This document shows, one piece after another, positions 1-64,000 of a stretch of 64,000 nucleotides of DNA. The DNA lies in NCBI RefSeq assembly GCF_014524565.1, contig NZ_CP060139.1:496001-560000 (forward strand), given 5' to 3'. A program made the position numbers and the translations under genes. The stretch comes from Croceimicrobium hydrocarbonivorans. Lineage in GTDB: Bacteria; Bacteroidota; Bacteroidia; Flavobacteriales; Schleiferiaceae. The notes below the pieces were generated by a model, which did no database searches, was not told the origin of the DNA, and was given only the letters and a program-made list of their open reading frames with translations. Positions within the stretch are counted from its first letter, which is position 1. The number at the start of each line of letters is the position of its first letter.

Positions 1-2100
1 CGGTGCCACTACTTTTAAGGCTTTGCCATCGCTTGGAGGAAGTTCCGCCCCTTGCGGCAAACTTTTCAAGGCTTCCCATTCGTAGTAGCCTTTGGGATTG
101 TGACCATCTGCCTCACGCACCTCATCTTTCAACAATTCCAAACCACTGGCTTCCAAAAGGGCCATCATAAAACTGGTACCCGACCTAGGGAATCCACTTA
201 CTATGATACTACTGGCTTTGGGGCTTTTGCCGATTAATTCATCTCTTAAAGCCAAGGCCTTTTGATGTTTGGGTGCCTTCCGTAAACACAGTTGCAATGC
301 CTTCCGGCAGGATACGCTATCCCCCGATTGATGATAGTGTAAGGCCCATAGATAATGCAAATGGGGTTGATGCATCTTTAGGCTCAAGGCCTGATTGGCC
401 CATATTTCAAAATCCTCATAAGCCCCTTTGGCAAAGGCCACCTGAGCTTTTCCATTTAAAGCCGGACTGTATTCCTGATTTAGGGCTAATGCGCGATCAA
501 ATTGTTGGTCTGCTCCCTCCCATTGACCAGCCAGGAATAAGGCATGCCCCATTTCCTGATACAGAGCAGGACTTTGCAAGCCACTTTGTTCTAGGGCCTG
601 CATTTCCACCAAGGACTTTTCGGCTTGCCCAGCTTGCAGTATGGCCAGGGCATGGCAAAAACGCAATTGTAAATCGGCCTGAAATTCTGGTTTCAATCCA
701 GTCCAAAAGCGCTCCCAAAGAGCCGAATCTCCACCATTAAGAATTAATCGCGCCTTTAATATATACCAGCGATACGCCTGATTACTGTTCAACCAATGCT
801 GATCACAAATTTGCAAGGCTTCAGCATAGGCTCCCACTTCTCTCAGGCTAATCGCCTTATTGTAATCCTGTTCTTCACGAATGCCCTTTTGTTGAGTATT
901 AGCTAAATCGATGTATTGCAATTCCTCCAAATCGCGCAAAGCATCATTTTGACCTTGCTGGGGATGAACTTCTAAAAACTGTGCATTATTAATAAGATCC
1001 CAGGTGGGTAGCCAACTGGCGGCACGCTTATTTCGAAATAGCTCCTTAATAATTCGCCCTTCCATATCCTTTGCCAGTGGTAATTGGAAATGATGCAAAA
1101 TAGTAGGTACGATATCCAGCAGGCTTATGCCATAAAGCTTTTGATTCGCTATAAAATCAGGTCCAGTAGCGGCAAAGACGCCAAATGCGCGGTGTTCTGA
1201 AGCGGGGGCTGCCGGTATATTCGGGAGTTCCTTTTGCCTTCCGGCGGAAAGCTCAAAGCCATGATCTGAAATCAAGATCAAATTATGATCCTTAGCTTTA
1301 TTGAGCATACTTCCCAGCATAGCGTCATGCCAGCGATAGGCAGCTCTAATTATATAATGATAGTGTTTGAAATCTGTATCCGAAATCTGCGCTTGCTGAG
1401 GAGGATAATAAGCGGCGCCTAAATGCTGTAATTGATCCAGGGCTTCGAAGTAGAACATTCGGCATTGGGCTTCCTTTTGCAACATCGCCATGGCACAATG
1501 GAACTGCATTCTGCTTCGCATTAATATGCGTCCTACTTTTTGAACTAAGGGATCATCCAGTAAAAGCTCGGCAGGCATTTCGGGGAAAAAGCCCGCCAGA
1601 ATTTCGGGACTTAAATCTTGGGCCTTTTCTCTTTCGGAACTTAAAAAGTCACCCCAGTCTTCGGGATAGAATTGCCCTTGCAAATCACCTTCGGCGAAAG
1701 CCAAATTGGAAATCATATCACCTCGGATCGCTTCCACCGGATTGGAAGGCCACCAGTTTAAAACCTGGCAAGAAATCCCGGCTTCCGAAAGGATATTCCA
1801 AATTGCCGGCACTTGGCGTTGCAAACTCGAAATAGCTCGAGGGCCCTCCAAGCTTTCTTCTACAAATCCTAAAATGCCATGTTCGTGGGCCCTTTTCCCG
1901 CTAGCCACCGAAGTCCATAATAATGGACTAATCATAGGCTGTAAGCTGGCCAGTGCCCCATCACTCCCATTGGCTAATAGCATTTGGAATTGGGGCATTT
2001 CTCCTTGTTCTATCAGGCTTCGGATCACCGACCACTCCGCGCCATCCCAGCCTAAAAGAAGTATTGGAGCGCTTTGATTATGCTTTTTTGGATCTGTCAT
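1..2100 (-). CDS. Phosphodiesterase (alkaline phosphatase superfamily)-TPR-sulfotransferase fusion, C-terminus cut by window edge
   Basis: Reading the minus strand from ATG 2100 gives an open frame to the left edge (700 codons), so the start is present and the end is missing. A GGAGG lies about 15 nt before the ATG. The N-terminal part looks like a type I phosphodiesterase/alkaline phosphatase fold: LLLGWDGAEW holds a metal Asp (D19), SPLLWTS a likely Thr nucleophile (T63), ISDHGFE (D279, H280) and SEHRAFG (H303) further metal ligands. About residues 395-610 are helical and TPR-like. From about 630 a sulfotransferase begins with the PAPS-binding loop SGFPRSGTS (635-643), followed by the cut. 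The substrate is unknown; a role in sulfating or trimming an envelope compound is inference. It diverges from the permease at 2145, leaving only 44 bp for both promoters. Confidence 0.85.
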   Translation of the reverse strand, partial: MTDPKKHNQSAPILLLGWDGAEWSVIRSLIEQGEMPQFQMLLANGSDGALASLQPMISPLLWTSVASGKRAHEHGILGFVEESLEGPRAISSLQRQVPAIWNILSEAGISCQVLNWWPSNPVEAIRGDMISNLAFAEGDLQGQFYPEDWGDFLSSEREKAQDLSPEILAGFFPEMPAELLLDDPLVQKVGRILMRSRMQFHCAMAMLQKEAQCRMFYFEALDQLQHLGAAYYPPQQAQISDTDFKHYHYIIRAAYRWHDAMLGSMLNKAKDHNLILISDHGFELSAGRQKELPNIPAAPASEHRAFGVFAATGPDFIANQKLYGISLLDIVPTILHHFQLPLAKDMEGRIIKELFRNKRAASWLPTWDLINNAQFLEVHPQQGQNDALRDLEELQYIDLANTQQKGIREEQDYNKAISLREVGAYAEALQICDQHWLNSNQAYRWYILKARLILNGGDSALWERFWTGLKPEFQADLQLRFCHALAILQAGQAEKSLVEMQALEQSGLQSPALYQEMGHALFLAGQWEGADQQFDRALALNQEYSPALNGKAQVAFAKGAYEDFEIWANQALSLKMHQPHLHYLWALHYHQSGDSVSCRKALQLCLRKAPKHQKALALRDELIGKSPKASSIIVSGFPRSGTSFMMALLEASGLELLKDEVREADGHNPKGYYEWEALKSLPQGAELPPSDGKALKVVAP

Positions 2101-2144
2101 GCTTTTCAAGCCTCCAATCACGGCTATAATCGTAATTTAGGGGC

Positions 2145-3389
2145 ATGGGAAAGAATATCTTTTTCGAGTACTTAAAAATTGCGCTGCAAAGTATAAAAAG
2201 CCAAGCGCTGCGTACCATATTGACGGCATTAATTATTGCCATTGGTATTACTGCTCTGGTTGGAATACTTACCGCGATAGACGCTATTAAGTCTTCCCTA
2301 ACCGGGCAATTCGCTCTTTTGGGTGCCAATACCTTTACCATCCAAAACCGAGGTCCCAATATTCGTATTGGTCGCAGTGGCGAGAGACCTAAAACTTATC
2401 CCTCCATCACCTATTATGAGGCGATGAAATTTAAGGAACAGATGCCTGCCAAGCGTGCGCGTACCAGTGTTTCTTTCCAGGCAACTGGTGCTGCTGAAGC
2501 GAAATACAAAAATCTAAAAACCAATCCGAATGTATCGGTAATGGCTGCCGATGAAAACTACTTACATACCGGTGGTTATGAATTGGAAAGCGGTCGAAAC
2601 CTCAGCTTAAACGATATTAAAGATGCCGCAGCTGTGGCGCTGATTGGTCAGGATATTGTGAGCAATTTATTCGCTAAAGAAGATCCCCTTGGCAAGTTCA
2701 TTAGTATAGGAGATGCTCGTTATCGCATTGTTGGGGTACTGGCTCCCAAAGGAAACTCTTTTGGCTTTGGTGGTGATAAATCCTTATTCATCCCCATAAC
2801 AAAGGCCCGCACCAAATATGCCACCGCCAATCGGAGTTTTGCAGTTAATGTAATGGCTTTGGAAAGCACGGAGCTGGAGTCGGTGGTAGATGAAGCTACT
2901 GCCACCATGCGCGCTGTTCGGAAATTAAAACCCAAGGAAGAAACCAATTTCAATATCATTAAAAGTGATAGCATAAGTGAAAGCTTGATCGAAAACCTGA
3001 GCTATGTAAGTATGGCCGCGATCATTATTGCCGCCATTACCTTATTGGGAGCCGCTATCGCTTTGATGAACATCATGCTGGTTTCGGTTACAGAAAGAAC
3101 CAGTGAAATCGGAATTCGCAAAGCTATCGGGGCCAAATCCAATGCCATCCTTAGTCAGTTTTTAACTGAGGCCATTGCCATTTGTCTATTGGGTGGATTA
3201 GCCGGCATCATTTTCGGAATCCTAATTGGTAATGGCATTTCTATGTTAGTAGGAGGAGCCTTTATTATCCCCTGGGCTTGGATGAGCCTTTCGGCCATCA
3301 TTTGTTTCCTAGTGGGACTTTTATCGGGCTTCTACCCTGCCCTTAAAGCCAGTCGCCTCGACCCGATCGAAAGCTTACGCTACGAATAG
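2145..3389 (+). CDS. MacB/FtsX-family ABC transporter permease (no ATPase domain)
   Basis: A 414-residue integral membrane protein with the MacB plan: an N-terminal transmembrane helix (about 22-45, rich in I/L/A), a long periplasmic MacB-core domain (about 50-270), and three C-terminal helices of an FtsX domain (about 285-405) containing the familiar TERTSEIGIRKAIGAK loop and the DPIESLRYE ending. Such permeases normally pair with a LolD/MacB-type ATPase to move lipoproteins, peptides or drugs across the envelope. No ATPase gene is adjacent, so the partner must be encoded elsewhere. Its ATG is 45 bp from the divergent start of the phosphodiesterase fusion. The substrate cannot be read from the sequence. 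Confidence 0.88.
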   Translation: MGKNIFFEYLKIALQSIKSQALRTILTALIIAIGITALVGILTAIDAIKSSLTGQFALLGANTFTIQNRGPNIRIGRSGERPKTYPSITYYEAMKFKEQMPAKRARTSVSFQATGAAEAKYKNLKTNPNVSVMAADENYLHTGGYELESGRNLSLNDIKDAAAVALIGQDIVSNLFAKEDPLGKFISIGDARYRIVGVLAPKGNSFGFGGDKSLFIPITKARTKYATANRSFAVNVMALESTELESVVDEATATMRAVRKLKPKEETNFNIIKSDSISESLIENLSYVSMAAIIIAAITLLGAAIALMNIMLVSVTERTSEIGIRKAIGAKSNAILSQFLTEAIAICLLGGLAGIIFGILIGNGISMLVGGAFIIPWAWMSLSAIICFLVGLLSGFYPALKASRLDPIESLRYE

Positions 3390-3410
3390 GTTTTCTTTAC
3401 GGCTCAAACG

Positions 3411-3446
3411 AACTACCAACTGCCAACTACTCACTACCAACAACCA
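3411..3446. repeat. Short degenerate ACTACCAAC-type repeat in an intergenic gap
   Basis: The 106-bp gap between the permease and the next gene has a C/A-rich stretch in which ACTACCAAC occurs at 3412-3420 and again at 3433-3441, with related CCAACTAC units between. It is low-complexity, lacks dyad symmetry and has no T-run, so it is not a terminator. Its function is unknown. Confidence 0.4.
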
Positions 3447-3495
3447 GCTTCCTCAAATATCCTCCCCTTCTTCCCGTTTCCCTAGAAACAGGTTT

Positions 3496-4218
3496 ATGCG
3501 AAAAGGGAAAATTGTGAAGGGAACGCTGCTAATGGTCTTCCTGCTTTTAACCGGCTCTTGCATGCCACAGTTCTTTCATCGAAACAAGGGGAAGAGCATA
3601 TCACATGGCAGTCCAGGAAAGGGTAGTTTAGAAAATGGATACCTAATAGACTACCGCCTTAAAAATGCCAAGTATTTCAGTTTAACCAGCTACTATGTTT
3701 TAGGCAATGGCTACCTCAACTCCAAAGTTTATTACACCTTAAAAGATGCTTATGCCGCCTGCGAGAAAACTTGTCCAGAGCGCAAATTCTACTATATGGA
3801 ATGTTCCTCCCGTAAAGGAGGCAAACAACTAGTGCATCGCACGCATCGCAATGGTATGAGCGTTGATTTTATGGTCCCCTTAAAAAAGGGCAACAAAGCA
3901 GCTACCTTTTACGATCATTGGGGAGTCTGGCATTACCTCTTGAATTTCGATTCATCCGGAAAATTAAATCTGAACTCCAAGGTGGAGATTGATTTCGAAA
4001 CCATGGCTAAGCATATTCTAGCCCTGGATAATGCCGCTAAAAAGAACGGATTAAAGATTAAAAAAGTGATTCTCAAGATTAATCTAAAAGATGATTTCTT
4101 CCGCAGTCCCACCGGAAAAGAAATAAAAAGAAGAGGCATTTACTTTGCCCAGGCTCTAAGTCCGGTGGTAGATAATCTACATGATGACCACTACCATATT
4201 GACTTCGCCCTGCGCTAA
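3496..4218 (+). CDS. LAS-type murein endopeptidase-like lipoprotein (MepA/M74-like)
   Basis: A 240-residue exported lipoprotein: basic N-terminus, hydrophobic stretch and lipobox LTGSC (acylated Cys 22). The metallopeptidase signature of the LAS group is visible: HRNGMSVD (H117, D124) and, near the C-terminus, DDHYHIDF (H232/H234). This resembles penicillin-insensitive murein endopeptidase MepA, which cleaves D-Ala-meso-DAP cross-links in peptidoglycan. I therefore expect a periplasmic, membrane-anchored cell-wall hydrolase. It leads a tightly spaced set of eight genes (12-bp gap to the next). The family is likely; the exact bond cut is not shown by the sequence. Confidence 0.75.
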   Translation: MRKGKIVKGTLLMVFLLLTGSCMPQFFHRNKGKSISHGSPGKGSLENGYLIDYRLKNAKYFSLTSYYVLGNGYLNSKVYYTLKDAYAACEKTCPERKFYYMECSSRKGGKQLVHRTHRNGMSVDFMVPLKKGNKAATFYDHWGVWHYLLNFDSSGKLNLNSKVEIDFETMAKHILALDNAAKKNGLKIKKVILKINLKDDFFRSPTGKEIKRRGIYFAQALSPVVDNLHDDHYHIDFALR

Positions 4219-4230
4219 TTAGCAAGGAAA

Positions 4231-5196
4231 ATGCTATGTTTAGGGATGCCTAAATCCCCGCTGTTTATTATCCTGATTTGGATGGGAAGCCTATTTTCCG
4301 GTTTCGCACAAAAAACTCAGTTCTTTTATCTTGATGCTAGTGATACTACTAAAAATTCAGCGCTCTTAATCCTGCCCGAAAGGCCTGTTATTAAGGGTTT
4401 ACTCATTCGAGACTATACCCGCCTACCCACATTAGATTCCTTAAAAGATAGTCCCTACCAATGGCGCGACCTGGCCCTAAATAGTGGATTGGCCATCCTC
4501 TACACCAGCAGCACGCAAGTATTCCCCGAGCTTTATCTCAAAGACCGTGGTTTGGAGGTGCTAGACAGTTTGCTGGGAAAAGTGCTTGCCAGCTACTCCT
4601 TTCCTGAAAACGCCCTGTTTATCGGTGGTATATCCGCTAGCGGTGCACGAGCCTTACGATATGTTCAATATTGTGCAGAAGGAAAATCGGCATTCAACAT
4701 TCGAATACGCGCTGCCTTTGCGGTAGATGCGCCTTTAGATATGGAGCGCTTTTATCAATCGGCTCATTGGAATAAAAATAAGTTTAAAGCGGGTATGCTG
4801 TGGGAGGCGAATCTTATGCAGGAGCATTATGCTCGAGAAATGGGCTGCAGTCCTGCTGAATGTAGGGAGCACTATCGCAATGCTTCGGTGCATTCCTATA
4901 GTGATAGTACTTGCAGCCGTGATCAACTTCTTCTGGGAACCAGCCTCTTACTTATCCATGAGCCGGATATGGATTGGTGGTCGAATGAAAGAGGGGCCTC
5001 TTATTTTGATATTAATTCCTTCGACTTGCAAGGCTTATACACCTGTTTAATAAACCAAGGGCATTCGGACCTTGAAATTATCAGCAGCAGTGGAAAAGGC
5101 TTCGATAGCGAAGGGAATCGCAATTGCCATTCCTGGACCATTGTGGATGAAAACTATTTGATTGAATGGATTTTAGACCGATGCGAAAGCCCTTAA
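4231..5196 (+). CDS. Exported alpha/beta-hydrolase-like protein
   Basis: A 321-residue protein with an N-terminal signal peptide ending near GFAQ. A nucleophile-elbow-like GGISASGAR (Ser 135) lies after predicted strand IGG, followed by AVDAPLD and a late HSW, giving a plausible Ser-Asp-His arrangement. It resembles esterase/PHB-depolymerase-like alpha/beta hydrolases more than any named enzyme, and the substrate is unknown. The start could be ATG 4231 or in-frame ATG 4246; an AAGGA sits too close to 4231 (2 nt), and TAGGG directly precedes 4246. Its 3' end overlaps the next gene by 16 bp, which argues for cotranslation within the operon. Confidence 0.6.
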   Translation: MLCLGMPKSPLFIILIWMGSLFSGFAQKTQFFYLDASDTTKNSALLILPERPVIKGLLIRDYTRLPTLDSLKDSPYQWRDLALNSGLAILYTSSTQVFPELYLKDRGLEVLDSLLGKVLASYSFPENALFIGGISASGARALRYVQYCAEGKSAFNIRIRAAFAVDAPLDMERFYQSAHWNKNKFKAGMLWEANLMQEHYAREMGCSPAECREHYRNASVHSYSDSTCSRDQLLLGTSLLLIHEPDMDWWSNERGASYFDINSFDLQGLYTCLINQGHSDLEIISSSGKGFDSEGNRNCHSWTIVDENYLIEWILDRCESP

Positions 5197-6557
5197 TTTT
5201 ATATTTCAGCTTACTGCTCCTTAGTTTGGGAGCAAATACTATCATGGCTCAGGCCTTAAGCAAGGATGAACTCCTAACCGATCTGCTGCAGCTAAAATCT
5301 TCGATAGAGGAATACCAGGTTACCTTATTTGAATTCCAGAGCCCTGATGTCTGGAATCAGAACTGTACAGAGCTCTTCAGTCAAATCAAAGAAGATTCCG
5401 CTCAAAGCTACTCACATCAAAAAGCCTTTTATTGGATAAGTCGCTTGACTAGTTTGGCAAATGAAGGTCATTATAGGCTTGGGAACTGGCAGGATACCGT
5501 GCACTCCGGCTTTCTGGCCAATCGTTATCTATACCTCCCAATTGCAGTTTGGATAATCGATGGCCGATTATATCTGCGAAAGGATTACTCTAAAGAACAA
5601 TGCTTAATACGTGGCAGTGAAATCCTCTCAATCAATGGCTTAAGCAGCTCTGAAATAGTAGATAAACTGCGTAAATGCAACCCCGCTGATGCCAATATCC
5701 TAAGCTATAAAGATCGGGTGATTGAATCCGGGTTTAATTGGCAATACTATCTTTATGTAGATACGTCCAGCCTGGCTAAGATTCAATATCTGGATAATGA
5801 TAGTATCCAAAGCTGCCAGATAAAGGCCCTTTGTAGGGATAGTCTTTTTGCCCAGGTGAATCGCCTAAATCCACCGGCAGAATCCAGCGCTGAGGACCGA
5901 TTTTACTCTTTGAAATTTGAATCCAACACCGCCTGGCTAGAACTTCCCACTTTCGATCGAAATCGCATGGAGCAATTTAATATTGATCCGGATGACTTTT
6001 ATGAAGCCATTTTTGATAGCATTAGAACCGCCCAAAGCGAACATCTGGTAATCGACCTAAGGGCTAACACCGGGGGCCGGAATGAAATGGTAGATGAGAT
6101 TTTACCTTATCTCATCCATGGCGAGCTGAATGTTGACTTCTTGCGCAAATCCATTTCCTGGAAAGGAAAAGAGAAGAAGTATCGTTTTCCAAAGCGCGAT
6201 AAAAACGCTTTTCAGGGTCAAATCTATGTGCTTATTGATGGTTTGAGTTTTTCCAATGGGAGTGTCTTGGCCAGACATCTCAAAGAATATAGTAATGCCA
6301 TGATAATTGGTGAGGAAAGTGGTTCTCGTTATACTGGCTTTGCAGCTGGATCCCAAGAACAAATTACCTTGCAGAACAGCGGATTGCAGATAGGCATTCC
6401 CCGTTATTATCTTTTCTATGGATTAAACCTGAATCAAGAAAATAGCAATCAAGGTGTGATCCCACACATCCCGGTGAGATATAGATTAGAAGATCGATTA
6501 ATGGAAAAGGATTTAGCCAGGGAAGTAGTTTTAGAGCAAATTAAAAAACGACAATAA
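5181..6557 (+). CDS. Exported S41-family (tail-specific protease-like) peptidase
   Basis: I chose ATG 5181 because the signal peptide starts there (basic MRKP, hydrophobic core, AQA cleavage site); the frame is open a few codons further upstream. The 458-residue product has the S41 C-terminal core: HLVIDLRANTGG, then YVLIDGLSFSNGS with the probable nucleophile Ser 358 (Phe-Ser-Asn-Gly), then GEESGSRYTGFA and a late IPRYY segment. No PDZ domain stands out, and the N-terminal half is family-specific. S41 enzymes cut C-terminal tails or degrade periplasmic proteins. The stop codon shares one base with the next ATG (TAATG). Confidence 0.8.
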   Translation: MRKPLILYFSLLLLSLGANTIMAQALSKDELLTDLLQLKSSIEEYQVTLFEFQSPDVWNQNCTELFSQIKEDSAQSYSHQKAFYWISRLTSLANEGHYRLGNWQDTVHSGFLANRYLYLPIAVWIIDGRLYLRKDYSKEQCLIRGSEILSINGLSSSEIVDKLRKCNPADANILSYKDRVIESGFNWQYYLYVDTSSLAKIQYLDNDSIQSCQIKALCRDSLFAQVNRLNPPAESSAEDRFYSLKFESNTAWLELPTFDRNRMEQFNIDPDDFYEAIFDSIRTAQSEHLVIDLRANTGGRNEMVDEILPYLIHGELNVDFLRKSISWKGKEKKYRFPKRDKNAFQGQIYVLIDGLSFSNGSVLARHLKEYSNAMIIGEESGSRYTGFAAGSQEQITLQNSGLQIGIPRYYLFYGLNLNQENSNQGVIPHIPVRYRLEDRLMEKDLAREVVLEQIKKRQ

Positions 6558-6853
6558 TGGGGGAAGTTAGTTTTAAACGCTTTAAAATTCTACTGATTCC
6601 CTATTCCGTGCTCCTTTTGGCATTTTATGCAACTTTTACATGGATTGCTCCGCAATTAGGAACTAGCTCAGTCTACGATCCTTTAAACTATATCTTGACT
6701 GGAATTCACTTTATCCTGCTGCTTCTTTTCCTTCGCCAGCAATGGCGGCCCGAATACTCCGTAAAACAAAAGATCAGTGGCAGCCTGGTACTTATCCTAA
6801 TGGGACCTATCGGCTTTTGGATCTGGCTTGCATACCGAGGTAGACTTGCTTAA
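6557..6853 (+). CDS. Small three-helix membrane protein of unknown function
   Basis: 98 residues with three clear hydrophobic segments (about 10-31, 44-60 and 73-92) joined by short charged loops. I do not recognise the family. Its ATG overlaps the preceding stop by one base and the next gene follows 10 bp later, so it is almost certainly transcribed and translated with its neighbours. An accessory role for the exported peptidases encoded on either side is possible but unproven. Confidence 0.65.
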   Translation: MGEVSFKRFKILLIPYSVLLLAFYATFTWIAPQLGTSSVYDPLNYILTGIHFILLLLFLRQQWRPEYSVKQKISGSLVLILMGPIGFWIWLAYRGRLA

Positions 6854-6863
6854 TTTACTGGCG

Positions 6864-7535
6864 ATGAAAGTACTACGCAACCTTATCCCCATTGTTTTAA
6901 TCTTAGCTCTAAGTTTAAGTCTGCGACCGGTACGAGATTGGTTAGGAAATATCTTTCCTAAAAAGATTGAAAAACGGAGCTTAGCCCTGCAACCTTATGG
7001 CAATTTTGTTCCTGAATGGTCAGCCGAAATTAAAAGAAGCTTGGAGGCCACTTACCCTATGCGATTTCATCTTTTAGAGTCTAGAGATTTACCGGAAACG
7101 GCCTTTGTAAATATCAAGAGTCCTCGCTACCGAGCAGATTCCCTGCTTCGGGATTTAGCTCGCATTAAAGCGGATACCTTGGACCACATCCTTGGCTTAT
7201 GCACTCGAGATATTTCCACCACCAAAAGAGATCGTCAAGGTCAGGTAAAGAAGCCTGAATCACGCTACGCAGACTGGGGTGTTTTTGGACTAGGTCAGCG
7301 CCCGGGAGTTGCGGCTATTGTTTCCAGCTTTCGCTTGATGCGGCCTCCCAAAGAGCTTTTCCTGGATCGATTAAAAAAGGTCAGCATCCATGAAGTAGGT
7401 CATAATTTAGGCTTGAAACACTGTGCAGAGCTCAACTGTGTTATGGCGGATGCCGCCGAAAGCCTTAGTACAGTAGACCAGGTTGGTTTTGAGCTCTGCA
7501 AGAAATGCAAACATGAAATTGGCCTTAAAGATTAA
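6864..7535 (+). CDS. amzA: Archaemetzincin-type zinc metalloprotease, membrane-anchored
   Basis: The family signature is complete: HEVGHNLGLKHC (residues 176-187 from ATG 6864), then a C-V-M Met-turn about 5 residues later and a CKKC pair (about 212-215). These are the zinc-binding His residues, catalytic Glu and the extra four-Cys structural zinc site that define archaemetzincins (peptidase M54). I start at ATG 6864, just after the upstream stop, because it begins a single N-terminal hydrophobic segment (MKVLRNLIPIVLILALSL). That implies export or membrane anchoring, unlike typical soluble archaemetzincins. The natural substrate of the family is poorly known. It sits in an operon with an S41 and a LAS peptidase. 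Confidence 0.88.
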   Translation: MKVLRNLIPIVLILALSLSLRPVRDWLGNIFPKKIEKRSLALQPYGNFVPEWSAEIKRSLEATYPMRFHLLESRDLPETAFVNIKSPRYRADSLLRDLARIKADTLDHILGLCTRDISTTKRDRQGQVKKPESRYADWGVFGLGQRPGVAAIVSSFRLMRPPKELFLDRLKKVSIHEVGHNLGLKHCAELNCVMADAAESLSTVDQVGFELCKKCKHEIGLKD

Positions 7536-7539
7536 TAGT

Positions 7540-8472
7540 ATGCGCTTGAAAATAAGCCTTTGCCTATCACTGCTCTTCATAGGCCTTCATGCACAGAATC
7601 AGCCTCCTATGCTTTTTCAGATGTACTATCAAGGCTATGAGCGGATGCCCAATTTTCACTTTGTTTCATTAAGTGAGGCCTATTTCTCCCATTTAGAAAA
7701 AGAACCTCCAGTTATTGCGGAGGACTATTTAGAATATGCTGGGTTCAAGGAGCAGAACTACCATGTGCTTAGTGCTACTAATCGCAAGCTTTTCCTGGAT
7801 CGTTGTGGTTTCAATGAAAAAGACTTTCTTTTTGTTTATGATCTGGATTCCAATATCACATTAAAATTCCCGCTTAGGAAACTCAAAGTATCGGCCTTCC
7901 TCAGTCTTTACTCAGGCGAAAATGATCAGCCCTTTCATGAATATGACTATGTGATAGGTTTGGAAATAGACTCCAATTTCCTGCCCTTAAGCTATAATGT
8001 GCATCAAAATAATTTTGCCATCATAGCCTCAGAGAACCCCTTTGAAAAAGCCAATACTGAAATCATGCAATTCACCGAAATGCCCTATGAGCATGTTCCC
8101 TTTGTGGATAGCTTAAGCCCCAAGGACAGCACTTCCCTCTTCTTCTTTAAATATAAATATGGCCCACTTCAAATTATTGCCATGGATAGAGGCGAAAAGT
8201 TCCGCCCGCATTACCGTCGACTTTTGGTCTATGATCTAAGACGCGGCGTTTATATCAATAGCCGCGAGTATTTCGACTCCGAAGGTAGTTCAGTAGCGCC
8301 CCTTAGTATTCAAGGTCGTAATTTTGGTGCCAACCAATGGGTAGGCCCCTTAATTAAAGGCCATGGTCCCATCCTATTTGGTTTCAGCTACCAGTCCTTT
8401 AGCTGTGTAAATTTAGAGTTTCTGGTACCTGGACAAATGCCGCTTCCTATATTATGCGACAATCGACATTAA
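7540..8472 (+). CDS. Secreted protein of unknown function
   Basis: From ATG 7540 (4 bp after the previous stop) a signal peptide ends near GLHAQNQ and a 310-residue product follows. The mature part is rich in aromatic residues and alternates short beta-like strands; I see no catalytic motif, lipobox or T9SS tail. I do not recognise the family. It overlaps the following TPR gene by 19 bp, so the pair is probably cotranslated. Its only context is the surrounding set of exported peptidases. Confidence 0.65.
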   Translation: MRLKISLCLSLLFIGLHAQNQPPMLFQMYYQGYERMPNFHFVSLSEAYFSHLEKEPPVIAEDYLEYAGFKEQNYHVLSATNRKLFLDRCGFNEKDFLFVYDLDSNITLKFPLRKLKVSAFLSLYSGENDQPFHEYDYVIGLEIDSNFLPLSYNVHQNNFAIIASENPFEKANTEIMQFTEMPYEHVPFVDSLSPKDSTSLFFFKYKYGPLQIIAMDRGEKFRPHYRRLLVYDLRRGVYINSREYFDSEGSSVAPLSIQGRNFGANQWVGPLIKGHGPILFGFSYQSFSCVNLEFLVPGQMPLPILCDNRH

Positions 8473-9644
8473 TACTGCTCTTAATTATCGGCGGCTTCCA
8501 TTCTGGGCTTTCTGCCCAAGGCACGGTATTGAAAAAAAGTCAGGCACTGATCTATCAAAACCTATATGCTCAAGCATTTGCAGTGCTCGATCAAGCGGAT
8601 TCTAAGAATCAGAACAGCGACATATTTGTAGCCAAACTGCATTTGATCTTGGATTTCCACTGCTATACAAAGGACTATCTTCATTTTGCCCTTTGCGATT
8701 TACACAGTGGCGAAAAAATGGATTCCTTACGAAGCATTCCTAAAGAAGATGGACTCATCTATTTCAAAGCCGACTCTATTGGGAAGGAACTATTGATCAA
8801 AGAACCCGGCAATATGCAGCTGCATTTAGCCATGGGCTATTTCTATCAGAAATTATTGGAGGCCAATCAAAAGGACTATATGCCAAGCTCCGCGGCACAA
8901 AGCCGCATGCAAATGCACTATGAATTGGCCGATCGGCAAGGCAGCCGCAATTATCAGTCGATGTACAGCCTGGGAATATTAGCCATGAAAGGCCTCGATT
9001 TTCAATCAGCCCTACCCTATTTGCAAAAGGCTATAGAACTAAAGCCCGATCATGCAGAATCGCAGGCAAACCTGGCCTATGCCCTATTGCAATTAAACAG
9101 ACAGGAAGAAGCACGCCTGCATGCCGACCTGGCCCAGAAATATTTCGAGGATCCAATATTAAAGGCCGAAGCTGCCTCCATGATGGCACTCTCTTTTTTA
9201 CAATCGGGAAAAGACAGCTTAGCCCTCAACTATTTCCGACAGGCTTATGCCACCAATCCGGATGAAATGCTCAGTCTTCGGAATATCTTACAATTGGAGA
9301 GAAAACTGGATAGCAACAGTTTTAAGCAAAGCCGATTCATTTATTTCAAAAAGGAGCCAAAAAGTACCACTACCTTCAAAGACTTATACAGTCTACATCC
9401 CAGTTTAAAGGAGAAAAAAGCCTTGCTCGCTTTCTATCAAGAACAATTAAAAACTGAGCAGGAGCCCGTAGTCCTGGCGAATTTACACCTCTTTAGTGCA
9501 GTACTTTTAAAGGACTTTGAAGAGGCAGACGCCATGCAGAAGGAACTGGCTTTGGCTCGCGAAATTTACCTTGAGGAATACCCTCCCGAGCATGATATTT
9601 TCGTTTTCATGCGTAGCTATTTCAGCCCTAAAAATTCCCAATGA
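8454..9644 (+). CDS. Exported TPR-repeat protein
   Basis: 396 residues with a signal peptide (cleavage near GLSAQGT) followed by helical repeats. The clearest TPR units are about residues 172-240, including ALPYLQKAIELKPDHAESQANL with the usual A/G/Y/P pattern, and NYFRQAYATNPDEM further on. TPR domains mount protein-protein contacts, so this could be a periplasmic scaffold for the operon's enzymes. It ends in an ATGA overlap with the next gene. No enzymatic motif is visible. Confidence 0.75.
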   Translation: MRQSTLILLLIIGGFHSGLSAQGTVLKKSQALIYQNLYAQAFAVLDQADSKNQNSDIFVAKLHLILDFHCYTKDYLHFALCDLHSGEKMDSLRSIPKEDGLIYFKADSIGKELLIKEPGNMQLHLAMGYFYQKLLEANQKDYMPSSAAQSRMQMHYELADRQGSRNYQSMYSLGILAMKGLDFQSALPYLQKAIELKPDHAESQANLAYALLQLNRQEEARLHADLAQKYFEDPILKAEAASMMALSFLQSGKDSLALNYFRQAYATNPDEMLSLRNILQLERKLDSNSFKQSRFIYFKKEPKSTTTFKDLYSLHPSLKEKKALLAFYQEQLKTEQEPVVLANLHLFSAVLLKDFEEADAMQKELALAREIYLEEYPPEHDIFVFMRSYFSPKNSQ

Positions 9645-10108
9645 AAAGTAGATTAGCCTTGGCTAAGATGGAGGACCTCCCGGCCATGAAAAGTTTATTT
9701 GAGGCCAGTATTCGCCAAACCTGCAACCAAGACTACAGTCCTGAAGAAATTGAGGCTTGGCTTTTAAGCTTAAAGAACAAGCAACGCTGGGAGGAGCTTA
9801 TCCAAAACCAAATAGTTTGGCTGGCTCTAGTCGAAGCTGATTTAGCCGGTTTTTGCAGTTTAAAAGATGGACATTATTTGGACTTCCTTTATGTATTACC
9901 CGATCATCAAGGATTAGGCATTGCCAAGCAATTAGTTGCTGCTGCTATTGATGAAACCAGAAAGCTGGGGAATACTAAAATAAGCTCCGATATCAGTATC
10001 ACGGCCAGACCCTTTATGGAAGCGCAAGGATGGAAGGTAATTCGGATGAATGAAAACCCGCGGGCTGATCAGACCTTGATCAATTACCGAATGGAATTGG
10101 AGCTCTAA
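9641..10108 (+). CDS. GNAT-family N-acetyltransferase
   Basis: 155 residues with a GNAT fold: N-terminal R/A-rich strand and EIEAWLLSL helix, a central strand LDFLYVLPDHQGLGIAKQL holding the acetyl-CoA loop (pattern Q/R-x-x-G-x-G/A) and a C-terminal GWKVIRMNENPR strand. Members acetylate small amines or protein N-termini; the acceptor is unknown. It is cytoplasmic (no signal), and it is the last gene of the plus-strand operon, overlapping the TPR gene by 4 bp (ATGA). Confidence 0.8.
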   Translation: MKSRLALAKMEDLPAMKSLFEASIRQTCNQDYSPEEIEAWLLSLKNKQRWEELIQNQIVWLALVEADLAGFCSLKDGHYLDFLYVLPDHQGLGIAKQLVAAAIDETRKLGNTKISSDISITARPFMEAQGWKVIRMNENPRADQTLINYRMELEL

Positions 10109-10130
10109 GCTCAGATTAAAAGCATAAAAA

Positions 10131-10160
10131 AAGCCCCGGCTCAATGAAGAACCGGGACTT
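10131..10160 (-). terminator. Intrinsic terminator of the giant T9SS protein gene
   Basis: A 12-bp hairpin with two wobble pairs (arms 10131-10142 and 10149-10160, 6-nt loop). On the minus strand the stem is followed by a U-run (seven A on the plus strand at about 10126-10132), so it terminates the minus-strand gene. It may also serve the convergent plus-strand operon, though the T-run there is short. Confidence 0.85.
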
Positions 10161-10181
10161 TCCCGTATTAACTATCTCTGT

Positions 10182-13100
10182 TTATTCAATAATTAAGCGG
10201 CGACTGATGCGCTTGCCTTCGCTACGGAGAATCACCATATAAACTCCCTTCGCTACAGAAGGTAAGCTGATTTGATGTTCGCTGTCGGAGCGGAGTTCAG
10301 CTTGCTCATAAATCACTTTACCAGCAAGATCAGTCACGGTAAGATCAAATGAAGATCCAGTATTTGGAAGCTCCAAATTAAACTGACCCTTGTTAGGGTT
10401 AGGATAGATTGCAATTTTAGAGTTTAACATCTCCTCTTCCAAAGAAATCCCCTGAACTACTACTGCTACAGTAGTATCATCAGTAGCACCACAACGGTCG
10501 GTAACCGTAAGGGTTACATTGTAAGTACCATTAGCTGCATAACTAGTATTGGTATTTACACCAGTACCTGTAGAGCCATTGTCGAAAGTCCAGTCGTAAG
10601 ACACTGCATTGGTCGATGCAGAAGCATCAAAGCTCACATCGGCACTGGTCATGGTAACATTAGTAATCTGAGCGGTGAAAGACGCCCAAATAGGACCTAC
10701 AGAATCAGTCTTAAGGGTAAATGGACCAGCATAAGCACTAGTATCAGAACCACAAGTATCAGCTACCCACACATCGAACTCGGTATTTAATGGTAAACCA
10801 GTAATATCGAATGGTGAAGTAACGATGCCTGTAAAGCTTCCCTGACCAGGTGTAAATCCACTAGGACCGTATTGGATGATAGATCCACCGCTATTAGAGG
10901 TCCAGTCTACTGATAAAGTATCACAGCCAGTTGCTGTAACATTTAAGGCAGTAGGTACCTGACATGCAACTGTAATTGCCTCGTAAACAAAATTATCTAC
11001 ATACACCTCATAGATGTCGGTGCCATGCACCAATGCAATGTTTTGCGCTGATCCAATTAAGGCAGGATCATTAAAATCATAAGTATAAGATTGATATACT
11101 CCGGCAGTAGTAGTTGTGATTGTATCTACGATTCGTAAGCTTCCGGCATCATAAGGATTGTCGAGTAATCCTACGAATAAGCTTTCAACTGTACTTTCAA
11201 AAGCTACTTCGAAAGAAATGCGATTTAAACCTGTACCTAAATCACTAAAGGTTGGACTTACTAAAATCGCTGTATCACCGGCAGTAAAATTACCATCATT
11301 TAACTCTACGGCATTTGGAGCACTAGGGGCATTGGCTACACCAAAGTCTGGTACATCCACTAATTCAATATCACTTGCCCCAGGGCCAATTACCGTCCAA
11401 CAAGGAATACCATCAAATGGATCTTGCGCAGGCGCCGAATCAAAGTTTTGACTGTAAGGCGCGGTCATAGGCAAACATTGAGTAGTAAAGCATTCTGGTC
11501 CGATAGTATCTGAGAAACCATTTGCACATTCCTCTACGATATAGAAACAATACCTGGTAGAAGGAGTGAGATTCGAGAAGATAATGGAATCAGCAGCTGT
11601 CGGATTTAAGACAGTACCATTTGCTGGAGACTGTCCTGCGGTAGTTAGAATTATATCTGTACTTAGGATTACTGCACTACCAGGAGTCCAATGCCCAACG
11701 GCGCCAGTGGTAGAAATACCATTTACAGCTAAACCTGTTGGATTAGCACAAGCACGAGGGGTACGTACTTCGAAGTTATCAATAAACCAATCGGTATCCT
11801 CAGGGTCATCAACGGTAGATCCCGCATAGAAGCCAAACTTCACATAGCCAGAATACCCGCTTAAGGGAAGGATAATGTGCTCGCCCGTGCTATCAATAGT
11901 ATCATTGGCTGTTTTCAGCCAAATAATATTGGCATCAGACCAACTTAGACCATTATCAGTGGAAATAACTAAGGCTAGGGAATCATCTGAACCAAAATAG
12001 CCTTGAGCAGTACTTGCATAATCAGTTACCGCAGCATCAAATTCAACTTGAAGGTTGGTGATAGCTGGATCCAAGTAAATACTTGGGCTGATTAACCATT
12101 CGTACTGACCATCATAAAAAATATTCACTCTTTGACTACTGCTATTGCTGGTATTATTACCATAGTCATCAGCGCCCCATGAGGATGAAGTGCTGGTAAA
12201 GTTTGTAGTACTGCTTAGTTGACCATCAGCCTCTTGCCAACCACCATTGTTAAATGAGAAGGCATCGAAATTATCGAGGAAATTGGTATTGTAAGCGGTA
12301 GTGAAAGAAATAGGTCCTACCCAATCACTTACATCACCTAATCCACAACTATCTCGAACGTAGGCCTCATAGGTTGTTCCTGCATTAAGACTAGTAGCTG
12401 TATAGGAGTTGGTGCTAACATTCACAATATTACTTGGGGCTGGGCTAAAGCCAGGAGCACCAATCGCTAAATTAAAGTTGCTGGCACCACCACCGGTCCA
12501 ATCTAAATCTACTTGGCTTAATTGACTATTAGACGCATTCAAAGCGGATGGATCAGGACAAGTGGGTGGAGTACAGAATGAGTAGGGTCCAGTCCAAACA
12601 CTTGAGTCACCAGGACCACAAATGGATCGTACTAAATATTCATAGCAGCTCAATCCGCTTAAAGTATCAACCAATAAGGTGTCTGAGCTTAGTATAACTT
12701 GAGATCCTGCGGTAGTTTGCGTTCCCTGGTAAAAACCTTGAGGGCCAAACCAAACTTGATAAGAGCTACCGTTTCCTGATACATCATCCCACTTCAAAAT
12801 ACTTTCCCAGGCAGTAGTAGCACTATCACGTAGGTTTTGTACTTGAGGACAAGGAGGTACCGCTTCAACATTGAAGTCATTAATGAATAGGTCGGGGCCA
12901 AAATCAGTAATACCTTGAATTTCGATTACCACATCATTTCCTGTATATACAGCAGGATCTAAAAGAAGAATTTCCTCAATAAAGTTACCTGCAGTAGTAC
13001 CACCAGCAGTTGGATCATCAAAAGTCGAACCCTTCAAGTTTAATATAGTATCCCAAACTCCTGATCCGTTTAAGCTTAATGCACGCACTAAAAGCTGGTC

Positions 13101-15062
13101 ATCAGGATAGAAAGAATCATAACTATGAGACCAATAGAATCGCACTTGAGCATCCTGACTAATATTAATTGGACGGGAGCTGATAACAGCCCTACCGGTA
13201 GAATTCCAATAGAAGTTAGCATAAGCGTAACGATCTGGACTAGATCCTGATGGCTCCCAATTGAAACCTGCACTTGCTGTTGAATCCCAGCAGCTTAAGG
13301 GCCAAACTTCAAAGTCCTCTATATAGGGTAAAGAAGCGGAAGTACAGGTAGTATTTGCAGCAAATGGTCCAATAGTTTGACTAAAAGAACCACCGGCACA
13401 GGTATCGGTTAGATAAAACTCATACGGAGAATTGGTGTTTAATCCAGTAGCAGTATAGAAAGTATCGGTAGTGCTAGCAAATGTTCCACTTCCGGGGCTA
13501 AATCCTGCTGGACCATATTCAATGCCAAAGCTGGTACCTTGACCTGCATCCCAATTGATAGTGATACTATCTGAATAAGCTGCAATTAGACCAAGATTTG
13601 AACTAGTGTTGCAAAGCTCCTCTTGAATGGAAAAATTATCAACTGCCCAGTACCAATCATAATAGGCGGTATAATGGAATCGAACTTGCAGATTGGCATT
13701 GGCGTAAGAAGTTAAATCGATACGTTGGTGGTTAGGATTGGACCAGGCCCCAATCGTAGAATTTTGAGATAAAACGGTTACCCAATTGGTTCCATCATAA
13801 ACTTCTACATATCCATTATCACTACTGTACCAAAGGTAGTATTGATCAAATTCTAATATTAAGCTTCCTGTAATTGCAGAAGCATCAATAACCGGAGAAA
13901 TAAGATATTCATCCATTGATGTACTACCTGCACCATCGCTATTAACAAAGGCAAATCCTGGATTTCCATCCAAATCACTACCAGAGTAGTCTGCGGTCCA
14001 GGTCCAAGTATCAGCGCTACCCGCACTATCTGCTACGGTAAAGCAACCTAAACTGCCGTTAAAGTCCTCTGAATATGGTAATGATTGTGCTAAACAGGGT
14101 AATTGCACTTTTATTGGACCAAGCCATTGACTATTACCACCACTGCAAATACGACGTAAATAAACATCGTAAAGTGCACCAGCTGTTAAACCGCTAATAC
14201 CGTACATACCAGTATTAGAGGTGTCTAAATTCTGTGCTGTTGACGTAGCTTGATTAAAACCTGCAGGTCCCCAATTGATAATTACATCATCGCCGGTAAC
14301 ACCACTCCAATAAACATCAAAACCAGCGGTTGTAATGTTATGAATAGAATCTAAAACAGGAGACGGGCAAGCTGGAGGAGTAAAGCTATAAACTTCATCT
14401 GTTACCACAGTATCTAAACTGGCATACTCGCTAGAATTTGAAACTTTTGGATTTGCAGTACCTACATCATATACGGATAAAAAGCTGCTGGCTCCTGAAA
14501 GCCCGATTGAGGCATCTGGTCCGGTGATACAAGAGTCACATTCCCAACGATAATGAAATTCAACCACATTAGTTGATTCATATAACTTTACTTGAAAGGA
14601 AACAACAGAATCGGATGCATTCCAGCTCCACTCCCAATCTCTCCATTCAAAGGTAAAAACCCGATTAGGAGCGGAACCCGTGGTTTCATATAATGCGGCA
14701 GATGTACTTGCCTTTCCATCATGATCATCCCATAATGGCGCTACTAATGGTCTTCGGGAAGAAGAGCCATTATCCAAATCATTTCCGGAGGTAGAGGCAG
14801 CACCTTTAATAAAGGAAATGAAACCATCTGAAGCAGCCGATACAGTATCGTAGCTTACACCTTCAAAGGTAAAATTGAAACCGATGGGTACATCGGCACT
14901 AGCGTTATCAGCGAGAATTGCCGATAGGGAATTTGCTGAAGGTCCTAGTTCCTGATAAGTGGAACTAGAAACCGAAAACGAATAATTAGCCGCTTGTTGC
15001 GACCAAATCAATCCAGGCGTAAAAAATAAAAAGGCCCAGACCAAACGTAGTTTGTTCTTCAT
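10182..15062 (-). CDS. Giant T9SS-secreted multidomain protein (FN3, cleaved-adhesin/MAM-like, PKD domains)
   Basis: About 1626 residues from ATG 15062, chosen because the signal peptide MKNKLRLVWAFL...WSQQ starts there; the frame continues upstream without a better start. The mature protein alternates fibronectin-III-like modules (recurring CP-x-P, WGPAGF, Y-x-V/A-Y-x-R-D-x-C-G and WVGPISF motifs) with cleaved-adhesin/MAM-like jelly-roll modules (PYIEDFE..., WAVDNFSI-type endings). Near the C-terminus comes one PKD domain (SFDASAS...YDWTFDNGS...YNVTLTVTD). The last 75 residues are a type A T9SS sorting domain (IYPNPNKGQF ... KGVYMVIL ... RLIIE). Expected fate is export through the Por machinery and surface attachment or release. 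No protease triad was seen, so adhesion or matrix binding is the likely role. Confidence 0.9.
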   Translation of the reverse strand: MKNKLRLVWAFLFFTPGLIWSQQAANYSFSVSSSTYQELGPSANSLSAILADNASADVPIGFNFTFEGVSYDTVSAASDGFISFIKGAASTSGNDLDNGSSSRRPLVAPLWDDHDGKASTSAALYETTGSAPNRVFTFEWRDWEWSWNASDSVVSFQVKLYESTNVVEFHYRWECDSCITGPDASIGLSGASSFLSVYDVGTANPKVSNSSEYASLDTVVTDEVYSFTPPACPSPVLDSIHNITTAGFDVYWSGVTGDDVIINWGPAGFNQATSTAQNLDTSNTGMYGISGLTAGALYDVYLRRICSGGNSQWLGPIKVQLPCLAQSLPYSEDFNGSLGCFTVADSAGSADTWTWTADYSGSDLDGNPGFAFVNSDGAGSTSMDEYLISPVIDASAITGSLILEFDQYYLWYSSDNGYVEVYDGTNWVTVLSQNSTIGAWSNPNHQRIDLTSYANANLQVRFHYTAYYDWYWAVDNFSIQEELCNTSSNLGLIAAYSDSITINWDAGQGTSFGIEYGPAGFSPGSGTFASTTDTFYTATGLNTNSPYEFYLTDTCAGGSFSQTIGPFAANTTCTSASLPYIEDFEVWPLSCWDSTASAGFNWEPSGSSPDRYAYANFYWNSTGRAVISSRPINISQDAQVRFYWSHSYDSFYPDDQLLVRALSLNGSGVWDTILNLKGSTFDDPTAGGTTAGNFIEEILLLDPAVYTGNDVVIEIQGITDFGPDLFINDFNVEAVPPCPQVQNLRDSATTAWESILKWDDVSGNGSSYQVWFGPQGFYQGTQTTAGSQVILSSDTLLVDTLSGLSCYEYLVRSICGPGDSSVWTGPYSFCTPPTCPDPSALNASNSQLSQVDLDWTGGGASNFNLAIGAPGFSPAPSNIVNVSTNSYTATSLNAGTTYEAYVRDSCGLGDVSDWVGPISFTTAYNTNFLDNFDAFSFNNGGWQEADGQLSSTTNFTSTSSSWGADDYGNNTSNSSSQRVNIFYDGQYEWLISPSIYLDPAITNLQVEFDAAVTDYASTAQGYFGSDDSLALVISTDNGLSWSDANIIWLKTANDTIDSTGEHIILPLSGYSGYVKFGFYAGSTVDDPEDTDWFIDNFEVRTPRACANPTGLAVNGISTTGAVGHWTPGSAVILSTDIILTTAGQSPANGTVLNPTAADSIIFSNLTPSTRYCFYIVEECANGFSDTIGPECFTTQCLPMTAPYSQNFDSAPAQDPFDGIPCWTVIGPGASDIELVDVPDFGVANAPSAPNAVELNDGNFTAGDTAILVSPTFSDLGTGLNRISFEVAFESTVESLFVGLLDNPYDAGSLRIVDTITTTTAGVYQSYTYDFNDPALIGSAQNIALVHGTDIYEVYVDNFVYEAITVACQVPTALNVTATGCDTLSVDWTSNSGGSIIQYGPSGFTPGQGSFTGIVTSPFDITGLPLNTEFDVWVADTCGSDTSAYAGPFTLKTDSVGPIWASFTAQITNVTMTSADVSFDASASTNAVSYDWTFDNGSTGTGVNTNTSYAANGTYNVTLTVTDRCGATDDTTVAVVVQGISLEEEMLNSKIAIYPNPNKGQFNLELPNTGSSFDLTVTDLAGKVIYEQAELRSDSEHQISLPSVAKGVYMVILRSEGKRISRRLIIE

Positions 15063-15570
15063 CTTAGGATTCTTGGTTAGTAAATAAGGGTTAGTAATTG
15101 GTAAACTAACACAATAAAAACCAAGGATCAAAAGGAATTAAACCGCGCTTTTTCAAGAATAACTTGAATTTGTCATTTCTTGCTCTATTGTCGATTTACC
15201 CAACCTTTTTGAATTTCACACCAACAAATCAGCATTTCAAACTCACCTTTCCTGAAATTGAGTGCCTTAGAGATTTTGCTTAATCCAAATAATTGAAGGC
15301 ATTAGAGAAATTAAAAAAGTCATTAAACACAGAAATATAACAACAATTAAAAATCGCCAATAATAAACTTCAGGTAAAAAACCCATCTAGCTTACTGATT
15401 ACTAAGCTCCTAGCCCTCCTTAACATTTAGTTTACAATGAGACGTGATGAATTACTGATATCGTAATAGGAATAAATTAAAAAAAGTGGCGATTTTCCGT
15501 AATAATTTCCGGTGCATAGGGAATCAGTTTGCTGATCAGCTCCCATTTAAGCAAGTATGAACAAAGAAAA
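15063..15570. other. AT-rich 500-bp intergenic region upstream of the T9SS gene
   Basis: No gene is supported here. It must hold the promoter of the minus-strand T9SS gene, but I find no clean TAnnTTTG box. A perfect inverted repeat, TTCAAG-5 nt-CTTGAA (15152-15168), lies about 90 nt upstream of the start and could be an operator. Weaker dyads are AGCTTA/TAAGCT (15389-15408) and the palindrome GCTGATCAGC (15531-15540). Confidence 0.5.
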
Positions 15571-15598
15571 ACCCCGACTTCCAAGTGGAAATCGGGGT
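15571..15598 (-). terminator. Intrinsic terminator of the rpsF-rpsR-rplI operon
   Basis: A 12-bp stem with one wobble (ACCCCGACTTCC / GGAAATCGGGGT, loop AAGT). On the minus strand it is followed by TTTTCTTTG. It lies 25 bp past the rplI stop codon. Confidence 0.88.
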
Positions 15599-15623
15599 CA
15601 AATATGAAGTTCGAATCTATATC

Positions 15624-16076
15624 TTAAGCTTGTTCAGCTACAACTTCGAAGTTGAATTCTACATTCACCTCACGATGCAAACGGATGTGTGCAATATAAG
15701 GACCGGTAGCCTTAACAGTACCACCTTGGATTTGAATGTATTTACGATCGATGCTATGACCATTTTTAGCCAATTCATCAGCCAGGTCTGCATTGTTCAA
15801 GGAACCGAACAATTTGTTACCCTTACCAACTTTAGCGATCATTTTGATCTCTAAGCCGTTCAGGCCTTCAGCAGTTTTCTTCGCATCTTCGATAGCCTTA
15901 GCTTCTTTGTGCATGCGCTGCTTAATGTTCTCAGCTAAAACCTTCTTTGCAGATGGAGTAGCTAATTCGGCATATCCTTGAGGAATTAGGAAATTACGAC
16001 CGTAACCGTTTTTCACAGTTACTACATCGTCTTTATAACCTAAATGCTCTACGTCTTGTTTCAGAATTACATCCAT
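15624..16076 (-). CDS. rplI: 50S ribosomal protein L9
   Basis: 150 residues, the usual length. The N-terminal domain carries the L9 signature (MDVILKQDVEHLGYKDDVV, then VKNGYGRNFLIPQGYA), followed by the long charged connecting helix (about 41-80) and the C-terminal RNA-binding domain. L9 binds domain V of 23S rRNA at the base of the L1 stalk. It is the third gene of the conserved rpsF-rpsR-rplI operon, 9 bp after rpsR, and is followed by a terminator. Confidence 0.98.
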   Translation of the reverse strand: MDVILKQDVEHLGYKDDVVTVKNGYGRNFLIPQGYAELATPSAKKVLAENIKQRMHKEAKAIEDAKKTAEGLNGLEIKMIAKVGKGNKLFGSLNNADLADELAKNGHSIDRKYIQIQGGTVKATGPYIAHIRLHREVNVEFNFEVVAEQA

Positions 16077-16085
16077 GGTTCCGGC

Positions 16086-16373
16086 TTATTTAAGGTTATC
16101 GGTAACGTATGGCAAGATGGCCAAGTGACGGGCACGCTTAATAGCGGTAGAAACTTTACGCTGATACTTCAAAGAAGTACCGGTAATACGACGAGGAAGG
16201 ATTTTACCTTGCTCATTCAAAAACTGAGCGAGGAAATCGGGATCCTTATAATCCACGTATTTGATACCGTAACGACGGAAACGACAAAACTTTTCGCGCT
16301 TGCCAGTATCAATTTTCAGGGGTTGTAAGTAACGAATTTCGGATTGGTTTGATCCGGTATCCAATTCTGCCAT
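16086..16373 (-). CDS. rpsR: 30S ribosomal protein S18
   Basis: 95 residues with the S18 core: [21 protein letters not shown], then [33 protein letters not shown]18 forms a heterodimer with S6 on the platform of the 30S subunit. It is located between rpsF (12 bp upstream) and rplI, the standard bacterial order. The N-terminal extension of about 20 residues is modest. Confidence 0.98.
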
Positions 16374-16385
16374 GATCTAAATCTT

Positions 16386-16721
16386 TTAAGCGTTTTGCAA
16401 TTTCTGACGACGCACCTTGGCATAATCCACATGGTGCTTGTCCATTCTAACATTCAAAAAACGGATAATGCGTTCATCACGTTTCATCTCTACTTCAAGT
16501 GGAGTGATAATTTCACCCTCAGCTTGGAATTCCATCAAATGGTAGAAACCACTGCGCTTGCTCTGAATTGGATAAGCGAGTTTCTTAAGGCCCCAGTTTT
16601 CTAGGTGCAGGACCTTACCACCCTTGGCTTCAATAAAGCCTTTGAATTTTTCTACCGTTTCCCTTACCTGTTCTTCAGATAAGACGGGATGCATGATGAA
16701 AACGGATTCGTATTGATTCAT
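16386..16721 (-). CDS. rpsF: 30S ribosomal protein S6
   Basis: 111 residues beginning MNQYESVFIMHPVLSEEQV, the typical S6 N-terminal strand, with the LAYPIQSKRSGFYHLMEF and ERIIRFLNVRMDKH segments of the ferredoxin-like fold. It binds 16S rRNA with S18. First gene of the operon; a Bacteroidota -7 box lies about 50 nt upstream. Confidence 0.98.
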   Translation of the reverse strand: MNQYESVFIMHPVLSEEQVRETVEKFKGFIEAKGGKVLHLENWGLKKLAYPIQSKRSGFYHLMEFQAEGEIITPLEVEMKRDERIIRFLNVRMDKHHVDYAKVRRQKLQNA

Positions 16722-16772
16722 CTGTTAAACAATTAAAAATTAAACCTTTAAAACCTTCGTTAAAAAGGACGG

Positions 16773-16780
16773 CAAAAGTA
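16773..16780 (-). promoter_or_regulatory. Probable -7 element of the rpsF operon promoter
   Basis: Minus-strand TACTTTTG (plus strand CAAAAGTA) fits the Bacteroidota sigma-ABfr -7 consensus TAnnTTTG. It would place the transcript start about 45 nt before rpsF. No TTG is found at the expected -33 spacing, so only half of the promoter is supported. Confidence 0.4.
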
Positions 16781-16933
16781 AGGAAAAGGAGGTAAATATT
16801 AGGAACTAAGCTCAAATTAATTATAGATGCTAATTCTGCTCAGCGGAAATTGGTTTTCCCGACCCTATATAATGATGCAAATCTAAGCTCTGTCCAGCCT
16901 TGATCACAATCCGAGAAGAAATCTGAATCCAAG

Positions 16934-16965
16934 TTGCAACCAAAATCTTCAAGCTGCTATCTTTG
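16934..16965 (+). promoter_or_regulatory. Promoter of dnaX (Bacteroidota -33/-7 type)
   Basis: TTG (16934-16936), 21-nt spacer, TATCTTTG (16958-16965), a full match to the Bacteroidota promoter pattern. The ATG of dnaX is at 16972, only 6 nt past the -7 box, so the transcript would be leaderless or nearly so. This also argues against the TTG at 16963 as the start codon, since it lies inside the -7 box. Confidence 0.6.
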
Positions 16966-16971
16966 CCCCCT

Positions 16972-18792
16972 ATGGAGAATTACATTGTATCGGCACGAAA
17001 ATACCGCCCTCAGGCTTTTGAGGAGGTGGTGGGCCAGTCCCATGTGACCAATACTTTGCATAAAGCGATTGAAAGTAATCATCTGGCTCAAGCCTTATTA
17101 TTCACCGGTCCTCGTGGTGTAGGAAAAACAACCTCGGCGCGGATTCTGGCTCGAATGATTAATTCCGATGCGGAAACGACGGCTGATCAAGATTTCTCCT
17201 TTAATATCTTCGAACTCGATGCTGCCTCCAATAACTCGGTAGATGACATTCGTAACCTAATTGATCAGGTACGCTTTGCTCCTCAGGTTGGTCGCTATAA
17301 GGTGTACATTATCGATGAGGTGCACATGCTCTCTCAACAGGCCTTCAATGCTTTTCTGAAGACCTTGGAAGAACCCCCCAAGCATGCCATCTTTATCCTA
17401 GCTACCACCGAAAAGCATAAAATTATCCCTACCATTCTCAGCCGTTGTCAGATTTATGACTTCAAGCGAATTTCGGTAGAAGATATCGCCGCTCATTTGC
17501 AAAATGTAGCCGCTAAAGAAGGGGTTACTGCCGATGATTCAGCTTTGCGGATTATCGCCCAAAAAGCCGACGGCGCCCTGCGAGATGCTCTTTCCATTTT
17601 TGATCGCATCGTATCCTTCTCTGGTGAGCATGTGAGCTATCAGGATGTAATCGAAAACCTGCGCATCCTTGATTATGATTATTACTTCCGCACAATCGAT
17701 TTGGTTCGGGCCGGAAATCAAGCGGGTTTATTGAATCTCTTTAATGAGATTCTCGAAAATGGTTTTGATGGTCACCTCTATATTAATGGCTTAGCTTCTC
17801 ATTGTCGTGATTTACTGGTTTGCCAGGATCCCGCAACCTTCTCCCTTTTAGAAGTGGGGGCCGAAGTGCAGCAGCGCTATCAACAACAAGCACAAGAAGT
17901 AAACAGTCGCTTTTTATTAGCGGCCCTTAAAGTGCTAGCTGAAGCCGATGTCCGCTACAAAAACAGCAATAACAGTCGCTTATTAGTGGAATTGGCTTTA
18001 ATGGATATTATGCAAATCTGGCATAAAGCCGAAGCCCACACCGCAGCAGGCGGTGAAAAAAAAAAGCCTGATTTAAGCAGCCAAGCAGTCCCGCGGCCAG
18101 AGCCTGCTCCTTCAAAACCTATTGAAGTTCAAAAAGCTGCTCCAGCACCCGACATGCCAGTTCCTCAGTCGGAAGAGCCCTCCAGACCACTGGATAATAA
18201 AATCGCCAGCCCACCTTCTGATCCAGCGCCAGAAACTCCAAAAGCCATTGTAAACCCTGAGCCGTCGACTCCAGAACCTGCTCCTGCAAGACCTAATAAA
18301 CTTCAGAAAAAAAGAGGCTCCTCCTTCTCCATTTCTCAAGCTTTAAAAGGCGAAGGGCCGGATCAACAGCAAAATGAGGAAGAGGAAGAAGAAGATCTGG
18401 ATCGTCCCGTTGATGGCAAACCACAACAAGCATTTAATCAGGAGCAGCTACAGCAAGTATGGAATGCCTTTGTAGAAAAAGTACGGGCCGAAGGTCAAAA
18501 GGTAGTGGTGGCCACCTTAGCTGAAAAAGAGCTGAAAATCAAGGATAACTTTGAAGTGGAGGTAACTCTGGACAATAATATTCAGGCTCAAAAATTCCAG
18601 GAAATAAAAAGAGACCTGCTCTACCATTGTCGGGAGAAGCTTCAAAACTTTGGTTTATTCTTTAGTTTAAGGATTGAAAAAGGCAGTCAAAAACTAGATC
18701 CCTATTCCGCCCCTGAGAAATATCAATACCTGCTCGAGAAAAATCCTCACCTCGCTAAGTTGCGTGAAGATTTAGGATTGGATATTGAATAA
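16972..18792 (+). CDS. dnaX: DNA polymerase III subunit gamma/tau
   Basis: 606 residues from ATG 16972. AAA+ clamp-loader motor: Walker A GPRGVGKTT, Walker B YIIDEVHML, sensor 1 ATTEKHKIIPTILSRCQ with the SRC arginine finger, and sensor 2 GALRDALS. It loads the beta clamp and organises the replisome. The usual four-Cys zinc module between Walker A and DAASNN is missing; a short acidic linker (about residues 62-75) replaces it, as I recall for other Flavobacteriia. A Pro/Ala/Glu-rich linker (about 365-480) leads to a tau-like C-terminal domain. It is divergent from rpsF, with its own promoter. Confidence 0.96.
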   Translation: MENYIVSARKYRPQAFEEVVGQSHVTNTLHKAIESNHLAQALLFTGPRGVGKTTSARILARMINSDAETTADQDFSFNIFELDAASNNSVDDIRNLIDQVRFAPQVGRYKVYIIDEVHMLSQQAFNAFLKTLEEPPKHAIFILATTEKHKIIPTILSRCQIYDFKRISVEDIAAHLQNVAAKEGVTADDSALRIIAQKADGALRDALSIFDRIVSFSGEHVSYQDVIENLRILDYDYYFRTIDLVRAGNQAGLLNLFNEILENGFDGHLYINGLASHCRDLLVCQDPATFSLLEVGAEVQQRYQQQAQEVNSRFLLAALKVLAEADVRYKNSNNSRLLVELALMDIMQIWHKAEAHTAAGGEKKKPDLSSQAVPRPEPAPSKPIEVQKAAPAPDMPVPQSEEPSRPLDNKIASPPSDPAPETPKAIVNPEPSTPEPAPARPNKLQKKRGSSFSISQALKGEGPDQQQNEEEEEEDLDRPVDGKPQQAFNQEQLQQVWNAFVEKVRAEGQKVVVATLAEKELKIKDNFEVEVTLDNNIQAQKFQEIKRDLLYHCREKLQNFGLFFSLRIEKGSQKLDPYSAPEKYQYLLEKNPHLAKLREDLGLDIE

Positions 18793-18974
18793 TTCCAAAT
18801 CTCACCACAGTCAAGCATTACAAGCCAGACCCAAAATTTCTGCCTAAAAACTATTCTAAATTAGCGCAGTATACAGTCATTACAGGTCTTAAATGATCTC
18901 CAATTTCCTATTTTTGTGGCCCTTAAGAATTTGAGCTAGTTGTATTCTCAACCACCAAGTTCTAACTCGCTTAA

Positions 18975-21224
<2,250 letters not shown>

Positions 21225-21941
21225 GTGAAGCAAAAGGGCAAAATATTCCTGTTCCTGCTCCTTAGCTGGACGGTGAACAGTAGTTTTTTACGAATTCCAC
21301 AATTTGAAAAAGCGGACCTGCTGGGTGATATCGATCCCAGTAGGCACCGCGATTTCGACAAAGTCCGCTCCAAATATTGCAATAAAGAATCCTACCTCCG
21401 CGAGGAAGTATATGATGCTTTTAAGGATATGTGGGCTGCTGCCCAAGCGGATGGAATTTCCCTGACAATTATTTCTGCTACTCGCAATCGCAGCTATCAG
21501 AAAGGAATTTGGAACCGGAAATGGTTAAGCTTTGGTGGTGATGAGTCTGATCGAGCGGAGCGCATTCTACAATATAGTTCCATGCCTGGTACCAGCCGAC
21601 ATCATTGGGGTACCGACCTCGATTTAAATGCTTTGGAAAATAGCTATTTCGAAAGCGGAGAAGGTGCCCAAATTTACGCCTGGCTTCAAGCCCACGCTGC
21701 TGATTTTGGCTTTTACCAACCTTATACCCGCTTTAACCCTTATCGAGATGCAGGCTATCGCGAAGAAAAATGGCATTGGTCTTATTTTCCTACGGCCGCT
21801 CGTATTCAAAGGGCCTATCGATTAGAAATTGACTATTCTCAATTAAAAGGCTTCATGGGCGACACTTATGCTGAAAAGCTAGATGTAATCAATAATTACG
21901 TGATGGGCGTGGCCGCCTGGCCTGATAAAGCCCCCTATTAA
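21225..21941 (+). CDS. Exported M15-family D-Ala-D-Ala carboxypeptidase (VanY/DacB-like)
   Basis: 238 residues from GTG 21225, which follows the icd stop with no gap. A short signal peptide (KIFLFLLLSWTV) leads to an M15B zinc peptidase domain: SRHHWGTDLD (H126, D133) and EKWHW (E181, H184) match the metal-binding S-x-H-x6-D and E-x-x-H motifs. Such enzymes trim D-Ala from peptidoglycan stem peptides. The head-to-tail fusion to icd suggests cotranscription, though no functional link is obvious. Confidence 0.88.
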   Translation: MKQKGKIFLFLLLSWTVNSSFLRIPQFEKADLLGDIDPSRHRDFDKVRSKYCNKESYLREEVYDAFKDMWAAAQADGISLTIISATRNRSYQKGIWNRKWLSFGGDESDRAERILQYSSMPGTSRHHWGTDLDLNALENSYFESGEGAQIYAWLQAHAADFGFYQPYTRFNPYRDAGYREEKWHWSYFPTAARIQRAYRLEIDYSQLKGFMGDTYAEKLDVINNYVMGVAAWPDKAPY

Positions 21942-22055
21942 GCTATCCATATAGCGAACTTCTAAGGAAAATTTGGACTAATCCCGCCGAAAGTCGCATT
22001 CACACACAATTTTCCTACTTTCGTAACGCTCTGTATAAACCTAAGTGGAACTATC

Positions 22056-23306
22056 TTGAAGAAAAACCGCAATCTATGGATTGGTGCCGGTGTACTGGTG
22101 TTAATCCTTTCTTTTTGGGCCTTAAGTGGTGAAGAAGAAATTAGTCGAGACATAACCGCCAAATCCTTTCTGGGAGAATTTAAAGATGTAGTAACCAGCT
22201 CCGGTGAGCTGATGGCTAAGAATTCTGAAGATATCAGCGGTCCCCAAAATGCACGTCGCTTTGGACTTTACAATATTAAAATCTCCGACCTGGTAGCAGA
22301 AGGCACCTATGTTGAAAAAGGTGATATGGTAGCTGAATTGGATAAAACCGAACTCAGTGGCCGACTTAGTGAACTGTACAATGAGTTGGAAAAAGCGCAA
22401 AGCCAATACACCCAAACTGAATTAGACACTACCCTCGAACTGCGCCAGGAACGCAGTGGTATCGAAAGCCTGGAATTCGATATCCGTCAGAAAAAGGTGG
22501 AAATTGAACAAAGTGAATTTGAGCCCCCGGCAACCATTCAAAGGTTAAATCTGGATTTGATTAAACTGGAGCAAAACCTACAGCAGAGTAAAGAAAACTA
22601 CAAGATTAAGAAGGAACAAAGTCGGGCTAAAATGCGTGAAGCGGGTGCCACCTTGGCTCAAACCCGCAATAAATATGAAAGCCTCCAAGAACTGGAAAAG
22701 GAATTCGTAATTACCGCCCCTAAACCTGGAATGGTAATCTACATCCGCGAATGGAGCGGCGAAAAGCGTAAAACAGGATCAACTATTTCACCTTGGGATC
22801 CGGGTGTGGCTACCCTCCCCGACCTCAGCCAAATGGAGAGCAAAACCTATATTAATGAGGTGGATATCCGCAAAGTAAAAACGGGCCAGGAAGTTGAAAT
22901 TGGCCTAGATGCTTTTCCGGATGTAAAGCTCAGTGGAACGGTTACCGAAGTGGCCAATGTAGGTGTAGATCGCGAAAACTCTGAAAGTAAGGTATTCGAA
23001 ATTATTATCGAAGTAAATGAGGCAGATAGCACCTACCGTCCGGGTATGACTACCTCCAATGCTATCATCACCAAAACATTAGAATCGGTAGTTCAAGTTC
23101 CATTGGAAGCCATTTTCAGTGAAGATGATATCACCTTTGTATACATGAAAGATGGGGCTTCCATCGAAAAGCAGGAAGTACGCATTGGTTCGCGAAATGA
23201 TGAATTTGCTGTGATTGAAGCCGGCCTGGAAGCCGATGTTGAAGTCTACCTCACTGAGCCCGCTTCAGCCAGTGATAATAGCATTCGGACTTTAAGTGAT
23301 TCTTAA
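22056..23306 (+). CDS. Periplasmic adaptor (membrane fusion) protein of an efflux system
   Basis: 416 residues, starting at TTG 22056 (MKKNRNLW...); no ATG lies before the membrane anchor. It has the HlyD/MacA plan: N-terminal helix (about 7-23), a biotinyl-lipoyl half, a long coiled-coil hairpin (about 105-225, Glu/Gln/Lys-rich), the second lipoyl half and a beta-barrel (about 235-340). It should bridge the inner-membrane permease encoded next and the TolC-like channel after it. It overlaps the permease gene by one base (TAATG). Confidence 0.88.
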   Translation: MKKNRNLWIGAGVLVLILSFWALSGEEEISRDITAKSFLGEFKDVVTSSGELMAKNSEDISGPQNARRFGLYNIKISDLVAEGTYVEKGDMVAELDKTELSGRLSELYNELEKAQSQYTQTELDTTLELRQERSGIESLEFDIRQKKVEIEQSEFEPPATIQRLNLDLIKLEQNLQQSKENYKIKKEQSRAKMREAGATLAQTRNKYESLQELEKEFVITAPKPGMVIYIREWSGEKRKTGSTISPWDPGVATLPDLSQMESKTYINEVDIRKVKTGQEVEIGLDAFPDVKLSGTVTEVANVGVDRENSESKVFEIIIEVNEADSTYRPGMTTSNAIITKTLESVVQVPLEAIFSEDDITFVYMKDGASIEKQEVRIGSRNDEFAVIEAGLEADVEVYLTEPASASDNSIRTLSDS

Positions 23307-24628
23307 TGGATCGACTGCTCACTAATTTAAATATCGCGCTCGACGCCATTCTGGCCAATACCCTGCGCTCTATCCTCACCGCATTGGGAATTATTTTCGG
23401 GGTGGCAGCGGTAATTACCATGCTGGCCATTGGCGAAGGAGCCCAGGCCGAAATTCTACGTCAGATAGAATTGGTGGGGGTGAATAATATCGAAATCAAA
23501 CCCATAGTTGAGCAAAAGGACGAGAAGATAGAAGAAGATTTATCAGCCAAAGAGCCTAAACGATTTTCCAAAGGACTAGACCTTAAAGACGCACGCAGCA
23601 TTAGTCGGGTTTTACCCACCGCCGCCGCGGTTAGTCCGGAGGTTGTTATTGAAACTTCCGTGATTTCCGGAGGTCGACGTCGAAGCACTAAATTGATTGG
23701 TGTTGAACCCAGCTTTTTCCCGGTATCAAATATTCCGCTGCGCTATGGGCAAATGTTCTCCCCCGAGCATTTAGAAATGCAAGAACCGGTATGTATTATT
23801 GGCAGTGGCATGGCTAAAAAGCTCTTCCCCGGCAAGCGACCCTTAGGCGATAAAATTAAGGTGGGGAACCAATGGCTTACCATTATCGGTGTTTCTCAAA
23901 CCTTGAACATCACCACCCAAGCTCAAGAAAATTTGGGTATTCGTGATTATAATATGGATATCTACGCGCCTATTAACACAGTGCTTAGTCGTTATCGCGA
24001 TCGGGCTAAACTGCGGGAATCGAGTGGACGCTTTGATGATGATGAGGAGGAAGAAAAAGCCAGCACCAGCAATAATTACAATCAACTGGATCGCCTTTTA
24101 GTGCAAATTGATAATAGTGAGTATTTAGCCAGCAGCGCGGATGTGATCAGCAGACTTTTGAAAAGAACTCATAATGGAATGGTCGATTTCGAGATTATCA
24201 TTCCCCAACAATTACTGGAGCAACAACAACGCACCAAGGACATCTTTAATCTGGTATTGAGTGCCATTGCTGGAATTTCCCTTTTAGTGGGAGGTATTGG
24301 CATTATGAATATTATGCTGGCCTCAGTATTGGAGCGCACCAAGGAGATTGGTACTCGCTTGGCAATTGGAGCTAAGAAAAAAGACATTATAACTCAATTC
24401 CTCTTTGAAGCCTTATTGATCAGTCTAAGTGGTGGTATAATCGGAGTAATCTTAGGGGTTTTGGCTTCCTACGTGATTAGTGAATTTGCCGATATAGAAA
24501 CCATTGTAAGCCCGATATCTATCATCATTTCCTTTGGCGTAGCCTCCATTACCGGATTGGTATTCGGATTATCCCCTGCCCGCCAAGCTGCGGAGAAAAA
24601 CCCTGTTGAATCTTTACGCTATGAATAA
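23306..24628 (+). CDS. MacB/FtsX-family ABC transporter permease (no ATPase domain)
   Basis: 440 residues: N-terminal transmembrane helix (about 22-42, SILTALGIIFGVAAVITMLAI), MacB periplasmic core (about 45-310, with a Glu/Asp-rich loop near residue 250), and a C-terminal FtsX domain of three helices containing LERTKEIGTRLAIGAKKKDI and the NPVESLRYE end. Unlike E. coli MacB, the ATPase is not fused and no ATPase gene is near. With the adaptor and TolC-like protein it forms a MacAB-TolC-like exporter; substrate unknown. Confidence 0.9.
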   Translation: MDRLLTNLNIALDAILANTLRSILTALGIIFGVAAVITMLAIGEGAQAEILRQIELVGVNNIEIKPIVEQKDEKIEEDLSAKEPKRFSKGLDLKDARSISRVLPTAAAVSPEVVIETSVISGGRRRSTKLIGVEPSFFPVSNIPLRYGQMFSPEHLEMQEPVCIIGSGMAKKLFPGKRPLGDKIKVGNQWLTIIGVSQTLNITTQAQENLGIRDYNMDIYAPINTVLSRYRDRAKLRESSGRFDDDEEEEKASTSNNYNQLDRLLVQIDNSEYLASSADVISRLLKRTHNGMVDFEIIIPQQLLEQQQRTKDIFNLVLSAIAGISLLVGGIGIMNIMLASVLERTKEIGTRLAIGAKKKDIITQFLFEALLISLSGGIIGVILGVLASYVISEFADIETIVSPISIIISFGVASITGLVFGLSPARQAAEKNPVESLRYE

Positions 24629-26084
24629 AATGTATCGCCTGATACTGGCCTTCCTCATTATGGGAAGCGCATCGGCGCAAAGCCAAATGCTCGACCTAAA
24701 AGGGGCAATCCTAAGAGCGCAAAAACAATCGCCCTCCTATTTTCGGGCTATCAATACCGCAGAAAACCGCTATTGGAATTACCGTCAGTTTAGAGCAAGC
24801 TTATTGCCTCAACTAAACTTAAGTGGCAGCCTACCCAATTACTCCAGTGCGATTGATCGGGTAACCCAACCGGATGGAACTTATGACTTCCCCGAGCGCG
24901 AGCAATTGTTTTTAAGCGGAAATCTCTCTCTCGACCAAAATGTCGTTTGGACCGGTGGTCGCTTATCGCTAATCAGCAGTTTGCAAAGAACCGATGTATA
25001 CCGTCCGGATCGAAGGATTAACTATTTCAGCACCCCTATTTCGGTGAGTTATTTCCAACCGATGTTTCTCTATAATTCCTTGAAATGGGAGAATAAAATT
25101 CAGCCTCTGGCCTACGAAGCCTCGCGCCGGGCTTACTCGGAGGATTTGGAAGACATTGCCAATGAAACCACCCAATTGTATTTCGTTGCTCTAACCTCTA
25201 AAATCAGCATGCGTATTGCCGAGCAAAACGTTAAGAACAACGATACCATTTATAAGATTTCACAAGGGCGTTATAATCTGGGAAAGATTGCTGAAAACGA
25301 CCTTTTACAGATCGAGCTAAACTTGCTCAATGCTGAAAATTCACTCACCAATGCCCGACTTAATTATGAGGTGGCGGCCCAAGAATTGAAGCGCTATTTA
25401 GGCATCCCCTCCGAAGAAGAATTGGAATTAGGCATCCCTTCTGAAGTGCCCCAAATGGAAGTTAATTTGGATAAGGCCTTGGGAGAAGCCCGAAAGAATC
25501 GTGCTGCGGTTTTGGATTTCCGCCGCCGCCGTTTGGAAGCGGAACAGTCTGTAGCTCAAGCACGAGGAAATACCAATTACAATTTTAACCTCAGCGCCAA
25601 TTTCGGTTTAAACCGCCAAGCGGATAATTATAATGCGGCTTATGCCAATCCCTACGCCCAGCAGCAGAATATCTCTATTGGCATTAATATCCCTATTGTT
25701 GATTGGGGTCAAGCTCGTTCCCAAATTCGCAGGGCTGAGGCCAACCGCCAATTACAGGAAGTGAATATTGAGCAGGATGAAATAAATTTTGAACAAGAAA
25801 TCTTCCTGCAGGTGATGCAGTTTAATGCCCAATACCAGCGATTAAACATTGCGGCCAAAGCAGATACCGTAGCTCAAAAACGCTATGAAGTTGCCCGTCA
25901 ACGTTACCTTACCGGGAAAATTAGCATCACCGATATCAATATTGCACAGAGTGAAAAAGACGGTGCCAAGCAAAGCTATCTGCAAGAGCTTCAACGTTTT
26001 TGGGTGGCTTATTACACCTTACGTCGTTTGTGCTTGTACGATTTTGTTAATGATCAGGTAATTAGCTACAAAGCTGAATATTAA
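24621..26084 (+). CDS. TolC-family outer membrane efflux protein
   Basis: The start ATG 24621 overlaps the permease stop by 8 bp; ATG 24630 is an alternative. A signal peptide ends near GSASAQ. The rest is the two-repeat TolC/OEP fold of long helices: ALxEAR-like segments, NLGKIAENDLLQIELNLLNAENSL in repeat 1 and YLTGKISITDINIAQSEKDGAKQSYL in repeat 2. It forms a trimeric outer-membrane channel for the exporter encoded upstream. The stop overlaps the convergent cdaA stop by 4 bp (TTAA used by both strands). Confidence 0.92.
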   Translation: MNKMYRLILAFLIMGSASAQSQMLDLKGAILRAQKQSPSYFRAINTAENRYWNYRQFRASLLPQLNLSGSLPNYSSAIDRVTQPDGTYDFPEREQLFLSGNLSLDQNVVWTGGRLSLISSLQRTDVYRPDRRINYFSTPISVSYFQPMFLYNSLKWENKIQPLAYEASRRAYSEDLEDIANETTQLYFVALTSKISMRIAEQNVKNNDTIYKISQGRYNLGKIAENDLLQIELNLLNAENSLTNARLNYEVAAQELKRYLGIPSEEELELGIPSEVPQMEVNLDKALGEARKNRAAVLDFRRRRLEAEQSVAQARGNTNYNFNLSANFGLNRQADNYNAAYANPYAQQQNISIGINIPIVDWGQARSQIRRAEANRQLQEVNIEQDEINFEQEIFLQVMQFNAQYQRLNIAAKADTVAQKRYEVARQRYLTGKISITDINIAQSEKDGAKQSYLQELQRFWVAYYTLRRLCLYDFVNDQVISYKAEY

Positions 26085-26848
26085 TCATCGCTTAGAGCGA
26101 GCTTCAATTCATCTAGGCTTACCTTATTTTGAAAGTGATCGTTGCGAACCACACTGATTTCACCGGTTTCTTCCGAAACTACGATAGCCAAAGCATTAGC
26201 CTTTTCAGAAATACCTAAAGCGGCGCGGTGCCTTAAACCAAAACGAGAAGGCAAATTGGTTTTCTCCGTTAAGGGCAAAATACAACCTGCTGCCACAATC
26301 TTACTGCCACTCACGATCACTGCGCCATCATGCAATGGAGAGTTCTTGGCAAAAATACTTTCCAATAATCCGGCACTAATTTGGGCGCCAATAGGAGTAC
26401 CGGTACTAGCATAAAAACCCAGTTTAGAATCCCCTTCAATCACAATCAAGGCCCCAATTTTACTGCGGGCCATCGATCCACAAGCTTTAATTAAATCGCT
26501 GTAATCAATCAGGGAAGTATCATCATCACCTTGGATACGCCAAAAGCGCAAAAGGGCTTTGCGACGGGTGAAGTTGGTAGAACCAATCATCAATAAAAAG
26601 CGTCGAATCTCCTGCTGAAAAACAATTACCAGAGCGATAACTCCCACTCCGATAAACTGACCTAAAATCTCACTCAGCAATTCCATTTGCAGGGCCTGCA
26701 CTAATTTCCACACCAAATAGATAGCTGCTACTCCAATCAACACATTTATGGCCACCGTGTCTTTAATGAGGCGATACAATTGATAGAGTAAGAAAGCAAC
26801 CAGGAGGATGTCGATAAGATCCAGGAAGCTGAAGTCGAGAAACGACAT
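26081..26848 (-). CDS. cdaA: Membrane diadenylate cyclase (c-di-AMP synthase)
   Basis: 255 residues: three N-terminal transmembrane helices (about 10-27, 33-53, 63-80) followed by the DisA_N/DAC domain. The catalytic motifs are intact: DGA (174-176) in SPLHDGAVIV, and RHR (206-208) in GLRHRAALG, plus GTPIGA. It condenses two ATP to c-di-AMP, which governs cell-wall and osmotic balance. It is directly adjacent to folP (no gap), an arrangement I recall from many Bacteroidota; no glmM or CdaR-like regulator is present here. Confidence 0.95.
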   Translation of the reverse strand: MSFLDFSFLDLIDILLVAFLLYQLYRLIKDTVAINVLIGVAAIYLVWKLVQALQMELLSEILGQFIGVGVIALVIVFQQEIRRFLLMIGSTNFTRRKALLRFWRIQGDDDTSLIDYSDLIKACGSMARSKIGALIVIEGDSKLGFYASTGTPIGAQISAGLLESIFAKNSPLHDGAVIVSGSKIVAAGCILPLTEKTNLPSRFGLRHRAALGISEKANALAIVVSEETGEISVVRNDHFQNKVSLDELKLALSDD

Positions 26849-27712
26849 TTAGGCGAAATTTTGGTTCAAGTTAAGGATTTTGCGCACTTCCACCGCTTCC
26901 TTCACATCGTGTACCCGAAGGATATCGGCCCCTTGCTGCAGGGCTAAAGTATGCATTACAGTAGTGGCATTTAAAGCTTCTTGCGCATTTAAACCCAGAC
27001 TTTTATAAATCATGGATTTACGACTAATCCCCACCAAAAGGGGGAGCTCAAATATCTGTTTGAAGTAGTCGATATGTTGAAAGAGCCTATAATTATCAAC
27101 CTGACTTTTCCCGAAACCAAAGCCGGGATCCAGAATGATATCCGTAGCACCTGCCGCCACCAGCTTTTCCAACTGTTCACTAAAAAAACGGGCGACTTCC
27201 TTTACCACATTCTCATACCGGGGATTCTGCTGCATCGTTTCTGGCAAGCCCTGCATATGCATCATCACATAAGGCGCTTGGCTTTCGCCGATGAAAGGTA
27301 TCATTGCCGGATCGATTAGTCCTCCCGAAATATCATTTATCAGAGCAACTCCATTCGCAAAGGAACGTTCCGCGGTTTTAGCATTATAGGTATCCACCGA
27401 AAGAGGCATTTCTGGCATATCGCTTCTTAAGGCTTGGATTACCGGAGCCAAAATTTGCCATTCTTTTTCCGGCTCAATTAAAGCGGATCCTGGCTTGGAA
27501 CTGGCCGGCCCCAAATCAATGATATCCGCTCCTTCAGCCTGCATTTTTCGAGCTTGACTCAGAGCCTTCTCTACGCTGGTATAAGCCCCGCCATCAAAGA
27601 AAGAGTCTGGATTTATATTTAAAATACCCATGATCATAGCCTGATCCAATGAGTAGATTTTGCCTCTTAAATTGAGACTTCCCTTCTGGTAAAATGCCTT
27701 ATCTTTCGCCAC
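26849..27712 (-). CDS. folP: Dihydropteroate synthase
   Basis: 287 residues starting at GTG 27712. TIM-barrel DHPS motifs: MGILNINPDSFFDGG, GADIIDLGPASSKPG, LSVDTYNA, ALINDISGG, ILDPGFGFGKS and VGISRKSMIYK. It joins p-aminobenzoate to dihydropterin pyrophosphate in folate synthesis (EC 2.5.1.15). Only 35 bp separate its start from the divergent DUF1599 gene, so the leader must be very short. It is followed immediately by cdaA. Confidence 0.97.
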   Translation of the reverse strand: MAKDKAFYQKGSLNLRGKIYSLDQAMIMGILNINPDSFFDGGAYTSVEKALSQARKMQAEGADIIDLGPASSKPGSALIEPEKEWQILAPVIQALRSDMPEMPLSVDTYNAKTAERSFANGVALINDISGGLIDPAMIPFIGESQAPYVMMHMQGLPETMQQNPRYENVVKEVARFFSEQLEKLVAAGATDIILDPGFGFGKSQVDNYRLFQHIDYFKQIFELPLLVGISRKSMIYKSLGLNAQEALNATTVMHTLALQQGADILRVHDVKEAVEVRKILNLNQNFA

Positions 27713-27747
27713 CTTTCCGCTATCTTTAATCGCAGCGAAATTATCAA

Positions 27748-28287
27748 ATGGCGAATACTTCTGAACAGTACGATTCGGTAATTGAACATTGCCGCAGTTT
27801 ATACTTGAAAAAACATCGCGACTACGGGGCAGCCTGGCGCATTTTACGATTACCTTCTTTAACGGATCAAATCTTCATTAAGGCCAATCGCCTGCGAAGT
27901 ATCCAAGATAAAGGAGTGCAATTGGTAGATGACCATATGGATGGTGAATTTATTGGAATCATCAATTATAGTTTGATGGCTCTGGTACAGATAGAAAGAG
28001 GCATTGCCCAAGAACCGGATTTAAATGAAGCCGAAGCCCTGGAGGTTTTTAATGCTCAGGCTACTGTGGCCAAAAGTTTGATGGAGCGTAAAAACCATGA
28101 TTATGGCGAAGCTTGGCGCGATATGCGAATATCTTCTCTCACCGATTTGATTTTGCAAAAAATTCTTCGAATCAAGCAAATTGAAGATAATGCCGGTAAG
28201 ACCATCGCTTCGGAAGGGATCGACGCGAATTACTTGGATATGGTAAACTATGCAGTATTCGCGCTCATTAAAATGAATGAAAATTAA
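27748..28287 (+). CDS. DUF1599 (tandem) domain protein
   Basis: 179 residues made of two similar halves: KKHRDYGAAWRILRLPSLTDQI with RLRSIQDKG (about 20-55), and RKNHDYGEAWRDMRISSLTDLI with RIKQIEDNAG (about 113-150). These are tandem DUF1599 repeats, which I recall being linked to nucleotide or base metabolism; that link is uncertain. It is soluble with no signal. It is 6 bp upstream of the DoxX gene and divergent from folP; a near-match -7 box, TATCTTTA (27721-27728), precedes it. Confidence 0.85.
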   Translation: MANTSEQYDSVIEHCRSLYLKKHRDYGAAWRILRLPSLTDQIFIKANRLRSIQDKGVQLVDDHMDGEFIGIINYSLMALVQIERGIAQEPDLNEAEALEVFNAQATVAKSLMERKNHDYGEAWRDMRISSLTDLILQKILRIKQIEDNAGKTIASEGIDANYLDMVNYAVFALIKMNEN

Positions 28288-28293
28288 AGCACT

Positions 28294-29439
28294 ATGAAAT
28301 TGATCACTCAGATATCGCGCCTCTTGGTGGGTGCCCTATTTATTTTTTCAGGATTGATCAAACTCAATGACCCTATGGGTTTCGCCTTTAAGTTGGGCGA
28401 TTATTTTGCTCCCGATGTTCTAAACCTCACCTTCCTAAGTGATTATACCCTGCCTTTGGCGCTCTTCATTGTTATTTTAGAAGTGATCCTTGGCGTTGCA
28501 TTACTGCTTGGTAAATGGGTAAACCTTACCAGCTGGCTTTTGCTTTTAATGATTGTCTTCTTCACCTTCCTAACCTTCTATTCCGCTTATTTTAATAAGG
28601 TAACGGATTGCGGTTGCTTTGGTGATGCCATTCCCTTAACCCCCTGGCAGTCTTTTGGTAAGGATATCGTTCTTACTGTATTAATAAGCTTGATCTTCTT
28701 TAATCGTCAATACATAAAACCTCTATTAGGCCCCGGTGGCCAAAATGTGGTACTGAGCCTTTCCTTGGCGGGATGTATTGCCTTAGGCTACTATGTTTTA
28801 GAGCATCTACCGCTTAAAGACTTCCGTCCCTATGCCGAAGGAAAAAGCATTGTGGAAGGCATGAAATCTGCCGAGGAATTGAATTTGGAGCCACCTAAAT
28901 ACGCTACCATCTACACCTTAAAAAATGCCAATACCGAAGAGAGCATGAAGGTGAATTCCCAAAATTATATCAGTGAGGGCTGGTGGCAGAAAAAAGAATG
29001 GGAAATTCAAAGTGATGAGAGTGAAACCGTGCTTTTAAGCGAAGGTTATGAACCTCCTATCCACGACTTCAGCATTGAAATGAATGGCAATGATGTTACG
29101 GATCAAGTATTGGCAGCCGAGCGCATTTTTGTGCTGGTAGCTTATGATCTTAATAAAAGCGACAGCAGTGCCTATGCTCCTTTAAACGAGTTTGCCTTAG
29201 CTGCCGCCGATCAAGAAATTCCATTTATTGGTATTACGGGCAGCTTACCTTCTTTGGCCGCTGAAAAAAGTGAAGCTTGGTCTTTGCGCTTTAGTTTCGG
29301 CATTATCGATGGCACCACCGCCAAAACCATTATTCGGGCTAATCCAGGTATAGTGATGCTGGAGAAAGGTGTGATCGTTAAAAAATGGCATGCTCAGGAC
29401 TTGCCAGCTTTTGAAGACCTGGCCCAAAGCTGGAAATAA
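28294..29439 (+). CDS. DoxX-like membrane protein (BT_3928 family)
   Basis: 381 residues. The N-terminal third is a four-helix DoxX/MauE-like membrane domain (helices about 7-25, 48-68, 73-92, 118-136) with a TDCGCFGDAI Cys pair on a loop, as in MauE-like redox proteins. One more helix (about 145-165) leads to a roughly 200-residue region outside the membrane core, with a possible thioredoxin-like fold at the end (FALAAADQEIPFIGITG ... GIVMLEKGVIVKKW). It matches what I recall as the BT_3928 family; the function is unknown and thiol-redox chemistry is inferred from the CGC motif. The next gene starts directly at its stop. Confidence 0.78.
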   Translation: MKLITQISRLLVGALFIFSGLIKLNDPMGFAFKLGDYFAPDVLNLTFLSDYTLPLALFIVILEVILGVALLLGKWVNLTSWLLLLMIVFFTFLTFYSAYFNKVTDCGCFGDAIPLTPWQSFGKDIVLTVLISLIFFNRQYIKPLLGPGGQNVVLSLSLAGCIALGYYVLEHLPLKDFRPYAEGKSIVEGMKSAEELNLEPPKYATIYTLKNANTEESMKVNSQNYISEGWWQKKEWEIQSDESETVLLSEGYEPPIHDFSIEMNGNDVTDQVLAAERIFVLVAYDLNKSDSSAYAPLNEFALAAADQEIPFIGITGSLPSLAAEKSEAWSLRFSFGIIDGTTAKTIIRANPGIVMLEKGVIVKKWHAQDLPAFEDLAQSWK

Positions 29440-30513
29440 TTGCTGCGTTTTATCTGGAATAAAACCTGGTATGGCCTCCTGGTGATGTGGGGTGTAATTA
29501 CCGTTGTCTTTTTTCTTTTTAATGTATTACCAGGCGATCCCTCGAGGATGATGCTAGATCAAAGAGAAGACAGTGAGCAATTGGCGCGAATTAAAGCCAA
29601 GTACGGTTTTGACCTGCCCATTAGCCAGCAGTATCTTCACTATTTAAATGACCTGAGCCCACTTTCATGGCATAGTGCCAATCCTGAAGATTTCAGTAAT
29701 TATCAGCGTTATCAAAAAGAGCCCATCGTGCTTTTTAAAATAGGTGGTGGAGCCCTTTGTTTGAAAGCCCCCTATTTACGGACCTCCTTCCGATCTCAAG
29801 GTAAAGAAGTGAGTACCATTTTAAGTGAAACCTTCCCCAATACCTTAGTATTAGCAATAGCAGCGATGACCCTGGCTTTGCTCCTGGGCCTGAGCCTAGG
29901 TATGCTGGCCGCTCGTTTTAAAGGTACCTGGATTGATAGCGGCATCAATTTTTTCGGGACTCTAGGTATGTCCGTTCCCTCCTTCTTTTCTGCCATTTTA
30001 ATGGCTTGGATATTTGGTTACCTCCTATCATCCTGGACGGGTCTCAATATGACCGGCAGTCTTTACGAAGCCGACCTCTATGGTGAAGGGCGCTACATTG
30101 CTTGGTCTAATTTGATATTACCGGCTATAACCCTGGGCATTCGTCCTTTGGCGGTAATCATTCAATTGAGTCGGTCCTCAATCCTAGAAGAATTGGGGCA
30201 GGATTATATCCGAACCGCTCGGGCTAAGGGATTAAGCATGGCCGCTATCTTGAGAAAACATGCCCTTCGTAATGCCCTTAATCCGGTTATTACTGCCGCT
30301 TCGGGTTGGTTTGCATCGATGTTGGCTGGAGCCGTTTTTGTGGAGTACATCTTTGGTTGGAATGGCTTAGGGAAACAAATTGTAGACGCTCTAAATCAAT
30401 TGGATTTACCTCTTGTGATGGGGGCAGTACTACTGATTGCGATTACCTTTGTGGTGATCAGTATAATTGTAGATTTATTGTACGCTTGGGTCGACCCCAG
30501 AGTACGTAATTAA
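29440..30513 (+). CDS. ABC transporter permease, dipeptide/oligopeptide (DppB/OppB) type
   Basis: 357 residues from TTG 29440, immediately after the upstream stop. N-terminal helix followed by NVLPGDPSRMM (the OppB-family N-P-x-D-P motif) and a six-helix BPD_transp_1 domain ending in the ELGQDYIRTARAKGLSMAAILRKHALRNALNPV EAA loop, which docks the ATPase. The loop between helix 1 and 2 (about residues 40-120) is longer than usual. Neither OppC, ATPases nor a binding protein is encoded nearby, so it is an orphan subunit. It precedes tpiA by 10 bp. Confidence 0.88.
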   Translation: MLRFIWNKTWYGLLVMWGVITVVFFLFNVLPGDPSRMMLDQREDSEQLARIKAKYGFDLPISQQYLHYLNDLSPLSWHSANPEDFSNYQRYQKEPIVLFKIGGGALCLKAPYLRTSFRSQGKEVSTILSETFPNTLVLAIAAMTLALLLGLSLGMLAARFKGTWIDSGINFFGTLGMSVPSFFSAILMAWIFGYLLSSWTGLNMTGSLYEADLYGEGRYIAWSNLILPAITLGIRPLAVIIQLSRSSILEELGQDYIRTARAKGLSMAAILRKHALRNALNPVITAASGWFASMLAGAVFVEYIFGWNGLGKQIVDALNQLDLPLVMGAVLLIAITFVVISIIVDLLYAWVDPRVRN

Positions 30514-30523
30514 TTGAAATAAA

Positions 30524-31297
30524 ATGGCACGTAAAATTATTGCCGGCAACTGGAAAATGAACCTCAACCTGGCTCAGGGAGCCGCTTTGGTTAAAGCCAG
30601 TGATGACTATTTAAATGCAAATCCGGCCAAACACATAGATGTAATTGTTGCTCCACCCGCTCACCAATTGGTGCAAACGGTAAAGCTTTCTACGAACACC
30701 AAACTTTCGGTGGTAGCCCAAAATATGTGTGCACATGAAAATGGAGCCTATACCGGTGAAATTAGTGCCAGTATGCTGGTAGATGCTGGGGTAGAATTAG
30801 TAATAGTTGGTCATTCTGAGCGTCGGGAAATTTTTGGTGAAGATGATGCCCTTTTGGAGGCCAAACTTCACAAGGCATTGGAATACGACCTCTACCCTAT
30901 TTTCTGTGTAGGAGAAAGCCTGGAACAACGTCAGGCCGGTATTCACTTTAAACATATTGAGAAGCAGTTAGAAGCCGGTCTTAAGAATTTCAATGCTGAT
31001 CAAATTCCACATATCATTTTGGCTTATGAACCCATTTGGGCGATTGGAACTGGTGAAACGGCCAGTCCAGAGCAAGCTCAGGAAATGCATGCCTTTATCC
31101 GTAAATTCTTAACTGGCAAGTTCTCTGCAACGGTAGCCGATGAAACTTCCATTCTTTATGGTGGATCGGTAAAGCCATCCAATGCCAAGGATTTGTTTAG
31201 TCAACCTGATATTGACGGTGGCCTAATTGGTGGTGCCTCCATCCAAATTGACTCCTTCCTAGAGCTTATTAAAATCGGTGAATCTATTTTACGATGA
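30524..31297 (+). CDS. tpiA: Triosephosphate isomerase
   Basis: 257 residues with all catalytic elements: GNWKMN (Lys 11 region), IVGHSERRE (electrophilic His), ILAYEPIWAIGTG (catalytic Glu and mobile loop) and LYGGSVKPSNA phosphate-binding loop. It interconverts DHAP and glyceraldehyde-3-phosphate in glycolysis and gluconeogenesis. It overlaps prmA by 4 bp (ATGA). Confidence 0.98.
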   Translation: MARKIIAGNWKMNLNLAQGAALVKASDDYLNANPAKHIDVIVAPPAHQLVQTVKLSTNTKLSVVAQNMCAHENGAYTGEISASMLVDAGVELVIVGHSERREIFGEDDALLEAKLHKALEYDLYPIFCVGESLEQRQAGIHFKHIEKQLEAGLKNFNADQIPHIILAYEPIWAIGTGETASPEQAQEMHAFIRKFLTGKFSATVADETSILYGGSVKPSNAKDLFSQPDIDGGLIGGASIQIDSFLELIKIGESILR

Positions 31298-32130
31298 AAA
31301 ATTACCTGGTCCTCGATTTCCAGATTAGCCCGGTAGAACCCGGTCGTGATATCCTCTTAGCTCTTTTAGACAATTTGGGATACGACAGCTTTGAAGAGAG
31401 TCCGAAAGGACTGAAGGCCTATATTCTGGAAGAGGATTTCGATGCAGAAGAATTGGAAGCCCTTCCTCTCTTTAGTGGCGACGAATTTGAAATCAGCTAC
31501 AGCTCCGAAAAACTCGAAACCATTAACTGGAATGAAGAATGGGAGCGTAATTATGAACCGGTAAGTTTAGAGCAACGTCTCTTAATTCGTGCCCCCTTCC
31601 ATAGCATCAGCGGAAGCTACGACCATGAAATCGTGATTGAGCCTAAAATGTCCTTTGGAACGGGACATCATCATACCACTCGATTAATGGCCAAAGCTAT
31701 GTTCGACCTTGATTTCAAAGGAAAGAAGGTCTTAGACATGGGTACTGGAACCGGAATTTTAGCCATCCTTGCTCAACAATTGGGTGCTACGGAAATAGAT
31801 GCTATTGACAATTTCGAATGGGCAGTAGAGAATACCGCCGAAAATGCCGAACGCAATAATGCCGATAAAGTAAAAGCAGAATGGGGCGATGCTGGATTAT
31901 TAACTGGCAGAGCCTACGATATGATCTTAGCGAATATCAATCGTAATGTCTTATTGGAAGATATGAAGGCCTATGTTGACACCCTGGCCTCCGGTGGATC
32001 GATTTTATTCAGTGGATTTTTCGCCCACGATTTTGAGCTAATTGATGAAGAAGCTCGCAAACAAGGACTAGAATTTCGACATCGTATAGAAGAAGAACGC
32101 TGGCAATGCGTTCATTATCAAAAGCCCTAA
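31294..32130 (+). CDS. prmA: Ribosomal protein L11 methyltransferase
   Basis: 278 residues. The N-terminal substrate-recognition domain (about 1-95) includes INWNEEWERNYEPV; the SAM-binding domain has MSFGTGHHHTTRLM, then VLDMGTGTGILAI (motif I) and ILANINRNVL (post-motif). It trimethylates Lys/N-terminal amines of L11. It directly follows tpiA, a pairing I recall in Bacteroidota. Confidence 0.95.
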   Translation: MKNYLVLDFQISPVEPGRDILLALLDNLGYDSFEESPKGLKAYILEEDFDAEELEALPLFSGDEFEISYSSEKLETINWNEEWERNYEPVSLEQRLLIRAPFHSISGSYDHEIVIEPKMSFGTGHHHTTRLMAKAMFDLDFKGKKVLDMGTGTGILAILAQQLGATEIDAIDNFEWAVENTAENAERNNADKVKAEWGDAGLLTGRAYDMILANINRNVLLEDMKAYVDTLASGGSILFSGFFAHDFELIDEEARKQGLEFRHRIEEERWQCVHYQKP

Positions 32131-32150
32131 TTCCCAAATACCCTCTGCCG

Positions 32151-35100
32151 ATGCGATTACGCCTCATTTTTATTTTTCTCTGCAGCTCATTTATGACCCT
32201 TCAAGGTCAGAGCCTTAAACGCTTTACGCCTGAAAAGACCACTTATTTACAAGAGTTGAAGCAGTTTTGGGAAGATGAGAATTCTAATCTTGAGGATACA
32301 GCCATAGAACACCTCAGTAGAGACTTTGACAGCCTCTTCATTGATCAATTTACGGATGAAGAAGCCGCCCTTCTTTATGATTTGAGCAATGGTCTATTGC
32401 GCAAGCGAATGCGCGATTTTGAGGACTGGGCCCATTTACTGCGCATTAGTGTTTGGTTTAAGCAGGAGCAGGCTGAAGGCGAATTGGAACGCTTTTACAA
32501 GGATTTTGAAGAAGTTAGCAAGAGACCCGCGAAGCAATCTTCGGTTTACCTCGCCACCTTTTACAATGTCATCCATCGCAAGGTACTCTATGATGATGGG
32601 AGAATACGCTGGGAAATAGTGGGTGGAATCGGCCAATATCGTTTTGAAAACGGACCAGTATTTAGCTTTGACATTGCCGATTTAGTGGGCTTTTATAAAA
32701 ATGACAGTACCCTAATTGAAGGAACACAAGGTGAATTCAGACCTCGCCAATATCAATTTGATGGCCTAGGGGGTACCGGATATTTCACCCGGGCCGGTTT
32801 AACACAAGACTCCGCCTATGTGGATATTGTGAAGTACTCTTTCGATGTTACCAAAGCCGAACTGGAAATTGACTCGGTTACTCTGCATACCAACTTTTAC
32901 CTAGACCAAGCCGTAGAAGGCAGTTGGCATGAAAAATTAACCAGTCAAAGTGAAACAGGCCATGCCACTTTTCCGCGTTTCCGATCCTATCGCAACGACT
33001 TATACGTTCCTTATATCCTGCCTTATGCTCAATTCAAGGGTGGTTTCTCGATAATTGGCGATCGCTTTTATGGGGGAGGAAATGACAGTAACAGCCGGGC
33101 TACCATTATGTTGGATTATAAGGATACGGTTCTTATTAAGGCTACTTCACGTCGTTTCTGGCTGCGCAGAGATAAGGTCTATTCTGAAGATGTTGAGGCC
33201 GTAATTTACCTTGGCAATGGCGACAGTATTTTCCATCCTAAGGTTACCATGCGCTACCTGCCAGAGAAAAAGCAATTTAGCTTTATCCGTAATGATGAAG
33301 GCATGGGCTCAGCCATCTTCTCAGATACCTATCATAATCTGGATATGTTGTTCGACATCATAACCTGGGACGTGGGTAGTCCACGAATGAGGATTTCGAG
33401 TTTAAATATGGGCTCTACCTCTCCGGTGGTTTTTGAAAGTAAAAACTACTATCGGGGTAGGCGCTTTGATGACCTGCGGGGAATGAGCAGTAGCCATCCC
33501 TTGGTTATGCTACAAAGACTTTCCCAAAAAATGGGAGGCACCCGCAGCTTTACCGATGAAGACATTGCCTACCACCTTAAAATGGATCGTAGCGATGCCC
33601 ACAGATTTCTGATGCGCTTTTCGGTACTGGGCTTTATCGATTACAGTGTGCAAACCCGTGAAGCCTATATCAAGGATAAAACTTTTGAATACATTTTGAA
33701 CGCCAAAGGCCTGCGAGACTTTGATGTAATTCAGTTTGTATCCCGTCTAGAAAACGGTACCAATGCTACCTTAAGCCTGGAAGACTATGCCATGCAAGTA
33801 GAAGGTATTAAGGCCATCACTCTTTCCGATTCTCAAAGGGTAGGACTCTTCCCTGCTAATGAAAAGATCATAATTCACAAGGACCTGAACTTTGACTTCG
33901 ACGGGCAGATTAGTGCCGGACGTTTTAATTTCTGGGGAAATCAATTCAAGTTCAATTATGAGCAATTCCGAATTGCCATGGTTGATATCGACTCCATGCG
34001 CTTTAAGGTATTAAGCTTTGAACCCAATGCCTTAGGGCAGCGATACTTAGTGGATGTTAAAACCGTATTACAAGATCTTACTGGAGACCTACAAATTGAT
34101 AAGCCCAATAATAAATCCGGTAAAGGCTACTTCTCCGAATATCCCATTTTCACCTCCGCGAAGGATTCGTATATCTATTATGATAAACCCAGCATTTTCG
34201 ATGGGGTCTACAATAGAGAGGACTTTTATGTAACCTTGGAGCCCTTCGAAATTGATAGCTTGGACAATACCTCCACCACCGGTTTATCATTCGATGGTAC
34301 TTTAACCTCTGCTAATATCTTCCCCGAATTTGAAGAATTTATCAAGGTTCAGGAGGACTACTCTTTAGGCTTTACCCGTCAAACTCCGGCGGGTGGATTC
34401 CCAACTTATGGCGGCAAAGGTCAATATACAGCAGAGTTAAGTCTAAGCAACCGTGGCTTACGTGGAAACGGAAAGCTCGATTATTTGAATTCTGTCGCTT
34501 ATTCTGAAGAATTTTTCTTCTTTCCGGATAGTACAGATGGAATTACGAGCTCTTATGAGATAACTGAAAAAACTGGGGGTGCAGGATCTAATCCCCATGT
34601 TACCATAGATCAAAGTAAACTGCATTGGGAACCCTATAATGATGTGCTCTATACCAGTAGTATGGAACAACCTTTTGCTTTGTATGATGCGATGGGAATG
34701 CGTACTAGCGGAACCCTGGCCCACTCTCCTACCGGATTAAAAGGGAGAGGCCTAAATGAATTTTTAGATGCCGAAACACGCTCTAAGGATTATACCTTCG
34801 AAAGTAGAAAATTGCTATCCCCTAATACTGCCTTCCGTGTTCGAGCAAATCCAGATGCTGATTGGGGTTTTGGGGTAGACAGTGCTCAAGCAGATATTGA
34901 TTTCAACAAGCAAAAAGGAGAATTCCGATTGCTTAATACCGACCAATATTTCAGCTTAACAGCAAATAAATATATAGCCTATATGGATTTTGCTCTATGG
35001 CAGATTCCACAAAAGGCCATCGACCTTAGTAAAGAAAGTGGTGCTGGCTTATCGGAAATGATTTCCGTACATCCGCATCAAGATTCGCTGCGCTTCTTGG

Positions 35101-36575
35101 CAGATCACTCTAAATTCTATTTGGAAAACACCCTGCTAGAGTCCTTTAAGGTTCCTGAAATTATTGTTGCGGACGCTTATATATATCCCGATACCGGTTA
35201 TGTGGCCATTGATAGCAATGCGGTTATGCGTACCCTTACTAATGCTGCAATTAGCGCTGATTTAGTGGATCAATTCCATAATATCTATGGAGCATCGATC
35301 GACATTAAGTCTGCTAATTACTACCATGGTAAAGGAGACTATGAGTATGTGGATAAAGATGGTACTCCCTGGCCCATTCACTTTAAAGAATTAAAGGTAG
35401 ATACCGGTACCACCGTTGGTTTCGCTCAAGTTAGTCAGGAAGACTTTTTCTACCTCAGTCCATTCTTTGCCTATTATGGCAATGTGCGAATGCGGGCCGA
35501 TCGTAAGGAATTGCTCTTTAGAGGATACACCCATATTGAAGCGGATTGTGATGCGATCAGTACCAACTGGTTCAACTTCGAAAGTTTAATTGATCCAGCT
35601 AATATTCTTATTGAATTACCCGAAGTAGATTCGGAAGACAAGACCAAGTTACTGGCCAATGGTATTTACTTGGCCTCCGACACGATTAGTGGATACGCTG
35701 CCTTCCTTAGTCAGGAGGTACGCCCTACCGATAAGCAAATGTTCTTTGCCAATGGGGTGCTTTACTATGATGAGGCGATAAGCAGTTATGTAATCACTGA
35801 GCGAGAAAAGATCGAGAATCCAGATCTGCCTATCAATATCCTTCGCTTCAATAATTTGAACTGTACCATGGAAGGGGAAGGTGCCATGAGTTTAGGGGAT
35901 GGTAAAAGTCAGCTGAATATTAATTCCTATGGACTGATCAGCTATGATTTGAATACGGATAAAATGCAATTGGACCTAACTATGGGTATGGAGTTCTTCT
36001 TTGCTAAAGATCTCTTGGAAAAATTTGCTCAGATAGTAACTGATAATGCTGATGGTGAAGGAGTGAACATTGGTCGTAAAGCATTTGAAATCGCTACGGA
36101 ATATCGCTTAGAGCCCAAGGATTTGGAAAAATTCCGTGAAGAAGTAAATGCTTTTGGTGCTCCTGAAAAAGTTCCGGATGATTTAAGACAAACCTTATTA
36201 TTCGGGGAGCTAACCATGAACTGGACTCCGGAGTCTATATCCTTCCTAAGTGAGGGGCCCATCGGAATTGCAGGCTTTGGAGAAAGCTTCGTTAATGCTA
36301 AGGTGGAAGGTTATGTGGAAATCCAGCGAAAACGCCGTGGAGATGAGATTTACATTTATCTTGATTTGGGTTCGGATGAAATATATATCGACTATAAGCG
36401 AAATCAAATGGGGATATATACCACCAATGATGAGTTTATGACCCTACTCAAGGAAATGGATATCAAAGACCGTCGCAATGAAGTGCGTGGTATGCCACCA
36501 TTTATGTACAGTATAAGTACCAAGGGAAAAATGAATCGTTTTATTCGTCGCTTCGATAGTTTTGAAGATCAATAA
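32151..36575 (+). CDS. Very large exported protein of unknown function (1474 residues)
   Basis: From ATG 32151 (20 bp after the prmA stop) a signal peptide (MRLRLIFIFLCSSFMTLQGQ) precedes a very long, regular, acidic-aromatic sequence with many beta-like strands. No catalytic motif, transmembrane segment, lipobox or T9SS tail is apparent. Recurrent phrases of the type 'YFSEYPIFTSAKDSYIYYD', 'GLRGNGKLDYLNSVAYSEEF' and 'HSPTGLKGRGLNEFLDAE' recall repetitive beta-sheet proteins. I do not recognise the family, although uninterrupted length and location next to conserved housekeeping genes argue for a real, conserved gene. A beta-helical or beta-solenoid periplasmic protein, or a protein with an envelope-assembly role, is conceivable, but that is speculation. 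Confidence 0.8.
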   Translation: MRLRLIFIFLCSSFMTLQGQSLKRFTPEKTTYLQELKQFWEDENSNLEDTAIEHLSRDFDSLFIDQFTDEEAALLYDLSNGLLRKRMRDFEDWAHLLRISVWFKQEQAEGELERFYKDFEEVSKRPAKQSSVYLATFYNVIHRKVLYDDGRIRWEIVGGIGQYRFENGPVFSFDIADLVGFYKNDSTLIEGTQGEFRPRQYQFDGLGGTGYFTRAGLTQDSAYVDIVKYSFDVTKAELEIDSVTLHTNFYLDQAVEGSWHEKLTSQSETGHATFPRFRSYRNDLYVPYILPYAQFKGGFSIIGDRFYGGGNDSNSRATIMLDYKDTVLIKATSRRFWLRRDKVYSEDVEAVIYLGNGDSIFHPKVTMRYLPEKKQFSFIRNDEGMGSAIFSDTYHNLDMLFDIITWDVGSPRMRISSLNMGSTSPVVFESKNYYRGRRFDDLRGMSSSHPLVMLQRLSQKMGGTRSFTDEDIAYHLKMDRSDAHRFLMRFSVLGFIDYSVQTREAYIKDKTFEYILNAKGLRDFDVIQFVSRLENGTNATLSLEDYAMQVEGIKAITLSDSQRVGLFPANEKIIIHKDLNFDFDGQISAGRFNFWGNQFKFNYEQFRIAMVDIDSMRFKVLSFEPNALGQRYLVDVKTVLQDLTGDLQIDKPNNKSGKGYFSEYPIFTSAKDSYIYYDKPSIFDGVYNREDFYVTLEPFEIDSLDNTSTTGLSFDGTLTSANIFPEFEEFIKVQEDYSLGFTRQTPAGGFPTYGGKGQYTAELSLSNRGLRGNGKLDYLNSVAYSEEFFFFPDSTDGITSSYEITEKTGGAGSNPHVTIDQSKLHWEPYNDVLYTSSMEQPFALYDAMGMRTSGTLAHSPTGLKGRGLNEFLDAETRSKDYTFESRKLLSPNTAFRVRANPDADWGFGVDSAQADIDFNKQKGEFRLLNTDQYFSLTANKYIAYMDFALWQIPQKAIDLSKESGAGLSEMISVHPHQDSLRFLADHSKFYLENTLLESFKVPEIIVADAYIYPDTGYVAIDSNAVMRTLTNAAISADLVDQFHNIYGASIDIKSANYYHGKGDYEYVDKDGTPWPIHFKELKVDTGTTVGFAQVSQEDFFYLSPFFAYYGNVRMRADRKELLFRGYTHIEADCDAISTNWFNFESLIDPANILIELPEVDSEDKTKLLANGIYLASDTISGYAAFLSQEVRPTDKQMFFANGVLYYDEAISSYVITEREKIENPDLPINILRFNNLNCTMEGEGAMSLGDGKSQLNINSYGLISYDLNTDKMQLDLTMGMEFFFAKDLLEKFAQIVTDNADGEGVNIGRKAFEIATEYRLEPKDLEKFREEVNAFGAPEKVPDDLRQTLLFGELTMNWTPESISFLSEGPIGIAGFGESFVNAKVEGYVEIQRKRRGDEIYIYLDLGSDEIYIDYKRNQMGIYTTNDEFMTLLKEMDIKDRRNEVRGMPPFMYSISTKGKMNRFIRRFDSFEDQ

Positions 36576-36588
36576 AGCTCATTTCAAA

Positions 36589-36617
36589 ATGCGCTTTTAT
36601 TAGGTCCTAAAAGGCAT
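36589..36617. other. Imperfect hairpin after the 1474-residue gene
   Basis: ATGC(G)CTTTTA (36589-36599) can pair with TAAAAGGCAT (36608-36617), with one bulged G. It lies 14 bp past the stop codon but no T-run follows, so it is at best a weak transcription or mRNA-stability element. Confidence 0.3.
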
Positions 36618-36748
36618 ATCCTGCACTTTCGAAAAGATAAGCGGCTCCTACTTTCGAGAAGTCTGTAAACAGACCTCAGTAGGGTGGATTATCTCTCCAA
36701 TTCTATAACAATCCTTCTCATCCTTGCTGGGGTCTTTTTAGGCTCTCT

Positions 36749-38488
36749 ATGGATGCTCGAATTTCATATCTGAGAAAAGCCTGGAAGGGCTATTTGGCTC
36801 TACTAATTTTGAGCTTTTTAATGCTGCAAAGATTGCTCTTGGCTCCCCCAAAAATGTTGGAGGATAGAAAGAGCTTGGAAGCAGTAATCCGCTTGAACTA
36901 TATTGAAAAGAAAGGAGAAAAGTATCAAATCCATTTTTCGCAATCATCAGAAAATTACTATTGTCTGAGTTCGGATAGTATCTGCGCCCGTTGGAAAGCT
37001 GGTGATCTATTTTGGATGGATGGAGATCTAATACCTATCTCCGGCCCTTCCCGTCCTGATCAATTTAATTTTAAAGCCTATCTCCAGAATCAAAATCTTA
37101 TTGCTCGTCTCCATTGGAAGCGAATTGCTAAAATAAAGTCGGAAGCCACTTTCAAGGATCTTCTGGTAAACTATCGAAATTCACTAGCCCAAAGGATAGA
37201 TTCCTGGCCCTGGGCAGAAAAGCACAAAGCACTCTATAAGGCCTTATTTCTGGGCTTAAAAGGAGACCTAGACTCTGAGATGCGACAAGACTTTGGAGCC
37301 GCAGGTTTAATGCATGTATTAGCGGTTAGCGGGCTGCATTTGGGAATGATATATCTTTTACTTCAATTCCTCTTAAAACCACTTAAGGCATTGCCCTACT
37401 TCCGAATCCTGAATTGCATTTTAAGCATTATAGGGATATGGGCTTTTAGCTTTTTAAGCGGAGCTGGTCCCTCCGTACTTCGTGCAGCTACTCTTTTTAG
37501 TTTTTTAGCTATTGGTAAAGCCATTAACAGACCCGGTAGTGGTTTAAGCTCAGTTTGGGCCTCCGCTCTGGTTCTGCTCTGGTTTCAACCCTTATTAATA
37601 CGACAATTGGGCTTTCTCTTAAGCTATTCTGCCGTAATTGGAATACTTTTCTTGGTTCCTAAAATGAAAGCCTGGCACAGCTTCAAATTTCAGCCTTTGA
37701 AATCTGTTCAAGAGCTTATTTATGTTTCCATTGCAGCGCAATTATTTACGGCTCCCATCAGCCTAAATACCTTCGGAAGTTTTCCCCTTTATTTTTTGTT
37801 GGCCAACCTTTTGGTACTACCCCTAATGAGCCTAATTATGTACGCAGGTTTATTGGTTCTTCTATTGGACCCATTCCCCATCTTTTCATTTTTCCGCGAC
37901 AGCTTTCCGATAGCCTTGGAGTACATGAGCAAGATTAGCGCCTGGATAAGCAGCTTCCCTAATGCCCAGATCCAGTGGAATATTTCCTGGTTCAATTGTA
38001 CCCTGAGCTATATCCTTTTAGCCTATTGGCTAATTCATTCCAGGCTTAGCTTGAAAAAGTTCATCGCTTTAATAATGTGTTTGGGAATCATTAGCTATGG
38101 TCAAAGTCTTTATCAAAAGATGGTGACCGCTCAAAGCTTGGTGATCTACTCTGGAAATGACAGGGAATTGGTCTACAGAACTGGCTCAACAGAGTATCAT
38201 CTAAATGCAGGTGAAGTCAAAACTTCTCAGCGAAAGCTAAGTTCATTGCCCTATATAGATCAAAACCTAAATATTAAGGAGGAGAAAGACCAGATAATTC
38301 TCACTTCTCCTTTATCTGTTAATAGCCTAATACTGGTGAATGATCAGACCCAGATGGAAGTTAAAGATTCTGCTCTGGTAGTTTACACCGGGTTCTCACT
38401 AGAAAAAGAAAAAGCCTGGCAATCCTATTGCCAGGCTTTGAATATATCCTTTAGAAGTTGCCGTAAAGGCTACCTAACAATACCTTAG
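36749..38488 (+). CDS. comEC: ComEC/Rec2-family DNA uptake protein
   Basis: 579 residues. A soluble OB-like part (about 45-125: AVIRLNYIEKKGEKYQIHF, WKAGDLFWMDGDL) is followed by the Competence domain with several transmembrane helices and the signature GLMHVLAVSGLHLGMIY, then FSFLSGAGPSVLRAATLF. It forms the inner-membrane channel for single-stranded DNA in natural transformation. No beta-lactamase-like C-terminal domain is seen. The N-terminus looks short: a hydrophobic stretch in another frame ends just downstream of the ATG (see findings). The stop overlaps the convergent gene by 4 bp. Confidence 0.88.
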   Translation: MDARISYLRKAWKGYLALLILSFLMLQRLLLAPPKMLEDRKSLEAVIRLNYIEKKGEKYQIHFSQSSENYYCLSSDSICARWKAGDLFWMDGDLIPISGPSRPDQFNFKAYLQNQNLIARLHWKRIAKIKSEATFKDLLVNYRNSLAQRIDSWPWAEKHKALYKALFLGLKGDLDSEMRQDFGAAGLMHVLAVSGLHLGMIYLLLQFLLKPLKALPYFRILNCILSIIGIWAFSFLSGAGPSVLRAATLFSFLAIGKAINRPGSGLSSVWASALVLLWFQPLLIRQLGFLLSYSAVIGILFLVPKMKAWHSFKFQPLKSVQELIYVSIAAQLFTAPISLNTFGSFPLYFLLANLLVLPLMSLIMYAGLLVLLLDPFPIFSFFRDSFPIALEYMSKISAWISSFPNAQIQWNISWFNCTLSYILLAYWLIHSRLSLKKFIALIMCLGIISYGQSLYQKMVTAQSLVIYSGNDRELVYRTGSTEYHLNAGEVKTSQRKLSSLPYIDQNLNIKEEKDQIILTSPLSVNSLILVNDQTQMEVKDSALVVYTGFSLEKEKAWQSYCQALNISFRSCRKGYLTIP

Positions 38489-38919
38489 TTCTGGAAGATT
38501 GCGCTTAGCGCTGCTAAAATCTTACGTTTCTCTAGCGGACGACGCAGCACATAGGCAAATCCATTGTGAATTGCTCTACCTACTAAATCATTACTACTAA
38601 TAGCTACCACTGGGGATTTTACCAGGCCCTCTTTACGCAATTGCTGTAAGATGCCCATAGCATTTTCATTGTCGAGACGCGAGTTCATCAGTATTAAGTC
38701 ATAACGACTTTTACTTAGGGTCTTACGCATTTCTTCAATGCTTTTAGCTACGTTTAAAACGCCACCACTTTCTACCACCATATACCGAAGTAACATTTCG
38801 TCTACCTCATTGGCACCGGCTAGTAATACTCTTTTTCCTTCTAAAAAATGACTCATGGATCGATTTACAAGCTGTATTCGTTCTTCCTCCGCAATTACGC
38901 CATTTTTTGTTGCCATCAT
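38485..38919 (-). CDS. Degenerate response-regulator receiver (pseudo-receiver)
   Basis: 144 residues: a 25-residue N-terminal extension, then a single CheY-like receiver fold (VLLAGANEVDEMLLRYMV ... YDLILMNSRLDNENAMGILQQLR ... SPVVAISSN ... AYVLRRPLEKRKIL). The phosphoacceptor Asp is replaced by Asn 79, the Lys before Pro by Arg 127, and the acidic pocket by Gly-Ala. Phosphorylation is therefore unlikely; it should act as a fixed-state or protein-binding receiver. No output domain follows. A good promoter and an operator-like palindrome lie upstream, shared with the nearby histidine kinase. Confidence 0.8.
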   Translation of the reverse strand: MMATKNGVIAEEERIQLVNRSMSHFLEGKRVLLAGANEVDEMLLRYMVVESGGVLNVAKSIEEMRKTLSKSRYDLILMNSRLDNENAMGILQQLRKEGLVKSPVVAISSNDLVGRAIHNGFAYVLRRPLEKRKILAALSAIFQN

Positions 38920-38981
38920 ATTAATCCTGTGTTATTTGCCCCCTCATTAAGCGTACTAAGTACACTAAGTATTTACTGTCG

Positions 38982-39010
38982 CAAATATAGTGTTTTAGTA
39001 CAATCGACAA
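38982..39010 (-). promoter_or_regulatory. Promoter of the pseudo-receiver gene
   Basis: Minus-strand TTG (39010-39008), 18-nt spacer, TATATTTG (38989-38982): a full match to the Bacteroidota pattern. It implies a start near 38976 and a leader of about 55 nt. That leader contains a tandem 9-bp repeat, ACTAAGTAC/ACTAAGTAT (38955-38972, plus strand). Confidence 0.65.
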
Positions 39011-39046
39011 TAAGCTTATAGAACAGATAAATTGAGCTGATAATTA
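39009..39046 (-). promoter_or_regulatory. Palindromic operator-like element, copy 1
   Basis: AATAAGCTTATAGA, with the perfect palindrome ATAAGCTTAT at 39010-39019, followed by TTGAG and ATAATTA. The same elements in the same order occur at 41259-41292 upstream of the histidine kinase. Here the palindrome abuts the -33 TTG of the pseudo-receiver promoter. Confidence 0.5.
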
Positions 39047-39240
39047 GCGACGCAGAGTTATAGTACTTGATAAGCTTTTAAGCTTTCAAGTTCCTCAAAT
39101 ATAAGATGATTTGAGAATTGAATGCAAGCTAAGTTCGAATGCTAATAGTAAAATGATCTAAGTACTTGTTCAGAAGTTCCGTTCCTTTATTCTTAGGAAT
39201 TAGAAATGCCCTCAATTTTTAGTAATGGGATTGGGATTGC

Positions 39241-39300
39241 TGGCAGTCCGGACAAGACTCGAACTCGTCTCGGCCTAGCCGAGATGACTGGCATGTATTC
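39241..39300 (-). pseudogene. Partial tRNA-Asp copy (3' half, altered centre)
   Basis: It matches the complete tRNA-Asp at 39722-39798 in two blocks: acceptor 3' strand, CCA and T-arm (39241-39267, 3 mismatches in the tRNA part), and the start of the anticodon stem with GTC (39285-39300, 1 mismatch in 16). Between them the anticodon 3' stem and variable loop are replaced by a perfect 7-bp hairpin TCTCGGC-TAG-GCCGAGA. The 5' acceptor strand and D-arm are absent, so it cannot be a working tRNA. The homology also runs about 8 bp past the CCA. The GIY-YIG gene stop codon overlaps its edge. Confidence 0.75.
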
Positions 39301-39574
39301 AGAGTAGTTCATTTTGGGGCGTTTTTACCAGCCACTTTAAATAAGGTCGGTTTTGAACTTTTAAATACTTCTCATGCCGCAATGCTTCTTCCTTGCTTGC
39401 AAACTTTCTTAAATACACCAATACCCATGGGCCTTTATTCCTAGTATACCGACTTCGACCTTCATTATGGGCTCTTAAGCGCAATTCCACATTTTGGCTA
39501 TAACCTTTATACATTATATCAGACTTTTCTGAGTAAATCATATAGGTATAGAATCCTTCCATCCCCATAACCAA
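39299..39574 (-). CDS. Small GIY-YIG nuclease-domain protein (UPF0213-like)
   Basis: 91 residues, one GIY-YIG domain: FYTYMIYSEKSD (GIY strand), IMYKGYSQNVELRLRAHN (YIG variant YKG, with catalytic-type Arg and His), then GPWVLVYLRKFASKEEALRHEKYLK and NRPYLKWL. The likely start is ATG 39562 (MEGFYTY), with other in-frame starts up to 39574. GIY-YIG domains cut DNA in homing endonucleases, UvrC and structure-specific nucleases; UPF0213 members lack a proven role. The gene lies between a complete and a partial tRNA-Asp, all on the same strand, and its TGA stop falls in the tRNA fragment. Confidence 0.85.
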   Translation of the reverse strand: MVMGMEGFYTYMIYSEKSDIMYKGYSQNVELRLRAHNEGRSRYTRNKGPWVLVYLRKFASKEEALRHEKYLKVQNRPYLKWLVKTPQNELL

Positions 39575-39684
39575 AGGGCAATCAATGAAATTGGTTGATC
39601 AAGACTTTCCTCAATTAAGTGACTATAAAGCAGAATGACACCTCTTCCTTAAACCAACTCACTTACGAAAGCTTAGAAAACAAA

Positions 39685-39714
39685 AAACCCCCACAAATTG
39701 CTTTGAGGGGGTTT
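39685..39714 (-). terminator. Terminator of the tRNA-Asp transcript
   Basis: AAACCCCC (39685-39692) pairs with GGGGGTTT (39707-39714), 14-nt loop. On the minus strand the stem is followed by a T-run. It sits 8 bp after the tRNA 3' end, between tRNA-Asp and the GIY-YIG gene. Confidence 0.85.
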
Positions 39715-39721
39715 GGATTGT

Positions 39722-39798
39722 TGGCGGTCCGGACGAGACTCGAACTCGCGACCCCATGCGTGACAGGCATGTATTCTAACCAACTGAACTACCGGACC
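39722..39798 (-). tRNA. tRNA-Asp (GTC)
   Basis: 77 nt on the minus strand with encoded CCA. The acceptor stem is GGTCCGG/CCGGACC with discriminator G (expected for Asp). The D-loop has AGTTGGTTAGA, the anticodon stem ATGCC...GGCAT-like pairing around CTGTCAC gives anticodon GTC, and the T-arm is GCGAG-TTCGAGT-CTCGT. A strong promoter and a terminator flank it. Confidence 0.97.
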
Positions 39799-39835
39799 AG
39801 ATTTTTTAAGAACATCGTTTTCTCAAACGCGGGTG

Positions 39836-39865
39836 CAAATATAAGGGTAGATTTTAGTGACGCAA
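39836..39865 (-). promoter_or_regulatory. Promoter of tRNA-Asp
   Basis: Minus-strand TTG (39865-39863), 19-nt spacer, TATATTTG (39843-39836). This is an ideal Bacteroidota promoter, placing the start about 30 nt before the tRNA. It lies just after the 3' end... of the histidine kinase gene (stop at 39894), which is transcribed in the same direction. Confidence 0.7.
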
Positions 39866-39893
39866 GCCCTTCAAGAAAAAAAATTAAAAAAAA

Positions 39894-41201
39894 TTAAACA
39901 TTGTAGCTTTCGCCCCAGACACGCGGGATACGGACGGTAAAGCAAGTTCCTTTATCCTTAACACTGCGCACCTCAATTGTGCCATTCATATAATTCAGAA
40001 ACTCAGCGCATAACATTAAGCCTAAGCCTACCCCCTTCTCTTTATTAGTACCTAATCCAACCTCTCGATGCGGTGAAAATAATTTTTTGCGTTGCTCCTC
40101 GGTCATACCAATGCCATTGTCCTCTACTTCCAACCTAAGCTCAGACTCCATCTCATAAGCGCGAACCTTAATCCATCCACCCTTAGGTGTGAACTTAATG
40201 GCATTGCTAATTAGGTTTCGGATAATCATCTCTAGCATATCTGCATCGCCTGTAACCGCACCTTCCCCTTCATCAATCAAAATCTGTAGGCTAATTCCTT
40301 TGGCGTCCGATAAGGGACGTAAATGCTCCCCTACCATCTTTATAAGCTTAGGATAGTCTATCCTGGATGCTTGATAGGCTTTAGTATCTCTTTTGGCCCA
40401 GCGTAAAAGATTATCTAGAAGAGCCCGACTATTACGCGTTAATCGCAGCAATTCATTCTGCATAATTTTACGCTCTTCATCGGGAACACCACCATGGTCC
40501 ATCACATTCAGAAAGCCTTCAATTCCTGAAAGAGGGCTACGCAAATCATGACCAATGATTGAGAATAAGCGATCCTTCTGGGCGGAAAGCTCTTTGGTCT
40601 CCACCATTTGCTTTTCCATCTTCTGGCTAATCTGCTCCAGCTCGCGCTTTTGTTTGCCTACCAAAGCTGTGGATTGATCGTACATCATCTTTAAATACAC
40701 AGTACCGAGGTAGAAAATACAGGTAAAAGCAAAATAGGTTAAGAAATAAACCCAAGTGGTTTGAGAATCTGGCATCGGGGCCAGATAAAATATTAGGTCT
40801 AAACCAAATATCAATACTACTATAAAATTGATCCGTTGCTCTAAACTGGTTTTGGAAACAACTAGGCTTAAAACAAAAAACATCACTATACCATAAACCA
40901 CGGGCCCCTTGAAGAAACCGGTTAATGGAAAAATGAGATGCGAGAAAAACAGTACCACTAAGGTGAGAAGTACCTTGGCTAAACCAAGCCTTCGCCACAA
41001 TCGCACCAATAAATAACAAGAAATTAAGCTAAGCCCTAAAACCAGTAAATAAAAAGCAGCCCGCCCTGCTTGTTGAATATAGAGCGGTAAGGTCAGGAGG
41101 ATTAAAAAGCAAGCACTGAGGAAGCTGGTACTCATGAATAGTCGCTCTTCAATACTGAAGCTCGAGCTAATTCCGAGTTTTTTCCAGATGTACTGTTCCA
41201 T
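39894..41201 (-). CDS. Membrane-bound sensor histidine kinase
   Basis: 435 residues. Six N-terminal transmembrane helices (about 22-172) with very short loops form the sensor, so it probably senses a membrane or internal signal. A coiled coil (about 175-210) leads to the HisKA domain: SIIGHDLRSPLSG with phosphorylatable His 218. HATPase_c motifs follow: N box NLISNAIKFTPKG, G1 VEDNGIGM, F box FSPH, and G2 EKGVGLGL. No response regulator with an intact Asp is adjacent; the pseudo-receiver gene 1 kb away is the only receiver in the window. Confidence 0.93.
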   Translation of the reverse strand: MEQYIWKKLGISSSFSIEERLFMSTSFLSACFLILLTLPLYIQQAGRAAFYLLVLGLSLISCYLLVRLWRRLGLAKVLLTLVVLFFSHLIFPLTGFFKGPVVYGIVMFFVLSLVVSKTSLEQRINFIVVLIFGLDLIFYLAPMPDSQTTWVYFLTYFAFTCIFYLGTVYLKMMYDQSTALVGKQKRELEQISQKMEKQMVETKELSAQKDRLFSIIGHDLRSPLSGIEGFLNVMDHGGVPDEERKIMQNELLRLTRNSRALLDNLLRWAKRDTKAYQASRIDYPKLIKMVGEHLRPLSDAKGISLQILIDEGEGAVTGDADMLEMIIRNLISNAIKFTPKGGWIKVRAYEMESELRLEVEDNGIGMTEEQRKKLFSPHREVGLGTNKEKGVGLGLMLCAEFLNYMNGTIEVRSVKDKGTCFTVRIPRVWGESYNV

Positions 41202-41258
41202 TTAGCAAGCAGTGAGTAGATTAACGGGACCAAAATAGACTTTTATCCCGCAATTACT

Positions 41259-41292
41259 AATAAGCTTATAGAGGATGTATTTGAGATAATTA
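41259..41292 (-). promoter_or_regulatory. Palindromic operator-like element, copy 2
   Basis: AATAAGCTTATAGA (41259-41272, palindrome 41260-41269) followed by ATTTGAGATAATTA, nearly repeating 39009-39046. It lies 57 bp upstream of the kinase start. A weak -7-like CAAAATAG (plus strand, 41231-41238) sits 21 nt from the palindrome, the same geometry as in copy 1. Confidence 0.5.
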
Positions 41293-41318
41293 AGATTCCG
41301 TGCTAACGGAAAATCAAT

Positions 41319-42491
41319 CTACTTGAGAATAGTAACAAAACCGCGTTTAATTCGGGTTTTAGTTTCTCTTTCGCTGCTGAAACGATATTCCAGAGTATAG
41401 GTATATACTCCTTTATGCTCTGCGTTTTTACCGGTCCAACCTACGTCAGGACTCTGGGTTTCGAACACTTTGCGACCCCATTTATCGAAAATCCGCAAAT
41501 CATAGTGCTCTAAATAGCCATCCGAATCACAGATTGGTGTAATAATAAACTCATCATTACGACCATCGCCATTAGGGGTAAATGCATTAGGGGCATAGGT
41601 AACGCACTCTTCACAGTTTACGCCATCCACCTGAATGGAATCAGTAAAGGTGCAAATGCCATTAGAAATTTCAGCGGTATATAATCCTGGTTTAGTAATA
41701 ATGAAATTAGAAGTGGTGGTTTCATCACTCCAAAGCACTGAAATATTGGGCCCTGCCACTCTTAAGTCTATACGACCTTCCTGGCAGATTACGGTATCAG
41801 AAGGCAATTGAGGTAAGTCATTCTCTAAAACCTCAACATAATCAATCATATAGTATGCAGTGGATGGATTAGCTGCATTTTCTAGAGGGACTGCATCGGT
41901 TTCAGCATCTTGGGTGAAATTACCAATGGTAATATAACGCTCTCCACCTTTTGCTTTGATAATTCCGCAGATTGGAGTCCAGTAGTTCACCTGAGTAATT
42001 GCATCTTTCGCTACTACTTGAGGACTGGCCATGATCACATTTCCCGGAGGAACAGAGTCAATTACTGTATCCGTAAGCAACATTCCGATATTGTTGATTC
42101 CGTAAGAATCGCCTTTATCGTCATTGTTACGCGGCAAAACATAAAAGCTAACTCGGTAAAATTTACCTTCTTCCAAAGGCTTTTTCAATTCACCATGAAG
42201 ATACTCGCGATTGTAATTTACGCCTTCAAGGCCATAAACATCGATTCCAGCAAAACCGTCCCCATCAAAGGGTAAGGCATTATTAGTTGCAGAATCACTG
42301 CCCGGAAAACCACAAGGATGATAGAAGTCAGGGTCACCTTTGTAAAATGTCCAAGGGTTCACATAATTACTAAAAACAGTATCAGTGATAGGACAATTAC
42401 CAGTGTTCTCAAGGGAACCATTACGCACCAAATTCTGCGCGAACAGGCTTCCGCTCAAGAGAGTTAAAAACAATAGGGTTAGCTTCTTCAT
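41319..42491 (-). CDS. T9SS-secreted protein with type B (gliding-motility-type) C-terminal domain
   Basis: 390 residues. Signal peptide MKKLTLLFLTLLSGSLFAQ, then a carbohydrate-binding/galactose-binding-like jelly roll (NLVRNGSLENTGNCP ... WTFYKGDPDFYHPCGFPG ... KFYRVSFYVLPRNN, to about 220). Next comes an Ig-like segment (SVLWSDETTTSNFIITKPGLYTAEISNGICTFTDS), and at the end the CHU_C/gliding-motility module (APNAFTPNGDGRNDEF ... YDLRIFDKWGRKVFET ... GWTGK ... GVYTYTLEYRF). This directs export by the type IX system, with type B sorting. The likely role is surface attachment or adhesion. Confidence 0.9.
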   Translation of the reverse strand: MKKLTLLFLTLLSGSLFAQNLVRNGSLENTGNCPITDTVFSNYVNPWTFYKGDPDFYHPCGFPGSDSATNNALPFDGDGFAGIDVYGLEGVNYNREYLHGELKKPLEEGKFYRVSFYVLPRNNDDKGDSYGINNIGMLLTDTVIDSVPPGNVIMASPQVVAKDAITQVNYWTPICGIIKAKGGERYITIGNFTQDAETDAVPLENAANPSTAYYMIDYVEVLENDLPQLPSDTVICQEGRIDLRVAGPNISVLWSDETTTSNFIITKPGLYTAEISNGICTFTDSIQVDGVNCEECVTYAPNAFTPNGDGRNDEFIITPICDSDGYLEHYDLRIFDKWGRKVFETQSPDVGWTGKNAEHKGVYTYTLEYRFSSERETKTRIKRGFVTILK

Positions 42492-42729
42492 ATATAATCC
42501 CCATAAAGGGTGACAAATCTCTCTGATTGGCTAAAATATAAAAACCCACACTTAGTCTGAAGTGGGAAGGCAATTATTAAACGTTTCTCAAGGCATCATC
42601 TTATAATTCTTCCCTATAGGTCGGCAATTCTTACTAAATGATGCTGCAAAATAGAAATATGCATTAAAAGAAAGGTAGAAAGTTACAGGCTGCCTGAGCT
42701 TTCTTAATTTCGCCCTTATCTTTATCAAA

Positions 42730-43311
42730 ATGGAAAAGGAATACTTTGCACATCCCACTGCTGTTATAGACGAAGGTGCCCAAATTGGCAAGGGCACCAA
42801 AATCTGGCATTTCTCCCATATTATGCCTCAAGCAGTTTTAGGTGAAAAATGTAATATCGGACAAAATGTGGTGGTTAGCCCAGAAGTGGTGCTTGGTAGA
42901 AATGTTAAAGTTCAAAACAATGTTTCGATCTACACCGGAGTTAGCTGCGATGATGATGTATTCCTTGGACCATCCATGGTATTCACCAATGTAAGCAATC
43001 CTAGATCCGGTGTAAACCGCCGAAATGCCTACGAGAAAACGCATGTAGGGAAAGGAGCAACTATTGGGGCCAATGCTACCATAGTTTGTGGACACGATAT
43101 TGGAGAGTACGCTTTTATCGGCGCTGGAGCAGTAGTAACCAAAACGGTAAAACCCTACGCTTTGCTTGTTGGAAATCCCGCTCGACAAATTGGATGGATG
43201 AGTCAATATGGTCATCGTCTCCATTTTAATGAAAATCAAGAAGCCCGGTGTCCTGAAAGTGGACAAGGCTATAAACTGAATGAAGATCAAATAGAATTAA
43301 TCCTTGACTGA
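42730..43311 (+). CDS. wbpD: UDP-2-acetamido-3-amino-2,3-dideoxyglucuronate N-acetyltransferase-like (WbpD/WlbB)
   Basis: 193 residues forming a left-handed beta helix of hexapeptide repeats (IGKGTKIWHFSHIMPQAVLGEKCNIGQNVVV...), with the catalytic-type His in the ATIGANATIVCGHDIGEYAFIGAGAVVTK region and the typical VGNPARQIGWMS end. WbpD/WlbB acetylate the 3-amino group in UDP-diacetamido-uronic acid synthesis. It overlaps the oxidoreductase gene by 8 bp, supporting this pathway. A 238-bp upstream gap has no clear terminator or promoter match. Confidence 0.85.
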   Translation: MEKEYFAHPTAVIDEGAQIGKGTKIWHFSHIMPQAVLGEKCNIGQNVVVSPEVVLGRNVKVQNNVSIYTGVSCDDDVFLGPSMVFTNVSNPRSGVNRRNAYEKTHVGKGATIGANATIVCGHDIGEYAFIGAGAVVTKTVKPYALLVGNPARQIGWMSQYGHRLHFNENQEARCPESGQGYKLNEDQIELILD

Positions 43312-44332
43312 AAATAAGCCCATAAAATTTGCTGTTGTTGGCTGTGGTCACATCGGCAAAAGACATGCTGAAATGATTTGGCAAAACCCCGAAGCAGAGT
43401 TAATCGCCTTTTGTGATACTCGCCCTGCCAGTGAATTGGGTATTGATCCCAAAATGAAGGATGTGGTTCTTTTTTCTTCTTTGGAAGACTTGCTGAAGGC
43501 CAATCTGGAAATTGACGCGATTAACATTGCTACTCCCAATGGTTTACATGCCGAACAAGCCGTTGCTTGTTTAAATGCTGGATACCATGTAGTGGTTGAA
43601 AAGCCACTCAGCTTAAAGAAAACCGATGCGGAGAAAGTAATTTTCACGGCTTTACATAAAAATCGCCATGTCTTTGCTGTGATGCAAAACCGCTACTCCC
43701 CTCCTTCCATTTGGATCAAGGATATGGTGGGCAGTGGAAAGCTGGGTCGTATCAATATGGTGCAAATCAATTGCTATTGGAATCGTGACGCACGCTATTA
43801 TAAACCTGATAATTGGCATGGCAATAAGGCTTTAGACGGAGGTACCCTCTTTACCCAATTCTCGCACTTTATTGATGTAATGTACTGGTTGTTTGGAGAT
43901 ATTGAAGATATCAAAGGACGTATGGTTGATTTTAACCATAGCGGCACTACTGACTTTGAAGATTCAGGTATTCTCAGCTTCAAATTTACCGATGGAGGCA
44001 TGGGGGTTCTAAACTTCAGTACTTCCTGCTGGGATAAAAACTTCGAAAGCAGCATCACCATATTGGCTGAAAATGGCACCATTAAAATTGGCGGTCAATA
44101 CATGAATGAAGTGGAATACTGCCACGTAAAGGATTATGAAATGCCGGTTCTAAAAGCTTCAAATCCTCCTAATGATTATGGTCCCTATAAAGGAAGTGCC
44201 GCCAACCATGTCTACTTGATTGAAAATGTAATTGACGTTTTGAAAGGTAGAGCCCCCATCACCACCAATGCCCTGGAAGGTCTTAAAGTGGTTGACATCA
44301 TTGAGCGAATGTATCAAGCAGTTAGTGAATAA
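43304..44332 (+). CDS. wbpB: Gfo/Idh/MocA oxidoreductase, UDP-N-acetylglucosaminuronate 3-dehydrogenase-like (WbpB/WlbA)
   Basis: 342 residues from TTG 43304; no other start precedes the Rossmann motif VVGCGHIGKRHAE. The Gfo/Idh/MocA signature EKPLSLKK and the C-terminal substrate domain (NRYSPPSIWIK, GGTLFTQFSHFIDVMYWLFG) follow. WbpB/WlbA oxidise C3 of UDP-GlcNAcA with NAD+, preparing 3-amination. With WbpD this makes a 2,3-diamino uronic acid; WbpA and a 3-aminotransferase are not adjacent. Confidence 0.85.
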   Translation: MTENKPIKFAVVGCGHIGKRHAEMIWQNPEAELIAFCDTRPASELGIDPKMKDVVLFSSLEDLLKANLEIDAINIATPNGLHAEQAVACLNAGYHVVVEKPLSLKKTDAEKVIFTALHKNRHVFAVMQNRYSPPSIWIKDMVGSGKLGRINMVQINCYWNRDARYYKPDNWHGNKALDGGTLFTQFSHFIDVMYWLFGDIEDIKGRMVDFNHSGTTDFEDSGILSFKFTDGGMGVLNFSTSCWDKNFESSITILAENGTIKIGGQYMNEVEYCHVKDYEMPVLKASNPPNDYGPYKGSAANHVYLIENVIDVLKGRAPITTNALEGLKVVDIIERMYQAVSE

Positions 44333-44340
44333 TTTAGCTC

Positions 44341-46113
44341 TTGCTAAGCCCCGAATACCATAGCATAGCCAGCCTGATCATTATCGGCTTATTGGTTTTG
44401 GTTTTAATCACCGATCGATTTAAAACCTCACTGGTATTCCTTTTTGGAGGAGCAGCCTTGATGATTAGCGGTGCTATAAGTGCCCCAGATTTCTTAGAAG
44501 GCTTAAGCAATCCATCGATTATCAAGATTTTTTTACTGATCATTATCACTGCTGGGATCAATGAATCCTTTGATTTAATTGGCGGGCTTAACCGGATTTT
44601 CAAAGGCGTAAAAACTCCCCAAGGCTTTATAGTCAGGATGGGCTCTTCTGTAGCCATTCTTTCTGCTTTCATGAATAATACCCCGGTGGTAAGTGTGATG
44701 ATTCCCTTTGTGCATCAATGGGGTAAAAGTAATCGCATCTCTCCTTCCAAACTATTAATACCTCTCTCCTTCGCCGCAATCATGGGTGGAGTTATCACCT
44801 TAATTGGCACGTCCACTAATCTCTTGCTTAATGGATTAATTCAAGATGCGGGTTTGCAACCTTTGAGCTTTTTTGACTTCACCCTGCCAGGAATTGGAAT
44901 TACAGTATTAGGCATATTAGCCATGGCTATTTTGGCTCCCAAGCTTTTAGGCGATAAAGAAGACCTGGTTAGTGAAATAAAGGATAATCGTCGCGAGTAT
45001 CTCATTGAACTGCGACTGATTGAAAACAGTCAGTATACCGGCCAATCGGTTGAAGCGGTTGGACTGCGTAATCTGGAAGGCTTTTTCCTCACCCAAATTA
45101 TTCGTGAAAACCGCGAAATTGCCCCTGTGCCACCATCAGAGATACTGCGTCAAGATGATGTATTACTCTTTGCTGGAGATACCGGCCAAATCAATAATCT
45201 GGTGAATCGGTTCCCGGGTTTAGAATTAGCTAAAACCAATGAATTTCAGCTGATTGAAAACACCAGTTATGTTGAGGCCATTGTCGCTCAGAACTCCCAA
45301 ATGGATCGCCGCAATGCCAAGGAAATGGGATTCCGCCAACGTTATGATGCCGCCATCATTGGCATTCACCGCAGAGGTGAAAAGTTATCCGGAAAAATCG
45401 GCTCTATTGACCTGCATGTAGGTGATGTCCTTCTTATGGTTGCCGGCCCTCGCTTCATTGAACGAAGCTCAAATACTGGTGACCTGATTATTTTAGAAGA
45501 ACATCATAAAATAGCCGAAAAATCCAATAACTCGAAATGGGCCTTTGGAATCGGGACTGCCCTCTCTATTTTATTATCCAGCTTTGGGGTGCTCAGCTTC
45601 TTAGAAGCCTTGCTTTTAATCTTGGCCCTTCAGGTGGCTACCAAAATGGTAAATCTGGATTTGATCAACAGAGTCCTTAGCCTCGATCTTTTAATAATAC
45701 TGATGGTTTCATTGGCCTTAGGGGATAGCCTGATTAGTTCTGGAGGAGCTCAGATCCTAACTGATCATCTCTTTAGTGGGGCTAATCACTGGGATCACTT
45801 CACTTTAATAACTATTGTTTTTATAACCACCTGGTTACTAACTTCATTTATTACCAATGTGGCTGCGGTATCCATTATGTTTCCGATTGCCTACAGCCTG
45901 GCCATGAGTTCAGGTATTAGCTATGAAGCTCTGTTTTTAAGCACTGCATTTGGTGCCTCTTGTAGCTTCATTACTCCATTTGCTTATCAAACCAATTTGA
46001 TGGTTATGGAATTAGGAAAATATCGATTTCGTGACTTCTTTCGAATTGGTTCAATTATCAGTCTAATTTACGTAGCTGTATTTCTATTTTACATTAAAGT
46101 TTTTTACCTCTAA
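44341..46113 (+). CDS. SLC13/DASS-family transporter with two RCK_C (TrkA_C) domains, probable sulfate permease
   Basis: 590 residues from TTG 44341. About 12 transmembrane helices in two halves with the DASS motifs MNNTPVVSVMIPFV and TLIGTSTNLLLNG in the first half and SFITNVAAVSIMFPIAY with ASCSFITPFAYQTNLMV in the second. Between them lie two TrkA_C domains (about 225-300 and 310-385). The location before cysC and near cysND suggests uptake of sulfate, with Na+ coupling likely. The substrate is inference from context. Confidence 0.83.
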   Translation: MLSPEYHSIASLIIIGLLVLVLITDRFKTSLVFLFGGAALMISGAISAPDFLEGLSNPSIIKIFLLIIITAGINESFDLIGGLNRIFKGVKTPQGFIVRMGSSVAILSAFMNNTPVVSVMIPFVHQWGKSNRISPSKLLIPLSFAAIMGGVITLIGTSTNLLLNGLIQDAGLQPLSFFDFTLPGIGITVLGILAMAILAPKLLGDKEDLVSEIKDNRREYLIELRLIENSQYTGQSVEAVGLRNLEGFFLTQIIRENREIAPVPPSEILRQDDVLLFAGDTGQINNLVNRFPGLELAKTNEFQLIENTSYVEAIVAQNSQMDRRNAKEMGFRQRYDAAIIGIHRRGEKLSGKIGSIDLHVGDVLLMVAGPRFIERSSNTGDLIILEEHHKIAEKSNNSKWAFGIGTALSILLSSFGVLSFLEALLLILALQVATKMVNLDLINRVLSLDLLIILMVSLALGDSLISSGGAQILTDHLFSGANHWDHFTLITIVFITTWLLTSFITNVAAVSIMFPIAYSLAMSSGISYEALFLSTAFGASCSFITPFAYQTNLMVMELGKYRFRDFFRIGSIISLIYVAVFLFYIKVFYL

Positions 46114-46115
46114 AA

Positions 46116-46712
46116 ATGAATACTGAAAAGCTTCACATTATTCCCCATCAACATCAAATTCAATCTAAGGATCGGAATGAACTAATGGGACACAAAGGCA
46201 TGGTTATTTGGTTTGTGGGCCTCAGTGGTTCCGGTAAATCAACCTTAGCTTCAGAACTGGAAAGACGTCTTTACGAGCAAGGAAACCACACCTATATTTT
46301 GGATGGCGATAATATTCGCTCTGGCCTAAACTCAGATTTAGACTTTTCTGATCAGTCTCGAGTAGAGAACATTCGCAGGATTAGTGAAGTAGCCAAGTTA
46401 ATGGTTGATGCCGGCCTAATCGTCTTAACGGCATTTATCACTCCATTCGAAGAAGAACGCCAAAAGGTGAAAAACTTGATTGGTGCAGAAAACTACTTTG
46501 AAATTTTTGTGAATTGTCCCATTGAGGAATGCGAGAAACGCGATGTGAAAGGTTTATACGCCAAAGCTCGAGCTGGCGAAATTTCAAACTTTACCGGAAT
46601 TAGCTCTCCCTTCGAGGAGCCCATAAATCCTGACTTAAAAGTTCCTACCCATCAAATGACAGTTGCTGAAGGGGTAGATTTAATCTTAAGCCAACTTAAG
46701 GATCGCTTATAA
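46116..46712 (+). CDS. cysC: Adenylylsulfate (APS) kinase
   Basis: 198 residues: P-loop GLSGSGKS (35-42), DGDNIRSGLNSDLDFS with the APS-binding residues, RVENIRRISEVAKLM, and the FITPFEEER and KGLYAKARAGEI segments. It phosphorylates APS to PAPS (EC 2.7.1.25), the donor for sulfotransferases and for assimilation. It is cotranscribed after the SLC13 permease (2-bp gap) and converges on cysND. No PAPS reductase is encoded in the window. Confidence 0.96.
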   Translation: MNTEKLHIIPHQHQIQSKDRNELMGHKGMVIWFVGLSGSGKSTLASELERRLYEQGNHTYILDGDNIRSGLNSDLDFSDQSRVENIRRISEVAKLMVDAGLIVLTAFITPFEEERQKVKNLIGAENYFEIFVNCPIEECEKRDVKGLYAKARAGEISNFTGISSPFEEPINPDLKVPTHQMTVAEGVDLILSQLKDRL

Positions 46713-46750
46713 AGCACCAGGCCTTCCTTCCTGAACAACCTAAAAAATAA

Positions 46751-46779
46751 AAGCCCCTTGAATCAGATTCAAGGGGCTT
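46751..46779. terminator. Bidirectional terminator between cysC and cysN
   Basis: A perfect 12-bp stem, AAGCCCCTTGAA (46751-46762) and its complement (46768-46779), loop TCAGA. A-rich flank on the left and a T-rich flank on the right fit termination of both convergent transcripts. Confidence 0.9.
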
Positions 46780-46801
46780 CTTTTATAAGATTAAATTGGT
46801 C

Positions 46802-48070
46802 TTACAAACGGATCATTCCCGCTGCAACCGTTTCATTAGTGCTCTCATCAACTAAGATAATAGAGCCGGTATTGCGGTTATCATTATACTCATCAATAAA
46901 CAAGGGCTTAGTAGAGCGCAGTTTCACACGAACGATATCATTCATTGAAATATTCTTATCATCCTCTACACGATGCAAAGTATTGATGTTCACTTTGTAC
47001 AATACTTCTTTAATCATACAACGCGCCTCATTGGTAGTATGACGGATTATATACTTCGCACGAGGTTGAGCCGGACGGTTATTTAACCAGCAAAGCATTA
47101 CATCTAAATCCTGGCTTACTTCAGGTTGATTATTCGGACGAACAATCATATCACCACGGCTGATGTCGATATCATCCTCCAAAGTAATAGTCACCGACAT
47201 GGGTGAGAATGCCTCATCTACCGGACCATCCAAAGTATCAATGGATTTAATTTTCGAGCTAAAGCCACTTGGTAATACCAATACATCATCCCCAGGCTTA
47301 TAAATACCACCGGCAATTCTACCAGCATAACCACGGTAATCGTGATAAGCGTCATTCTTAGGACGAATCACAGTTTGAACCGGGAAACGTGCATTTACAT
47401 GATCCTGATCACTATCAATATGAATATTCTCTAAAGTGTGTAAAAGAGTTTCTCCATTATACCAATCAGTATGCTCGCTGCGATTAACCACATTATCCCC
47501 ATGTAAAGCTGAGATAGGAACAAAGCGGATATCGTTAACATTAAGTTTAGAGGCGAACTCTTTATACTCAGCTACGATTTCATTGAAACGCTCTTCACTA
47601 TAGTCTACCAAGTCCATTTTGTTTACACAAACCACCAAATGAGGAATCTGTAGTAAACTGGCAATAAAGGAATGGCGACAAGTTTGCTCCACTACACCAT
47701 GACGAGCATCTAAAAGAATCAATGCTAAGTTAGCGGTAGATGCACCAGTAACCATATTACGGGTATACTGGATGTGTCCCGGGGTATCAGCAATGATAAA
47801 TTTACGCTTGGGTGTTGCAAAGTAGCGGTAAGCTACATCGATTGTAATTCCTTGTTCGCGCTCATCTTTAAGACCATCTGTTAAAAGGGCAAGGTCAATG
47901 TGATCCAAGCCTCTTTTACTACTGCTGCTTTCTACCGATTCTAATTGATCCTCGAAAATTGATTTCGAATCAAAAAGCAAACGGCCTATCAAAGTACTTT
48001 TTCCGTCATCCACGCTTCCTGCAGTGGTAAAACGGAGAAGTTGCATATCTAAATACGAATTATCACTCAT
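46802..48070 (-). CDS. cysN: Sulfate adenylyltransferase subunit 1 (GTPase)
   Basis: 422 residues. An EF-Tu-like GTPase: GSVDDGKS (18-25), DTPGHIQYTRNM (G3) and CVNKMDLVDYS (G4), followed by two beta-barrel domains. CysN drives APS formation by CysD through GTP hydrolysis. It is 18 bp downstream of cysD. No CysC domain is fused; the kinase is encoded separately in the convergent operon. Confidence 0.97.
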   Translation of the reverse strand: MSDNSYLDMQLLRFTTAGSVDDGKSTLIGRLLFDSKSIFEDQLESVESSSSKRGLDHIDLALLTDGLKDEREQGITIDVAYRYFATPKRKFIIADTPGHIQYTRNMVTGASTANLALILLDARHGVVEQTCRHSFIASLLQIPHLVVCVNKMDLVDYSEERFNEIVAEYKEFASKLNVNDIRFVPISALHGDNVVNRSEHTDWYNGETLLHTLENIHIDSDQDHVNARFPVQTVIRPKNDAYHDYRGYAGRIAGGIYKPGDDVLVLPSGFSSKIKSIDTLDGPVDEAFSPMSVTITLEDDIDISRGDMIVRPNNQPEVSQDLDVMLCWLNNRPAQPRAKYIIRHTTNEARCMIKEVLYKVNINTLHRVEDDKNISMNDIVRVKLRSTKPLFIDEYNDNRNTGSIILVDESTNETVAAGMIRL

Positions 48071-48088
48071 GTTTTTTGGCTTGGGGGA

Positions 48089-48991
48089 TTAGAAATAACC
48101 TTGCTTCTTACGATCTTCCATGGCCGTTTCGCCACGCTTGTCATCAGCACGGTTGCCACGTTCTGTTTGACGGGCGGAAGCTACTTCCTGTACAATTTTC
48201 TCTAAGGTATCTGCTTCGGATTCAACCCCTCCGGTGATAGTAATATCTCCCAGGGTTCTGAAGCGGATCATTTTAGTTTCCACCTTTTCATTATCCTCCA
48301 AAGTGATGTACTCGGAAACAGGTAACCAGGTATTATTGCGCCATACTACTTTACGTTCGTGTGCAATATATAGGCTAGGAATAGCAATATTCTCAAGTAG
48401 AATGTATTGCCAAACATCCATTTCAGTCCAGTTACTAATTGGGAAAACCCGGAAGTGCTCTCCCATATTCTTCTTACCATTAAAAAGATTCCAAAGTTCC
48501 GGACGTTGGTTTTTAGGATCCCATTGACCGAAATCATCGCGGTGTGAAAAGAAACGTTCTTTAGCGCGAGCTTTTTCTTCATCCCTACGGGCGCCTCCCA
48601 TAGCTGCATCAATTCCATTACTTTCGATGCTGTCCAATAAGGTAACTGTTTGCAAAGCATTCCGGCTCGCATTCTTACCAGTTTCTTCTTGAACTGCCCC
48701 ATCGTCGATGGACTTCTGTACAGAACCTACAATCAGGCGCACGCCTAATTCCTGAACAAGATTATCCCTAAATTCCATTGTCTCTGGAAAGTTGTGTCCA
48801 GTATCAATGTGTACTAATGGAAAAGGAATTTTCGCAGGCCAAAAGGCCTTCTTTGCCAGGTGGGTTAAAACGATTGAATCTTTACCTCCACTAAAGAGGA
48901 TGGCTGGGTTTTCGAATTGGGCGAAGACCTCACGAATCACGTAGATTGCTTCTGCCTCCAATTCCTTAAGGTGGGTTAATGTATAACGCAT
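48089..48991 (-). CDS. cysD: Sulfate adenylyltransferase subunit 2
   Basis: 300 residues: LFSGGKDSIVLTHLA pyrophosphatase loop, VHIDTGHNFPET, GGARRDEEKARAKERFFS and the conserved C-terminus with QTERGNRADD...KKQGYF. It makes APS from ATP and sulfate with CysN (EC 2.7.7.4). It leads the minus-strand operon; a -7-like box, TAATTTTG on the minus strand (49018-49025), precedes it without a clear -33. Confidence 0.97.
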   Translation of the reverse strand: MRYTLTHLKELEAEAIYVIREVFAQFENPAILFSGGKDSIVLTHLAKKAFWPAKIPFPLVHIDTGHNFPETMEFRDNLVQELGVRLIVGSVQKSIDDGAVQEETGKNASRNALQTVTLLDSIESNGIDAAMGGARRDEEKARAKERFFSHRDDFGQWDPKNQRPELWNLFNGKKNMGEHFRVFPISNWTEMDVWQYILLENIAIPSLYIAHERKVVWRNNTWLPVSEYITLEDNEKVETKMIRFRTLGDITITGGVESEADTLEKIVQEVASARQTERGNRADDKRGETAMEDRKKQGYF

Positions 48992-49153
48992 TCTGTTTCT
49001 TTATCTCAAAAACAGCCCAAAATTAATGGTTATCGTTTAGAAGAGTTGGCTTTAGCTAGATTAAATGTGAATTAAATTATAGTTAGGCTCTGCGGGATAA
49101 CCCAAAGTTTTCAAATCATTTACTTTCTTTGTCCGATCAAATAAAAGCCCTCA

Positions 49154-50308
49154 ATGAGCGATAAAACCAAGATCTGGCTTTCCTCACCACATATGGGTGG
49201 TAAAGAGCAGGAATTCGTAAATGAAGCCTTTGAAACCAACTGGATAGCTCCTCTGGGGCCCCATGTAAATGGTTTTGAAGCCGATCTTGAAAAATACAAT
49301 GGCGTTGCGCATGCCGCAGCCCTAAGTAGTGGAACAGCCGCACTGCATATTGCCTTGGACATTTTAAATGTAGGTCCAAGTGACATTGTCATAGTACAAA
49401 GTTTCACTTTTTGCGGTTCGGCAAATCCGGTTATTTATCGGGGAGCTGAACCTGTATTTATTGATTCGGAAGAAGAGACCTGGAATATGTGTCCTATAGC
49501 ACTTAATAATGCTTTAGAGGACCTATCTCAAAAAGGATTAATTGCGAAGGTAAAAGCCATAATTCCTGTTCACCTTTACGGAATGCCGGCTAAGATGGAT
49601 GAAATTAAAGCTGTTGCAAGTTCCTATAACATTCCTATTCTTGAAGATGCTGCTGAAAGTTTAGGCTCTACTTATAAAGGCACATTTACTGGTGCTATTG
49701 GCGACATGGGAGTTTATTCCTTCAATGGAAATAAAATTATAACGACGAGTGGCGGTGGAGCTTTGGTTTCTTCCAACAAAGAATGGATTGATAAAGCTCG
49801 TTTCCTGGCCACTCAAGCCAGAGATGATGCTCCACACTATCAGCATACCCAAATTGGCTATAACTATCGTTTAAGCAATGTTTTAGCTGGTATTGGCAGG
49901 GGCCAGATGTTAATTCTGGATCAACATATTGAAGCTCGACGCAAAAACTTTGAGCGTTACCAAAACCTTTTTTCTCGGATTAATCAAAAAGGCTATGCCG
50001 TTAAACTGCAGCCGGGTCTGGAAAATTCCTTTAGTAATCGTTGGTTGAGTTCCATTATTATGGATCCGGCAGAAAACAAAGGGAAAGACCGCGAAGGATT
50101 GCGTAACTTCCTCCAGGAAGAAAATATAGAGGCTAGACCTTTATGGAAACCCATGCACATGCAACCCGTTTTCCAAAATGCTAAGTACTATGGCGGAGAT
50201 GTAGCTGCCAAACTTTTCGAAATCGGCTTATGTCTGCCTTCCGGTAGTAATTTAAGCGAGGACGACTGGGCACGAATCGAAACCAAAATTGAATCATTCT
50301 TCTCATGA
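49154..50308 (+). CDS. PLP-dependent sugar aminotransferase (DegT/DnrJ family, PglE-like)
   Basis: 384 residues. Starts with LSSPHMGGKEQEFVNEAFETNWIAPLG, which closely recalls Campylobacter PglE; it has SSGTAALHIAL (PLP phosphate), EDAAESLGS, and the Schiff-base Lys 194 in FNGNKIITTSGGG. PglE aminates UDP-4-keto-6-deoxy-GlcNAc at C4, the step toward bacillosamine. The reaction here is inferred from that likeness. It overlaps the Wza-like gene by 4 bp (ATGA), tying it to surface-glycan export. Confidence 0.85.
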   Translation: MSDKTKIWLSSPHMGGKEQEFVNEAFETNWIAPLGPHVNGFEADLEKYNGVAHAAALSSGTAALHIALDILNVGPSDIVIVQSFTFCGSANPVIYRGAEPVFIDSEEETWNMCPIALNNALEDLSQKGLIAKVKAIIPVHLYGMPAKMDEIKAVASSYNIPILEDAAESLGSTYKGTFTGAIGDMGVYSFNGNKIITTSGGGALVSSNKEWIDKARFLATQARDDAPHYQHTQIGYNYRLSNVLAGIGRGQMLILDQHIEARRKNFERYQNLFSRINQKGYAVKLQPGLENSFSNRWLSSIIMDPAENKGKDREGLRNFLQEENIEARPLWKPMHMQPVFQNAKYYGGDVAAKLFEIGLCLPSGSNLSEDDWARIETKIESFFS

Positions 50309-51123
50309 CAAGAACCAAGTCTAAATTGTGGTCGCACTTTCTAAAGGTGACCTTGTATTCATTATTGCTAATTGGGGCTATAGGTTGTGTTCCCACTAAG
50401 AGACTCACCTACCTGCAGCAAGAAGAGGGTTCTTCCAAAGAATACAAATTGGAGCGCAATGCCTATCGCGTGCAGCCTAATGACATCTTAAGCATTACTA
50501 TTCGTACCTATGATGCTGAAACTTCTCAGCTATTTAATATCGCCAATATGGGGCAGCCTAATGCTTTGCAAGCCGGTGATATCCTTTTTTACTTACAAGG
50601 CTATTCCATCGATTTAAATGGTGAAATCAGTATTCCGATTGTTGGTAATTTGAAGGTGGTTGACTATACCATTGAAGAAATTCAAACGATGGTCGAAACT
50701 GAATTGGAAAAGTACTTTACCGAAGAATCCATTAATGTTACGGTACAATTAGCGGGAATTCGCTTCTCCATAGTTGGCGAAGTAGCGCGCCCAGGCAAAT
50801 ATGTAGTTTACCAAAATCAGGTAAACATTTTCGAGGCACTGGCTTCCGCCGGAGATATTACCATTGTTGGTGATCGCAAAGAAGTAATGATCGTTCGTCA
50901 AAACCCGGATGGGGTTAAAACCTTTGTATTAGATCTTACTGATGCCAATGTGATTAACGATTCACGTTATTTCATTCAACCCAATGATGTAATCAACGTG
51001 AAGCCCTTACCGCAAAAATCATTTGGTATAGGAACTACCGGATTCCAAACCTTTTCCCAATTACTCTCGGTCTTAGCTTCGACCATCACCTTAATCATCG
51101 CGATAAACAGTTTGAACAATTAG
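50305..51123 (+). CDS. Wza-like polysaccharide export outer membrane lipoprotein
   Basis: 272 residues. Lipobox LIGAIGC (Cys 28), then the Poly_export domain (AYRVQPNDILSITIRTYD ... GEISIPIVGNLKV ... TIEEIQTMVETELEKYF) and an SLBB beta-grasp domain (VTVQLAGIRFSIVGEVARPGKYVVY). A C-terminal hydrophobic helix (about 250-268) may cross the outer membrane. It forms the exit pore for polysaccharide with the Wzc-like protein encoded next (1-bp gap). Confidence 0.93.
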   Translation: MTRTKSKLWSHFLKVTLYSLLLIGAIGCVPTKRLTYLQQEEGSSKEYKLERNAYRVQPNDILSITIRTYDAETSQLFNIANMGQPNALQAGDILFYLQGYSIDLNGEISIPIVGNLKVVDYTIEEIQTMVETELEKYFTEESINVTVQLAGIRFSIVGEVARPGKYVVYQNQVNIFEALASAGDITIVGDRKEVMIVRQNPDGVKTFVLDLTDANVINDSRYFIQPNDVINVKPLPQKSFGIGTTGFQTFSQLLSVLASTITLIIAINSLNN

Positions 51124-51124
51124 G

Positions 51125-53584
51125 ATGCAAGATTCAAATGCACGTTTTCAGCAGCCTGGATACCCTTCGGAACTGCATCAGCCCGTCCAACAAGTTACAG
51201 CAGACGATTCGTTTGATATAAGACGAATTCTTAACCGTATTTTAGGTTCCTGGCCCATTATCATTAGCTCTCTCTTAATTGGGATTGTTATTGCGATCTT
51301 CATTAATCGTTATTCCACTCGTATCTATGAGGTGAAAGCAACGGTGATGGTCGACTCCGACCAAAAAGGCAGCATGGAATCTTTGATGTCTGCAGTAGGA
51401 TACTACAATCCACGACTCGAATTTGAAAATGAAGTTGTTATTCTTCAAAGTCGAACCCTTACCGAACGCACCTTAGAAAGCCTTCCTTTTGAAATAAGCT
51501 ATTTCGGAGAAGGTAAAATTAAAAGCTCCGAAATTTACCCGGATCCAGGTTGGAAATTTGAATACGATACTTTACACCCTCAAGTTTATGGGGAGTATTT
51601 CGTGGAACGTGATGGCGACAACTTTAAAGTTGAACTGCCAGAAGACTTTATGGATGAAGATGGTGAAACAGAGTTTATTGATCTTAAAGTAGGTCAATGG
51701 TATAGTAATTCACTCGCAAAATTTCGCATTGTTACTACCAGAGAGCTCAATAAGTATTTTGAGGAAATCCCCAAGGTTAAAGTAATCTGGAATTCTAAGC
51801 AGAACCTTATTGCTAACTACTTTGAAAAACTAAAAGTAGAGCCAACCTCCGAGGGTTCAGCGGCCATCAATATTCGCATGCAAGGTCCGGTTGGTGATAA
51901 AATTCAGGATTATATAAATCAATTGATCACTGAATACCAGAATTTCAATTTAGAGAGTAAAAACCGCACCACTGAAAATGCCTTAAATTTTATCACTAAA
52001 GAATTAATAGGCCTTCAAGACTCTCTAGAAATCGTAGAAGGAATATTAAAAACCTTCCAATCCGAAAATCAAGCTATAAACCTGAGCGCCAAAGGAGTTC
52101 AATTATTTACGCAAATCTTTGAACTTGATGCTGCTATTTCTCAGTTAAAATCGCAAGAACGCTATCTAAACTATATCACCAAGAAAAATAACGAGCTTGA
52201 ATTAACGGAAGCTCTCTTAAGTCCTTTAGGAGTGCAAGGTTTGGAAGAAGGTATTTCCGTTGCTATCCGCGATTTAAACACCTTAATTCAAGAGCGCTCT
52301 CGACTTAGCTACGGCCAGTTGGAAAACAACCCCCGCCTCCGTCAGCTCGACCAGCAGATCTTTAAACTGCGTAATAATTTGAAGCAAAATATCAGTTCTG
52401 TTTCCAATCAATTGTCCTATCAGATCAAAATGATGGAAGACAAAAGAGCGAAAGTAGAATCTGAAGTAAGCGAATTACCAAAAACAGAGATTGAATTAAT
52501 CCGTATTAAGCGTCGCTATGAAATTTTGGAGAACCTCTATCTCTTCTTGATGCAGAAAAAGGCTGAGACAGCTATTGTATTAGCAGGTAACACTCCAGAC
52601 TCACGTGTAGTAGATTCAGCCACCGTAGATAAAGACCCGGTAAGTCCTAATCCAAAGCGCACCTTTGCCATTGCAATAATTATTTCACTCTTTATCCCGA
52701 TTGGATTTATAGTAATCACCGATTTACTGGATACTAAAATTCGCTCTAAAGAAGATGTGGAATCCATAACCAATATGCCCATTGTGGCGATGATTGGTCA
52801 TAGCGATCGCAGTACCAACCTAATTGTTGCCGAATTCCCTAAATCTAGCATTGCGGAATCTTTCCGTGCCCTAAGGAGTAATATTTCCTTCCTGGCTGGC
52901 GAAAAGAAAATCCAAACCATGCTCTTTACTTCATCCATTGGTGGTGAAGGAAAGACCTTTATTTCGATCAATATGGCTTCTATTCTGGCGGCCAGTGGGA
53001 AGAAAACCGTATTGGTAGGTCTCGATTTACGTAAGCCAAAAATCTATAATGACTTTAAGTTAAGTAATGATTTTGGGGTAAGTACGGTTTTAGCCGGACA
53101 AATGGAATGCAAAGACGCTATTCAGAAAACCAGTATGCTGGATAATCTGTACATTTTATCTGCAGGTCCTATTCCTCCAAACCCTTCAGAATTAATCCTT
53201 AGCGAGCGCTTTGATGAGATGCATGAAATCTTAAAACAAGATTTTGACTACATCATTTTCGACACACCTCCAGTAGGCTTGGTAGCTGATACCTTCGAAT
53301 TGATCAAGAAAGTGGATTATAGCTTTTATGTGATTCGTCAGGGTTATACGGATAAGCAATTGTTGAGTTTTATCAATGATCGCTATGAAAACAAGTCGGT
53401 GCAAAACATCGCCATTACGATCAATGACTTTACCATATCTAAATCTTATGGCTATGGTTATGGCTACGGTTATGGCTATGGTTATGGATACGGCTATGGT
53501 TATGGCTACGGCTATGGTTATGGCTCTGCCTATTATGGTGAGGATGATAAAGAATCGGGCAAAAAGCGTCGATTCCGCTCCTAA
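51125..53584 (+). CDS. Wzc-like polysaccharide co-polymerase / BY-type tyrosine autokinase
   Basis: 819 residues. N-terminal transmembrane helix (about 42-61), periplasmic Wzz/GNVR coiled-coil domain (about 270-500), and a second helix (about 510-530). The cytoplasmic BY-kinase has Walker A GGEGKT (about 606-611), Walker A' GLDLRKPK (about 632-639) and Walker B IIFDTPP (about 712-718). The tail carries 13 consecutive Tyr-Gly dipeptides, then SAYYGEDD and a basic end KKRRFRS. Autophosphorylation of such Tyr clusters controls chain length and export. It works with the Wza-like pore just upstream. Confidence 0.94.
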   Translation: MQDSNARFQQPGYPSELHQPVQQVTADDSFDIRRILNRILGSWPIIISSLLIGIVIAIFINRYSTRIYEVKATVMVDSDQKGSMESLMSAVGYYNPRLEFENEVVILQSRTLTERTLESLPFEISYFGEGKIKSSEIYPDPGWKFEYDTLHPQVYGEYFVERDGDNFKVELPEDFMDEDGETEFIDLKVGQWYSNSLAKFRIVTTRELNKYFEEIPKVKVIWNSKQNLIANYFEKLKVEPTSEGSAAINIRMQGPVGDKIQDYINQLITEYQNFNLESKNRTTENALNFITKELIGLQDSLEIVEGILKTFQSENQAINLSAKGVQLFTQIFELDAAISQLKSQERYLNYITKKNNELELTEALLSPLGVQGLEEGISVAIRDLNTLIQERSRLSYGQLENNPRLRQLDQQIFKLRNNLKQNISSVSNQLSYQIKMMEDKRAKVESEVSELPKTEIELIRIKRRYEILENLYLFLMQKKAETAIVLAGNTPDSRVVDSATVDKDPVSPNPKRTFAIAIIISLFIPIGFIVITDLLDTKIRSKEDVESITNMPIVAMIGHSDRSTNLIVAEFPKSSIAESFRALRSNISFLAGEKKIQTMLFTSSIGGEGKTFISINMASILAASGKKTVLVGLDLRKPKIYNDFKLSNDFGVSTVLAGQMECKDAIQKTSMLDNLYILSAGPIPPNPSELILSERFDEMHEILKQDFDYIIFDTPPVGLVADTFELIKKVDYSFYVIRQGYTDKQLLSFINDRYENKSVQNIAITINDFTISKSYGYGYGYGYGYGYGYGYGYGYGYGYGSAYYGEDDKESGKKRRFRS
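53447..53524 (+). repeat. In-frame 6-bp microsatellite coding for (Tyr-Gly)13
   Basis: 13 tandem TAY-GGN units (TATGGC, TATGGT, TACGGC, TACGGT, TATGGA variants) fill exactly 78 bp in the tail of the kinase gene. A larger 12-bp pattern is visible. A gain or loss of 6 bp keeps the frame, so tail length can vary by slippage. Confidence 0.95.
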
Positions 53585-53623
53585 TCCAATACATTATACT
53601 CACATTGTTGAGCGCACATCATT

Positions 53624-53654
53624 AAAAAAGCCGCATAATCAGTGCGGCTTTTTT
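53624..53654 (+). terminator. Terminator of the wza/wzc-like operon
   Basis: Stem AAAAAAGCCGCA (53624-53635) and its complement (53643-53654), 7-nt loop, then two more T. It is 39 bp past the kinase stop. Confidence 0.92.
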
Positions 53655-53695
53655 TTGCTCCTTAATTTGGTTAGGGCTGTATTAAACAAAAAAAA

Positions 53696-53719
53696 GTCAT
53701 CCAGAATTCTCTGGATGAC
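53696..53719 (-). terminator. Terminator of the minus-strand glycan operon
   Basis: Perfect 10-bp stem GTCATCCAGA/TCTGGATGAC with loop ATTC. On the minus strand it is followed by eight T. It lies about 100 nt past the last operon gene (stop at 53820). The plus-strand terminator sits just beyond, insulating the convergent operons. Confidence 0.92.
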
Positions 53720-53819
53720 CTTTCAATAAATTCCAATGTATTTATGGGTTTAAGGTAAGCTATGAATTAAGCTCACCTCAGAAAATCGAGAGCCTTACGC
53801 TTCTAATTGGTTTTTGGAT

Positions 53820-54869
53820 TTAAAAAGGCTTGTCTAGAATGATGGGCTCAATGTCAACATCACGCAAGAACACATAATCCTTATCAAATTGGTGGTAACT
53901 GCTTGCCGGTGCCTCGTAATTGCCTTGAATCAGCTCTACACTAGCCTTAATCAAATCAAAGCCACATTGTGCCATAATGCCCGTATAGGCCATATGACGA
54001 ATATTGATTTCAGTAACCAATAAACGGCCTTGATCATCCTCTTTAAAGTCGAAGCTATACACTCCATTTGCTTTTACGCCTGTACTTTCCTGCACATAGG
54101 CCATTACCTCTTCGCAACGTGCTAATAAATCCTCTTCATTCAACATTAGTCCGTAGGATGTATTCCCAGTAACCTTTGATGGAGCGATATCGGCCATTAC
54201 ATATTCTGCACAGTGCAATCCAGCATTTGCCACACATTTGCCATTCGAATACAGCATTTGATTAGCTAAGTGTCGGCCCGTTAAAAATTCGCTTACCGTA
54301 AATACAGGAACGTCTTTATGGATAAATAACCAGGCTTCTAATTCAGATTTACTGTTCAAGCGAAGGGAACCTAAACCTCCGGAACCTACCGATGCTCTAA
54401 TCCAACATGGATATCCGATTTCTCTTTCTACCAGATCGTAATCAACGGCTTCACCATTAATCAACTTCACTGTTTTAGGAATAAAGTTGGTTTCCTTAAA
54501 AAGATCCGCCATCATGGCCTTATCCATTAATTGCTCCACATGTTCTATTGGTGGAATAATAGTTGGACATGGATACTCACCCTTCTCATTGAAATAATGG
54601 CCCCAAGCCAATACTTCATACTCGGGTTGAACGAAGGCTAATTCAACTTTATGCTTGGCTATTAATCCATGAATGGCTTCGAAATAGGCTGCTTTATTGC
54701 TGGCACGAGGTACTTGCTCATACTCATCTAAAAGTCCATTCAAATGGAATCCGATAGCCTTTTCATGAATGTCAGTTCCAATGAGAACTGCCTCCGGATA
54801 AATTCTTCTTAAATGAAGGGCAATGGATCTTGGGGTTGGTCCACCAACTCCGGTGATTAAAATTCGCAT
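53820..54869 (-). CDS. ATP-grasp enzyme of the glycan operon
   Basis: 349 residues. An N-terminal Rossmann-like pre-ATP-grasp domain (MRILITGVGGPTPRSIAL) is followed by the ATP-grasp core: YPCWIRASVGSGGLGSLRL (phosphate-binding loop), EFLTGRHLANQMLY, and the metal-binding LLVTEINIRHMAYTGIM. Such enzymes ligate carboxylates to amines, so it may attach an amino acid or other acid to an amino sugar or lipid carrier. The substrate is not visible. It is the last gene of the operon, 2 bp after the PIG-L gene. Confidence 0.82.
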   Translation of the reverse strand: MRILITGVGGPTPRSIALHLRRIYPEAVLIGTDIHEKAIGFHLNGLLDEYEQVPRASNKAAYFEAIHGLIAKHKVELAFVQPEYEVLAWGHYFNEKGEYPCPTIIPPIEHVEQLMDKAMMADLFKETNFIPKTVKLINGEAVDYDLVEREIGYPCWIRASVGSGGLGSLRLNSKSELEAWLFIHKDVPVFTVSEFLTGRHLANQMLYSNGKCVANAGLHCAEYVMADIAPSKVTGNTSYGLMLNEEDLLARCEEVMAYVQESTGVKANGVYSFDFKEDDQGRLLVTEINIRHMAYTGIMAQCGFDLIKASVELIQGNYEAPASSYHQFDKDYVFLRDVDIEPIILDKPF

Positions 54870-54871
54870 AC

Positions 54872-55549
54872 TTAGTTTTTAATATCTCTTATTAACATAA
54901 AAGCCTCGGCATAATGGAAGCCTACGGTAGCTCCACGATGCATTGCCAGTGCACGAATCGATTCCGCTGAGCGAGGATGCGGGAATTGTTTGACCTGACC
55001 TTCGTACTTAGCGAAACTCTCGATTTTGCTATCGATATGATCGGTAATGTTTACAAATACCGTTGGGATAAATGCTTCATTCTGTGATGGCATGGCCCAT
55101 TCCGTTTCGGAAAGAGTTTCATAAGCATAAATGGTTTTAACCGGACAATTATTAATTGGTCTGGCTGCTACCAAAGAACACTCATGGGTAACAAAGTGAT
55201 CACGGTGGATATCTCCCTTGTGTGGGATATACATAATTTCAATTTCTTTTCCGCGAATAACCTTACTAATCGCTAGGGAAAGAGTATAAGATGGAATACT
55301 ATCCAATCTTGGCGCGGGGAAATCAAAGAAGATTACTTCTTTAACACCCAGGAAGTCATTGGCTACTTGAGCTTCTACCCGGTTTTGAGCAGTGTCTTCA
55401 GCTTTAAAAAGCTCTGGAGCACCAATATGTCCATTCGTGATCATCAGAACATATACCTCATCTCCTGCTTTAGCATGTTTCTCTATGACGCCTCCACAGC
55501 CCAATACCTCATCATCACAATGAGGTGCAACTACTAATACTTTAGCCAT
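54872..55549 (-). CDS. PIG-L/LmbE-family N-deacetylase
   Basis: 225 residues with the family's zinc-site motif near the N-terminus: VVAPHCDDEVLGCGG (H, D, D), then YIPHKGDIHRDHF (second His). PIG-L enzymes remove acetyl groups from GlcNAc-like sugars. In this operon it could free an amine for formylation or for the ATP-grasp ligases. It overlaps the formyltransferase-like gene by 8 bp. Confidence 0.92.
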   Translation of the reverse strand: MAKVLVVAPHCDDEVLGCGGVIEKHAKAGDEVYVLMITNGHIGAPELFKAEDTAQNRVEAQVANDFLGVKEVIFFDFPAPRLDSIPSYTLSLAISKVIRGKEIEIMYIPHKGDIHRDHFVTHECSLVAARPINNCPVKTIYAYETLSETEWAMPSQNEAFIPTVFVNITDHIDSKIESFAKYEGQVKQFPHPRSAESIRALAMHRGATVGFHYAEAFMLIRDIKN

Positions 55550-56504
55550 TTACAAACAATTTTCTATATAATACGACCCAGTTAATTCCTAGTTTTTGAC
55601 CTTCAATTAATTCTGAAAGCTCCACTCCTTCCCAATCAATAATTTCCAGATGCTTGTCTCCGGTGCATACCACAAAGCTATTTTCCAAGAGCTTTACAAT
55701 TCGTCCAGGAACTCCAACAATATCTTCCGAATTCCAAACTTCTGCGCGCCATACTTTAATCTCCTTATCACCTAAAAAAGTGATTCCACCCGGTAAGGGA
55801 TGAGATACAGCTCGAATTAAGCGTTGCAAATCTACAGCGGGGAGTTCAAAATCAAGATATCCATCACTCGGTGCCCTTTTACCCAGATAGCTTGCTTGTG
55901 TTTCATCTTGCTCCTGATATGCCAATATACCTTCTTTCATATCTGGAAGCACCTCATCCATGGCTTCATCTATCGAAACCATAATCTTGTCAATTACTTC
56001 CTGAGGATATTCTGTGCCATCCAGTTTAGTTGGCTTTTGAGCAATGATATGCCCGCTATCTGTTCCCTCATCCAATAAGAAAAATGACGCCGCCGCATTT
56101 ACTTTCTCCATGATAATCCAGGCAATCGCAGCCCTGCCTCTGCCCTTCGGTAAATGAGTAGGATGATAACCTATACAAGAAACCTTAGGTGCATCCAGTA
56201 AATCTTTGCGAACCAACTGCGATAAGCCTATAACGAAGAACAAATCGATTTCACGATCCTTGATTCCCTGGAGAATCCAATCATCATTCAATTTTTGAAA
56301 ATAACTGAAGTCCAAAGAGGCTGATTCAGCTATTGGTCCTAAATCATTGAAACCACTTACGTTTTTGGAAACCGCAGGATCTAGACCTAAAACCCACTGA
56401 ACATTCATATTATGTTCTATGAGCTTTCGTAATACTCGAGCGCTACTATTAACGCTTCCAGCTATGGCGATACGCGGATTCTTGGGAAGAGAAAGATTAG
56501 GCAT
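55542..56504 (-). CDS. Formyltransferase-like (sugar N-formyltransferase/Fmt fold) protein
   Basis: 320 residues. N-terminal formyl-THF-binding domain and a C-terminal Fmt-like OB domain (AVSHPLPGGITFLGDKEIKVWRAEV). In the active-site loop IGYHPTHLPKGRGRAA the His (H114) is present but the usual catalytic Asn two residues before it is Gly 112; the distal Asp is kept in DEGTDSGHII (D149). It may N-formylate an amino sugar of the glycan, or use a related one-carbon or acyl donor. It sits between the PIG-L and the initiating-transferase genes, with overlaps on both sides. Confidence 0.8.
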   Translation of the reverse strand: MPNLSLPKNPRIAIAGSVNSSARVLRKLIEHNMNVQWVLGLDPAVSKNVSGFNDLGPIAESASLDFSYFQKLNDDWILQGIKDREIDLFFVIGLSQLVRKDLLDAPKVSCIGYHPTHLPKGRGRAAIAWIIMEKVNAAASFFLLDEGTDSGHIIAQKPTKLDGTEYPQEVIDKIMVSIDEAMDEVLPDMKEGILAYQEQDETQASYLGKRAPSDGYLDFELPAVDLQRLIRAVSHPLPGGITFLGDKEIKVWRAEVWNSEDIVGVPGRIVKLLENSFVVCTGDKHLEIIDWEGVELSELIEGQKLGINWVVLYRKLFVNG

Positions 56505-57099
56505 GAGTGTGAATTTTTAAAGGTTTGTTCAAATAGTATTCCTCCCCTCTCACAATTAAAAATGCGGTTCTCAGCAAAATTCGGAGGTCATTGGGAAGAC
56601 TAATATTGTCCACATAGCGAAGGTCAAACTCATAGCGCTGTGGCCAACTTAAATGGATGTTTCCAGATACTTGAGCCAAGCCAGTTAATCCTGGGCGAAT
56701 GGAATAACGGCGCTTTTGCTCCTCATTCATATTTTCTAACTGAGCTGGGATACTGGGACGAGGCCCAACCAAACTCATTTGGCCCGTTAACACATGAATT
56801 AATTGAGGTAGCTCGTCGATTTTCAATCTTCTTAAGACATAACCTACCGGGGTTACCCCTGCGGCTTTTCCAATTAAAGGTTTATCACCAACCTCACGCT
56901 TTTCGTGAGTCATGGTTCTAAACTTCAATATGCTAAAGGTGTTCAAGTTCTTGCCAACCCTAAGTTGGCGAAAAAAGATGGGTCCTTTAGAGCTTAAAAC
57001 AATGAGTAGAGCAGAAAGAATTAAAATGGGAGAAAGAAGCGTCAATAGGATAAATGATACCAGAATATCAACCGTGCGCTTAAGAAACAGTTTGTACAT
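56497..57099 (-). CDS. Initiating sugar-phosphate transferase (PglC-like bacterial sugar transferase)
   Basis: 200 residues, the short monotopic form: one N-terminal hydrophobic re-entrant segment (about 9-35), then IFFRQLRVGKNLNTFSILKFRTM, LRRLKIDELPQLIHVLTGQMSLVGPRP (catalytic Asp-Glu) and RPGLTGLAQVSG. It transfers a sugar-1-phosphate from UDP-sugar to undecaprenyl phosphate, starting glycan assembly. PglC uses UDP-diacetyl-bacillosamine, which would suit the PglE-like aminotransferase upstream; this pairing is inference. Confidence 0.93.
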   Translation of the reverse strand: MYKLFLKRTVDILVSFILLTLLSPILILSALLIVLSSKGPIFFRQLRVGKNLNTFSILKFRTMTHEKREVGDKPLIGKAAGVTPVGYVLRRLKIDELPQLIHVLTGQMSLVGPRPSIPAQLENMNEEQKRRYSIRPGLTGLAQVSGNIHLSWPQRYEFDLRYVDNISLPNDLRILLRTAFLIVRGEEYYLNKPLKIHTHA

Positions 57100-57106
57100 C
57101 TCCAGG

Positions 57107-58135
57107 CTATTTTTGATATTGATCCCAATGTGCTTGAAGCGTGCTCTTCATGCCAGTATCAACCGGCAACTGCCATACCAATTTACACCAATCGTGGTTT
57201 CCTTCAATTAGCCCGGGTCCTGATTCTGTAACAACAATATCCCAACCAATAGAACGATTGGTTTTATCAAATAAGGCTGCTTCTTTAGCCAAAGCCAAGC
57301 ATTCCTTCCATAATGGAACCTGAAAACCAACAATTTCAACACCGCTAACCGGGTGGACAGTTTCAGGCTCCTTGCTAATATCACTATATACTCCCGGTCC
57401 AATAATTTTACCGGTCTTTTCATCAATAGGAGCCGCAATATTACCCGCGGCCAGGTTATCTACATTGGAATAGACAGAGAGCCTTTGGCGACAACCTAAA
57501 ATTTCGACCTCATCCTTATCATTCAATTGGGTGAAAATTCGAACCGTGTTCACTGCTTTTGGAGCTAAACGGGTCAATTCAGAATGTTGGATAATAAACT
57601 CCTCCACCATATCATACTTATCCTCCTTCAACTGAGAAATAACCTTTTCTCTGGTAAGTCCATCGGTATTTAAAATTTTCACCTGTGCTCCACACTTCCC
57701 ATCAGAGGCCTTGATTACAATCTTTCCAGAGACCGCATTTTTAAGCTTCTCGAAAATCTGAGGATCCTCATAAAACTCTTTGTCGGAATACACTTCATGT
57801 ACAAAGAACTTGCGATAACGCTGAAAAAAGAGCCGCTTATCATCCAAAATATCCCGAGAAGACATGGGGTTCATTACGCGTTGAAACTCGTACATATAGC
57901 CAGTTCCGGCCCATTTTTCCTTTTCTTCTTTCGTTTTCCGATAGAAGTGAAATTGAAAATATTCCAGAAGTGAAATATTATAAAGCATTGAGTTCCACAT
58001 CGATTTCCAAACCAAAACTGGACCTGGAATCTTAGTCTCCTTACTGGTATACTTAATGAAGTGCCGATATTTTTCCCAGTCTAACTGTTTAAAATAATAG
58101 CCCAGGTAAATGACTCTCATTACCGCTTTTTTCAT
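57107..58135 (-). CDS. Sugar-transfer-associated ATP-grasp protein
   Basis: 342 residues. A basic, aromatic N-terminal part (about 1-110), then an ATP-grasp fold: KIVIKASDGKCGAQVKIL, DMVEEFIIQHSEL, NTVRIFTQL and SIGWDIVVTESGPGLIEGNHDW, matching what I recall as the ATPgrasp_ST family found in polysaccharide clusters. It presumably ligates a carboxylic acid to the growing or precursor sugar. It is the second ATP-grasp in the operon. It lies 7 bp upstream of the initiating-transferase gene. Confidence 0.86.
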   Translation of the reverse strand: MKKAVMRVIYLGYYFKQLDWEKYRHFIKYTSKETKIPGPVLVWKSMWNSMLYNISLLEYFQFHFYRKTKEEKEKWAGTGYMYEFQRVMNPMSSRDILDDKRLFFQRYRKFFVHEVYSDKEFYEDPQIFEKLKNAVSGKIVIKASDGKCGAQVKILNTDGLTREKVISQLKEDKYDMVEEFIIQHSELTRLAPKAVNTVRIFTQLNDKDEVEILGCRQRLSVYSNVDNLAAGNIAAPIDEKTGKIIGPGVYSDISKEPETVHPVSGVEIVGFQVPLWKECLALAKEAALFDKTNRSIGWDIVVTESGPGLIEGNHDWCKLVWQLPVDTGMKSTLQAHWDQYQK

Positions 58136-58138
58136 GGC

Positions 58139-58654
58139 CTAGCTCTCAATTTTTTTTAACCTGTTTAACAAACCACCTTCTCGTTTTCCATATCCATCCA
58201 AAGCAAAACCGGCTTTTTCAGCTACTCGGATTGATGCAGTATTATCTGTATTGGTAACATACCAAGCCATTCCGGATTTGTCAGTTCTGCGAGTCCAGGC
58301 CTCTTGCAAAAGCAAAATTGCCAATCTCTTGCCTCGAAACTCCGATTTGGTCATTACATAAGTGAACTGGATGTCATTCTTCTTCATGAAAGGATATTTA
58401 AAATGCGCCGGAACAACTAATAGGGATGCTGCAGAAATTCCGGTTTTCACATCCAAGAGCTCGATATAAGCAAAGGACCTATTCTTAAATATACCCGTAA
58501 AATGAAAAACTGTGTAGAGGTAATATTTGAGGGGCTTTCCTTTGGGCTTCCAGTTAAATATACCAGGTCGCCAGTATCTTAAAGCGAAATCAGATGGAAC
58601 TTCCTCTTTTTTAAGGTCCACTTTTTCTGCTTTAAAAAGTACAATCCTTGCCAC
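58139..58654 (-). CDS. GNAT-type acyltransferase
   Basis: 171 residues with a GNAT fold: FTYVMTKSEFRGKRLAILLLQEAW carries the acyl-CoA loop (R-G-K-R-L), and NTDNTASIRVAEKAGFALDGYGKREG is the typical C-terminal helix and strand. It likely acylates an amino sugar of the glycan, or an ATP-grasp product. No signal peptide. Gaps of 2-3 bp link it to both neighbours. Confidence 0.85.
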   Translation of the reverse strand: MARIVLFKAEKVDLKKEEVPSDFALRYWRPGIFNWKPKGKPLKYYLYTVFHFTGIFKNRSFAYIELLDVKTGISAASLLVVPAHFKYPFMKKNDIQFTYVMTKSEFRGKRLAILLLQEAWTRRTDKSGMAWYVTNTDNTASIRVAEKAGFALDGYGKREGGLLNRLKKIES

Positions 58655-58656
58655 CT

Positions 58657-59772
58657 TTATGAATTTGCCATTATCCTACACAAATCACCCGTACCCATAA
58701 ATTCTACTTCCGGGTACTTTTGAACCACTAGCTTTAAAAGACTATTTAAATCGGCCAAACTCTGGCTCCGATTCGACTCTTCAATATGTCCACAGAAATT
58801 CACCCTATGAGAACTTATTATGGCAGGCTTTCGCATTCTGAAAGCAGCTTCCACTTGCTTTAAAGCAATGGCCACCGCTTTTGAGTTTGCATTAGGTTCA
58901 AATACCACATTGCGAACTAAAACAGTTTGCCCCTGAGGATTTTTCTTGCCTATTACATTTCGATCCTTACTGTATACTCCATCCCCCTGATGTTGAACAT
59001 GCACTCTCCCTTGGTCTACAAATTCGATCCCCTCCTTCTTTAATGCTTCCAATACCATTGGATGAGCCTTGGAAGTAGGCGCCATAAAATGAATGGGACG
59101 ATAACCATAAACCGCTTCAAAGCGATTTACGCCATCTACAGCAATCTCCTTGAGTTTCGGAAGCTGATCTTTATCCGAAAAATCAAAAGTGGCAGTATAG
59201 GAGATCGAAGGGTATTCTTTATCATTTTGGAAGGAATAGCTGCGTCTAGCAATGACCTTATGCACAGCGGGATTTGCCTTTGCCAATTCCGATTTTAAAA
59301 AGAATTGATTGAAATGCTCCCTTCCGTGATACTGTGGTTGAAGAAAACCTTCAGCTATCCCTTGTTTCCAGCTATCCCAGGCGCCATCATAAGAAGTAGG
59401 CATGAGATTAGCCAGTTTAGAATAAGTTGTTGGCAGATCTTCAATTTCAAGCTCCTCAAAATTACTTTCGATAAGCCTTTCGAAATTCATATTAGCACAA
59501 ACCGCAAATGGTGTAAATACGGCGGCCTTACCATGTTTATCTTTAACACTGTTTAAGACTTCATAAAGTGCCTCCAAATCTTGTTTGGACTCCAAGCTGT
59601 CGTATAAGTCAAAACGCGATTTTGTTTGCATCCCATCGGCAAGCAACGCGTCGCGATCCGCTTTGGAGTTCAATCTAACATTGCCATAGTCATCCACAGC
59701 GAAAACCAGAATTTTTCGAGAGCTGGTCCACCCGCCGATATTCTTAATATGATTACTGATTAAGGCTTTCAT
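58657..59772 (-). CDS. Polysaccharide-deacetylase-like (NodB-fold) protein
   Basis: 371 residues. VFAVDDYGNVRL near the N-terminus resembles the NodB motif 1 (paired Asp), HGREHFNQF recalls motif 2 (H-x3-5-H), and the late IISSHRVNFCGH provides another His cluster. The spacing is longer than in classic chitin deacetylases, so it belongs to a divergent branch. It could deacetylate the glycan or its precursor, alongside the PIG-L enzyme. There is no signal peptide, so it would act in the cytoplasm. Confidence 0.68.
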   Translation of the reverse strand: MKALISNHIKNIGGWTSSRKILVFAVDDYGNVRLNSKADRDALLADGMQTKSRFDLYDSLESKQDLEALYEVLNSVKDKHGKAAVFTPFAVCANMNFERLIESNFEELEIEDLPTTYSKLANLMPTSYDGAWDSWKQGIAEGFLQPQYHGREHFNQFFLKSELAKANPAVHKVIARRSYSFQNDKEYPSISYTATFDFSDKDQLPKLKEIAVDGVNRFEAVYGYRPIHFMAPTSKAHPMVLEALKKEGIEFVDQGRVHVQHQGDGVYSKDRNVIGKKNPQGQTVLVRNVVFEPNANSKAVAIALKQVEAAFRMRKPAIISSHRVNFCGHIEESNRSQSLADLNSLLKLVVQKYPEVEFMGTGDLCRIMANS

Positions 59773-59773
59773 C

Positions 59774-60925
59774 TTAATTGGATTCTTGGCAATAGGCTGC
59801 TACAAACTTATCCGCATTAGCCCGTTTAAAGTCAGAACTGGCTGCTACCGCATTCTCACTCATTCGTTTCATTTCTTCCGGCTTTTTGGCTACTTCCACT
59901 ATCCAATCTGCAGCGGCCTGTAAATCTGATTTCTTGAAGCATTTTCCATGCTCATACTTATCCGCATATAAAGCTAGTTGAGAATCCTCCGAAGCGATAT
60001 ACAAGGAAGGTATACCGTAGGACATCAAATTATACGATTTACTGGGTACACTACCTTTACTAGTAGATTCATCAAGAATCACCACACCCATATCGGCTGC
60101 TCCTAATGAATAAGGAAACATCTCATCCGATTGAAAAGGTAAAAACTGGCAATTGGGCAATTGGCGTTCATTAACCACGCGCTCCAATACTGCCTTGCGA
60201 GGACCTCTTCCAATAATCTGAACTAGGATATTGGTTTCGTTTTGTAAAAGCTCAGCAATATCAACCAAAGCCTCCACATTATGAGTCAATCCTATGTTAC
60301 CAGAATACTGAATGATAAATTTACCCTGGAGATTGTGCTCCTGGATAAAAGGGTTTTCAGACTTAGAGACTTTCTTGTTATCCTGAAATATGGACCAAAT
60401 TGGCTGAACCAAGACTTTGGAGGGACTTACATACTGATAGAGCAGTTCAGCCATTTTTTCGCTGATCGTAAAAATCCGGTAGGCCTTTTTAAAGGATCTA
60501 CGGTTTAACCACGCCCAAATTCGGTATACAGGATGACTTTCCTGCATTCCGGTAATTTTGAAGATATCAGGATATACATCCCAAATTACCATGCTAAAAC
60601 GATGAGGCAGGAAAATGTTCAAGAGGTAACCCATAGGGGGTACCGACACAAAATAGACTTCGTGTTTGCGGTACTTAGTCATTAAAAGCCACCACATCTT
60701 AAACATGGCCAAGAGGTAAGACTTCATTTTTTTTGAAGCCGGGCTCTCATACCAACGATTAATGGATTGAATTTTTATCTGACTATCGAGCTCCTCGCCT
60801 TGAACGTGGACACTGCCTGTCATTAAAACTACCTCATCAAACTCCTTTTTAAAGGCATTGGCAAAGCCAATAGTCAGGTAATTTGAAGCTTGATTGAGTA
60901 TAACTAACTTTCGGTTAGTAGGCAT
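59774..60925 (-). CDS. GT4-family glycosyltransferase (WbuB-like)
   Basis: 383 residues, two Rossmann halves (GT-B). Recognisable parts: SVPPMGYLLNIFLPHRFSMVIWDVYPDIF (acceptor half), GKFIIQYSGNIGLTHNVEALVDIAELL (N-terminal edge of the donor domain), IGRGPRK, and the E-x7-E-like PSKSYNLMSYGIPSLYIASED donor-binding segment. It likely adds an aminohexose such as L-FucNAc or similar, as WbuB does; the real donor is unknown. Confidence 0.9.
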   Translation of the reverse strand: MPTNRKLVILNQASNYLTIGFANAFKKEFDEVVLMTGSVHVQGEELDSQIKIQSINRWYESPASKKMKSYLLAMFKMWWLLMTKYRKHEVYFVSVPPMGYLLNIFLPHRFSMVIWDVYPDIFKITGMQESHPVYRIWAWLNRRSFKKAYRIFTISEKMAELLYQYVSPSKVLVQPIWSIFQDNKKVSKSENPFIQEHNLQGKFIIQYSGNIGLTHNVEALVDIAELLQNETNILVQIIGRGPRKAVLERVVNERQLPNCQFLPFQSDEMFPYSLGAADMGVVILDESTSKGSVPSKSYNLMSYGIPSLYIASEDSQLALYADKYEHGKCFKKSDLQAAADWIVEVAKKPEEMKRMSENAVAASSDFKRANADKFVAAYCQESN

Positions 60926-60932
60926 AGGTCCT

Positions 60933-62060
60933 TTATTCTTCTTGTTTTAAGACTTCATGACCTGCCTTTAATAAATCAATGTCTTTCTTCATCAATTTAA
61001 TATCGCTTTCCATCATATCCTCAACCAGTCCCTGGAGATCATATTCTGGAACCCAGCCCAATTTATTCTTAGCTTTTGAGGGATCACCAATTAATAAATC
61101 TACCTCAGTGGGTCTGAAATATGAAGGATCTACAGAAAGTACTTCTTTACCAACTTCTAATTGGTAAGCCGGGTTGCTGCATGCCAAAACAAAAGCCTTT
61201 TCATCTACTCCAGTACCCTCAAAACGCAAGCTAATACCTACTTGTGCAAAGGCCATTTTCACAAAATCGCGCACAGTGGTGGTAATTCCGGTTGCAATCA
61301 CCCAATCTTCCGCTTTATCAGCCTGAAGGATCATCCACATCATGCGAACATAATCCTTGGCATGACCCCAATCGCGCTTGGCATCAAGATTACCTAAGTA
61401 AACCTTCTCTTGAAGACCTAAGGCAATTTTTGCCACCGCTCTGGTAATTTTACGAGTTACAAAGGTCTCGCCCCTTCTAGGGGATTCGTGGTTAAACAAG
61501 ATACCGTTGCAGGCATACATATTGTAAGCTTCACGATAGTTCTTGGTAATCCAAAATCCATAAATTTTTGCTACGCCATAAGGAGAACGAGGATAGAACG
61601 GAGAGTTTTCATCGTAAAAACCATTTTCATTCTTATTCTCGGGCATTCCGCCATATAATTCTGAAGTAGAAGCCTGATAAATTTTAGTCTTCTCGGTTAA
61701 ACCCAGCAGTCTAACCGCTTCTAAAATTCGTAGGGTTCCAAGGCCATCAACATTACCTACATATTCAGGAGAGTCGAAAGAAACCTTAACATGAGACATA
61801 GCCCCAAGATTGTAGATTTCATCGGGCTGTACCTCTTGAATAATTCGAGTCAAGTTCATGGAGTCCGTTAAATCTCCGTAGTGAAGTTTAAGTCTCTGTT
61901 TTGGATCATGAGGATCTTGGTATAGATGATCAATTCTATCCGTATTGAATAGGGATGATCTTCTCTTGATTCCATGAACCATGTACCCTTTCTCTAATAA
62001 TAACTCAGCAAGATAGGAACCATCCTGTCCGGTGATTCCGGTGATTAAAGCTGTCTTCAT
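60933..62060 (-). CDS. gmd: GDP-mannose 4,6-dehydratase
   Basis: 375 residues: [29 protein letters not shown] (NADP-binding), the [15 protein letters not shown] loop, Thr/Ser-x-Tyr-x3-Lys ([11 protein letters not shown]) and [16 protein letters not shown]. It converts GDP-D-mannose to GDP-4-keto-6-deoxymannose (EC 4.2.1.47). It is followed in the pathway and in the operon by fcl. Confidence 0.97.
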
Positions 62061-62062
62061 GA

Positions 62063-63007
62063 TTAGGTAAGTTTAACTTCCTTAATTTGATTGATATTTT
62101 GTTGAAACCATTGGTAGGTATCACGAATGCCTTCTTCTAGGCCAATTTCAGGGGCCCATCCCATTGCTCTTAAAAGGGAGCTATCCATCCACTTACGAGG
62201 TGTACCATCTGGCTTAGTGGTATCCCATTGAATTTCGCCCTGATGGCCTACTACCTTCTGAATATTTTCGGCCAATTCTTTAATGGACAAATCACTTCCA
62301 CTGCCCACATTATAGAGGTTATGCTCTAAACGATTGCGCACAGCAAAACCTACTGCCTTGGCTAGATCGTCAACATGCAGGAACTCACGCATTGGAGAAC
62401 CGCTGCCCCACAAGCCTACTGGAGCATGGCCATTTTCTTTGGCCTCATGAAACTTGCGGATCATAGCCGGAAGTACATGCGAAGTTTGCAAATCGAAATT
62501 ATCGAAAGGCCCGTACAAATTGGTGGGCATTAGGCTTACGTAATCATAACCAAACTGCTTGCGGATAGACTCTGTCACTTTTACGCCACTAATTTTTGCT
62601 ATTGCATACCATTCATTGGTGGGTTCCAAAGATCCGGTTAAGAGATGCTCTTCCTTTAAGGGTTGAGGAGCCAATTTTGGATAAATGCAAGAACTGCCTA
62701 GAAATACAAACTTTTGAATATTGTTAGCAATGGAAGCACTGATCAGATTATTCTGAATCTGCATATTCTCCATTAAAAACTGATAGGGATAATCGTTATT
62801 TGCCAGGATACCTCCTACTCTAGCAGCGGCATCAATGATAACATCCGGCTTTTCACTTGCAATAAAATCAGCTACAGCAGCCTGATTGCGTAAATCCAGT
62901 TCTTTGCTGCTTTTGCCGATGAGTTCTGTTTCTTGATCGCTATTTTCAAAATGTCGCCAAATTGCTGATCCAACCATTCCGCGATGTCCGGCAATGTAAA
63001 TCTTCAT
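62063..63007 (-). CDS. fcl: GDP-L-fucose synthase
   Basis: 314 residues: [15 protein letters not shown] (NADP-binding), [27 protein letters not shown] and catalytic Tyr-x3-Lys in [10 protein letters not shown]. It carries out the 3,5-epimerisation and reduction to GDP-L-fucose (EC 1.1.1.271). It directly precedes gmd (2-bp gap), showing that fucose or a derivative enters the glycan. Confidence 0.97.
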
Positions 63008-63025
63008 AAATCAGGGGTCTATAAA

Positions 63026-64000
63026 TTATGCTTGCGCCTTCGCCATTGAGGCACAAAGCTCGATATATTTTTTAGCCCGTTCCTGCGGACTGTCAAACTT
63101 TTTTAATTCTTCATGGCCTTGGGCTATCAAGGTCGCCTCTAATTCTTTATCATCTAACAATCTTTCGATTTGATCAGCAGCTGCTTCGGCATCTTTTGCT
63201 TTGAAATAGAGCGCTGCATCTCCACAAATACTGCGGGCAAAGCCTAAATCTGTTGTGATAATGGGTTTGTCCATAATCATAGCTTCTGGGTATGAGGCCG
63301 AAAAACACTCTGCGAGGGTAGGCAGAAACATGGCATCACACTCACGGTACAGAGATGGACATTCTTTAGGAGGAACCGGGCCAACTGTAGTGATATGTGC
63401 TTGTCCTTTAAAAACCCGCTCTAATTCCTCTGGCTTTATGGTTAAAACAAATTCAAAGTTTTTTCGACCTCTTTGTTCCAAAACTTTAGCCACATCGCCA
63501 ATTAGCTCCAGGTTTTTGTGCTGGTAAAAAGCGGATATGGTTACGAAACGGTAAAGCGACTCAGCCTTCGGTGCTAATTTATTGGCGAAGGTCTCTGGTT
63601 GATTATAGTAAGTACTTGCAGTATTAGTAACTGTATAAACCTTATCAAATCCCAGTTCTTTGCGTACTCTCTGATTTACATCATCGGTTTGAGTAACAAA
63701 GGCGGAAGCATCACGCTTGAAGAAATAATAATGAAGCTTCTTTTTGAAGGCAAATTTCAGCTTTCGCATCCCGGTGTATGTCTGCACATAGGGCGACTCC
63801 GGATAAAGATAGAGCGGTAGGTTAAAGCCGATAATTTGAGGTGCCTTGGAATGAAAATAAGTTGGTCCGGTAGTGGAAATAACTACATCAGGCTTATACT
63901 TAATTTCCATGGCTTTCATTGCCTTATGAATAGCAAAGGACTTGCGAAAGTTTATGGCACCGAAATCAAATTTTTCAAAATGGAAATTTTCAGGAAACTC
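63026..64000 (-). CDS. GT4-family glycosyltransferase, N-terminus beyond the window edge
   Basis: The frame is open from the stop at 63026 to position 64000, so the 5' end is outside; the ATG at 63919 is internal. Visible parts are an acceptor-half segment (PDVVISTTGPTYFHSKAP), RFVTISAFYQHKNLELIGDVAKVL, FVLTIKPEELERVF, the CPSLYRECDAMFLPTLAECFSASYPEAMIMDKPIITTDLGFARSICGDAA-type donor site (E-x7-E). It probably adds a sugar to the glycan; donor unknown. It is followed by fcl after 18 bp. Confidence 0.88.
   Translation of the reverse strand, partial: EFPENFHFEKFDFGAINFRKSFAIHKAMKAMEIKYKPDVVISTTGPTYFHSKAPQIIGFNLPLYLYPESPYVQTYTGMRKLKFAFKKKLHYYFFKRDASAFVTQTDDVNQRVRKELGFDKVYTVTNTASTYYNQPETFANKLAPKAESLYRFVTISAFYQHKNLELIGDVAKVLEQRGRKNFEFVLTIKPEELERVFKGQAHITTVGPVPPKECPSLYRECDAMFLPTLAECFSASYPEAMIMDKPIITTDLGFARSICGDAALYFKAKDAEAAADQIERLLDDKELEATLIAQGHEELKKFDSPQERAKKYIELCASMAKAQA

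Follow-up and report, generated by a model that had tools for sequence, protein, structure and literature searches.

A candidate minimal homing-type element composed of a GIY-YIG nuclease gene and a hairpin-tagged copy of its neighboring tRNA gene

In Croceimicrobium hydrocarbonivorans, a stand-alone GIY-YIG nuclease gene lies between an intact tRNA-Asp gene and a partial copy of the same tRNA in which a short hairpin, here called P, replaces part of the sequence. The locus falls within a 64,000-nucleotide stretch (NZ_CP060139.1, positions 496,001 to 560,000), which we call the window and to which the coordinates of the locus refer. Comparison with other genomes established that the anatomy is shared and occurs in both polarities, that insertion points recur, that protein clades are specific to the target, and that empty sites and tandem arrays exist. 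We consider it probable that the unit is a minimal selfish, intronless element resembling a free-standing homing endonuclease gene aimed at a tRNA gene. Cleavage of the tRNA gene, repair of the break, and a role of P in blocking re-cutting of the tagged copy are all inferred.

The initial annotation placed a tRNA-Asp, its terminator, a GIY-YIG gene, and a partial tRNA copy on one strand with a repeat offset of 481 bp, and both the order and the offset were borne out by ARAGORN, Pfam, and direct-repeat analysis (Table 1). The partial copy had been described as the 3′ half of the tRNA; it is tRNA derived but consists of nt 23 to 38 and nt 51 to 77 around a hairpin rather than a plain 3′ half. 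The direct repeat, D1 (64 nt, 77%), does not stop at the 3′ end of the tRNA but takes in a decayed trailer copy as well, and the stop codon of the GIY-YIG open reading frame (ORF) abuts the partial copy. An ATG at 39568 is the likely start of that ORF and would give a protein of 89 aa. The only other frame of at least 50 aa touching the interval is a 92-aa frame on the opposite strand across the tRNA, which had no Pfam match.

Table 1. Coordinates of the tRNA-Asp locus and its neighbors in the window
Feature	Position	Strand	Basis and remarks
Source genome			4.04 Mb, single contig
Upstream neighbor, histidine kinase	39894..41201	-	PF02518 and PF00512; anchor for empty-site comparison
Intact tRNA-Asp (GTC), presumed rebuilt target	39722..39798	-	ARAGORN; Rfam RF00005, 67 bits; sequence same in empty-site relatives G003 and G004
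Terminator hairpin 3′ of intact tRNA	39685..39714 (approx.)	-	Direct sequence reading; fold of tRNA plus hairpin, z -2.6
Stand-alone GIY-YIG nuclease gene	39299..39574	-	91 aa from TTG; PF01541, E 9e-17
Tagged copy, tRNA nt 23-38 (anticodon 5′ arm and anticodon)	39285..39300	-	15/16 nt identical
Hairpin tag P, TCTCGGCTAGGCCGAGA, replacing tRNA nt 39-50	39268..39284	-	17 nt; position same in other Asp-type elements
Tagged copy, tRNA nt 51-77 (T arm, acceptor 3′ strand, CCA)	39241..39267	-	25/27 nt, E 7e-7
Decayed second copy of tRNA trailer/terminator	39204..39240	-	Direct repeat D1; better preserved in relative G001
Downstream neighbor, response-regulator domain protein	38485..38919	-	PF00072; homologous DNA past the tRNA in G004 and G005

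Integrative elements with tRNA attachment sites have a complete tRNA at one end and a tRNA fragment at the other, and the present unit shares this layout, as its tRNA 3′ fragment is repeated at the far end. It differs from them in its length of about 0.36 to 0.5 kb, in having break points and a hairpin inside tRNA arms, and in lacking an integrase, since neither the ORF listing nor Pfam revealed one in the interval. The claim of an element without an integrase thus stood, and a classical integrase-type tRNA element was set aside on this ground. A group I intron was also set aside because an Rfam search over 38400 to 40800 found the tRNA but no intron family, and the GIY-YIG ORF is a single domain. 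One G+C-rich hairpin of the P kind lies near the gene, on one side only, and the window has no overall excess of palindromes (14 found versus 11 to 23 in five shuffles). The same layout recurs in dozens of other genomes, which is more than chance would give.

AlphaFold modeled the window protein with a pLDDT of 92.6, and the closest solved sequences and folds are the UPF0213 proteins (1zg2 and 1ywl), followed by SLX1, a structure-specific nuclease. Residues Y9, Y20, G22, R30, H34, and E66 are invariant in the 20 rows of alignment A1, so that the protein keeps the conserved Y, YxG, R, H, and E positions, which we take to correspond to residues of I-TevI. The PHROG endonuclease family gave only a weak match, and NCBIfam gave none. 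No PADLOC model matched (0 families), so the locus does not qualify as a known anti-phage defense system, and a defense gene was set aside.

Empty sites with a single tRNA-Asp, as anticipated in the initial annotation, are present in three members of the same genus. Orthologues of the upstream histidine kinase were identified in G001 (95%), G003 (70%), G004 (70%), and G005 (50%). In G003, G004, and G005 the kinase is accompanied by one tRNA-Asp, with no GIY gene and no tRNA fragment in the roughly 1.3 kb read downstream; GIY matches occur elsewhere in those genomes. The one locus therefore has occupied alleles (G000 and G001) and empty alleles (G003, G004, and G005). As to resistance of the occupied allele, the signs are divided: the tagged copy is altered at the presumed cut point, but the intact tRNA of the window is identical to that of the empty relatives G003 and G004. 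The gene thus has three features of a free-standing homing endonuclease gene, namely the conserved catalytic positions of the homing family, a location outside any intron or intein, and both occupied and empty alleles, whereas resistance and site-specific cleavage would be further features and are presumed only. Neither of the two outcomes named in the initial annotation as speaking against a mobile element was obtained. We conclude that the mobile layout of the proposed "minimal tRNA-homing cassette" is supported by empty sites and recurring fragments, but that homing itself, meaning cleavage and biased inheritance, remains an inference.

Elements elsewhere have one of two layouts. The 3′ type has the order intact tRNA, gene, and then part of the tRNA 5′ half, P, and the 3′ half, and the 5′ type has the order 5′ half, P, and remnant, then gene, and then intact tRNA (L046, L047, L055, L116, L119, and L166). 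A script labeled 85 of 134 nonduplicate loci as having a 3′-type gene and 17 as having a 5′-type gene; one locus can bear both labels, and arrays that have tRNAs on either side account for some of the 5′ labels. At L047, L050, and L055, the ORF ends at the TAG in the D arm of the tRNA or of its copy, which serves as the stop codon. The mirror-image type, the hairpin, the many targets, and the arrays had all been missed in the earlier, otherwise supported picture.

P is a near-perfect, G+C-rich hairpin that stands in for a short stretch of tRNA in the partial copy, and its location depends on the target. In the copies read, P replaces the anticodon arm in Ala, Val, Pro, and 3′-type Arg(TCT) elements, the 3′ anticodon strand plus variable loop in Asp and Met elements, the variable loop in Asn elements, and the D-loop region in 5′ types. 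The boundaries recur at fixed tRNA positions across tRNA-linked copies, as had been suggested. In the Asp type, P sits between nt 38 and 51 and is nearly always bounded TGTCA/TC...GA/C, where slashes mark the junctions; 33 of the 36 rows in the boundary table are tagged copies, a few of them decayed, and the other 3 are chance or intact-tRNA matches. Many tagged copies have a second, similar hairpin 12 to 16 nt further on that replaces the acceptor strand. Among 26 distinct Asp-type hairpins, pairs 1 to 7 are Watson-Crick in 179 of 182 cells, with one G-U pair. Both sides change at pairs 3, 5, 6, and 7, at which 103 of 104 cells are Watson-Crick, indicating that the arms covary.

P also folds as an RNA hairpin and the tagged copies retain the tRNA T-arm sequence, which would favor an RNA-level device in which the tagged tRNA acts on the nuclease mRNA as a decoy, regulator, or 3′-processing signal, perhaps as part of toxin-antitoxin or defense functions. 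The two layouts, however, lose opposite halves of the tRNA, and this mirror symmetry fits insertion into a tRNA and is hard to reconcile with a single RNA-level role. The near absence of G-U pairs from the P arms (1 of 182 cells, pairs 1 to 7), the existence of empty sites, and the lack of a PADLOC match also speak against an RNA-level device, to which we give very little credence.

How a homing-type element could generate both layouts can be proposed from the arrangement alone. The GIY-YIG nuclease would recognize one tRNA gene and cut where P now sits, which for tRNA-Asp would be after nt 38. Repair from an element-bearing template would then place at the break the 3′ half of the tRNA with its trailer, followed by the nuclease gene, a portion of the 5′ half, and P, such that the upstream side would again be a complete tRNA and the downstream side would be a dead copy with its target replaced by P. 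When the gene precedes the tRNA, the insertion would be the mirror image: P, remnant, gene, and tRNA 5′ half. Tandem arrays might arise from repeated events or from recombination between copies. If the proposal is correct, the element would be tolerated because the tRNA is rebuilt, but the rebuilt tRNA still holds the uncut target, and thus how the carrier survives its own nuclease is unexplained.

The source genome contains two further small stand-alone GIY genes, L002 and L003, and so carries three variants with three targets. At L002, tRNA-Arg(CCT) lies downstream of the gene; the locus also contains three 5′-half copies of this tRNA, in all of which the D-loop region holds a palindrome of type CCYGCCTRNCGKCAGGCRGG. 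At L003 there is no intact tRNA nearby, but there are fragments similar to the 3′ sequence of tRNA-Met, and two of these bear TCCGCCATAGGCGGA. A weak seventh GIY match in this genome (L007) was dropped, as it fell under the family cutoff and has an internal stop.

A protein search of 149 related genomes, the source genome included, returned matches in 34. ARAGORN called a tRNA at 24 of the 30 loci fetched from related genomes (window included), and every tRNA listed is on the strand of the gene. Scanning one genome per species, for near relatives of the Asp type only, gave 42 named loci, 37 of which have a same-strand tRNA within 1.6 kb. The hosts were Flavobacterium, Mesonia, Psychroflexus, Chryseobacterium, Ferruginibacter, Fluviicola, Mucilaginibacter, Daejeonella, and other Bacteroidota, and there were metagenome-assembled genome (MAG) contigs assigned to Chlorobiota, Nitrospiraceae, Marinimicrobia (two), Omnitrophota, Poribacteria, Daviesbacteria, and Kuenenia. 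Binning errors are possible for the many named cases that rest on such contigs; the Kuenenia contig, whose ORF is truncated and whose tRNA-Asp has the same sequence as the one in L107, may be misbinned. Target tRNAs include Asp, Ala, Val, Met, Arg, Pro, Leu, and Asn, mainly in Bacteroidota. Within the genus Flavobacterium, 122 of 150 genomes had a GIY match at an E value of 1e-12 and 86 at 1e-20, and presence is thus patchy. Searches of phage and plasmid sequences returned 3 and 4 weak records, respectively, none confirmed in viral contigs. With hardly any such copies found, phage or plasmid cargo was set aside, and the vehicle of the element is therefore unknown.

In total, 148 loci yielded 179 ORFs, 164 of them unique, and the typical gene encodes about 80 to 100 aa on the same strand as an intact tRNA gene. 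A same-strand tRNA was found less than 600 bp from 112 of the 164 unique ORFs and within 1,200 bp of 120, and an opposite-strand tRNA was found within 1,200 bp of none (0 of 164). Restricting the count to the 124 ORFs with 1,200 bp of sequence on each side gave 94 with a same-strand and 0 with an opposite-strand tRNA within that distance. By locus, a same-strand tRNA lies within 600 bp in 104 of 137. The tRNA fragment expected in relatives of a mobile element is present at 101 of the 137 loci with a GIY ORF, and at 90 it is accompanied by a hairpin, although some "fragment with hairpin" matches are the tRNA's own T arm, e.g., GGGGTTCGAACCCC. Under one common criterion, a G+C-rich hairpin occurs in 116 of 166 fragment windows versus 182 of 2,680 random windows.

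Exceptions to the layout were of several kinds. Nineteen of the 137 loci have neither tRNA nor fragment by our cutoffs, 12 of which are UPF0213-like or other long-branch rows; L044 and L215 are counted here, yet tRNA sequence is visible in them. Seventeen loci lie less than 600 bp from a tRNA but lack a fragment by the cutoffs, and among these a fragment is visible in L002, L091, L099, and L103 and, by eye, in L122, with none in the rest. Four loci (L003, L159, L193, and L200) have fragments only, with no intact tRNA in the examined stretch. At L256 (G294), the gene is flanked by a repeat that is no clear tRNA copy. tmRNA was rejected as a target: two GIY genes are downstream of tmRNA (L167 in G115 and L181 in G005), and no tmRNA fragment was seen beside them.

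Tagged copies and whole units also occur in tandem. The contig of G001, the nearest relative, ends inside the tRNA, and the matching contig carries three tagged copies, one of them decayed, plus the gene. In G002 the gene is preceded by three tandem tagged copies at intervals of about 118 bp and followed by one more, and in the Poribacteria record it is preceded by 11 tRNA-fragment units of 107 bp. Arrays of whole units were found in G123 (8 genes, about 364 bp apart), G285 (7 genes, about 374 bp apart), G124 (3), G170 (5), and G155 (at least 5). Separately, draft assemblies break at or near tRNA arrays (ends of G001 C52 and C73; G002 C210), and elements may be undercounted in draft genomes.

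Proteins sort by target tRNA. On the protein tree the target label changes 25 times, compared to a minimum of 14 and a shuffled mean of 100.3, and none of 200 shuffles gave a number as low. The Asp, Arg, and Met elements of the source genome each cluster with elements from other hosts that share their target. Nine rows form a UPF0213-like clade that has no tRNA linkage and no element layout and serves as an internal negative control. The tree excluded ORFs shorter than 70 aa (leaving 155 of 164), has few columns and many open forks, and includes near-copies that inflate clustering. Apart from four labels set by hand, a script took the target from whichever intact tRNA or fragment was nearest, omitting Lys-TTT, Lys-CTT, and Phe-AAA calls, which were taken to be tagged copies.

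The tandem units raise the question of whether tRNA genes simply duplicate by slippage and the extra copies decay, with the GIY-YIG gene a bystander. tRNA genes are generally prone to recombination, and units without a GIY gene do occur in tandem in G002, G001, and the Poribacteria record. Passive duplication nevertheless leaves unexplained the target-specific protein clades across hosts, the same-strand linkage of 112 to 0, and the recurring position and covariation of the hairpin, and we regard it as unlikely. We conclude that a homing-type element better accounts for the unit.

The nearest working analogue is SegB, a free-standing GIY-YIG homing endonuclease of T-even phages. SegB acts in a tRNA region, where it causes tRNA-Tyr and segB to be amplified in tandem through microhomology that the 5′ end of the tRNA shares with the 3′ end of segB (PMC2988022, PMC13096335). 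Both systems have an intronless GIY-YIG nuclease gene beside tRNA genes, and the present element differs in being cellular and single domain, in having about a dozen target tRNAs with target-sorted clades, in its rebuilt tRNA and hairpin-tagged copy, and in the lack of cleavage data. A 2006 survey of the GIY-YIG superfamily described stand-alone Slx1-like prokaryotic domains, and the three mentions of tRNA in the part of the text available concern a fused tRNA-methyltransferase-like domain and references (PMC1564403). None of the papers among the literature matches listed (in one case the first 20 of 157) appears, from its title and the opening of its abstract, to deal with tRNA-linked GIY-YIG elements of bacteria. 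If our reading is correct, few autonomous-looking mobile elements would be smaller than this unit, which targets essential genes, and its activity would account for tandem tRNA fragments, some assembly breaks at tRNA genes, and some false tRNA calls. The target-sorted clades would also supply many small candidate nucleases, each specific for a tRNA gene.

Hairpins of the P type are not confined to tRNA loci. The pattern TCTCGTN{2,10}ACGAGA, of the Asp type, occurs at 137 sites in 10 Flavobacterium genomes with an Asp-type gene (10, 14, 7, 14, 12, 34, 21, 2, 19, and 4 per genome) versus 9 sites in 10 without one (1, 0, 0, 1, 0, 0, 6, 0, 0, and 1), and the backwards pattern, as a control, occurs 17 and 12 times, respectively. 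The difference has a p value of 0.0002, or 0.002 after subtraction of two sites per element. One interpretation is that P is itself mobile and that the GIY-YIG nuclease spreads its cognate hairpin to hairpin tips genome-wide, with the tRNA locus as an anchor. We entertain this tentatively; it would extend the homing-type explanation and does not exclude it. The gene-present set comprised all genomes with an Asp-type match below 1e-20 among those searched. The gene-absent genomes, however, were chosen by hand as having strong GIY matches but no Asp-type match (loci of Ala or Val type were read in five, and only scores were available for the other five), and phylogeny was not controlled. In addition, G255 has 6 sites without an Asp-type match, and G186 has such a match but only 2 sites, one of them at the element. 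DNA identity at the Val-type locus did not cleanly part Asp-positive from Asp-negative species, as G201 is nearer to G225 and G205 than to G163; the stretches compared include the element itself, and this comparison does not serve as a phylogenetic control.

The settings of the dispersed sites also bear on mobility of P. In two genomes 42 Asp-type sites were read, including 2 that belong to the element itself. An outer stem of 4 bp or more directly carries 22 of the 42, versus a mean of 1.7 and a maximum of 7 in a re-paired control of 500 shuffles. By eye, the stem-borne sites include about a dozen terminators and eight Flavo-1 hairpins. Rfam matches enclose 14 of the 42 (10 in Flavo-1, 2 in a single RNase P RNA, 1 in a SAM riboswitch, and 1 in a cobalamin riboswitch), and 4 are just outside 16S or 23S rRNA. 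Flavo-1 copies lacking the Asp-type hairpin coexist in the same genome. At L256 (G294), the repeat flanking the gene is no clear tRNA copy, and the repeat copy after the gene differs from the copy before it by hairpins of the same kind at two points 12 bp apart, each in place of 9 to 10 nt.

A second pattern, TCCCGA..TCGGGA, likewise follows gene presence. Its median density is 7.5 per Mb in 86 genomes with a strong GIY match versus 2.9 in 64 without (p = 3e-8), and the difference holds in all three genome-size bins of the 150 genomes. Among genomes at least 90% complete, by contrast, the difference does not hold in the smallest size bin (p = 0.15), and three genomes that lack a strong GIY match (G239, G274, and G278) nevertheless have many TCCCGA hairpins.

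Other palindromes did not give as clear a result. The Met-type palindrome, TCCGCCNNNGGCGGA, presents a mixed picture: there are 8 copies in the source genome, 23 in G003, 29 in G123 (13 of them in the G123:C34 array at 7249 to 9814), and 11 in G004, though no Met-type gene was recognized there, and G015, which has a Met-type gene, holds only the element's own copy. With up to one mismatch allowed, the Arg-type palindrome of the source genome is found in 38 places, of which the L002 element accounts for 3 and a repeat-rich stretch from 3.65 to 3.71 Mb for 22; it is not at hairpin tips in the loci read, and no tRNA was found in six loci scanned within that stretch. The sequence examined from the same genome contained only one further Asp-like hairpin. 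An Asp-like hairpin of the source genome lies beside tRNA-Trp, and G005 has a different hairpin at the same place; being a single locus, it was not taken as evidence.

Were P mobile, the units could represent a new class of mobile system in which each nuclease owns a cognate palindrome, with a master in the tagged tRNA copy, that spreads into hairpin loops genome-wide, a view that we hold as possible rather than favored. The loops so reached would perhaps be those of tRNA arms, terminators, Flavo-1, RNase P RNA, riboswitches, and rRNA spacers, a list that is equally provisional. RAYTs and REPs are a precedent, as REP abundance follows RAYT gene presence and such correlation has been used as linking evidence (PMC2817692). 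The likeness consists in a small nuclease gene, an adjacent palindrome, and, as seen in the 20 chosen Flavobacterium genomes without control for phylogeny, cognate palindrome abundance that tracks the gene. The differences are that the present nuclease is GIY-YIG by family and fold and not a tyrosine (Y1/HUH) transposase, that the element is anchored at a tRNA, and that inverted palindromes on both sides of the gene are not found, the window palindrome being on one side only. Rickettsia palindromic elements are also short palindromes, found inside tmRNA and RNase P RNA among other places; neither for them nor for the GC clusters of yeast mitochondria is the mobilizer established, though intron-encoded endonucleases were proposed for GC clusters, and the parts of the papers available name no adjacent cognate nuclease gene (PMC2229807, PMC4478555). 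A class of this kind, if real, would stand beside RAYT/REP as its non-HUH counterpart and suggest how palindromes such as Rickettsia elements or mitochondrial GC clusters spread, and a confirmed hairpin link would make the spread of short genomic palindromes directly testable.

Several minor observations were made along the way. In G296, short palindromes lie within a SAM riboswitch, a cobalamin riboswitch, and, twice, an RNase P RNA (L261, L275, and L268, respectively), and the family match survives in each. Paralogous rRNA operons of G296 (L258 and L259; L257 and L262) have Asp-type hairpins at the same spacer position with different interiors. The stretch C1:3650000-3705000 of the source genome (L134 to L144) is repeat rich and contains many copies of CCTGCCTGCCGGTAGGCGGG, none at hairpin tips in the loci read. 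Finally, ARAGORN, or matching to ARAGORN-called tRNAs, read hairpin-tagged copies as tRNA-Lys(TTT), tRNA-SeC, or tRNA-Phe(AAA), for example at L062 (780 to 860), at L054 (1739 to 1818), and upstream of tRNA-Ala in L156, L189, and L191, and false tRNAs derived from tagged copies may be present in public annotations.
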